Shown piece by piece: positions 1-34,106 of a DNA stretch of 34,106 nt (the first letter of the stretch is position 1; the number at the start of each line of letters is the position of its first letter). The DNA comes from a virus. Where the stretch lies: positions 1 to 34,106 of IMG/VR virus record IMGVR_UViG_3300028393_000202; one strand, written 5' to 3'. Position numbers and translations under genes: made by a program. Below the pieces are notes generated by a model that made no database searches, was not told the origin of the DNA, and worked only from the letters and a program-made list of their open reading frames with translations.

Positions 1-1384
1 CAAAATTTTCATTGATATTAAAGTTTGCAAAGAAGTCCATTGCCGCAAGATATTTGTTAATCAACTTATTCATCACAGGCAAATATTGTTTGATGATTTT
101 AGTTTTAATACCACCATCTTTCAATAGAGCAGATGCAAAATCATAATACTGCTTTTCTGTTGATATTACTTCTTGTTCTTTTAAAATATCACCAAGTTGT
201 TTTTTCAGTTCTTTTAGTTTGGCATTTTCTTCTTCAAGATTGTCTTTACGATTGGATAACTCACTAATTTCTTGTTGAATTTTTCCTATGTACTTATTAA
301 CGGCAGAAATAGTTGAATTGTGTTTTACTACTTCGTTATTATGTTCTTGGATATGTTTAACTATCTTTTGGATTTCTTCAATGCGTTTGTTTGTTTTTTC
401 GATTTCTTTTTCGATGTCCTTAAGGCCAACGCCAATTTCTCCTTTTGTTTGATTGCTTCTAGCAAGCTCTCCATGTCGGAACGTGTCATCGATATGCTGT
501 TTACAGGTTGGGCAATTGTCGTTTTCTTCATAAAAAGTAATTTCCTTATCGATCTTTTTAACTTTTGATTCCAACTTCGATTCTAGTTGTAACAACTTGG
601 TACTTTTCTTTTGCATTGCTACCGAATCATTAATTTTACTGTTCAATACATTGATATGTTTTTGTATCAATTCTATATCAGTTTGCAACTTGCGTACTTG
701 AGTTTCGCTGTTAAGTATTTCTTGTCTTTTCTTTTCTATTTCTGCGTCATTGTGTTTCTTGTGTTCTTCTATATTTTGTTTCTGAAGTGTAATCTTCTCA
801 CCAGTCAACTCTAATGAATATTTGACTCTTGTGTTTGAATCTTTTATTTCCGATAATTTAGTTTTAACTAAACCATTCATGGAAGAAAATATTTGAATGT
901 CAAGCAAATCTTCAATAATTGTTCTACGATCACTTGCAGATAACTGCATAAATGGAACAAATGATGCAGACCCAAGAATAACAATTTGTGTAAACGATTT
1001 GTAGTTTAATTTGAGAATCAATCGTTCAAGATGTTCTTGGTAATCTTTGACTGCTGCATCTTGATTAACCATTGTTCCATTACAATAGATTTCAAACACA
1101 TTTGGTTTGATACCACGAATGATTTTATATTTCTTTGTGCCAATAGTAAACTCAACTTCAACAACACCATCTTTTTGATTGATAGAATTTAGAAGTTGCG
1201 GTTTATTAATTTTACGAAATGGTTTACCAAACAAACCAAAACACAACGCATCTAATATAGTAGACTTACCTGCACCATTCTGTCCGATAATTAGTGTGTT
1301 TGTTGATCTAGTAAAGTCAACTTCTGTAAAATAGTTTCCAGTTGAAAGAAAATTCTTCCATCTGCATTTTTCAAATATTATCAT
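1..1384 (-). CDS. 46: Recombination endonuclease subunit gp46 (SbcC/Rad50-like), partial
   Basis: This is the ATPase subunit of the T4-type gp46/gp47 complex, which resects DNA ends for recombination-dependent replication and degrades host DNA. The reading frame starts at ATG 1384 inside the stop of gene 47 (ATGA overlap) and stays open to the left edge, giving 461 codons; T4 gp46 has about 560, so roughly the last fifth is missing. Residues 34-42 read GQNGAGKST, a Walker A loop. A long charged coiled coil follows, interrupted by CPTC at residues 291-294, the zinc-hook cysteines of Rad50-type proteins, and the coil then returns. The second ATPase half (signature motif and Walker B) lies outside the window. 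The order 55-47-46 supports the call. Assignment by motif and context is very secure; only the end is unseen. Confidence 0.96.
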   Translation of the reverse strand, partial: MIIFEKCRWKNFLSTGNYFTEVDFTRSTNTLIIGQNGAGKSTILDALCFGLFGKPFRKINKPQLLNSINQKDGVVEVEFTIGTKKYKIIRGIKPNVFEIYCNGTMVNQDAAVKDYQEHLERLILKLNYKSFTQIVILGSASFVPFMQLSASDRRTIIEDLLDIQIFSSMNGLVKTKLSEIKDSNTRVKYSLELTGEKITLQKQNIEEHKKHNDAEIEKKRQEILNSETQVRKLQTDIELIQKHINVLNSKINDSVAMQKKSTKLLQLESKLESKVKKIDKEITFYEENDNCPTCKQHIDDTFRHGELARSNQTKGEIGVGLKDIEKEIEKTNKRIEEIQKIVKHIQEHNNEVVKHNSTISAVNKYIGKIQQEISELSNRKDNLEEENAKLKELKKQLGDILKEQEVISTEKQYYDFASALLKDGGIKTKIIKQYLPVMNKLINKYLAAMDFFANFNINENF

Positions 1385-2463
1385 TCGTTCTCAGTGTTTA
1401 GTGCCTCAACGTATAGTTCACGCATAATACTTTTGAGTTTATCGTTATCGATATTTTCTGGTGTGACAGCATCTATGTACTTGTTTAAGATAGTCATAGT
1501 ATCTTCAGCTTCATCAATAATATCATTTTCTGATTCTTCTGTCAAGTCAATAACATCTTCGGCAATGGTAATATCGATAGGGTTTGAATTGTATAGATTA
1601 TTCATGAAGGTATCAAACAAAAATGGATTTGTTTTATTTACCACAACCACTTTGACGTATTTGTCTTTGTATACACTCAAATCTTTATTGCTAATTTCGG
1701 TAATCGATTCTGTCTTATCATCATATATGATACGATGGAACATCACATTTGGATTTGGTACAAACTCTAGTTCACGATTGGATAAATCAAATAGATGAAA
1801 ACCTCGGGTATCATTATAATCTTGCCATGTGAGTTCATATGGATTACCTAGATAGTATATACCATCAGCACTACTGCGATGGTGATAGTGACCACTGAAT
1901 ACCATATCAAAACGTTTGAACATACTACGATCTAATCCTTCATGAGAAGGCATACCACGATACATTGCAAATCCTGCAATTTCAAAGTGACCCATACAAA
2001 TCTGTGCAGAAGTATTTTTTATTTCTGATAAACTGGTATCATAGTTATCTGCACATATCCATGGGATCATACAGATATCGTAATTGATATCTTCATAGTT
2101 TAAATGGATTGTTTGTGGTGAATCGATGACTGTAATATTTTCATATTCACGCAATAGCAATTCAACAGAGTTCACTTCATTCGTATTTTTAAAATACGTA
2201 TCATGATTACCTGCCAGCATATACACTTGAATATTACGTTTTACTAATTCATCAAAGAACATTTCTTTTGTTCGTTTGAGTGAATAAAAATTCACATACT
2301 TTCTTCTATCAAAAGTATCGCCAAGAATAAGAACAGTATCAATACCCACTGCATCAATAGTAGGGAAAAAAGTATGTTCATAGAACTTTTGATAAAAATC
2401 TAAAAAATGTATTGAGTCATTCCGACTCCCAAAATGTTGGTCGGTGATTATTGCTACTTTCAT
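1381..2463 (-). CDS. 47: Recombination endonuclease subunit gp47 (SbcD/Mre11-like)
   Basis: This is the nuclease partner of gp46, a calcineurin-like metallophosphoesterase of 360 residues (T4 gp47 about 339). The five metal-binding motifs are all visible in order: D8 and H10 in DQHFGSR, GDTFD at 48-52, GNHD at 85-88, GHF at 158-160 and GHYHH at 191-195. It is therefore expected to be an active Mn-dependent exo/endonuclease. The C-terminal third is acidic and carries the region expected to contact gp46. It overlaps gene 46 by four bases, which suggests translational coupling of the two subunits, and starts 22 bases after gene 55. I see nothing missing or damaged. Confidence 0.97.
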   Translation of the reverse strand: MKVAIITDQHFGSRNDSIHFLDFYQKFYEHTFFPTIDAVGIDTVLILGDTFDRRKYVNFYSLKRTKEMFFDELVKRNIQVYMLAGNHDTYFKNTNEVNSVELLLREYENITVIDSPQTIHLNYEDINYDICMIPWICADNYDTSLSEIKNTSAQICMGHFEIAGFAMYRGMPSHEGLDRSMFKRFDMVFSGHYHHRSSADGIYYLGNPYELTWQDYNDTRGFHLFDLSNRELEFVPNPNVMFHRIIYDDKTESITEISNKDLSVYKDKYVKVVVVNKTNPFLFDTFMNNLYNSNPIDITIAEDVIDLTEESENDIIDEAEDTMTILNKYIDAVTPENIDNDKLKSIMRELYVEALNTENE

Positions 2464-2485
2464 TTCAAATACCTTCTTTCAAAAT

Positions 2486-3037
2486 TTATACTTCATCATC
2501 CTCATCATCAAGAAACTTTTCAATACCAACAATTTTAGTTTTGGTATTTTCTTTTTTCTTCTTGCGTGATTCTTCATAATTTTCAATGAACTCTGATATA
2601 TTATCATACAATTCAAATTGTCTAGTTTTACCATCTTCTGATTCTAACATCTCAAATTCATCAAGTATACCATATTGTTCGGTAGCCTTGTACTTCACAT
2701 ACATCTGCTTCTTTTCTTTTTGAATTCGCCTCAAGAAAGCATAATATATGATTTGAGTGAAATATGCAAATGGATTATTACTCTTTGCCGGATCAAAGTT
2801 TTCAAAGTACATTAAACAGTTTTCAATACCGTCGGCAATCATCTCATCACGATAAGTATAATTGATGAAGTTGGGTTTGTGAGATAGACCTTCTGCAATC
2901 TTCATAAAACACTCACCAATATAATTTGGTATCTGAGGTTTGATCTTACCTTCTTTTTTTGCAATGGCACAATCTTCTTTGTACTTGATTAACGAAGCAA
3001 GAAAATCGGCATTATTAACGTAGTGTTTTATTTTCAT
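2486..3037 (-). CDS. 55: Late-transcription sigma factor gp55
   Basis: This 183-residue protein (T4 gp55 185) is the sigma-family subunit that directs host RNA polymerase to late promoters. Residues about 61-113 match sigma region 2: an acidic stretch with YRDEMIADG, then the FDPAKSNNPFAYFTQ segment and a helix ending RRIQKEKK, which in sigma factors binds core polymerase and the -10 element. There is no region 4, as expected for gp55. The acidic C-terminus contains a short hydrophobic patch (GIEKFL) followed by D/E residues. This could be the sliding-clamp-binding tail known for T4 gp55, which is inference. Its targets, the NATAAATA sites, are abundant in this window. The start has no good Shine-Dalgarno sequence, so expression may be weak or coupled to something not visible. 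No NATAAATA site lies before it. Confidence 0.95.
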   Translation of the reverse strand: MKIKHYVNNADFLASLIKYKEDCAIAKKEGKIKPQIPNYIGECFMKIAEGLSHKPNFINYTYRDEMIADGIENCLMYFENFDPAKSNNPFAYFTQIIYYAFLRRIQKEKKQMYVKYKATEQYGILDEFEMLESEDGKTRQFELYDNISEFIENYEESRKKKKENTKTKIVGIEKFLDDEDDEV

Positions 3038-3066
3038 ATATTATTCATGTTTACCATAATTTGTTG

Positions 3067-3095
3067 TTGACAGTTGCTTGACATATGTGTATATT
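3067..3095 (+). promoter_or_regulatory. Sigma-70-like promoter match on the plus strand (possible antisense)
   Basis: TTGACA (3067-3072), 17 bases, TATATT (3090-3095) reads as a near-consensus host promoter, but it points away from gene 55 and into the 3' side of the 125-aa gene and uvsW, antisense to both. A second TTGACA starts 11 bases later (3078), one helical turn away. The match may be chance in AT-rich intergenic DNA or a real antisense start. Confidence 0.3.
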
Positions 3096-3122
3096 GAGTA
3101 TGTACCCTATAAAAGTATAAAT

Positions 3123-3500
3123 CTAATGTATCTGATTTAGTATCTTAGCTTCTTCTACTTGTGATAGTAAGTCACCATCATCGTCGTCTAGTTCTTCATC
3201 TGATTCTAATAACGTCTCTACATTTAATGCCATATTAATATAATACGTAGTAAACTCATCACTTGGATGCATCACACTCAGGATATCAGTCTCAAAGACC
3301 TCAGTTTGATTTTGTGCTAATATAGTAACTGGTAACCACTGTTGCATATAAACAATATTTTTACCTAATTTTCTATCAGGAATAATTTTGACTTCCATTG
3401 GATTCTTCATAACAATTTTACCGTATTCACCTTCTGTTAATTCCGCAACCACATCTTCACCTGATTTAAAACGGACTATTTTAATTTCCTGTTGATACAT
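3123..3500 (-). CDS. Conserved phage protein, possibly small beta-barrel (LSm/SH3-like) fold
   Basis: This 125-residue protein has no named function that I can assign. The N-terminal 70 residues alternate short beta-like segments (IKIVRFKSGEDVVAEL, then KIVMKNPMEVKII), a pattern I associate with small Sm-like or SH3-like barrels found beside uvsW in T4-like phages from water. That fold is inference from the pattern. The C-terminus is strongly acidic (a DDDD run near residue 103), typical of a protein-contact or DNA-mimicking tail. Its start overlaps the end of uvsW by 20 bases, so the two are almost certainly co-translated. It may therefore act in recombination or RNA handling, but the sequence does not show this. 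Confidence 0.8.
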   Translation of the reverse strand: MYQQEIKIVRFKSGEDVVAELTEGEYGKIVMKNPMEVKIIPDRKLGKNIVYMQQWLPVTILAQNQTEVFETDILSVMHPSDEFTTYYINMALNVETLLESDEELDDDDGDLLSQVEEAKILNQIH

Positions 3501-5001
3501 TTTTGAGTCCTATCTTGTAAAGTTTATAATCGAACTTCTCATCATTATATATCTTTACTCTTTCGACAAAGTGTCTTAATGTAAAATTCATATATTTTCC
3601 TACTCTCATATCATCTGCTATATCATATAATGTTGCTTTTTCTTTTCCTTCAGATTGTCTTAAACCACGACCAATCGATTGTAGATTTCTCACTCTTGAT
3701 TTTGAAGGACTTGCAAATATAATATTGTGCAAATTTTTAATATTGACTCCAGTAGAAAAAGTTCCATAACTAGCAACAATAATAGCATCTTGTTCACCTT
3801 CAGTTATTCTACGAACTTCTTCACGCATCTCGGCATCTACACCACCATGGATAAAAAAGACTTTTCTATCTTTGATGTTTTTGGCACCGGTAATTAGATC
3901 ATACAGGATCTTACCATGCTTGTCAACATATTGATAAAGAATTAAGGTATTTGTACCAAGTGATAATGCTAAGTTCTTGATGAACTTATTCCTAGACTCA
4001 TTGAGAACCAAATACTCTATTTCATCCTTATATTCTTTGCCTTTCATCTCTTTACATATTGCATCATCATGCTTTAGTACCAAACATTTGATCTCAAAGT
4101 CTGCAACCTTACCTGAATCGATTAATTTTCTGGTTGTAGTTACTTGCTCTACCGGACCAAATAAACCTTCTAAAACAAGTTTATGAGTCTTTGTGCCATC
4201 TAATGTTCCTGTTAATCCTATTCTATAACCAGCATTAATACAACTTGACATAATGGTAGTTAATGATTGTGCTTTAAATAGATGTGCTTCGTCACCAATA
4301 ATAAAATCAAATTGCTCAAAGTATTCTTTGGGTAACTTATATAACGATTGCCATGTTGATATAGTCAAAGGTAAATCTGTTACTTTATCTTTACCTTGAT
4401 ATATTCGATGAGTATGTTCTGCAACGTTCCAACCATAATCTGCAAAGTCAGTATACAATTGCTCGACAAGTGATGTTGTCGGTACAATGATAAGACCTTT
4501 CTTGCAACGATAATCAATAAATTGTCTTACTAGTAGATATATGATGAGTGATTTACCAGATGCAGTTGGTGAAAGTAATACTGCTTTTTTGTTTCTTATG
4601 GCATGTACAAATGCGTCAACTTGATAGTCACGAACTTCTAATTTTAAATTTAATTCTTCAATAAACTTCTTTGCAAGATACACACTGAATTCTTCAGTTA
4701 AATCTGCTCTTGGTTCACCATATTCAAATTTATAATCACGTTCTATACAGAATTGTTCAATGTATGAAATGAGACCATGTGTAATTTGGTTATTTCGTAA
4801 ATCTAAAAGACGAATCTTTCCATCCCATATACGATTGCGAAATGCTGGAGTAAATTGATGACCAGGAACTGTAAAAGTAAAGTATTCTGAAAGTTCTTGT
4901 GCAAGATGTCGTTCACAATGAACTTTTACATATGCTTCATTTACTTTGGTAATTAATATATCATTGTCCTGCAACAAATTTCTCCCAAGAGATATAATCA
5001 C
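3481..5001 (-). CDS. uvsW: UvsW ATP-dependent helicase
   Basis: This is a superfamily 2 helicase of 506 residues (T4 UvsW 503) that unwinds R-loops, reverses stalled forks and migrates Holliday junctions, helping the switch from origin-dependent to recombination-dependent replication. The N-terminal 120 residues match the UvsW accessory domain (TFTVPGHQFTPAFRN). Walker A is SPTASGKS at 144-151, motif II DEAH at 237-240, motif III-like TGTLDGT near 264-270, and motif VI QSIGRGLRQ at 441-449, with the expected spacing for both RecA-like lobes. It overlaps uvsY by 41 bases; no other Met lies near the N-terminus, so ATG 5001 is the likely start. The late sigma factor gene lies two genes downstream. 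Confidence 0.96.
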   Translation of the reverse strand: MIISLGRNLLQDNDILITKVNEAYVKVHCERHLAQELSEYFTFTVPGHQFTPAFRNRIWDGKIRLLDLRNNQITHGLISYIEQFCIERDYKFEYGEPRADLTEEFSVYLAKKFIEELNLKLEVRDYQVDAFVHAIRNKKAVLLSPTASGKSLIIYLLVRQFIDYRCKKGLIIVPTTSLVEQLYTDFADYGWNVAEHTHRIYQGKDKVTDLPLTISTWQSLYKLPKEYFEQFDFIIGDEAHLFKAQSLTTIMSSCINAGYRIGLTGTLDGTKTHKLVLEGLFGPVEQVTTTRKLIDSGKVADFEIKCLVLKHDDAICKEMKGKEYKDEIEYLVLNESRNKFIKNLALSLGTNTLILYQYVDKHGKILYDLITGAKNIKDRKVFFIHGGVDAEMREEVRRITEGEQDAIIVASYGTFSTGVNIKNLHNIIFASPSKSRVRNLQSIGRGLRQSEGKEKATLYDIADDMRVGKYMNFTLRHFVERVKIYNDEKFDYKLYKIGLKNVSTGN

Positions 5002-5395
5002 GCAATTGCCAAGTTCTTTGTTTTAACTCATTCATAATAGATTCAACTACCGCAACCACTTCTTCATGATATGCTTTCTTTTCGAGAAATTTAATTAAAT
5101 CATTATCTGCTTCTAGATATGTAGACACATCAGATTTCAATGTAAATGCAAAAGGTAACCAACCGTGTTCTTGCAATTCTTCTTGAGACATCTTACCTGT
5201 ATAGTATTCCCACTTGGTTTTACGCATACGCTGGTAATCAAATGTTGCCTTCTTGACAGCAATTCGATGTTTAGTTAGTATATTGAGATATTGACTGTGA
5301 AGTATTGGTATACGAATCAATTCTTTACTTGGTTCGGTTTGATCGATTTGAGAATCTTTTTCCCAATACTTTAATATTTGTTCTAAGTTTTCCAT
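4961..5395 (-). CDS. uvsY: UvsY recombination mediator
   Basis: This 144-residue protein (T4 UvsY 137) loads UvsX recombinase onto single-stranded DNA coated by gp32. The family pattern is clear throughout: an N-terminal acidic WEKDSQID, then IPILHSQYL, the aromatic/basic stretch KWEYYTGK, the motif HGWLPFAF, an acidic YLEADNDLI, and a helical C-terminus ending in ISWEKFVAG, which is the hexamerisation side in T4. It is the first gene behind a near-consensus sigma-70 promoter (5426-5454) and overlaps uvsW by 41 bases. UvsX and gp32 are not in the window. Confidence 0.95.
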   Translation of the reverse strand: MENLEQILKYWEKDSQIDQTEPSKELIRIPILHSQYLNILTKHRIAVKKATFDYQRMRKTKWEYYTGKMSQEELQEHGWLPFAFTLKSDVSTYLEADNDLIKFLEKKAYHEEVVAVVESIMNELKQRTWQLRDYISWEKFVAGQ

Positions 5396-5425
5396 AATAT
5401 AAACTCACAATAATGTTATATTCTT

Positions 5426-5454
5426 AGTATATCATAACGAATTGGATTTGTCAA
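5426..5454 (-). promoter_or_regulatory. Host sigma-70 promoter for uvsY-uvsW
   Basis: On the minus strand TTGACA (5454-5449), exactly 17 bases, then TATACT (5431-5426), 31 bases before the uvsY start at 5395. The -35 box overlaps the stop of the preceding gene. This is an early-type host promoter, in contrast to the late motifs before the structural genes. It would separate recombination genes from late control. Confidence 0.8.
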
Positions 5455-5945
5455 GTGGCAACAAAATCATAGTAATCATACCTAAAAGTTACACTGGCAG
5501 TCATAATATCATCTGCCGAATTCTTTGTACTAAACTCTAATTCAGATAACGTATGTGGAAACATATTCTTGAATTCCACTTTGAATTTTGGATTGTTTAA
5601 ATTCGAATATATCAACAATGTACCATCTGTATATTTTTCAGTTGTTGATAGTTGCGGAAAAGTTACTGGATCTGCCATACCACGAATCCAATTATGAATA
5701 TCCAACCACGAACTTAAATCTTCACTTACCATAAAACGCACGGTAAACTCATCATACGTTATTTTTTGTCCAGGCCTAGCAAGATTTACGAATGGTGTTG
5801 TCTGCGGTAATTCATTAATACTCACACCAGGTATACTAACATCTTGACAAAAGAATGTCATATTCTTTATATTTGGAAATATTAACTGAAACTTTGTTGA
5901 TTGCAACAAGTTGGTATTAACTGGTGTTCTTGCTATTGCTGTCAT
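5451..5945 (-). CDS. 3: Tail-tube-superfamily protein, likely tail completion protein gp3
   Basis: This 164-residue protein (T4 gp3 176) is predicted to cap the distal end of the tail tube and stabilise the sheath. The pattern FQLIFPNI, FFCQDVSIPGV, NPFV-like TPFVNLARPGQK, then DEFTVRFMVSEDLSSW and IHNWIRGM is that of T4 gp19/gp3-type tube proteins. It is clearly distinct from the tube gene at 12754-13338, which sits in the gene-19 position. From memory, gp3 follows gene 23 in T4-like phages from water, which fits. It lies behind the gp23 terminator and has its own CATAAATA late motif, so it is expressed late and separately from the capsid gene. A gp54-like or second tube protein is the alternative. 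Confidence 0.65.
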   Translation of the reverse strand: MTAIARTPVNTNLLQSTKFQLIFPNIKNMTFFCQDVSIPGVSINELPQTTPFVNLARPGQKITYDEFTVRFMVSEDLSSWLDIHNWIRGMADPVTFPQLSTTEKYTDGTLLIYSNLNNPKFKVEFKNMFPHTLSELEFSTKNSADDIMTASVTFRYDYYDFVAT

Positions 5946-5975
5946 TTTGATTTCTCTAAAAGTGTATACTACTAC

Positions 5976-5983
5976 TATTTATG
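5976..5983 (-). promoter_or_regulatory. Late promoter (CATAAATA) for the gp3-like gene
   Basis: CATAAATA on the minus strand, 31 bases before the start at 5945 and just downstream of the gp23 terminator. It differs from the T4 late consensus TATAAATA only at the first base, the same variant seen before gene 13 and the 67-like gene. Confidence 0.7.
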
Positions 5984-5987
5984 AACC

Positions 5988-6019
5988 AAAAAAAGAGAGA
6001 GTATTTCTACTCTCTCTTT
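5988..6019 (-). terminator. Intrinsic terminator after gp23
   Basis: A perfect 12-bp stem (AAAGAGAGAGTA with its complement, 6008-6019 and 5992-6003) with a four-base loop is followed on the minus strand by a run of seven T (5994-5988). It starts about 40 bases after the gp23 stop. Confidence 0.93.
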
Positions 6020-6059
6020 AAACGCACTCTTATTGGTGCTTCTTGTCCCGTGAGGGATA

Positions 6060-7409
6060 TTACATCAAATTTTTCACTTGGAAAATTCTGTAATAAACGT
6101 TTGTACGTGGGTTCAACGCACCATTACCTTGTGTCAGACCTTGTGCAAATGGGTTTGCAACCATGCCGTAACGAGTCTTGAATCCAATTTTTGGTTGGAA
6201 TGTAAACTGGTCAACAGCACGAACCATTTGGAGAGGAACGTATGGGCAATAGAACAGACCAGCGTCGTAAGGTGAAGTACCCTTATATCCGATAGTAACG
6301 AGTTCTTGATTGCTTGTGTAACCACCAAAGTATGGATCGATGTAAACTTTGATACGACCATGCAACAAACCAGCAAATGTATTACCAGTGTCGTCAACTT
6401 GCAGATCAGCAGACAGAGCAGGTGTATATTGCAGAACACCAGCCATAGCCATTGCAGAAGCAACGTCTGAAGAAACGATCAGAACGTTACCTTTTCCACG
6501 ACGAGTTTGCTTGGCAATAACGTTAGCATCACGTTCGATTTGGAAAATCAGACCTTTGAAACGTTCAACTGACCAACGGCCATTCGAATCTGTATCTAAG
6601 TCAAAAGTACCAGCGTTAGTTGTACCGTACTGAGCACCTGCAACAGCAGTTGAATAGATGGTACGAATAACTTCACGGTTGATCTCAGCAAGAATTTCTG
6701 TAGAAAGAATGTTCGACAATTCTGTCTCAGCGTCAAGACCATGAATTGCTTTCAAGTCTTGTGCAAGTTCTAGTGAGTATTCTGCTTTTAACGCACGGCT
6801 TTGAGCAGTAACAGTTACTTTCTCGATAGAGAACGCCATTTGTTGGAATGGAGTAGTTGTATCGGAACCTAGGTTCTCAGCATCAGAAGTGTTTAGTCCA
6901 ACACCAGTTGTGAATGCGTTAGCAGTCAATGAATTAACTGGGTTAGTGATTGTATCACCAGTTGTGCTGTTAGCAAAACCTTGCAATGGGTTACCACTAT
7001 GATCGCTGGAACGTTGACCAGAGAAGATTGTGTTTGCTTCGTTGAAGAATGCTTCTGGGTTACCAGAACTTTGTCCAGTGTAACGAGCTCTCATTGCGAA
7101 AATAAGACCTGTAGGACCAGTCATTGGTTGAACACCAGCAACATCATAAGCGATCAGGTTAGGTAATGCACGGCGTACTAACGAAATCAAGATTGGGTCA
7201 AAGTTCTGAACACCACCTGCAACGTTAGTAGGACCACCTGTACCGTATGCAGTCTCATTCAGAGATTGTGCTTCGGATTGCATTGCCTGCTGCTGATTCT
7301 CAAGAATCATTGCGGTAACTGCTTTTTTGTATGGATCTTTAATGGCTGCGAGTTCTGGATGCTCTAGAACTGGGTTCCATTTTTTTTGTAGTTCTTCTGT
7401 CAAATACAT
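6060..7409 (-). CDS. 23: Major capsid protein gp23
   Basis: This 449-residue shell protein (T4 gp23 521; forms from aquatic phages are shorter) belongs to the HK97 fold. The N-terminal 52 residues are the likely delta domain removed by prohead protease gp21: residues 50-52 read L-N-E, a perfect (L/I)-x-E cleavage site, and the mature protein would start TAYGTGGP. Family landmarks after that are NFDPILISLVRRALPNL, the GVQPMTGPTGLIFAMR segment, and the C-terminal KIGFKTRYGMVANPFAQG. It follows gp22 by 17 bases with a strong AGGAGAA ribosome site and no promoter of its own in the gap. It is followed by a strong terminator. No gp24 vertex paralogue is present nearby. Confidence 0.98.
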   Translation of the reverse strand: MYLTEELQKKWNPVLEHPELAAIKDPYKKAVTAMILENQQQAMQSEAQSLNETAYGTGGPTNVAGGVQNFDPILISLVRRALPNLIAYDVAGVQPMTGPTGLIFAMRARYTGQSSGNPEAFFNEANTIFSGQRSSDHSGNPLQGFANSTTGDTITNPVNSLTANAFTTGVGLNTSDAENLGSDTTTPFQQMAFSIEKVTVTAQSRALKAEYSLELAQDLKAIHGLDAETELSNILSTEILAEINREVIRTIYSTAVAGAQYGTTNAGTFDLDTDSNGRWSVERFKGLIFQIERDANVIAKQTRRGKGNVLIVSSDVASAMAMAGVLQYTPALSADLQVDDTGNTFAGLLHGRIKVYIDPYFGGYTSNQELVTIGYKGTSPYDAGLFYCPYVPLQMVRAVDQFTFQPKIGFKTRYGMVANPFAQGLTQGNGALNPRTNVYYRIFQVKNLM

Positions 7410-7426
7410 TTAGTATTCTCCTATTT

Positions 7427-8749
7427 TTATTTGATTAATGTTTTAGAGATAGTTTTAGCATATACTTCCATCAATGGATCAGCAATTTTAGTTGCTTTTT
7501 CATCTTCGATTTCTACGCCTTCTTCCAAAGCAGACTTATTTGCTTGAACTATACCATTAGGGAAATATGATTCTCTAAGAGTCACTAGTTTATCGGCAAA
7601 TTCTTCTTCAGTAGTGTATTCGACATTCTCTGCGAGTGCCTTCATTTTTTCTACTTGTGTCTGTGTGAGACCTTCACACACTGCGTGAACAGCCTCGAAC
7701 TTCTTATGTTCATTCAATTCTTTTTTCATTTCAATTGAACGAGCAATTTCTTCGTTGAGTTTTGCTTCAAGTTCTTCAACTTGAGATGCCATTTCTTCAA
7801 CAACGTCAACTTTATCTTCTGGTACATCAATATAGTTCTCTACGAACAAGTCACGCAAACCAGTAATGAAATCTTCAACGATCTCGGCACGTAGACCACT
7901 TTCAATTGCCAATTCGTTTTGTTTCATCCAGTTTTCAACAACATAGTTCAGGTAATCATCGATCTTAGTACCAAAATCTTCTTTTAGTTCATCTACAACT
8001 ACTTCAAATTCAGAAATAATTTCTTCTTCGAGTTGCTCTTGAATTTCTGCAACACGGGAAAGAACTGCTGTTTCAAAAATTGTAGTTGCTTTTGTAACAA
8101 ATTCTTCAGAAAGATTTTCACCAGAAAGAAGTGCATCCATATCTTCTTTCATCTTTTCTTTCAGAGCAGATTTTTTAACCATCTTTTTCATCATGGCTTT
8201 ATCTTGCTTTTCATCTTCGTGTTCTTCTTCTTCTTTCATAGCAGATTTTTTAACCATCTTTTTCATCATGGCTTTATCTTGCTTTTCATCTTCATGTTTT
8301 TCGTTTTCTTCTTCTGCAACCATTTCTTCGTCATATTCTGTATCTTCGCCATATGAATCAAAATGAGCACCAGGATTTGGTTTCATTGTTTGCATAGCAA
8401 GTTTTGCTTTGATACGATCACGGATTGAAGAATAGTCAGTTGCTGGTTCTTGAACTGCATCATGCTCTGCACCTTCGTGTTCGCCAGGTTGACTTGATAA
8501 TTTCTTCATTGGCTCTGATCCAACTGGAGGTGTTGCACCAGGTGGAGTTGCAGTTGGTGTGCCTTTTGTGTAATCTGGCAATTCATCATGTTCTTCTTCT
8601 GGTGAATCACCAATGTGACCCACATCATGTTGACCATAAGCAACTGATGTTGATAGTCTTGCAGGTTTATCTTGACCTGATTGCTTTGACGAAACTGATG
8701 CAGACAGAATTTCTTTAGCAGCTTCAGATAAATTGAACTTTTTAACCAT
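7427..8749 (-). CDS. 22: Prohead core scaffolding protein gp22
   Basis: This is the major scaffold of the prohead core, degraded by gp21 during maturation. It is 440 residues, much longer than T4 gp22 (about 269), highly charged and mainly helical, with repeated E-rich stretches that offer many candidate (L/I)-x-E sites. The family-like C-terminal half includes the EFVTKATTIFETAV helix and the KFEAVHAVCEGLTQTQVEK segment. The extra N-terminal length contains a Pro/Glu/His-rich linker and a 25-residue tandem duplication (about residues 145-195; HEDEKQDKAMMKKMVKKSA) of mixed acid/base blocks. It sits between gp21 and gp23 behind a TATAAATA late promoter. Confidence 0.93.
   Translation of the reverse strand: MVKKFNLSEAAKEILSASVSSKQSGQDKPARLSTSVAYGQHDVGHIGDSPEEEHDELPDYTKGTPTATPPGATPPVGSEPMKKLSSQPGEHEGAEHDAVQEPATDYSSIRDRIKAKLAMQTMKPNPGAHFDSYGEDTEYDEEMVAEEENEKHEDEKQDKAMMKKMVKKSAMKEEEEHEDEKQDKAMMKKMVKKSALKEKMKEDMDALLSGENLSEEFVTKATTIFETAVLSRVAEIQEQLEEEIISEFEVVVDELKEDFGTKIDDYLNYVVENWMKQNELAIESGLRAEIVEDFITGLRDLFVENYIDVPEDKVDVVEEMASQVEELEAKLNEEIARSIEMKKELNEHKKFEAVHAVCEGLTQTQVEKMKALAENVEYTTEEEFADKLVTLRESYFPNGIVQANKSALEEGVEIEDEKATKIADPLMEVYAKTISKTLIK
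8165..8314 (-). repeat. 75-bp tandem duplication inside gene 22
   Basis: Two copies (8165-8239 and 8240-8314) that are nearly identical for about 58 bases each encode a 25-residue unit with a KKMVKKSA core. In-frame period of 75 bases; a slippage-type expansion. Confidence 0.9.
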
Positions 8750-8779
8750 TTTGTGTGTCTCCTAGGTTTTTATATTGGA

Positions 8780-8787
8780 TATTTATA
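8780..8787 (-). promoter_or_regulatory. Late promoter (TATAAATA) for genes 22-23
   Basis: Exact T4 late consensus on the minus strand, 31 bases before the gp22 start and just inside the gap after gp21. It gives scaffold and capsid their own strong late transcript, which ends at the terminator at 5988-6019. Confidence 0.88.
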
Positions 8788-8789
8788 AA

Positions 8790-9434
8790 TTATAATTTTT
8801 TGATAAAGTTCTCAAAGATGCTGAGACTTACTTGTTCGATCTCTTTACGAGATGCTTTACGAATTTGCGTTTTCGCCTGTTCGATGTGTTGTTCAGTCCA
8901 TACACCGTTGACTAGCATCCATTCTTTGTTCTCCATGATGCCTTCTACAAAAGCACCAGGAGCAGATGGGTCTGCTACAATATCTGCCGCTGTGGCTAGA
9001 TAGAAATCTCCTTGTACAACATTAACACCATTTTTATTTACTAAAGAACCCATACCTCTAGAAGATACACCTAGTTGTGCTCCACCGTCAATAAGATTTT
9101 TAACAATTTCACCATATGGTGTCTCAAGAATTTTTGCTTTGCCTATCCATTGTGTACCATCTTCTCTCAATCCTACGATTAGATGTGACACTCTTTCCAG
9201 ATTAATGGTTGGTGTATCAGGATGACCTAGTTCACCAAAGGCACGATTTTTGTTAATATAGTTTTCTGAATATCTGGCAACTTCATTTTTCATCGTTTCA
9301 TATTCATATAAACGACCGTTGCGGTTCTTCTTTTCTGATACCAAGAAAGGACCTTCGATATACATATTCTTCTTACCGTCTTTTTCTTCGGTAATGTATT
9401 GTACTGTTTCTGTTACTTCTTTAATGAGCTTCAT
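8790..9434 (-). CDS. 21: Prohead core protease gp21
   Basis: This serine protease of 214 residues (T4 gp21 212) cleaves scaffold and capsid precursors at (L/I)-x-E. The herpesvirus-assemblin-like catalytic elements are visible: H71 in GELGHP and serine in GVSSRG at 122-127. Also typical are the N-terminal YIEGPFLVSEKKNRNGRLY and the later ADIVADPSAPGAFVEGIM. Start ATG 9434 overlaps the stop of the upstream 142-aa gene (ATGA), so it is translationally coupled. Its predicted targets here include gp23 after residue 52 and gp22. Confidence 0.97.
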   Translation of the reverse strand: MKLIKEVTETVQYITEEKDGKKNMYIEGPFLVSEKKNRNGRLYEYETMKNEVARYSENYINKNRAFGELGHPDTPTINLERVSHLIVGLREDGTQWIGKAKILETPYGEIVKNLIDGGAQLGVSSRGMGSLVNKNGVNVVQGDFYLATAADIVADPSAPGAFVEGIMENKEWMLVNGVWTEQHIEQAKTQIRKASRKEIEQVSLSIFENFIKKL

Positions 9435-9859
9435 CGGATTCCCATCGCCTTTCTTTTTCTTAAAGACATTCTTCTTTTACGCAATGACTGACTTAATTTA
9501 GCACGGCGTTTAAATTTTGATTTTCTTGCGGCCATCTTGCGATGCCTTCTTTCTAACGATGACATTCGAGTCAATTTACCACCTCGAATTGTATATCCTT
9601 TTACCGCAGAAAACTTTTTTCTTCTTTGTACTTTACCGCCACGAATACGAATACGAACCAATTTGGTTCTACCCATTCTCTGAACATTTGCTTCGTCTAG
9701 TTCTTCATAATATTCTTCATCATAATCACCATATTCTTCAAAAGCAATTTCTTGCTTGAGTTGCTGAGTTTTTTCTTCTATTATTTCAGCAACTCTTTTT
9801 TCTATCAACTCTTTTGCTATGTTCCAGTTTTCTGATAAGATAGCATCAACCAAGTTCAT
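9431..9859 (-). CDS. Prohead core-like protein with a very basic C-terminus
   Basis: This 142-residue protein lies between the 173-aa gene and protease 21. The N-terminal 40 residues form an amphipathic helix (AKELIEKRVAEIIEEKTQQL) resembling the 53-residue gp67-like protein encoded at 10790-10951. An acidic patch follows (EEYGDYDEEYYEELDEANV). The last 85 residues are packed with Arg/Lys (for example RRHRKMAARKSKFKRR) and would bind DNA or the acidic core. The acidic patch contains E-E-L-D-E-type sites where gp21 could separate the halves, releasing a small basic peptide inside the head. That idea is inference. Overlaps at both ends (TAATG upstream, ATGA downstream) tie it to the head operon. 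Confidence 0.85.
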   Translation of the reverse strand: MNLVDAILSENWNIAKELIEKRVAEIIEEKTQQLKQEIAFEEYGDYDEEYYEELDEANVQRMGRTKLVRIRIRGGKVQRRKKFSAVKGYTIRGGKLTRMSSLERRHRKMAARKSKFKRRAKLSQSLRKRRMSLRKRKAMGIR

Positions 9860-10380
9860 TATGGTTTTAATCCATATGGTGTGTAGTTGAATGCTGCTGG
9901 ATCATTAAACTGACCACGCTGATAGTATTCATTTTCTTTACGCAATTCCATAACGATTGTGTAAGAACAATTTGCTGCATATGCTCTCGATGTAATACCA
10001 ATATCACCAGTACATCCAGATGTTCCTTTTGCATTATTTGGAATTGTTACCCAATTACCAGCACCATCATATTCTGCATTCCCAGATAACATTGCAAGAG
10101 TAACTGGCGTATCTGCTCTCCAGTACAATTCTAAATCTCCACCTGCACCGTTATATGTATCATACCAAATACGATGTACTGTTAATCCATAATATGGTTT
10201 TGCAGTATTGCCAGTAATCAATAAATTATTGTTTGCGTCTAATGCACCATAAAATGAATTTGCTTTAATACGAGCAACATTTTCTTCTTGTCCAGAACCG
10301 TCAAACTTTCCTGTAAGTTTGATAATGACATGTTCTGTGGTATCTTTTAAGACTTGATATGTATATACATTTCCGGCCAT
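9859..10380 (-). CDS. Unrecognised virion-type protein in the head operon
   Basis: This 173-residue protein is not one I recognise; T4 has no equivalent between genes 68 and 21. The composition is Gly/Asn/Thr/Tyr-rich with alternating short hydrophobic stretches, suggesting a compact beta-sandwich (YTYQVLKDTTEHVIIKLTG, GLTVHRIWYDT, LELYWRADTPVTLAM). A Cys at about 122 and another near 137 are the only ones. There is no signal peptide or membrane segment. Its position among prohead genes, with a start codon for the next gene overlapping its stop, suggests a capsid decoration or completion protein made at structural levels. That role is inference from context only. Confidence 0.82.
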   Translation of the reverse strand: MAGNVYTYQVLKDTTEHVIIKLTGKFDGSGQEENVARIKANSFYGALDANNNLLITGNTAKPYYGLTVHRIWYDTYNGAGGDLELYWRADTPVTLAMLSGNAEYDGAGNWVTIPNNAKGTSGCTGDIGITSRAYAANCSYTIVMELRKENEYYQRGQFNDPAAFNYTPYGLKP

Positions 10381-10397
10381 TTTGTTTTCCTATCTAA

Positions 10398-10793
10398 TTA
10401 ACTTTTTTTAGCAAACTCTAAAACTTTATTAAAATACTCTGTGCTTACAGCAAGCATTTCTTCTATTTTCTTTTTGTTTTCTTCGTTTACTTTATTGTGC
10501 AATTCAATAATACTTTTTGCCATATCTGGTGTTACACCTATTTCAGTATTATCAGCAAATTCCACTAACGTGCTTTCTTTTATTGTTTTCAATGTATCAA
10601 TAGCATTTTCTGCCGCAAATATGTTAGTAAACGGTACCGTCACATATTTATCCAATTTGTCAATGTAATACATTGCCACGTTTGTTCCGTCTGGAAATTG
10701 TCTAATAGATTTTCTATGCATAACCAACATTGCAGGAGGTGCATTTTTCATCTCCTGGTGTTTATCTTCTAGAAAATCTTTTAATCTTTTCAT
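10398..10793 (-). CDS. 68: Prohead core protein, gp68 position
   Basis: This 131-residue protein (T4 gp68 141) occupies the gene 68 place between 67 and 21. It opens with a basic helix, then a beta-like block with the recognisable MHRKSIRQFPDGTNVAMYY and VTVPFTNIFAAENA, and ends in a long charged helix. The name rests mainly on gene order, because gp68 is poorly conserved. Its start overlaps the stop of the 53-residue gene (ATGA), and it runs on to the 173-aa gene 17 bases later, in one late transcript. Confidence 0.6.
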   Translation of the reverse strand: MKRLKDFLEDKHQEMKNAPPAMLVMHRKSIRQFPDGTNVAMYYIDKLDKYVTVPFTNIFAAENAIDTLKTIKESTLVEFADNTEIGVTPDMAKSIIELHNKVNEENKKKIEEMLAVSTEYFNKVLEFAKKS

Positions 10794-10951
10794 TCTTCTG
10801 GTTGTGCAATTAAATTCAGTGCAATTTCTTGTTTTCTTGCTTGAATGGCATATTCAACTTTTGCACTTAATGCTGCCTGAATAGCATCATTATATGCATT
10901 TGCATTATCATTAATTGCTGCTTCTATTGCGTTTTTAATATTTTCATCCAT
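10790..10951 (-). CDS. 67: Small prohead core protein, gp67-like (53 aa)
   Basis: This short gene runs from ATG 10951 to TGA 10790 and encodes 53 residues, beginning MDENIKNAIEAAINDNA and ending LNLIAQPEE. It is a single amphipathic, Ala/Glu/Lys-rich helix. T4 gp67 (80 residues) is a prohead core component in the same place after portal gene 20. Support for it being real: a good ribosome site (AGGAGAATCCT), a late CATAAATA motif 24 bases upstream of the start, and an ATGA overlap with the next gene. The pattern ALSAKVEYAIQARKQEIA resembles the N-terminal helix of the 142-aa protein two genes on, suggesting paralogy. Confidence 0.75.
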   Translation of the reverse strand: MDENIKNAIEAAINDNANAYNDAIQAALSAKVEYAIQARKQEIALNLIAQPEE

Positions 10952-10974
10952 AGGATTCTCCTAATTATGTGTTA

Positions 10975-10982
10975 TATTTATG
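10975..10982 (-). promoter_or_regulatory. Late promoter (CATAAATA) before the gp67-like gene
   Basis: CATAAATA on the minus strand in the 42-base gap after gene 20. It would start the 67-68-173aa-142aa-21 transcript. Confidence 0.65.
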
Positions 10983-10993
10983 TAATATTTTGC

Positions 10994-12685
10994 CTATGTG
11001 GCAAGATTTAAATCACCCTTGTTACTGTTACTCTTTGCTGGAGAACTTTTTTGTGGTGCAGAAGCATTATCTGCACCAGTATCTCCAGTTGCAGCATCAT
11101 TGGCAGTTGCTTGTGCTTGTGCTGCCATCTGACCTGTTTGCGCTTGTGTATTATCTAATTGTGCTTGTTGCTGTTGCTGTTCTATATCTGAAGGATAGGT
11201 TATACCTTCTTTTCTTTCTCTGACAATTTCTTCTTCCATGTTCTGAATTGCCTTGTCATCCAAACGTAGAACATTTCTACGAATCCAATCCATAGAATAA
11301 TATCTACCGGTATACGGATCTACTTGTTGCAACAAACTCAATCTTTCTCTAACCAATTCTGCTTCTTTCAACTCAGCAAAATTATTGTCTTTGATGTAAT
11401 CGTAATAGATGTGTTCTTTAAAATCTTTCCATTCATCGTCAGTACAAATACCTTTAAGTACCAACTGAACACGCATTGCCTGATCAAAAATATCAGAAAA
11501 CTTATTACGCATTCTATCGACAAACTTACTGAACTTTAATTCGTCACGGGTAATCTCTGATGCACGACCAAGACTAAAACCAGAACTTTCTGGATTCAAA
11601 CGAGATACTGGAACACATAATGATTTATACAGTTTCTTTTCAAAGTATTTTACATCTTCTAACTCACCAAGATTTTGTCCACCTGGTAGTGTAGTGATCT
11701 CTGTACCTTTACCGCCTTCTCTACGTGGCAACCAAAAGTCTTCCATCATTGACAAGAACTTACGGTCATCACGAACTTCACCAGTGTTTGCATCATAGAC
11801 AAGTTTGTTTTTATACTTGACCATAATGTCACGCAGATATTGTTCTGCTTTGAGTTTAGGTAAATTACCTACGTCAATATAAAAGATTCTACGTTCTGGA
11901 GCACGGGAGATACGATAGATAACAATCGCATCTTCAATCATACGCAACTGATTGAGAGGTTTAATTGCTTTATGAAGATATGACAGCACAACTGCTCTAC
12001 GTGCGTCCATTAACCCTGATACAACGCTTATAATTGAATCCGTTGTAATACGAATACCTACGGGACCATAGTTACTTGATGATCCGGTAATAACTTTGTC
12101 ATTGAAGATGTAGTATTCATTCACCACATCCATAACTTCAACGCCAGTTCTTTCGTCTTTTCTTTTCTTGATCTCACGAATCTTACGAAGTTTGCGTGGA
12201 TCAATATATCGAAGTTCTTTAATACCGGCAGTTGGATTTTCTCTGTCGATAATAATATTATAAAATAATCTTCCATCAACATAATATCTGCGAAAAATGT
12301 CTTGACCCATATTGGTATAATTTAATAATTTTAAAACATTATCAAATTCTTTTCTAATGGATTCTTTAATTTTTTCTGGTTGCTTCAAATCATCCAAAAT
12401 GATTTTGATTGATTTGCCATCATCATCTTGTACAATTGCTTCATTGACGATATCATCAATTGCAGATTCAATCTCTGGTTGCATTGCCATTTCTCTATAG
12501 CGAGAAATTAACTCAACTTCATTCTTTGCAGTTCCGTCTAGATCAACATATGTACCATAATATGCTGCTTGCGATATAGTTAATGCACCGTCATCATTTG
12601 CCGGAGGCGAAAACGATGGCTGCACTTCTTGTGCATCTTCTGTCTCTTTGCGAGATATTTGAAAGCCGAATAGTGATAGTGCCAA
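10994..12685 (-). CDS. 20: Portal vertex protein gp20
   Basis: This protein of 563 residues (T4 gp20 524) forms the dodecameric DNA channel at one head vertex and the docking point for terminase. Family landmarks include EIESAIDDIVNEAIV near residue 75, the conserved GIKELRYIDPRKLRKIREI, ISRAPERRIFYIDVGNLPK, and the segment REGGKGTEITTLPGGQNLG before SRLNPESSGFSLGR. The last 60 residues are a low-complexity Gln/Ala tail, longer than in T4. It starts 68 bases after gene 19, and that gap holds a terminator and no visible late motif. Portal is therefore presumably made from readthrough, which fits the need for only 12 copies. Confidence 0.97.
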   Translation of the reverse strand: MALSLFGFQISRKETEDAQEVQPSFSPPANDDGALTISQAAYYGTYVDLDGTAKNEVELISRYREMAMQPEIESAIDDIVNEAIVQDDDGKSIKIILDDLKQPEKIKESIRKEFDNVLKLLNYTNMGQDIFRRYYVDGRLFYNIIIDRENPTAGIKELRYIDPRKLRKIREIKKRKDERTGVEVMDVVNEYYIFNDKVITGSSSNYGPVGIRITTDSIISVVSGLMDARRAVVLSYLHKAIKPLNQLRMIEDAIVIYRISRAPERRIFYIDVGNLPKLKAEQYLRDIMVKYKNKLVYDANTGEVRDDRKFLSMMEDFWLPRREGGKGTEITTLPGGQNLGELEDVKYFEKKLYKSLCVPVSRLNPESSGFSLGRASEITRDELKFSKFVDRMRNKFSDIFDQAMRVQLVLKGICTDDEWKDFKEHIYYDYIKDNNFAELKEAELVRERLSLLQQVDPYTGRYYSMDWIRRNVLRLDDKAIQNMEEEIVRERKEGITYPSDIEQQQQQAQLDNTQAQTGQMAAQAQATANDAATGDTGADNASAPQKSSPAKSNSNKGDLNLAT

Positions 12686-12710
12686 TATGTGCTCCTAGTT
12701 CAATTCAAAA

Positions 12711-12741
12711 AAACATAAAAGAGAGAACCGAAGTTCTCTCT
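12711..12741 (-). terminator. Intrinsic terminator between genes 19 and 20 (UUCG loop)
   Basis: On the minus strand AGAGAGAAC, loop TTCG, GTTCTCTCT, then TTTATGTTTTTTT. A 9-bp stem closed by a UUCG tetraloop followed by a broken T tract. It lies 12 bases after the gp19 stop and about 26 before the gp20 start. Confidence 0.87.
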
Positions 12742-12753
12742 GTATATAATAAA

Positions 12754-13338
12754 TTAATTAAGTGGTACTGCCACTTGTGTTGCAACGCCATCAGTTTGTG
12801 GTACTGATTCCCACCATTGATATGCAAACGTTACTGTGTATTCTTCAATAGAATCGTTTGATCCCCAATCTAAATCGATAGGAGCAACATCAACAGGAAA
12901 CATACCAATAAAACTATATGCTTTAATTGGTACAGGATTTGTTGATGCTGTTTTTTTACCAAACTGTTTAACTAATCCATTAGCAGAATATGTAGTCTGA
13001 TTAACTGCATTTCTTACATTTCCTGCGTGACTATTAATTGCATTCATCCATGTTTCCATGGCATTTCTGATTAAGAAATTTTCGTCATTGATAATTGTTA
13101 CTGTCCAGTCTGCAAATGTTCTGTTTCCTGGAAATTTAATTTCACGACCAAAATAGTAAACTGGTGCAATTCCAATTGTCGATCCTGGTAATTGTGCAGA
13201 TTTTACCATGAATCTAGAGGCAGACGCTGCGATACCATTTGGTGCTGCTGATGGGAAGCTCAGTTCTACTTCAAATAGATTTGGGCGAGCGCCGTCAAAT
13301 TGCATTGAAGTTCTGAAATCTTGTACGTTAAAAGCCAT
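12754..13338 (-). CDS. 19: Tail tube protein gp19
   Basis: This 194-residue protein (T4 gp19 163) is the subunit of the inner tail tube. The gp19 family pattern is present: RPNLFEVELSFP at the N-terminus, FMVKSAQLPGSTIG, the YYFGREIKFPGNRTFADWTVTI segment containing conserved GR and FADW, a helix with RNAMETWMNAINSH, and a C-terminal strand EEYTVTFAYQWWE. It follows sheath gene 18, as in T4. The weak AATAAATA motif before it and the terminator behind it would allow a short, abundant tube mRNA. Confidence 0.96.
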   Translation of the reverse strand: MAFNVQDFRTSMQFDGARPNLFEVELSFPSAAPNGIAASASRFMVKSAQLPGSTIGIAPVYYFGREIKFPGNRTFADWTVTIINDENFLIRNAMETWMNAINSHAGNVRNAVNQTTYSANGLVKQFGKKTASTNPVPIKAYSFIGMFPVDVAPIDLDWGSNDSIEEYTVTFAYQWWESVPQTDGVATQVAVPLN

Positions 13339-13365
13339 TGTTTTTTCTCCTTAATATCGTTGAAT

Positions 13366-13373
13366 TATTTATT
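13366..13373 (-). promoter_or_regulatory. Possible late promoter (AATAAATA) for gene 19
   Basis: AATAAATA on the minus strand, 28 bases before the gp19 start and partly over the gp18 stop. It differs at one position from the late consensus. Its place before a gene, like the other NATAAATA sites, raises its weight. Confidence 0.5.
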
Positions 13374-15057
13374 AGAACTTACCAACGACTTCAGTAAAAT
13401 CAACACCAGTTCTAACTGAAACAAAATTCAATTGGATGTAGTTGATTGAACGTGCTGGTTTAATGTAAATATCTCCAACAAACTGATTCGAGTCAATAAC
13501 TTGTGATGTATTATTTGTTGCATCGCATACAACTCTAAAATCATAAATGCCACGACGACCTTGAACATCACGCAAAAATGGAGTAATAAGAGAAACAAAC
13601 TGTGACCGAGTAAAGTCATCATTAAATTCAAACATCGATGATCTTGCTGCCCGAGCAATTGTTTTCTCTAGTACAATGAATAGTCTACGAACATTGATTC
13701 TATCAAAATTTGATGGTTTAGTTTGTAGTGTTTTGTCTCCAAACAGAACAGTCCCAGAACCAGCCAATGTAATAACTGGATTGACACCCAGTGAATATAT
13801 TGCATCTCTATCTGTTTGTATTGGATTCCATGCTAATTTAACAGCATTTTTAATATTACCACGATTAATACCTGCAGGTGAGAACCAAGCATCACGCACA
13901 TAATCTGTGTATACACATAGACCAGCAATATCACCGTTTAGTGGTACCCAACGGTATGTGTTATTGTATTTGTCAAACACATATTTCCAGCCTGAATCTG
14001 CGATTGCATATGAAGTCGAACGAGCAAGACTTGCTGTCCATGCTGTAATATCTGTTACTTCATTACCTGCATTATTGACAACTGATGCTGACGGTGGAGA
14101 AATTGTTGCAACGCAATCTTTACGAACAGTGACAATATTATCAATGATATATTGTTGAACTGGAACAGATGCATCGCCTGCCATAACTAAAGCAATATCA
14201 ACTTCGTCTGAGTTTACAAATAAATCATATGCATTAGTAATATCGCCGTCTTGAACTTCTTTATCTGAACCGTTTACTAGATATCCTTGATATGCTGCAG
14301 CTAATGTTGCATATGAGGTACCTGCTAATGCATTTCCCCATGTTGCGTTTGTATTTGAATAATCTGGAGGATCAATAGCATAAACATACTTAGATTGATT
14401 AAACAATACATTTTTGTAATAATTTGAATTACCTAATGAATCTAATGCATTACTACCTTTTGAAACATATGCAAATTGTTCCAATATAGAACCTTGTGTG
14501 CCAGTAATTATACCACCTTCATCAATAACAATAATGTGCAATTCATCATTGGTTGCACCTGCTGCCGCTGCTTGTGCTGACGTTCCTGGTGCTGTTGAGA
14601 AATAACCTTTGAACTCCCATGTACTATAACTTGCCGAATCAGCAACTGAAACTGATAATGTATTTCCTAATGCCCCTTGATAACGAGCAATAAAGGAACC
14701 ATATGTGTTTGCATTGTTTTGATGTAGGTACGTTACCTCAAACACATCTTCGTTTGGAACAGAAATTGAACCAGTTTCTGATGCATTAAGACTTGCTGTA
14801 TTTGCTGCACGAACCACTTTAAGATTGTTGCCATATGACAAGAATCCTGAAGCAGTGAAAAACGATGTGTAAGTATTTCCGTTTGGTTTTCCAAAGCGAT
14901 TTACGAGAGTGATTTCACTATCGACAGAAATTCTTTTGTTTACTGGGCCCCACTGGAATTGTCCAGCAACAGCACCGGCAGTAGTTAGAACCGAAGGAAC
15001 AACCGTAGTTAGATCGACTTCCGATACATTTACGCCTGGAGACAATTGAAATGCCAT
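13372..15057 (-). CDS. 18: Tail sheath protein gp18
   Basis: This is the contractile sheath subunit of 561 residues (T4 gp18 659). The N-terminus MAFQLSPGVNVSEVDLTTVVP and the following AGQFQWGPVNKRISVDSE are typical of the family. The C-terminal conserved domain that interlocks subunits is also present: FDRINVRRLFIVLEKTIARAAR, then FEFNDDFTRSQF and the last strand INYIQLNFVSVRTGVDF. The variable middle domain, exposed on the tail surface, is shorter than in T4, accounting for the length difference. It follows terminase gene 17 by 73 bases with an exact late promoter and an AAGGAG ribosome site. Confidence 0.97.
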   Translation of the reverse strand: MAFQLSPGVNVSEVDLTTVVPSVLTTAGAVAGQFQWGPVNKRISVDSEITLVNRFGKPNGNTYTSFFTASGFLSYGNNLKVVRAANTASLNASETGSISVPNEDVFEVTYLHQNNANTYGSFIARYQGALGNTLSVSVADSASYSTWEFKGYFSTAPGTSAQAAAAGATNDELHIIVIDEGGIITGTQGSILEQFAYVSKGSNALDSLGNSNYYKNVLFNQSKYVYAIDPPDYSNTNATWGNALAGTSYATLAAAYQGYLVNGSDKEVQDGDITNAYDLFVNSDEVDIALVMAGDASVPVQQYIIDNIVTVRKDCVATISPPSASVVNNAGNEVTDITAWTASLARSTSYAIADSGWKYVFDKYNNTYRWVPLNGDIAGLCVYTDYVRDAWFSPAGINRGNIKNAVKLAWNPIQTDRDAIYSLGVNPVITLAGSGTVLFGDKTLQTKPSNFDRINVRRLFIVLEKTIARAARSSMFEFNDDFTRSQFVSLITPFLRDVQGRRGIYDFRVVCDATNNTSQVIDSNQFVGDIYIKPARSINYIQLNFVSVRTGVDFTEVVGKF

Positions 15058-15111
15058 TTTTTTCTCCTTAATTTATTATGATTATCATGGCTTTGATTAA
15101 TACCATGAATC

Positions 15112-15119
15112 TATTTATA
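15112..15119 (-). promoter_or_regulatory. Late promoter (TATAAATA) for gene 18
   Basis: Exact late consensus on the minus strand in the 73-base gap between genes 17 and 18, 55 bases before the gp18 start. It would boost sheath synthesis over the packaging genes upstream. Confidence 0.87.
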
Positions 15120-15130
15120 AAATACAGTCT

Positions 15131-16813
15131 TTATATGTTTCTTGCAATCTCTTTAAAATATCCCGAATATACTTCAGACCCACTAGTGGTTTCCCACACA
15201 TCGCCGTCTTCCACAACAAAAGGTGAATCTAACCCATCACTTAATTCTCCAATTGGCAACATTTCATCGTCTACCTGATTATATTGTTCCAGTTGCAGTT
15301 GTTTTCGAACATCATGGTTTACTATATCTTTGAACAGTCTGTTGGTTGTTAACCAAGCAAATAGAACCAAAGTCATTACCATATCATCATTTGCATCCTC
15401 ATCGGCCGCAAACGTAGTATTGTTTGCTACAAATGTAGTCAACTCTGATATGGTATCAAAATCGTTAATGAATAATTTGTCAGACTCAATTAATGTTTTA
15501 AGATTTGAACAACCAATTCTTTTTACCTGAGTAGACATTTTAACACCTAACTGAACACCTCTTGCAAATCCAGCAGATAGTTGTTGTGCTTTTTTGTTTC
15601 CTGTTTGAACTTTGAGTATATTTTCATACTCCATATCACTATGTAGAATATCTGCAATCTGAGGAGTGTTATTAATTTCTATTAACACATATGCATTATT
15701 ATATAATCTTGCTGCATTATAAATTACGGTAGGAAATAATACAGGTGATATTGATGAACTCTTGTATTTAGCAACCTGTTTATATGGTGTTGTAGATACA
15801 TCAAATATTGAAAAAGCAGATGCATCTAAACCACGACCTTCTGCAATATCAACAGTCATAACATAAAGATGATCTTTGATTGTTTCGTCTTTGTTACCTT
15901 TAATTGGTTGTTCATATACATCAAATAAATCTTTAGACCATATTGGATCAATATATGTCATCATCTGAAGTTTAGAACCAGAGATAAGAGTATTACTGGA
16001 ACCTAAGAATTCAGTCTCAAACTCTTGAGAAAATTGTCTCTGACTTGTATTTCTGATTGTTTCTTCTTTCCATGCCTCATCTCGACCGGGCACTTGTGAC
16101 CAATGAATTTCAAATGGTTTATATCCATTTTTATTATTAATTGCATCCATCCATAGTTTATAGAATAGATTCATACCATTTGGCGTAGAAACAATAATAA
16201 TCTTTGTTGTTTTACCAGATGAAATTACAGGGTAGACTGAGTTGAAGAATTCTGTAGCAATATTGCTAGGTACAAACGCAAATTCATCAAGGAATACTAG
16301 ATTAAATGATCCACCACGAACTGCTGAACTTGACGTTGATGATGCAATAATCTTTGATCCGTTTTCTAATTCTACATTACCTTTGTTCCATGTGACTACA
16401 CCTTGTTGCAACCACATAGGTAAGTTTTCATATGCTAAACAATATTTGGCAAGAATGTCTCTAGCAAGAGAACCTTTGTTAGCAAGAACGGCAATACTTT
16501 GAGAATCATTAAACAACGTCATCCAAAGCAGATAGGCAACTGATGTTGTTGTTTTACCAACTTGTCGAGGACATTTTGTTATGACAAAACGGTTCTCATT
16601 GAATGTTCTGATCATATCTTCTTGAAAGTCATACATTTGAAAAGGAATTAAACCTTGATCAACGTTGACGATCTTCATATATTTTTTGGCAAAATATACT
16701 ACGTCTTTAGAACATTTGATATATTCTTCGACTTGCTCTTGCGTAAAGTTAAGTTCGACACCTACTTTTTTTAAAAGTAAATTGTCACGGTAAGAATCTT
16801 TATTTGATATCAT
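15131..16813 (-). CDS. 17: Terminase large subunit gp17
   Basis: This is the DNA-packaging motor and headful nuclease, 560 residues (T4 gp17 610). Walker A is RQVGKTT within 83-89, Walker B LVFLDE at 172-177, and the coupling motif STPNG at 209-213. The RNase H-like nuclease carries D322 in MTVDIAEG, E379 in VLIEINN, and an Asp-rich segment ANDDMVMT near the C-terminus as the third metal ligand. Its ATG overlaps the end of the HAD-like gene by four bases. It works with gp16 and the gp20 portal, both encoded in this window. Confidence 0.98.
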   Translation of the reverse strand: MISNKDSYRDNLLLKKVGVELNFTQEQVEEYIKCSKDVVYFAKKYMKIVNVDQGLIPFQMYDFQEDMIRTFNENRFVITKCPRQVGKTTTSVAYLLWMTLFNDSQSIAVLANKGSLARDILAKYCLAYENLPMWLQQGVVTWNKGNVELENGSKIIASSTSSSAVRGGSFNLVFLDEFAFVPSNIATEFFNSVYPVISSGKTTKIIIVSTPNGMNLFYKLWMDAINNKNGYKPFEIHWSQVPGRDEAWKEETIRNTSQRQFSQEFETEFLGSSNTLISGSKLQMMTYIDPIWSKDLFDVYEQPIKGNKDETIKDHLYVMTVDIAEGRGLDASAFSIFDVSTTPYKQVAKYKSSSISPVLFPTVIYNAARLYNNAYVLIEINNTPQIADILHSDMEYENILKVQTGNKKAQQLSAGFARGVQLGVKMSTQVKRIGCSNLKTLIESDKLFINDFDTISELTTFVANNTTFAADEDANDDMVMTLVLFAWLTTNRLFKDIVNHDVRKQLQLEQYNQVDDEMLPIGELSDGLDSPFVVEDGDVWETTSGSEVYSGYFKEIARNI

Positions 16814-17451
16814 GCTTTAGATGTAGTTATCTTCACTTTGCCTGTATCTGCATCATGGTGTACATGATGAGCATTAAATTCCACATCTGGATGATCTTTT
16901 TTTAACTCTTTAAATTTCTTTAAATTATCATGCGAGTCATCATACAAATGAACTTTTTTATATCCATGTTTCTTTACTAAATCACCAATAACCTTGTGCT
17001 TTGCTTCTGCTGGTGATGATGCACCTACATTACCTGCTCTACGAACATGCACTTGATGTGTATCAATACCATGATGTTTTAATGTTTTCATAAAACCATG
17101 TTTATCATCCATATCTGCACGGGCAGTAACAATCTCAACATTTTTATTATTCTTGTGTATTGCTCTCAACTTATTAATCATCTTGTGAATTGGATGAGCA
17201 GACTTCTGAAACACTTTGTGTGATCTAAAATCACTGTAGTCATAATGATGACCTGGTTCTAATTTATGGCTATTGTATTCTGTATTGGTTAACGACTTTA
17301 CTCTTTTACCACTTTTATCATTGACATGTACTTTGAGTTTTGAATGGTCATGATGAAACAGCACTTCATCCATATCAAACGCATGAAGTGTTTTTGATTT
17401 TGGATCTTTACGTTCTTGCTGTTCTTCTCTTAAATGTCTAAATGATTTCAT
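16810..17451 (-). CDS. HAD-superfamily phosphatase-like protein between genes 16 and 17
   Basis: This 213-residue protein carries all HAD motifs: motif I FDMDEV with D26 and D28, motif II T109 in EIVTAR, a Lys candidate for motif III near 153, and motif IV DDSHD at 171-175. A phosphatase or phosphotransferase activity is therefore likely, acting on an unknown substrate; HAD domains in phages often process nucleic-acid 3' phosphates, but nothing here fixes that. The protein is remarkably rich in His and Lys (for example KHHGIDTHQVHVRR), so it may bind nucleic acid or metal. It overlaps gene 16 and gene 17 by four bases each, making it an integral member of the terminase operon, a place T4 has no gene. 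Confidence 0.82.
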   Translation of the reverse strand: MKSFRHLREEQQERKDPKSKTLHAFDMDEVLFHHDHSKLKVHVNDKSGKRVKSLTNTEYNSHKLEPGHHYDYSDFRSHKVFQKSAHPIHKMINKLRAIHKNNKNVEIVTARADMDDKHGFMKTLKHHGIDTHQVHVRRAGNVGASSPAEAKHKVIGDLVKKHGYKKVHLYDDSHDNLKKFKELKKDHPDVEFNAHHVHHDADTGKVKITTSKA

Positions 17452-17870
17452 TCAGATTTACCTTTTAGTAACTTATTTAATTCTGATGTACTACCAACAA
17501 AAATTGCTTTATCTATTGTTGTGCTGGTACCATCTTTTTTATTTGATTTATCCATTTCACGCATTTGTTTCTGTATATTCAACAACTCTTTATTGGCATC
17601 AACCATGTTTTTCATGATAGTACCATATACTTCAAATGCTCTAGGATGTTGTCCTGCTTTTGCAATATTCAATATTTCTTCTAATGCATCTTTTCCTTGA
17701 TCAATAATATCTTGCAGATTATCCTTTGACTGCTCATAGGCATCATTTAAATCTTGTTTCAAATCAGGATCAAACTCTACCGGTACTGATGATTTCTTTT
17801 CAACCGGTAGAGTTTCTTCTTTGGGTATCACATCAAATATTTTTTCCATATTCTTATCAAACGTATTCAT
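17448..17870 (-). CDS. 16: Terminase small subunit gp16
   Basis: This 140-residue protein (T4 gp16 164) recognises DNA and stimulates the gp17 motor, assembling as a ring. The central helical pair of the family is clear: DLNDAYEQSKDNLQDIIDQG, then ALEEILNIAKAGQHPRAFEV and NMVDANKELLNIQKQM. The N- and C-terminal tails are polar and probably flexible. It overlaps the next gene by four bases. It is preceded by two small extra genes instead of directly by gene 15. Confidence 0.93.
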   Translation of the reverse strand: MNTFDKNMEKIFDVIPKEETLPVEKKSSVPVEFDPDLKQDLNDAYEQSKDNLQDIIDQGKDALEEILNIAKAGQHPRAFEVYGTIMKNMVDANKELLNIQKQMREMDKSNKKDGTSTTIDKAIFVGSTSELNKLLKGKSE

Positions 17871-17884
17871 AGGGTTTTATTTTT

Positions 17885-18403
17885 TTACCACCAACTACCA
17901 GGATGAGTAATCAATGGAGAATCTAAAGTAAAGGTAACAGGGAAAGCCAAAATACCATTTGCATTTACAATAGAGGACATTGGGCTTGTATCAACTGTAT
18001 AATTTGGACTTGCTGCAAGATTCGCTGGCGCAATAATAAAATTACTACCATCTAAACCTAATATTACTTTGGTAATATTTGTACCACCACTTCCAGTAAC
18101 GGTAAAATTATAACCAAGAGTTCCATTATTTACTAACGCATTTGTGAAAAAATATGCTTGAATTTCTGCTAATTTTGGAGCAGAAAAACTACTTAATGCT
18201 ATTGTATATTGAGCAGTATCCGTAGCATGTGTTCCGTCACTTAACATTCCAATAGATTGACCAAAATCTATAATACCTGGACCAACATATGCTGCAAAAG
18301 GAAAGTCTGTATCTAATATTGTAAATGATGCGCCAACAGCTGGTGCTGGGTCAGTTATTTTTAATCCACCATTAATTCTTAATCCGCCTGCTATTCTTGT
18401 CAT
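17885..18403 (-). CDS. Unrecognised small beta-rich protein with GGL leader
   Basis: This 172-residue protein is unknown to me. The first 18 residues, MTRIAGGLRINGGLKITD, match the leader of the neighbouring 137-residue protein (MT.I.GGL.I.GGL.IT), so the two share a short N-terminal tag. The rest is hydrophobic beta-like and Gly/Asn/Ser/Thr-rich, with no Cys and a terminal SWW. It lacks the C-terminal domain of its neighbour. Position between genes 15 and 16 suggests a virion accessory piece on the neck or tail, which is inference. It is translated 15 bases before gene 16. Confidence 0.8.
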   Translation of the reverse strand: MTRIAGGLRINGGLKITDPAPAVGASFTILDTDFPFAAYVGPGIIDFGQSIGMLSDGTHATDTAQYTIALSSFSAPKLAEIQAYFFTNALVNNGTLGYNFTVTGSGGTNITKVILGLDGSNFIIAPANLAASPNYTVDTSPMSSIVNANGILAFPVTFTLDSPLITHPGSWW

Positions 18404-18414
18404 TTTATTTTCCT

Positions 18415-18828
18415 TTACGGTACTGCTGGATAGTTAGTTGATTTAGCATAACTAGCAAAGATTTTTGCACCAGTAAAATCGTCTGACCAATGTGATTCCC
18501 ATGGCCAATTTCCACCAGTTCCTGCTGAAATTATTCCTCGATATACGTTTGTATATAACCAGTTTGCACCATCCCAATATACACGTTCATCACCATATAT
18601 GTAGTCTGTTTTACCATTAGTTATAGTTGCTGGTGCCATTTTTCTCCAACTTTGACCACCTGAAAATCCACTTGGTGGATATCCTAGCGTATTATACAAT
18701 GGGCCGTCCATTAGGACCCATGCAGTTGCGTTAGGCTCGAATTGATTAGCTTTATTATCGCTACCTATTCCTGGTTTGGTAATTCTTAATCCGCCGGTTA
18801 TTATCAAACCACCTGTTATTGTTGTCAT
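18415..18828 (-). CDS. Free-standing copy of the gp15 C-terminal domain
   Basis: This 137-residue protein has two parts. The leader MTTITGGLIITGGLRITKPG is shared with the 172-aa protein that follows it. Residues 26-137 are a clear paralogue of gp15 residues 345-457 next door: both have EPN(S/A)(S/T)AWVL(I/M)DGP, a SWRKMAP block, YW(N/D)G(S/A)NW, WPWE and the identical ending KSTNYPAVP. The Trp/Tyr-rich surface suggests a ligand-binding or decoration domain, perhaps for sugars; I cannot prove that. It lies 15 bases after gp15, so it probably arose by duplication of the 3' end of that gene with a new leader added. Confidence 0.88.
   Translation of the reverse strand: MTTITGGLIITGGLRITKPGIGSDNKANQFEPNATAWVLMDGPLYNTLGYPPSGFSGGQSWRKMAPATITNGKTDYIYGDERVYWDGANWLYTNVYRGIISAGTGGNWPWESHWSDDFTGAKIFASYAKSTNYPAVP
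18418..18753 (-). repeat. Duplicated domain, copy 2 (in the 137-aa gene)
   Basis: Encodes the Trp-rich domain also found at 18846-19184. The 3' ends are close at DNA level: the 17 bases ggatagttagttgattt (plus strand) occur in both copies near 18430 and 18852. Confidence 0.85.
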
Positions 18829-18842
18829 TTCTTTTTCTTTCT

Positions 18843-20216
18843 TTACGGCACTGCCGGATAGTTAGTTGATTTGTTATAACTGCCTATAATTTTTGCTGCC
18901 TTATAATCATCTGTCCATGTTGCTTCCCACGGCCACTGTCCATTTATACCAGTTGCCACTATGCCTCTAAGGTCGCTTTCATATACCCAATTAGATCCAT
19001 TCCAGTATATATGATCTGTACCATAATTATATGTCATTTTATTAAATGCATTAACTCCTGCAGGTGCCATTTTGCGCCAACTATAACCATCAATAAATCC
19101 TGATGTTGGATCTCCAGTTACATTATAATAAGGACCATCAATCAACACCCATGCACTTGAATTAGGTTCAGCAGCATTAGCAGGATTGTCATCACCTAAA
19201 TGCAGAACAGGTGGAACAGTAGGTGTTATGTTTGGAATTTCTTGTATTGTTGTTGTGTAAGTATATGGATCATTAACATTTGCAGTAAATGGATTAGGTC
19301 TAACAGTAATTTTTGCTTCTTCTATTGGTTGAAGTACATATGATCCAAATGTTCTTGTTGTTCCTGTGTTTTTTCCAATAATTGGATGACTAACCATAAA
19401 GTTGCCATGCAAATTTTTCAGTATGAGTTTATTTGTATCTGGATTCCAACTAATAACTATTGCTGTGGCCGATGATATATCACCTGATGCACCTTGATAG
19501 ACATGCTCACCCTCTTGATAGTTACCTACTCCTGTATCCATGTGTGCAACTAATGAATATACTCCTTGATTTGAATCATCAAGAATATTCGTAATCACTG
19601 TTTTAATAATTTTACCTATTTCTGAATGTGGACCATACAAGAATCCTTTAACAGTAAAACTTAATGTCCAAACAATAATTCTTACTTTTGATGTCATATC
19701 TCCTTCGTACTGAACATCTTGAGATATATCATTTAATATAATAGGTACTTCTTTTGTGACTCCCATTTCAGGAATTAAATTTAATTTTATTGTGTAATCT
19801 GGAGTAAAATATGGAGCAATTCGTTCTACAATTTGCGTACCATCTTCTGTATTTCTTACATAAACATATAACTGAAAATCAAAATCATACGGCACAGGAT
19901 TGTACTGTGCAATTGTTTGACCATTTAAATTTGAGAAATTTTTAAAGTTTGTTGTTTGTTTTCTTGATGCATCATATTTCATACCTGTCATTTCAAATGA
20001 CATTGTTGGTAATGTAATCTGTACTTTTTTGTACAAATCAGGATCACCTTGCAGTCTTAATAGGTAATTTTCTTTACCAGCATATGCGATAGGAACAAGG
20101 AATCGTTCTGCTTCTGTTCCATCACTTTCAAACCTAGCAATTTGAATCTGGTTAAATAAATTACCAAATCCAATAACTAGTTTTCGTATGATTGCGTTAT
20201 ATTGAATTGCTGCCAT
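18843..20216 (-). CDS. 15: Tail terminator/sheath-stabilising protein gp15 with two added domains
   Basis: Residues 1-212 match gp15 of T4 (272 residues), which caps the tail tube and joins tail to neck: RKLVIGFGNLFNQIQI, ITLPTMSFEMTGM, the YDFDFQLYVYVRN strand and DVQYEGDMTSKVRIIVWTL. Residues 219-298 form an extra beta module (EHVYQGASG, ATAIVISW, IIGKNTG) that also occurs at the end of gp14. After a linker, residues 345-457 form a Trp/Tyr-rich domain also present as a separate gene just downstream. The whole is 457 residues, about 185 longer than T4 gp15. The gp15 core is intact, so the additions should hang outside the neck. Its start overlaps the gp14 stop by one base. Confidence 0.92.
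   Translation of the reverse strand: MAAIQYNAIIRKLVIGFGNLFNQIQIARFESDGTEAERFLVPIAYAGKENYLLRLQGDPDLYKKVQITLPTMSFEMTGMKYDASRKQTTNFKNFSNLNGQTIAQYNPVPYDFDFQLYVYVRNTEDGTQIVERIAPYFTPDYTIKLNLIPEMGVTKEVPIILNDISQDVQYEGDMTSKVRIIVWTLSFTVKGFLYGPHSEIGKIIKTVITNILDDSNQGVYSLVAHMDTGVGNYQEGEHVYQGASGDISSATAIVISWNPDTNKLILKNLHGNFMVSHPIIGKNTGTTRTFGSYVLQPIEEAKITVRPNPFTANVNDPYTYTTTIQEIPNITPTVPPVLHLGDDNPANAAEPNSSAWVLIDGPYYNVTGDPTSGFIDGYSWRKMAPAGVNAFNKMTYNYGTDHIYWNGSNWVYESDLRGIVATGINGQWPWEATWTDDYKAAKIIGSYNKSTNYPAVP
18846..19184 (-). repeat. Duplicated domain, copy 1 (C-terminus of gp15)
   Basis: Encodes gp15 residues 345-457, paralogous to the 137-aa protein; more than half the residues match by eye, with one short indel. 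Confidence 0.85.
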
Positions 20217-21112
20217 TACACATGACTTCCAAATGGATTTGATTCACTAAAATTGACAACAGTATTTGCTTCATTTTGAATAACTTTATTATCATATACT
20301 TCACGATATTGTTGATCTAATATTGGATCATAATTGACTAATCTATAATGTGCTTTTGTGGTGTCACCGATAATATCAAACCCGTTAGTGAATTCTCCAA
20401 AAATATTTGATACTTGCAATATTCCGGTATTATCAAATTCTTGTGATATTGTCCACGAAGTCACAACTGCTCTCGATGTGGCATTAGCAACATCAGTTCC
20501 TTGATATACCACTTCTCTAAACAAGTAATCACCGTAACCTGAAGATACATCCATTAAGAATGTCAATGTGTATGCATCGCCAGCAACAACGTCAATATCT
20601 GGTATACCAGTATCGATGAGTTCTTGTGAATATTTGAAGTTCTCTAATGATAATTCATAGAAATATGGATTTTTTCTTCCTAATATGAAGTTATCTTTGT
20701 TTGCGTTTACAAATTTAATTTCAAACAAATCACCTTGACCGCCACTAAATGGAATGTATATTAAATCACCTTCTCTTGGTCGTTCATACAAACCTTGTGG
20801 TAACATTTGAGAGAATGTTCTTTTTGACAAAATAACATTGCTGACGTTTCTAATCTCTAAACCAAATTTAGAAAAAAACTCTTGTTCACCTAAGTCGCCA
20901 GTTGGATTAGACAAGTATAACTCTAATGGCCATGCATTTTTGAATTTCTTTAATGGGTCATCACCAAACAACAAATCTCTTGCTGCTTCATTTTCCAATG
21001 GAATATAGTACCCATCAAATCCATATTGTTTAATGGACTCAACCATCAAATCTTCAATAAGATTTTGCTCTGGTCTATTCTTATAGAAATTAAAATAGGT
21101 ACTTGTTGGCAT
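20216..21112 (-). CDS. 14: Neck protein gp14
   Basis: This protein of 298 residues (T4 gp14 256) is a head-completion/neck component that connects to gp13 and the tail. The N-terminal 170 residues carry the family signature: MPTSTYFNFYKNRPEQNLIE, EDLMVESIKQYGFDGYYIP, FGDDPLKKFKNAWPLE and EGDLIYIPFSGG. Residues 181-263 form a beta module with REVVYQG, A-V-V-T-SW and FDIIGD that recurs in gp15. The gp14 end is thus longer than in T4. It starts one base after gene 13 and overlaps gene 15 by one base, so neck genes are strictly coupled. Confidence 0.93.
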   Translation of the reverse strand: MPTSTYFNFYKNRPEQNLIEDLMVESIKQYGFDGYYIPLENEAARDLLFGDDPLKKFKNAWPLELYLSNPTGDLGEQEFFSKFGLEIRNVSNVILSKRTFSQMLPQGLYERPREGDLIYIPFSGGQGDLFEIKFVNANKDNFILGRKNPYFYELSLENFKYSQELIDTGIPDIDVVAGDAYTLTFLMDVSSGYGDYLFREVVYQGTDVANATSRAVVTSWTISQEFDNTGILQVSNIFGEFTNGFDIIGDTTKAHYRLVNYDPILDQQYREVYDNKVIQNEANTVVNFSESNPFGSHV

Positions 21113-21113
21113 A

Positions 21114-21893
21114 TTAATTCAAATAAAAATCAACAGGAATTTCATACTTACTTTGCATTTCTTCTTCTAAGTCTTTAATTTCTGCCTCTGCTTCATCAAA
21201 GATTTTTTGACCATTCAATACGACACCACCTGGCAATTGAATGTCACCAAACTTTTTAAGATTGCTTCCCCACTGTGATTTGATTTTTGATGTTGCGTAT
21301 TCTTTTAACCAACGATCATTCCATACATTATTATATTGTTCTGGATCAACAATAGCAAAACATTCTAAAATGGCAACAGTACCTAATGGTGCAGCAGCAC
21401 TTCCCCAATTCCAATCTACGAATAATTTTCTCTGATGTCTTGAATATCGAATAGGAACCTCACCAGTGAACATGATTTCTAATGAACGCAAGTGTTGCTG
21501 TGTCATTGTATAATTGATGTATGACGCAGATGTGAAGTCGTACAACTCATTTAAACGTAATTGATATCTCAAGTCAAACATATTAACAGTTGCTTGAGAA
21601 TCTCTGATAGGGAATATTCGAGTGACACCAATAATCTCAATTTGATTGTTACCAGTGTCAATAGTTACGGCAGGATCGAGATTGATATACCGATTGTCTA
21701 AATCTGTTTGATCTAGTCTTTTGATGTAGTATACTTTTTGAGTGCCATCAAAATGATAGTCTTGATAGAACTGTAAAGAATCATCTACACGATCTTCAAC
21801 TTGGTCATCATCAACGTTGATGTCGATAACAGGAAAACCTAATCTTCTTAGGCAGTATTCCTTAAATGATTGTCTATTTGTAATTGCCGGCAT
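21114..21893 (-). CDS. 13: Neck protein gp13
   Basis: This 259-residue protein (T4 gp13 309) seals the filled head at the portal. Family features: the N-terminal SFKEYCLRRLGFPVIDINV, the acidic DDQVEDRVDDSLQFYQDYH with repeated Asp, and the conserved C-terminal region WNDRWLKEYATSKIKSQWG followed by KKFGDIQLPGGVVLNG. It is first in the neck/packaging operon, behind a CATAAATA late motif and a strong AGGAGAA ribosome site. It follows the giant fibre gene by 30 bases. Confidence 0.95.
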   Translation of the reverse strand: MPAITNRQSFKEYCLRRLGFPVIDINVDDDQVEDRVDDSLQFYQDYHFDGTQKVYYIKRLDQTDLDNRYINLDPAVTIDTGNNQIEIIGVTRIFPIRDSQATVNMFDLRYQLRLNELYDFTSASYINYTMTQQHLRSLEIMFTGEVPIRYSRHQRKLFVDWNWGSAAAPLGTVAILECFAIVDPEQYNNVWNDRWLKEYATSKIKSQWGSNLKKFGDIQLPGGVVLNGQKIFDEAEAEIKDLEEEMQSKYEIPVDFYLN

Positions 21894-21913
21894 AACATTC
21901 TCCTATGATGGTA

Positions 21914-21921
21914 TATTTATG
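21914..21921 (-). promoter_or_regulatory. Late promoter (CATAAATA) for genes 13-17
   Basis: CATAAATA on the minus strand, 21 bases before the gp13 start in the 30-base gap after the 2000-aa fibre gene. It would drive the long 13-14-15-137aa-172aa-16-HAD-17 transcript. Confidence 0.7.
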
Positions 21922-21923
21922 CC

Positions 21924-24900
21924 TTACTTGATTTTTTGTTTTAACTCATCAAGTTGATCTTGTAGATTTTCGTTTTCTTGTTTTAATTCTTTGATTGCTG
22001 CAAATGCCAAAGCAACTAATTTTTCATAGTCAACAGCAAGAAGTTTATCTCCTCTTTCACGAACTGCTAATGGAAATACTTCTAAAACATCTTGAGCAAT
22101 AACACCAAAATCTTCTTTTCTTACAAAATATCCATCTGCACCACCTTTAGAGTCAATATAGTCATCTGTCCATTCAAACGTCTTACCTCCAATTTTTTCC
22201 ACGGCATCGAGAGCATTCTGTATATTTTGAATATTTTGTTTTAGTGATATATCTGATGAATAATAAGCAGTAATATTATTAACTGCTCTAATTTCACCAC
22301 TAACTCCTGATGCAGCAGTTCCAACACCAAATGATCCCACTTGATATGATGTTGACGTACCCAATGCACTCAGACCTGAACCTGATCCAGTAAATGAGGT
22401 AGCACTCAATGTTCCAGTAGATGGAACATAAGTTAATTTGGTACTTGATGTATTTGCTACAGTAAGAGCACCAGTTGTCACGATTCCCAATAATGGATAA
22501 TGTGCTGTTGCAGTAGTTGTATCATCGGTAATGCTAACTAAATTTGAGGTAACAACCGAATTTACATAAGCATTTGTAGATGCGGCATTAGCAGTAATTC
22601 TAGTATTGATTACTGAGTTTGCGGATGTAGCGTTTGCTGTAACAATAGCATTCACATAGGCATTTGTAGATGCAGCATTTGCTGTAATTAAACTAAAAAC
22701 ATAAGTATTGGTGCTTGCCGCATTTGCTGTAATATATCCATTAATTGTAGCAACGTTAGCAGTAATTACAGAATTCACATAAGCATTTGTAGATGCAGCA
22801 TTTGCTGTAATTAACGAATATGTTGTTGTATCTGATAGTGGAGTAAAACCTAAAGCAGTAGTTACGTTTGCACTTGATAGTGTGACTGCACCAGTCATTC
22901 CATTAAATGATGTTACAGGTGTTTGATTGCTAATTGTTGTTATTCTACCATAAGAATCAACTTGCAATGATGGGTACGAATATGTTCCTGCCGCCAATCC
23001 TGAAATGGCCGCAAGATCCATTGTTATTGTACCTGTAGTGGCACTTTGAGTCAATCTGGTAGTATTGTTTACTGTTATTGATGCAACATTTCCTTGAGAT
23101 GTATAATAAAGTCCAACGGTGTTTGCAGTATATGTTGTAACCTCAATTACATCACCAGACTGTGGCGCAGTAGTAAATGTTATTGTAGAACCAGACAAAC
23201 TATACTGATCTTTATTCTGATATGCACCATTAATGTACAACTGTGTTAGATTTTTTGTTGTTGGTGTTACACTTAATGTGACTGTTGATCCACCACTTGA
23301 TGTAAATGTATCAAGTGAAGAAATAATTACATTATTTGCTTTATCAAATGCTGCTTGTGCCGTCAGATTAGCACTATTTGCTTTTGTAAATGCACTATTA
23401 GCATACGATGCCGTAATGGTAATATCTGTAGCACCAGTATTTGCTTTAGTGTATGCGGCATTGGCATGTGCATAGATATCAAATCCATTTACTGTTGCAG
23501 AGTATGCATTCAAGTTAGCATACAACGTTGCCGTGTTTGCAGCAGTTGCAGAACCTGCAGGCAATGTATTACCTGATGGGTCTTGTGTTAATCCTCTAAA
23601 CAACAAGAAATTATTTGTCCCTGCCTGTCTTACTAAACCATGGTATGTTACTGTTGTTCCTGTATTCGCAACACCATAAAAACCAATATCTAATGAATCA
23701 CTAACTATATTATTAGATGCGAGTTTAATCAGCGAATCTACAGTAGAAACAGTTGTTGTATTGACTGTGGTAGTTGTACCATTAATTACTAAGTTACCAG
23801 TAATACTAACATCACCGGAAATAAGTCCACCACTCTTAGAATAGAATGTGTTGTTTGCATATGCTGATGTACCATTGGCAGCAGTATATGCCGAGTTAGC
23901 ATACGAACCAGCAATCGTTATATTGGTTGCATTCGTATTAGCACTAGTGTATGCTGAATTAGAATATGACTGTGCTAAGTTTGCTGCGGTATAAGCACTG
24001 TTAGCATATGATGCCGTAATAGTATTATTGTTAGCACCCGTGTTTGCTTTAGTATAAGCAGAATTGGCATAAGAAGCAACAATAGTGATATCAATTGCAT
24101 TGGTATTCGCAGATGTATATGCGGAGTTGGCATACGATTGTGCTAAATTGGCTGCCGTGTATGCAGAGTTTGCATAAGTACCAGAACCAGTATTTGCTTT
24201 ATCGAATGCTGCCTGTGCAGTATTATTTCCTGTATTTGCTTGTGTATATGCACTATTTGCGTATGAAGCAGTTATTGTTATATTGGTATTCTGTGTAGTA
24301 TTAACTCCAACGGCACCGTTTGCAGTATCAAATGCTGCTTGTGCTGTTAGATTAGCACTGTTCGCCTGTGTGTATGCAGAGTTAGCATAAGATGCTGCAA
24401 TAGTAATATTAGTATTTTGTGTAGTATTAACTCCAACGGCACCATTAGCAGTTGTATACGCACTATTTGCATATGATGCTGCTATAGTGATATCAGTTGC
24501 ATTTGTATTTGATTTTGTATATGCAGAGTTGGCATAAGAAGCAACAATAGTGATATCTGTTGCATTAGTATTTGACTTATCAAATGCAGATTGCGCTCTT
24601 GTATTTCCTGTATTTGCTTGAGCATACGCAGAGTTAGCATAAGAAGCAACAATAGTAACATTTGTTGCGTTGGTGTTTGATTTATCAAACGATGATTGTG
24701 CAGTTAAGTTGGCACTGTTCGCCTGTGTATATGCCGAGTTCGCATATGATGCAGTAATAGTAATATCAGTGGCATTAGTGTTCGACTTTGTAAATGCACT
24801 ATTTGAATACGATTGTGCTAAATTGGCCGCAGTATAAGCACTATTGGCATATGATGCTACGATTACAATATCTGTTGCATCAGTATTTGCTTTAGTATAT

Positions 24901-27900
24901 GCAGAATTGGCATAAGAAGCAACAATAGTGATATCAGTGGCATTTGTATTTGATTTTGTATAAGCACTATTGGCATATGATTGTGCTAAGTTGGCGGCAA
25001 TATAAGCACTGTTTGCATATGAACTAGCAATCGTTGCATTAGTTGCATTTGTATTTGCAGATGTATATGCTGAGTTAGCATATGACTGTGCTAGATTGGC
25101 CGCTGTGTATGCTGAGTTAGCATATGATGCGGTAATAGTATTATTGTCAGCATTTGTGTTTGCAGTATTGTATGCTGCCTGACCAGTTGCACTTGCACTG
25201 TTTGCTTCACTATATGCAGAGTTGGCATACGAACCAACAATAGTAATATTTGTATTTTGATTTAAATTAACTGCCGCATTATTATTTGCAGTAGCATATG
25301 CAGAACTTGAATATGCACCTAATTCTATACCATTAATGGTTGCTGAGTTTGCGATAAGAGCATTCGTTTGGAATGTTCCCATCGTAATACCTTTACTATC
25401 TGTATTACCACCAATATTAGTAGAAGTATTATACCATGTCAAATACCCAGTTGAATTTTCTCTTACTAGAATTGCTTGATGGTCAGCAGTATCGTAGTAA
25501 TGAAACGCAATACCAATGTTTAGCCCATCATTGGTAGTTAGTGGTGCGAATGTATTTGACGTATGCAAACTAAACATCGCATTTGATAATGTCAAACTAT
25601 TAGTGTAACTTGTAGTTGTATAACCTTGAACGATTAAGTTACCTGTAACAGTTAAACTGTTGTTACCTGAGATAGTAACTGGACCAGATATTGTTCCACC
25701 AGAAGAACTGAATTTTGTATTAGAATTATCAAATGCTGCTTGTGCTGTTAAGTTGGCACTATTTGCTTTAGTGTATGCACTATTGGCATACGATGCCGTT
25801 ATGGTAATATCAGTTGCATTTGTATTTGATTCATTATATGCTGAATTAGCATAAGAACCTGCAATTGTTATGTCAGTTGCATTTGTATTCGATTTCGTAA
25901 ATGCGGAGTTGGCATATGATTGCGCCAAGTTTGCGGCACTATATGCAGAGTTAGCATAAGAACCCGCAATCGTTGAATTATCAGAATCAGTATTTGCTTT
26001 ATCAAATGCTGCTTGTGCTGTTAAGTTGGCACTATTTGCTTTAGTGTATGCACTATTGGCATACGATGCCGTAATAGTAATATCAGTAGCGTTGGTGTTT
26101 GATTTACTAAATGCACTGTTTGCATATGAAGCAACAATAGTAATATCATCGGCATTTGTATTTGCTTTGGTGTATGCCGAGTTTGCATAAGAACCTGCAA
26201 TACTAGTATTGGTAGAATCTGTATTTGCTTTATCGAATGCCGCTTGTGCTATTATATTTCCTGTATTTGCTTGGGTGTACGCACTATTGGCGTATGAAGC
26301 AACAATAGTAATATCATTGGCATTTGTATTTGATTTATCAAACGATGCGTGAGCAGTAGTATTTCCTGTATTTGCTTGGGTGAATGCTGAGTTTGCATAA
26401 GAAGCAACTATTACAATATTATCTGAATTGGTATTCGATTTAGTGAATGCACTGTTTGCATACGATTGTGCCAAATTTGCTTCACTATACGCAGAGTTTG
26501 CATAAGATGCAGTTATCGTATTATTGTCAGCATTTGTGTTGGAACTAGCATATGCCGAGTTAGCATATGAAGCAGTTATTGTTATATCTGTAGCATTAGT
26601 GTTGGATTTATCAAATCCAGATTGTGCAGTTAAGTTGGCACTATTTGCTTCAGTATATGCTGAATTTGCATAGGATGCTACAATTATTATATTGTTTGCG
26701 CCTGTATTTGCTGTATCGAATGCACCATTTGCTGTATCTCTTGCAGTTTGATCTACTGTACCATTACCTAATGTATTGGCATAGTCAAACGCTGCCTGTG
26801 CAGTTATATTTGCGGTGTTTGCTTGAGTAAATGCAGAGTTAGCATAAGAAGCAACTATTACTATGTTATTAGCATCTGTATTTGCTGTATCAAATGCACC
26901 ATTTGCTGTATCTCTTGCTGTTTGGTCAATAGTACCTGCACCAATTGTGTTTGCATAATCAAACGCTGCCTGTGCAGTTATATTTGCGGTGTTTGCTCTG
27001 TCTAGAATTCTGATGTTAGAATCATATACTGCATCACCGTATATTGAACCGTTTGCACCAATACCACCATGAACAACTAATGCACCACTTGAATTACTTG
27101 TTGATGCTGTTTTTGTTTTGACTACTAAACCTTCATGTAGCACAAATCGAGCAACTTCATTATCTGTATCTGAACCTTGGACGAATACAATATCACCAAT
27201 TTGATTGCCACCAGAACCAGAACCTGATGTTCCAAAGAAAACGTTACCACCAAAATTCTGAGATGCATTACCTTGCATCAACAGATAACCATCATTTGGA
27301 TTAACAAAATGCCATGAATTGTAATTACTATTGACATACGTGGAACCAGCAATACCCATGTCTAGGTAATTGATTTCATCGGTTCCATTATCAGCAGTTA
27401 CAACAAAATCCGCTGTACCGTTAGCATTAATATTTTGTTGATTAACTTGTGAGTATAATTCTGTATTGCCTGTAAATTGAGCAACAAGATTTGGAAGAAT
27501 GGTGTATGCACCTGTACCTACAACAATAGTATTTTGCACATTGGCATGACCAAGTATATCTATATTACCATAGAGTGTTCCACCGTTTGCACTAAAACGT
27601 GTATTGGAATGATTGAATGCACCTTGTGCAGTATTACTTGTTGCACCGTCACCAATTGTAATAGTTTTACCTGATCCAGAAACACTAATACCAAATGCAG
27701 AATTAATACTTAATATATCTGTATTTGATGTTGCAAATAATAATGTTGAATCTACATTGATTGTATTGAATGAGTCCGTTGAACTAATATATCCAATTGA
27801 CTCATCGGCCGCCTTGTAATATAATCGTCCATCATCATAGTTTAGTGCCGGTTCACCATATTGTAGGTCAACCGGTACATTCCCTGATACTCCAGATTTT

Positions 27901-27926
27901 TTTAGTTGGATCTTTGTGTTCGACAT
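21924..27926 (-). CDS. Giant repeat tail fibre with S74 intramolecular chaperone
   Basis: This 2000-residue fibre protein probably contacts the host. The N-terminus (NTKIQLKKSG, then LQYGEPALNYDDGRLYYKA) matches the virion-attachment start shared with the 789-aa fibre. From about residue 308 to 1530 the chain is an Ala/Asn/Thr-rich repeat with about 35 copies of SYANSA, interrupted by two beta inserts (about 742-889 and 1352-1482). Residues about 1640-1700 include FNGMTGAVTLSSANVT, a common fibre element, followed by an 18-residue ITANAASTNAYVNS repeat. The last 111 residues are a Peptidase_S74 chaperone: S1891-D..K1896 mark the self-cleavage site, then FGVIAQDVLEVFP and a coiled coil. It should trimerise, fold the shaft and cut itself off. 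Confidence 0.93.
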   Translation of the reverse strand: MSNTKIQLKKSGVSGNVPVDLQYGEPALNYDDGRLYYKAADESIGYISSTDSFNTINVDSTLLFATSNTDILSINSAFGISVSGSGKTITIGDGATSNTAQGAFNHSNTRFSANGGTLYGNIDILGHANVQNTIVVGTGAYTILPNLVAQFTGNTELYSQVNQQNINANGTADFVVTADNGTDEINYLDMGIAGSTYVNSNYNSWHFVNPNDGYLLMQGNASQNFGGNVFFGTSGSGSGGNQIGDIVFVQGSDTDNEVARFVLHEGLVVKTKTASTSNSSGALVVHGGIGANGSIYGDAVYDSNIRILDRANTANITAQAAFDYANTIGAGTIDQTARDTANGAFDTANTDANNIVIVASYANSAFTQANTANITAQAAFDYANTLGNGTVDQTARDTANGAFDTANTGANNIIIVASYANSAYTEANSANLTAQSGFDKSNTNATDITITASYANSAYASSNTNADNNTITASYANSAYSEANLAQSYANSAFTKSNTNSDNIVIVASYANSAFTQANTGNTTAHASFDKSNTNANDITIVASYANSAYTQANTGNIIAQAAFDKANTDSTNTSIAGSYANSAYTKANTNADDITIVASYANSAFSKSNTNATDITITASYANSAYTKANSANLTAQAAFDKANTDSDNSTIAGSYANSAYSAANLAQSYANSAFTKSNTNATDITIAGSYANSAYNESNTNATDITITASYANSAYTKANSANLTAQAAFDNSNTKFSSSGGTISGPVTISGNNSLTVTGNLIVQGYTTTSYTNSLTLSNAMFSLHTSNTFAPLTTNDGLNIGIAFHYYDTADHQAILVRENSTGYLTWYNTSTNIGGNTDSKGITMGTFQTNALIANSATINGIELGAYSSSAYATANNNAAVNLNQNTNITIVGSYANSAYSEANSASATGQAAYNTANTNADNNTITASYANSAYTAANLAQSYANSAYTSANTNATNATIASSYANSAYIAANLAQSYANSAYTKSNTNATDITIVASYANSAYTKANTDATDIVIVASYANSAYTAANLAQSYSNSAFTKSNTNATDITITASYANSAYTQANSANLTAQSSFDKSNTNATNVTIVASYANSAYAQANTGNTRAQSAFDKSNTNATDITIVASYANSAYTKSNTNATDITIAASYANSAYTTANGAVGVNTTQNTNITIAASYANSAYTQANSANLTAQAAFDTANGAVGVNTTQNTNITITASYANSAYTQANTGNNTAQAAFDKANTGSGTYANSAYTAANLAQSYANSAYTSANTNAIDITIVASYANSAYTKANTGANNNTITASYANSAYTAANLAQSYSNSAYTSANTNATNITIAGSYANSAYTAANGTSAYANNTFYSKSGGLISGDVSITGNLVINGTTTTVNTTTVSTVDSLIKLASNNIVSDSLDIGFYGVANTGTTVTYHGLVRQAGTNNFLLFRGLTQDPSGNTLPAGSATAANTATLYANLNAYSATVNGFDIYAHANAAYTKANTGATDITITASYANSAFTKANSANLTAQAAFDKANNVIISSLDTFTSSGGSTVTLSVTPTTKNLTQLYINGAYQNKDQYSLSGSTITFTTAPQSGDVIEVTTYTANTVGLYYTSQGNVASITVNNTTRLTQSATTGTITMDLAAISGLAAGTYSYPSLQVDSYGRITTISNQTPVTSFNGMTGAVTLSSANVTTALGFTPLSDTTTYSLITANAASTNAYVNSVITANVATINGYITANAASTNTYVFSLITANAASTNAYVNAIVTANATSANSVINTRITANAASTNAYVNSVVTSNLVSITDDTTTATAHYPLLGIVTTGALTVANTSSTKLTYVPSTGTLSATSFTGSGSGLSALGTSTSYQVGSFGVGTAASGVSGEIRAVNNITAYYSSDISLKQNIQNIQNALDAVEKIGGKTFEWTDDYIDSKGGADGYFVRKEDFGVIAQDVLEVFPLAVRERGDKLLAVDYEKLVALAFAAIKELKQENENLQDQLDELKQKIK
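22540..22810 (-). repeat. 18-residue ITANAASTNAYVNS repeat block
   Basis: A separate repeat near the C-terminal end of the giant fibre: about six imperfect 45-54-base units sharing the plus-strand core tagatgcagcatttgctgt. Confidence 0.8.
23340..27005 (-). repeat. Long degenerate coding tandem repeat (SYANSA/ANT array)
   Basis: About 3.7 kb of in-frame imperfect repeats with units around 48-90 bases, built from three phrases: ANSAYTKANTNATDITIVASY, LAQSYANSAYT and ANLTAQAAFDKANT. Codons vary between units, so the array is old and kept at protein level, yet some neighbouring units are nearly identical at DNA level (for example near 25740-25800 and 26020-26065). Two non-repeat inserts split it. 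Confidence 0.9.
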
Positions 27927-27929
27927 TTA

Positions 27930-28646
27930 TTAGAAACTTCCGCCGTCCTCTAACGTTGCTAATTGCTTAGTTTCCTCTTGTTGCACAGATTGTTTAATCG
28001 GTGCTTCTACCGGTATACTTTGCGCCTTTTTGGTTTTACGTTTAGTCGGAGTGGAAATTTCTTCTATATTTGAACTTAAATTTTCAACAATTTTTGATAA
28101 GTTTTCTACTTGTGCAGATAAATCATTATTATTACCAGTTAATGCATTAATATTCTGATTTAGAGTAAGAATAGTTTCATTCAATGAATTAATAATTGTT
28201 TCTTTATTACTTAACTCTGCTTGTGCCTGAATTAACTGATTTCTGAAAGTATTCAAATGCGATACTTGATCTTTTAATTTTTCCATTTCGGAAATTGATC
28301 TTGCACCTTCACTTGCTTTGCTTTGCAAATCGTTTACTCTAGCCTTCAATGTATTAATTTCATCTACTTTTTTTCTTTGCTCATCCGCTCGTGCGTCATT
28401 AACTTGCTTTTTTAAATTTTCAATTTCATTTATTTTTTGTTGTAATTCTTGTCCTACGGCATCCATTCCTTCTTGTTTTGCTGATTCGTTTTGTTCACTT
28501 AAAAGTTTATTGGCATTTGTTAAATCCAAAACAATTTCTTCGTATGTTTTTAGATTTGCCTGCAATGAAACATTTTTTAAAGAAGTTTCATTTAATTGAT
28601 TTTTTAAAATTTCGACATAATGACCTACATATTTTTCTTGACTCAT
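27930..28646 (-). CDS. Coiled-coil protein with DGGSF tail
   Basis: I place the start at ATG 28646 (238 residues), not the in-frame ATG 28670, because AGGAGAA lies 5 bases before 28646. Residues about 20-195 form a nearly continuous heptad coiled coil rich in Glu, Gln, Asn, Leu and Lys (for example NEIENLKKQVNDARADEQR). Then come a basic patch (TKRKTKKAQS), a Gln/Glu linker and the ending LEDGGSF. The same ending occurs in the two fibre-region proteins just upstream. It lies three bases before the giant fibre gene. It may be a fibre connector, trimerisation partner or assembly helper; the sequence alone does not decide. Confidence 0.83.
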   Translation of the reverse strand: MSQEKYVGHYVEILKNQLNETSLKNVSLQANLKTYEEIVLDLTNANKLLSEQNESAKQEGMDAVGQELQQKINEIENLKKQVNDARADEQRKKVDEINTLKARVNDLQSKASEGARSISEMEKLKDQVSHLNTFRNQLIQAQAELSNKETIINSLNETILTLNQNINALTGNNNDLSAQVENLSKIVENLSSNIEEISTPTKRKTKKAQSIPVEAPIKQSVQQEETKQLATLEDGGSF

Positions 28647-28651
28647 ATCAA

Positions 28652-28658
28652 TTCTCCT
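28652..28658 (-). promoter_or_regulatory. Ribosome binding site that sets the start of the coiled-coil gene
   Basis: AGGAGAA on the minus strand, five bases before ATG 28646. The upstream in-frame ATG at 28670 has no such site. Confidence 0.8.
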
Positions 28659-28719
28659 ATTAATAAACAATTACATAGTATATAGACAACGAATTTTGCA
28701 CTACTTTTTACGCAAAACT

Positions 28720-28753
28720 AGCACCGGCTAACTTAATAACCGGTGCTTTTTTT
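28720..28753. terminator. GC-rich hairpin terminator after the 789-aa fibre gene
   Basis: An 8-bp stem AGCACCGG/CCGGTGCT (28720-28727 and 28740-28747) with a 12-base loop. On the minus strand it is followed by TAGTTTTGCG, a weak T tract. On the plus strand it is followed by seven T (28747-28753). It follows the fibre stop by 16 bases, so it probably ends or attenuates the fibre mRNA, but it is a better terminator for plus-strand transcripts. Confidence 0.7.
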
Positions 28754-28768
28754 ACTTACTACTTACAA

Positions 28769-31138
28769 TTAGAATGAACCACCATCTAACACATATGAGT
28801 ATCTAACTTCTTTGGTGCTTGCATTGTAGAATGCGATACCATCATATGTTGCATCTTGTGCTGCTGTATATCTAATTGGATCAATATACAATCCAGCATA
28901 TAGAGGATTCAATGCATTACCAGATGCATTAATAGCAATAGAGTAACCAACTTGAGACTGTTGACCAGCAAAGGCACCAATTGCTACAGAGTATTCACCT
29001 TGACCAGTTGTTGTTCCTCTACCAGCATAGTGACCTAATGCAACTGCATGATTACTTTGGTTATTTGCACCAGCATAACGACCAATTGCGATAGAGTCAT
29101 TACCTTGATTTGTTTCAGCAGCAGAACGACCCAAAGCAATTGCACTGTATCCTTGTGTTATTTTGCCTGCTTCTTCACCAATAGCAATTGAAGCATATGA
29201 TTGAGTGTCATTACCAGCATAAGAACCAATTGCAATACCGTGTTGTCCTTGACTTGTGGCACCAGCATATTCACCAACTGCAACACGTCCTGGGTTATTA
29301 TTAGTTACATCAACATTCTGACCAATAACAACACTGTTTGCTGAGTCAGCAATTTGTGTACCACGTGCCGTATACAGATGGCCATCAGCACCACTAACTG
29401 TCCAACTGAAAGAACCATTTGCGATTCTATCTGGACGTAAATCTGCCATAGTACCAAATGTTACTTCTTTTGTTGCAACATTATAGAATACGACATTACT
29501 TGTTTCACCATAATTCAACGAATCAACATACAATCCACCGGATGTAGTGTCAGAGATTACTGTACCGTTGGCAAGTGTAATACCACCATTGTCGATTGCA
29601 ACATCAGTAGAAACGAGTTCTTTAGTTGTTGTATTGTATGCAGTAACGTAACCACCAACTGCATTGTTAGCACGAATTGGGTCTACATAGAAACCTGCTT
29701 CGGAAGGATTTAATTCAACACCAGAACCATTGATTGCAATACTATGTGCTGCTTGTGAACTATAACCAGCAAGAGCACCAATTGCAACTGAATTAGCACC
29801 TTGTGATGTGTTATCACCATAACCTGCACGATAACCAACTGCGACTGCTCTAGTACCTTGAGTATACTTACCAGCAAGATTACCAACTGCGGTTGCGTTA
29901 GTTTGTTGACTTACTTGACCAGCGGAGTGACCAACAGCAGTTGCACCTTGTTGTTGAGTTTGTTCACCAGCATGTACACCAACTGCAACAGAGAGTGAAC
30001 CTTGCGATGCATTACCAGCACCATGACCAACTGCAACAGAGCCACTACCTTGCGATGTTTGTCCTGCCGCACTACCAATCGATACTGTGTTATTACCAGT
30101 GGTACCTGCATCTAAACCAAAGTATACAGCATTATAACTATTGTCGCCTAATGTAGCACCATATTGCAGTGTTACGTCAGTTTGATGTGTGAATGAACTA
30201 GATGTAATTGTGAAGTTGTTAGAACCATTTGATTTGAATTCTAAGTTACCATTGCCACTGCTATACATTCCAGTGTCTTGTGAGCTATCTTGGTAGAATC
30301 CATATCCACCAGTTGTATCAACACTTTCGCCTGCTAAGAATCTAGTTGACTGTACATTTTGCGAAACTAGATTAGCGTGTAATGTCGATACTTTGAAACT
30401 TGCATCTGTTGGATCGATTACAAAGGTTGTATCTGGATCTTCTTTTGTGTAATTATCAAACAAGTAGTAGTCTTTACCACTGTCACCAGCATGACGGAAC
30501 AAACCAGTGTAGGTAATTCCTGTACCGTTGTTTGATTGTCCGTAGAAACCAATATCAACAACATCAGAAAGAACATTGTTGTTTGCTAATTTGATTAACG
30601 AATTTTGTGAAACGATTGTCTCTACATCAGTGTAAGCAATATTACCTGTAACATTCAAGTTACCAGAGATATTCAATACACCATCAATTGTTTGATTTGC
30701 AGTTGTGTTTGCAAGAATAACTCTTGTGTTATCTAGACCAATGTAAACTGTTTCTGTATTAGCATCAACATATGTTTTAATACCAAAGTTGTTGTTTGCA
30801 GAGAATGTTAGTGTAGTTCCACCAGCAACTGTGTTACTATGAGTACCATCAGAGATATTAAATGATGTTGCGATTGCTTGTGTATATACGTTAGTTACTT
30901 TACCGTGTTGATCAACAGTAATAACTGGAACTGCTGTAGTGCTACCGTATGTACCATTTGATAGATTAGCAAGGTTAGACCATGCACCGATCTCTAGTGT
31001 GCTGGCACCATCATTGGTACCAATAAACAGAGTATTCGATAAGTACGAATATGCTAATTCACCTGCCTTTATTGTTCCGTCGGTTGGCTTGGTATTAGCC
31101 GAACTTCTTTTGATAAGAATTTGTGTATTAGATGCCAT
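28769..31138 (-). CDS. Tail fibre with YadA-head-like repeats
   Basis: This 789-residue fibre begins NTQILIKRSSANTKPTDGTIKAGELAY, the virion-attachment type start also seen in the 2000-aa fibre. Residues about 130-260 include a beta insert with SLIKLANNNVLSDVVDIGFYG, homologous to part of the giant fibre. Two blocks (about 333-470 and 600-740) consist of 14-16-residue repeats of the form SVA(V/I)G..AG..(S/T)QG, as in the left-handed beta-roll head of YadA-type adhesins. Each block closes with SIAIN(G/A)SG, then AG(F/L)Y(V/I)DPIR and an alpha/beta tail. The C-terminus is VLDGGSF, shared with two neighbours. Likely a trimeric receptor-binding fibre. It has an exact late promoter in front. Confidence 0.9.
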   Translation of the reverse strand: MASNTQILIKRSSANTKPTDGTIKAGELAYSYLSNTLFIGTNDGASTLEIGAWSNLANLSNGTYGSTTAVPVITVDQHGKVTNVYTQAIATSFNISDGTHSNTVAGGTTLTFSANNNFGIKTYVDANTETVYIGLDNTRVILANTTANQTIDGVLNISGNLNVTGNIAYTDVETIVSQNSLIKLANNNVLSDVVDIGFYGQSNNGTGITYTGLFRHAGDSGKDYYLFDNYTKEDPDTTFVIDPTDASFKVSTLHANLVSQNVQSTRFLAGESVDTTGGYGFYQDSSQDTGMYSSGNGNLEFKSNGSNNFTITSSSFTHQTDVTLQYGATLGDNSYNAVYFGLDAGTTGNNTVSIGSAAGQTSQGSGSVAVGHGAGNASQGSLSVAVGVHAGEQTQQQGATAVGHSAGQVSQQTNATAVGNLAGKYTQGTRAVAVGYRAGYGDNTSQGANSVAIGALAGYSSQAAHSIAINGSGVELNPSEAGFYVDPIRANNAVGGYVTAYNTTTKELVSTDVAIDNGGITLANGTVISDTTSGGLYVDSLNYGETSNVVFYNVATKEVTFGTMADLRPDRIANGSFSWTVSGADGHLYTARGTQIADSANSVVIGQNVDVTNNNPGRVAVGEYAGATSQGQHGIAIGSYAGNDTQSYASIAIGEEAGKITQGYSAIALGRSAAETNQGNDSIAIGRYAGANNQSNHAVALGHYAGRGTTTGQGEYSVAIGAFAGQQSQVGYSIAINASGNALNPLYAGLYIDPIRYTAAQDATYDGIAFYNASTKEVRYSYVLDGGSF
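28930..29340 (-). repeat. YadA-like repeat block 2
   Basis: Coding repeats of the SIAIG..AG..(N/T)Q type in the second head of the 789-aa fibre; about nine units of 42-48 bases. Confidence 0.8.
29730..30140 (-). repeat. YadA-like repeat block 1
   Basis: Coding repeats of the SVAVG..AG..SQG type in the first head of the 789-aa fibre; about nine units of 42-51 bases. Confidence 0.8.
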
Positions 31139-31198
31139 GTTTTTAATCCTTTATTATTATTGTTATTCGATTTTGAATTTACTACGTGTTCATTTCTC

Positions 31199-31206
31199 TA
31201 TTTATA
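31199..31206 (-). promoter_or_regulatory. Late promoter (TATAAATA) for the 789-aa fibre
   Basis: Exact late consensus on the minus strand, 61 bases before the start at 31138. The 15 bases TATAAATAGAGAAAT are identical to those at the promoter of the 206-aa gene (31885). Confidence 0.87.
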
Positions 31207-31207
31207 A

Positions 31208-31828
31208 TTATGAAAACTCACCACCATCAATTGTTGCAACTACTTGTGAAGGTCTTGTTACTGTCAATGTGCCTGACATGGTATCTCCAGATTTTGCTAC
31301 TTTATTATTTGCTGTATTGAATGCTGCTTGAGCAATAATTCCTATTGTATTTGCATAGTTAAATGCTGCTTGTGCTGTAATTCCTACTGTATTTCCATAA
31401 TTAAATGATGCTTGAGCAAGAATATATCCTGAATTTGCTTTATTAAATGCACTATTGGCAGTAAGACTTCCTGTATTTGCTTTTTGAAATGATGCGTTTG
31501 CTGCATTTCTTGCTGTTTGGTCAATAGTACCTGCACCAATTGTGTTTGCATAGTTATATGAAGATTGACCAATAATTAATGCTGTGTTTGCGGTATCTCT
31601 TGCGTATTGATCCGGACCACCACCTCCACCAGCACTTATTGTGTTTGCATAATCATATGATGCCTGTGCAAGAATCAACGCTGCATTTGCTTGTTCGTAT
31701 GCGTTATTTGCTTCTTGATATATGTTGTTGATTTGATTGATGATGGTTTGTGACACGCCGGTGGCGTTTCCTACCCGAACTCCTACATAACCTGATTGGC
31801 GAACTGTAATACTACCAATTGTTGGCAT
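31208..31828 (-). CDS. Repeat protein of the fibre region with IDGGEFS tail
   Basis: This 206-residue protein starts MPTIGSITVRQSGYVGVRVG, a segment suggesting attachment to a virion partner. Residues about 30-165 are repeats AQA(S/A)F(D/N)YANTIGAG and QTAR(D/N)(T/A)AN, the same family as in the 2000-aa fibre. It ends KSGDTMSGTLTVTRPSQ and then TIDGGEFS. TMSGTLTV is a common element of T4-like fibre ends. It is too short to be a full fibre and could be a short collar/baseplate fibre or an adaptor. It has its own exact late promoter (31885) and a weak AAAGGAC ribosome site. Confidence 0.83.
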   Translation of the reverse strand: MPTIGSITVRQSGYVGVRVGNATGVSQTIINQINNIYQEANNAYEQANAALILAQASYDYANTISAGGGGGPDQYARDTANTALIIGQSSYNYANTIGAGTIDQTARNAANASFQKANTGSLTANSAFNKANSGYILAQASFNYGNTVGITAQAAFNYANTIGIIAQAAFNTANNKVAKSGDTMSGTLTVTRPSQVVATIDGGEFS

Positions 31829-31884
31829 TTTTTAGTCCTTTTTTTATTATTCTTAGACTTAGATAAATTTTTAATTTATTTCTC

Positions 31885-31892
31885 TATTTATA
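31885..31892 (-). promoter_or_regulatory. Late promoter (TATAAATA) for the 206-aa repeat gene
   Basis: Exact late consensus on the minus strand in the 68-base gap after the preceding gene, 57 bases before the start at 31828. Confidence 0.87.
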
Positions 31893-31896
31893 AAAA

Positions 31897-32244
31897 TTAT
31901 CTTGTAACTTGAGGTGCTAAATTTACAATTCCTTCTAGAACACGGAATGTATTATTTGCACCATCATCGGTCGAAATTATTTTCAGATCATATACATATC
32001 GACCTGGATAAATGTTTGCAGTTGTTGGTGCATCTAATGACAATGTAATTACACCATTTGCTGCATCGGATGCAAATGCATAAAATGATGCGGTCACATT
32101 AGATGTATAATATGATTTTTTTATTTGACTAGAAATATTAAAGTTGTAGAGGTTATATGACAAACCAACCACATCATTGATAGTGATTGTTGTTGCAAAT
32201 GATGCACCTTGCTCTACATATAATTCTTGATATCCGGCACTAAT
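31897..32244 (-). CDS. Small baseplate/fibre-associated protein with probable ATT start
   Basis: The frame encodes 115 residues if it starts at ATT 32244. After the initiator it reads SAGYQELYVEQGASFATTITI, then a beta-rich body with VVGLSYNLYNF, QIKKSYYTSNVTASFY, and the ending VNLAPQVTR. The N-terminal EQGASF and the middle IKKSY remind me of a small beta-sandwich family common near fibre genes of T4-like phages from water; I have no function for it. An AGGAGA site lies 7 bases before ATT 32244. The only other usable start is GTG 32172, which would delete the conserved-looking N-terminus and has no ribosome site. Confidence 0.75.
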   Translation of the reverse strand: MSAGYQELYVEQGASFATTITINDVVGLSYNLYNFNISSQIKKSYYTSNVTASFYAFASDAANGVITLSLDAPTTANIYPGRYVYDLKIISTDDGANNTFRVLEGIVNLAPQVTR

Positions 32245-32256
32245 TTTAATTCTCCT
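32242..32256 (-). promoter_or_regulatory. Ribosome site and ATT initiation codon
   Basis: AGGAGA (32256-32251) is followed at normal spacing by ATT AGT GCC GGA, in frame with the 31897 gene. No ATG, GTG or TTG in that frame occurs before 32172. Confidence 0.6.
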
Positions 32257-32271
32257 AGAATTTCATAGTAT

Positions 32272-32514
32272 TTAGTTTTGATTGTCTGTCTGACTATTAT
32301 CGTTTTGCTCTGCTATAACCTCAATCCATCGTTCTTGTGATTGGCTCCAACTCCAATCACCTTCTGGTTGTATATCACGAATAACCCACCCTGGTGGATA
32401 CCACCAAACAACTTCTTTTCCTTCAGGGCAGTCGGGTTGATCTGGAACTTCAATCCATCCATCTGACTCATCAGTTTGAATTTGTGGTATTGAACCATTT
32501 TTAGAATAAAGCAT
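32272..32514 (-). CDS. Small Trp-rich protein of unknown function
   Basis: This 80-residue protein is conserved-looking but not recognised. It has seven Trp, an acidic body and a loop GWIEVPDQPDCPEGKEVVWW followed by PPGWVIRD. The frequent Trp/Pro pattern suggests a compact domain and perhaps a fibre assembly or adaptor role, because it sits between two fibre-region genes. The C-terminal 15 residues are polar (NDNSQTDNQN) and probably disordered. It starts 8 bases after the LamG-like gene. Confidence 0.75.
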   Translation of the reverse strand: MLYSKNGSIPQIQTDESDGWIEVPDQPDCPEGKEVVWWYPPGWVIRDIQPEGDWSWSQSQERWIEVIAEQNDNSQTDNQN

Positions 32515-32521
32515 ATATCAC

Positions 32522-34105
32522 CTATTGAGTTGGGAAAGGTGCGATTGGTACAGTAGTAACATCTCTTGCAACATTTCGTGTGATGCGAAGTTCATCAATG
32601 TATCCGGGAAAATAAGAGGCAGCTCTATTGCCAGCACCAATATATAATGGGAATCCAGAAGCCGTAGCTGCACCGATTGCACCGCTCCCTCCAGCATCAA
32701 CGCCATTAATATACATAGTTACAACACCTGCATTTTTTACAGCAGCAATATAGTACCAAGTTCCTACTGTTAAAGTTGAAGTGGTAGTAAGAGTTGCGCC
32801 GCCTGTATTATAAAATTGTAAAGCACCAGTGGCGGCTTGAACTCGAAATTCAAATCCTGCAGCACCAGTTCCTCTAGTACCTATAATTGCCATTCCACCA
32901 CTGGCTGCAATTGAAGTTAAGTAAACCCAACATTCAACTGTGAATGCCGATAGTTGAGATATGTCTGTATCAAATGGTGTTCTATATAGATAACTTAACT
33001 GACTACCACCATCAAAATATATTGCGCTTCCACCAAATTGAGACTGAGTTGTGCTTGATTGTGCAGTACCAGTAGTTATAAAATTATTTCTAGAAGTAGC
33101 ATCATAGATACCAAAGTTAGTAAAATTGAGTAGTAATGATGGACTATTAGATGTTGTTGGTGGTAATGTAGGAACATTAATGGTTGATCCATTGATATCC
33201 GTTTGACCTTTTATATATTCAAATCCTGCTATAAATCCATTGAAAAAATTGGCAGAAGTTCTGTCTGCACCAATAACCAGTGTATTCGTTTGATTAAAAT
33301 CGGTAGAAGATGTAGAGCTTCCAGATATATTACCATTTACATACAGAGCAACTGCACCAGTAGTATCCCGACGCACCGAGACATATGTCCATACTCCAGA
33401 AGGTATTGTTATTGTTGATGTAAGAAGTGTTGTGCCAGTATCAATAAAAACCAATTGATTTGAAGCATTTATTTGGAATGTCCATCCAACACCTGATGCT
33501 CCTTTACCTGCAATAGCATGAACAACACCAGCTACCGATCTATATACCCAACAACTGATTGCATAACTCCCAGTCCCGAATTGCAATGGTACGGCATTAG
33601 AAACGGTTAAATAATCTGAAGTTGCACTGGCAAAATATCCACTACCACCAACTAAACTAGTGCTATAATCACTTGTTGGTGCAAATGGAGAGAAGGCTTG
33701 AACATATGCAGTTGTACCTGTTATTGTAAATGTTTTTGCTGTTGTTGCAGTATTTAAATCAGAAAAGTTATTTCCCGAAGCAAATAATAGTGTTTGATTT
33801 GTTGTTGATGTTGAAAGTGGTAATATTGTTGGAGTAAAAGCAACACTATATTTAGCTGTTCCCGACAACACGCTAAAATTAGAAATATAACCGGTATATA
33901 AACTAGTAGTACCGCTATTCCATTGACCAAAAGCAACTGTGCTTGTGGTTTGAGTTCTATTTGTTAATGTTGTTGTTCCCGTTAATGTTTGCAAAGTACC
34001 ATTTATAAAAATAGAAATTGCATTTGCATTAACTGAAATAGCAATATGTGACCATTGATTTAGTGATACTGTTCCATTAGTTATTGCTGTTTTTGCTGCT
34101 CCATC
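32522..34105 (-). CDS. LamG/concanavalin-like repeat tail protein, 5' end outside
   Basis: The frame is open from the right edge and encodes at least 527 residues. Three beta-sandwich domains of the LamG/pentraxin-like type follow one another. The first is cut by the edge (WSHIAISVNANAISIFING). The second, about 140-300, contains YAISCWVYRS, WTYVSVRRDTTGAVALYVNG and FNGFIAGFEYIKG. The third, about 335-515, contains FTVECWVYLTS, WYYIAAVKNAGVVTMYING and FPGYIDELRITRNVARD. Each repeats the same strand-turn pattern (CWVY, W.Y.., (Y/F)(V/I)NG, GYI..(L/F)). Such domains bind sugars in fibre and spike proteins, so a receptor-binding role is likely. The true start and N-terminal attachment domain lie to the right of 34106. 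Confidence 0.9.
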   Translation of the reverse strand, partial: DGAAKTAITNGTVSLNQWSHIAISVNANAISIFINGTLQTLTGTTTLTNRTQTTSTVAFGQWNSGTTSLYTGYISNFSVLSGTAKYSVAFTPTILPLSTSTTNQTLLFASGNNFSDLNTATTAKTFTITGTTAYVQAFSPFAPTSDYSTSLVGGSGYFASATSDYLTVSNAVPLQFGTGSYAISCWVYRSVAGVVHAIAGKGASGVGWTFQINASNQLVFIDTGTTLLTSTITIPSGVWTYVSVRRDTTGAVALYVNGNISGSSTSSTDFNQTNTLVIGADRTSANFFNGFIAGFEYIKGQTDINGSTINVPTLPPTTSNSPSLLLNFTNFGIYDATSRNNFITTGTAQSSTTQSQFGGSAIYFDGGSQLSYLYRTPFDTDISQLSAFTVECWVYLTSIAASGGMAIIGTRGTGAAGFEFRVQAATGALQFYNTGGATLTTTSTLTVGTWYYIAAVKNAGVVTMYINGVDAGGSGAIGAATASGFPLYIGAGNRAASYFPGYIDELRITRNVARDVTTVPIAPFPTQ

Positions 34106-34106
34106 A

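Follow-up and report, generated by a model that had tools for sequence, protein, structure and literature searches.

Why does a phage tail terminator end in a domain that the next gene encodes a second time? The question was raised by a 34-kb record of an uncultured virus (IMG/VR record IMGVR_UViG_3300028393_000202; the window means all 34,106 nucleotides of it). The initial annotation had described there a gp15, the protein that forms a hexamer in T4, with two added domains, and had proposed that the last of these was copied into the neighbouring gene. Both open reading frames were confirmed: gp15 at 18843..20216 (minus strand, 457 aa) and the next gene at 18415..18828 (minus strand, 137 aa). 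They belong to a minus-strand cluster of T4-like structural genes, in which the order of transcription was a ~2000-residue fibre-like ORF, gp13, gp14, gp15, the 137-aa gene, and a 172-aa gene, followed by terS (gp16), a 213-aa gene, terL (gp17), the sheath gene (gp18), and the tube gene. The relatives discussed below are fetched IMG/VR loci, labelled L with a number. The 2000-aa fibre-like ORF (21924-27926) contained many SYANSAYTxANT repeats and an end that by eye resembled an intramolecular chaperone domain, and the 213-aa gene between terS and terL (16810-17451) had a polynucleotide-kinase match (phrog_415, E 8e-9). Scans for RNA families, promoters, and terminators gave nothing notable.

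The core of gp15 (residues 6-217, 19566..20201, delimited by the Pfam and PHROG alignments) matched PF16724 (T4-gp15_tss) at an E of 2e-68, and gp15 also matched phrog_227 (E 5e-73) and, by sequence, the solved T4 gp15 (E 1.4e-23). Furthermore, a Foldseek search with the gp15 model matched the T4 protein in the T4 neck complex 9mkb at an E of 1e-13. The core profile and the gene order gp13-gp14-gp15-gp16-gp17 identify the protein as a T4 gp15-type tail sheath terminator (stabilizer). The core is thus alike in T4 by sequence and predicted fold, whereas T4 gp15 has 272 residues versus 457; its match ended at residue 216, and no counterpart of either added domain was matched. Beyond the core, gp15 of the window was divided, all on the minus strand, into a first added domain (DOM1, residues 219-298, approximately; 19323..19562), a C-terminal arm (299-329, 19230..19322) at which related gp15s end in the alignment, a linker with the sequence ITPTVPPVLHL (330-340, 19197..19229), and a fused domain, here called WPWE (341-457, 18846..19196). 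The two extra domains could therefore be recognized as described, and the C-terminal repeat was confirmed, although it starts at residue 341 rather than at 345 as had been annotated. In the predicted model, pLDDT was below 50 across residues 295-354. Complete gp15 ORFs in the fetched loci had 257-279, 326-330 (with DOM1), or 457 aa, besides one 376-aa ORF in which gp15 and terS were joined in a single frame (L020:961-2091); the 457-aa form was found only in the window and in a sister contig, L016.

DOM1 resembled the C-terminal part of gp14 encoded in the window, with a score of 84 against 31 for shuffled sequences (sd 4.6), and its HMM located the copy in this neck protein at residues 191-261 (20330..20542, minus strand, E 8e-17). 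Among the fetched loci, overlapping ones included, the HMM matched gp14 58 times and gp15 31 times. It also matched gp14 of the cultured cyanophage S-B43 (E 2e-9), and a direct search of cultured phages gave cyanophage neck and gp7/baseplate wedge proteins with marginal E values of 2e-3 to 0.06. The match of S-B43 gp15 to the window gp15 extended to residue 272, while the DOM1 HMM had no match in S-B43 gp15. Judged by sequence, DOM1 is an ordinary domain, which the neighbouring gp14 and the gp14 of cyanophages contain as well. Residues 219-298 are indeed extra relative to gp15s of 257-279 aa, but every related gp15 of 326-330 aa has them, and the view of DOM1 as an unusual addition to the neck had to be abandoned since gp14 shares it.

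The 137-aa gene encodes a 21-residue leader (MTTITGGLIITGGLRITKPGI, 18766..18828, minus strand), which recurs in the following gene and in small genes of relatives, and a free WPWE domain (residues 21-137); it was supported by 70 related loci. Residues 341-457 of gp15 and residues 21-137 of the free protein were 57% identical across 117 aa (tblastn E 1e-44), with an alignment score of 391 versus a shuffle mean of 38 (sd 6), and the elements SWRKMAP, YW.G.NW, WPWE, and KSTNYPAVP occurred in both. The last domain of gp15 is accordingly repeated as a gene with its own leader. Structure prediction gave the same strands for the two C-terminal regions; they were predicted in the second half of the domain, at residues 73-78, 81-85, 90-94, 98-104, and 119-123 of the free protein and 394-398, 401-405, 410-414, 418-424, and 439-442 of gp15. 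The dN/dS of the free gene was 0.08 between the window and L016 and 0.12 between the window and L003, which indicates that the gene is coding and under purifying selection. Its Shine-Dalgarno pairing is weak (-0.9 kcal/mol, versus -5.4 in L003), yet the start lies 14 nt past the gp15 stop and some ordinary genes of the window are equally weak.

WPWE was encoded by about 90 IMG/VR loci and was the last domain in every locus read. Its usual state there was the free gene; a gp15-borne copy was found only in the window and L016. Among the parts to which it was attached were leaders of only 17-28 residues, an N-terminal part of 89 residues that matched phrog_17325, a protein of 966 aa matching baseplate-wedge and CBM5/12 profiles, one protein each of the GLEYA/PA14 and FG-GAP types, and gp15; CBM5/12, GLEYA/PA14, and LamG were found on WPWE carriers or adjoining genes. 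Each of 22 related records (17-174 kb) contained one full copy and the window and L016 two, so that the window phage has two versions of a part present only once in all long related contigs that were checked, except L016. Weaker repeats of the WPW type were also observed: in L056 and L064 they precede the domain within one protein, and in L122 they lie in the shaft of a large fibre. The ends of the domain (the first 45 and last 20 residues) were near-invariant and residues 67-107 of the free protein variable; the conserved ends were mostly of low confidence when modelled alone.

No match to WPWE was obtained among Pfam and PHROG profiles, PDB sequences, or 50,697 phage records, and no relative was found in GTDB prokaryotic genomes. 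Foldseek searches of the PDB and viral structures with the model of the free protein, which was of middling confidence, returned nothing at E <= 0.001; the best viral match, to Clandestinovirus (E 0.08, TM 0.56 on the target), is a lead only. Neither Pfam and PHROG nor Foldseek with this model assigned WPWE confidently to the Ig, FN3, or Big families, and Pfam and Foldseek gave no CBM or lectin profile or fold for WPWE itself. These sequence comparisons are best read as defining an undescribed, horizontally exchanged C-terminal domain of putative virion proteins in uncultured T4-like phages, which passes between phages and between carriers. Diversification of WPWE by a diversity-generating retroelement (DGR) was considered and rejected; no reverse transcriptase (RVT_1) was present in 15 possibly incomplete records, including the 174-kb contig.

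How did the two copies come to lie side by side? An assembly chimera was ruled out as the source of the fusion because L016, a separate contig, carries the same one: the fused genes have the same layout and are 93-99% identical per 150-base bin, with about 93-100% identity per bin over gp13-gp15 and 91-94% into the free gene. Between L027 and L035, WPWE was 98% identical and gp13, gp14, and gp15 only 45-50%; in locus pairs with gp15 cores less than 35% identical, WPWE still reached 50-73%. On the tree, the fused pair (window and L016) grouped with the free copy of L015 (support 95/84), and the free copy of the window grouped with that of L003 (support 100/100). A recent tandem duplication of the neighbouring gene is therefore disfavoured, although forcing the fused and neighbouring copies together gave a p-AU of 0.061 (0.06), which is indecisive and does not reject it. 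Furthermore, DNA identity to L003, which lacks the fused domain, was 54-81% through gp13-gp15 and rose abruptly to 93-97% in a stretch that spans the free gene and extends into the 172-aa gene, indicating that the block of these two genes arrived by recombination. The gp15 linker (330-340) resembled the last part of the free-gene leader (compare LRITNPPPPGIG and LRITDPPPPTIG in L013 and L015). Consequently, the proposal that the gp15 domain was copied into the next gene is not supported: WPWE is usually carried by a free gene, the fused copy falls on the tree with a free copy of another phage, and the neighbour came by recombination. It is best replaced by the following course, whose order of events is our reconstruction from sequence: in the lineage of the window, a free WPWE gene directly behind gp15 would have been deprived of its start and of the greater part of its leader, thereby becoming the gp15 tail, and a second WPWE gene would then have been imported with its neighbour from an L003-like phage. 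The locus can serve as a test case for fusion of a domain to a core ring protein and the apparent later acquisition of a free gene as its replacement.

Taking these results together, we regard it as about 50% probable that WPWE, undescribed and exchanged, is a surface-binding domain displayed from the neck in two versions after this fusion and import. In phage Milano, as also in the R-type pyocin, the C-terminal arm of the tail terminator extends to the top sheath ring (PMC10491603); by analogy, a domain placed after the gp15 arm would be displayed on the sheath at its head-proximal end. Six gp15 subunits may thus present the fused domain on a flexible arm, and the free leader protein would add a second WPWE version. 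We infer that WPWE is most likely a surface-binding head, which would bind a ligand on cells or in the environment, with the conserved ends as a frame and the variable middle conferring specificity. In most phages one gene carries WPWE, encoding either a short-leader protein near gp13-gp17 or a fibre-, adhesin-, or baseplate-type protein with WPWE as its last domain. A decoration or adhesion role, as the initial annotation had suggested, is plausible, and adhesion is favoured because of the carriers and neighbours of the domain, among them proteins with baseplate-wedge and CBM5/12, GLEYA/PA14, and FG-GAP matches, and because of two precedents. Promiscuous Ig-like domains of tailed phages are likewise appended to several virion protein classes, exchanged, and thought to aid weak surface binding (PMC9022992). 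They have been reported on tail fibre, baseplate, tail tube, capsid, and Hoc proteins, whereas WPWE occurs on a tail terminator, outside the classes listed for these best known promiscuous phage domains; it also differs in being present usually once per phage, in lying only at C-termini, and in matching no Ig family or fold. Lactococcal 936 phages have neck passage structures with carbohydrate-binding modules, in which a conserved N-terminal part presents exchangeable C-terminal heads at the neck (PMC6669499). Those phages are siphophages with a dedicated collar protein of 500-900 aa and a helical fibre, in contrast to the terminator fusion and 137-aa protein of the window, and WPWE has no CBM match. 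If WPWE binds surfaces, the neck would join fibres and capsid as a site of attachment evolution in T4-like phages.

The surface-binding reading has to be weighed against the lack of any matched lectin or binding fold and against the conservation of the domain. Considered as a candidate tail-fibre tip domain, WPWE has a C-terminal position throughout. Its sequence is conserved to a higher degree than that of gp15, which is not the case for most receptor-binding tips. The main rival to adhesion is a docking or oligomerisation end-piece that is no adhesin; its invariant ends would join diverse cargo proteins together or anchor them at a single conserved site of the virion, and the gp15 fusion would have made it part of the neck. 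This rival would explain why the cargo varies while WPWE stays, why there is a single copy per phage, and why the near-invariant ends are of low confidence alone, as expected of parts packed against a partner. However, the middle stretch of the domain is variable, and in many phages the cargo is only a leader of 17-25 residues, which leaves nothing to dock; we consider docking possible but doubtful. The fused copy itself has substitutions at 7 of the 43 positions that hardly vary in other copies, versus at most 3 in any other row, has a branch length of 0.89 compared with 0.083 for L015, and has a dN/dS of 0.31 versus 0.11 for the rest of gp15, based on few changes. The fused domain is thus perhaps less strongly constrained than the free gene, and its function may no longer be that of the other WPWE copies, a point that also counts against surface binding. 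These values would suit a tolerated recombination scar of little function, in which an old free gene came into frame with gp15 and drifts while the incoming free gene works. We think this unlikely: in both known fused copies the reading frame is intact over all 117 aa and stops exactly at KSTNYPAVP, the ratio is still below 1, and maintaining an extra domain on an essential, hexameric component of the ring would presumably be costly. Least credible is the earlier idea that the free copy could mask or vary the fused one, or assemble next to it. The identity, adjacency, and common predicted strands of the two copies speak for such joint action, but their recent histories differ and the fused copy has lost conserved residues, making it highly improbable.

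The leader of the 137-aa gene, a GGL leader, is common to the 172-aa gene (17885..18403, minus strand), in which a 19-aa leader match is followed by a different head domain; the latter gene had no match in the phage records and had homologues at the same place in relatives. Relatives had additional small genes at this place that combine the leader, at either terminus, with other heads; in L013 and L004 one such head is a lectin-like domain of the LamG/ConA type. A wider search for the leader by DNA patterns yielded only L003, L016, and L015. The interval g15-g18 is known as a hyper-variable region of cyanomyoviruses (PMC2984593); the window has the same interval with variable gene content, whereas the predicted functions in cyanomyoviruses are metabolic and the window encodes small leader-plus-head proteins. 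We tentatively suggest, as a view that is itself somewhat improbable, that T4-like phages may have an exchangeable neck-adhesin cassette near gp15-gp16, from which short proteins with the GGL leader and a replaceable head (WPWE, LamG, or another) would attach at the neck; here one head would have become permanent on the terminator ring, giving a second adhesion set at the head end of the tail.

Further features were observed in the structural gene clusters of relatives. ORFs of 340 aa in L007 (3076-4098), L011, and L012 had an insert of roughly 55-80 aa that breaks the gp13 match, and tail sheath ORFs of 645-836 aa in L042 (9015-11525), L022, L038, and similar loci had inserts of up to ~300 aa that break the sheath match. 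In L069 (9309-11929), from the same phage as L122, terL was split into two ORFs separated by a gap of ~600 bases that looks like an insertion, possibly an intron or intein. By eye, an ORF between gp13 and gp14 in L135 (1430-2041) resembled a homing endonuclease, and one between gp15 and terS in L143 (4380-5411) resembled a TnpB/OrfB transposon protein.
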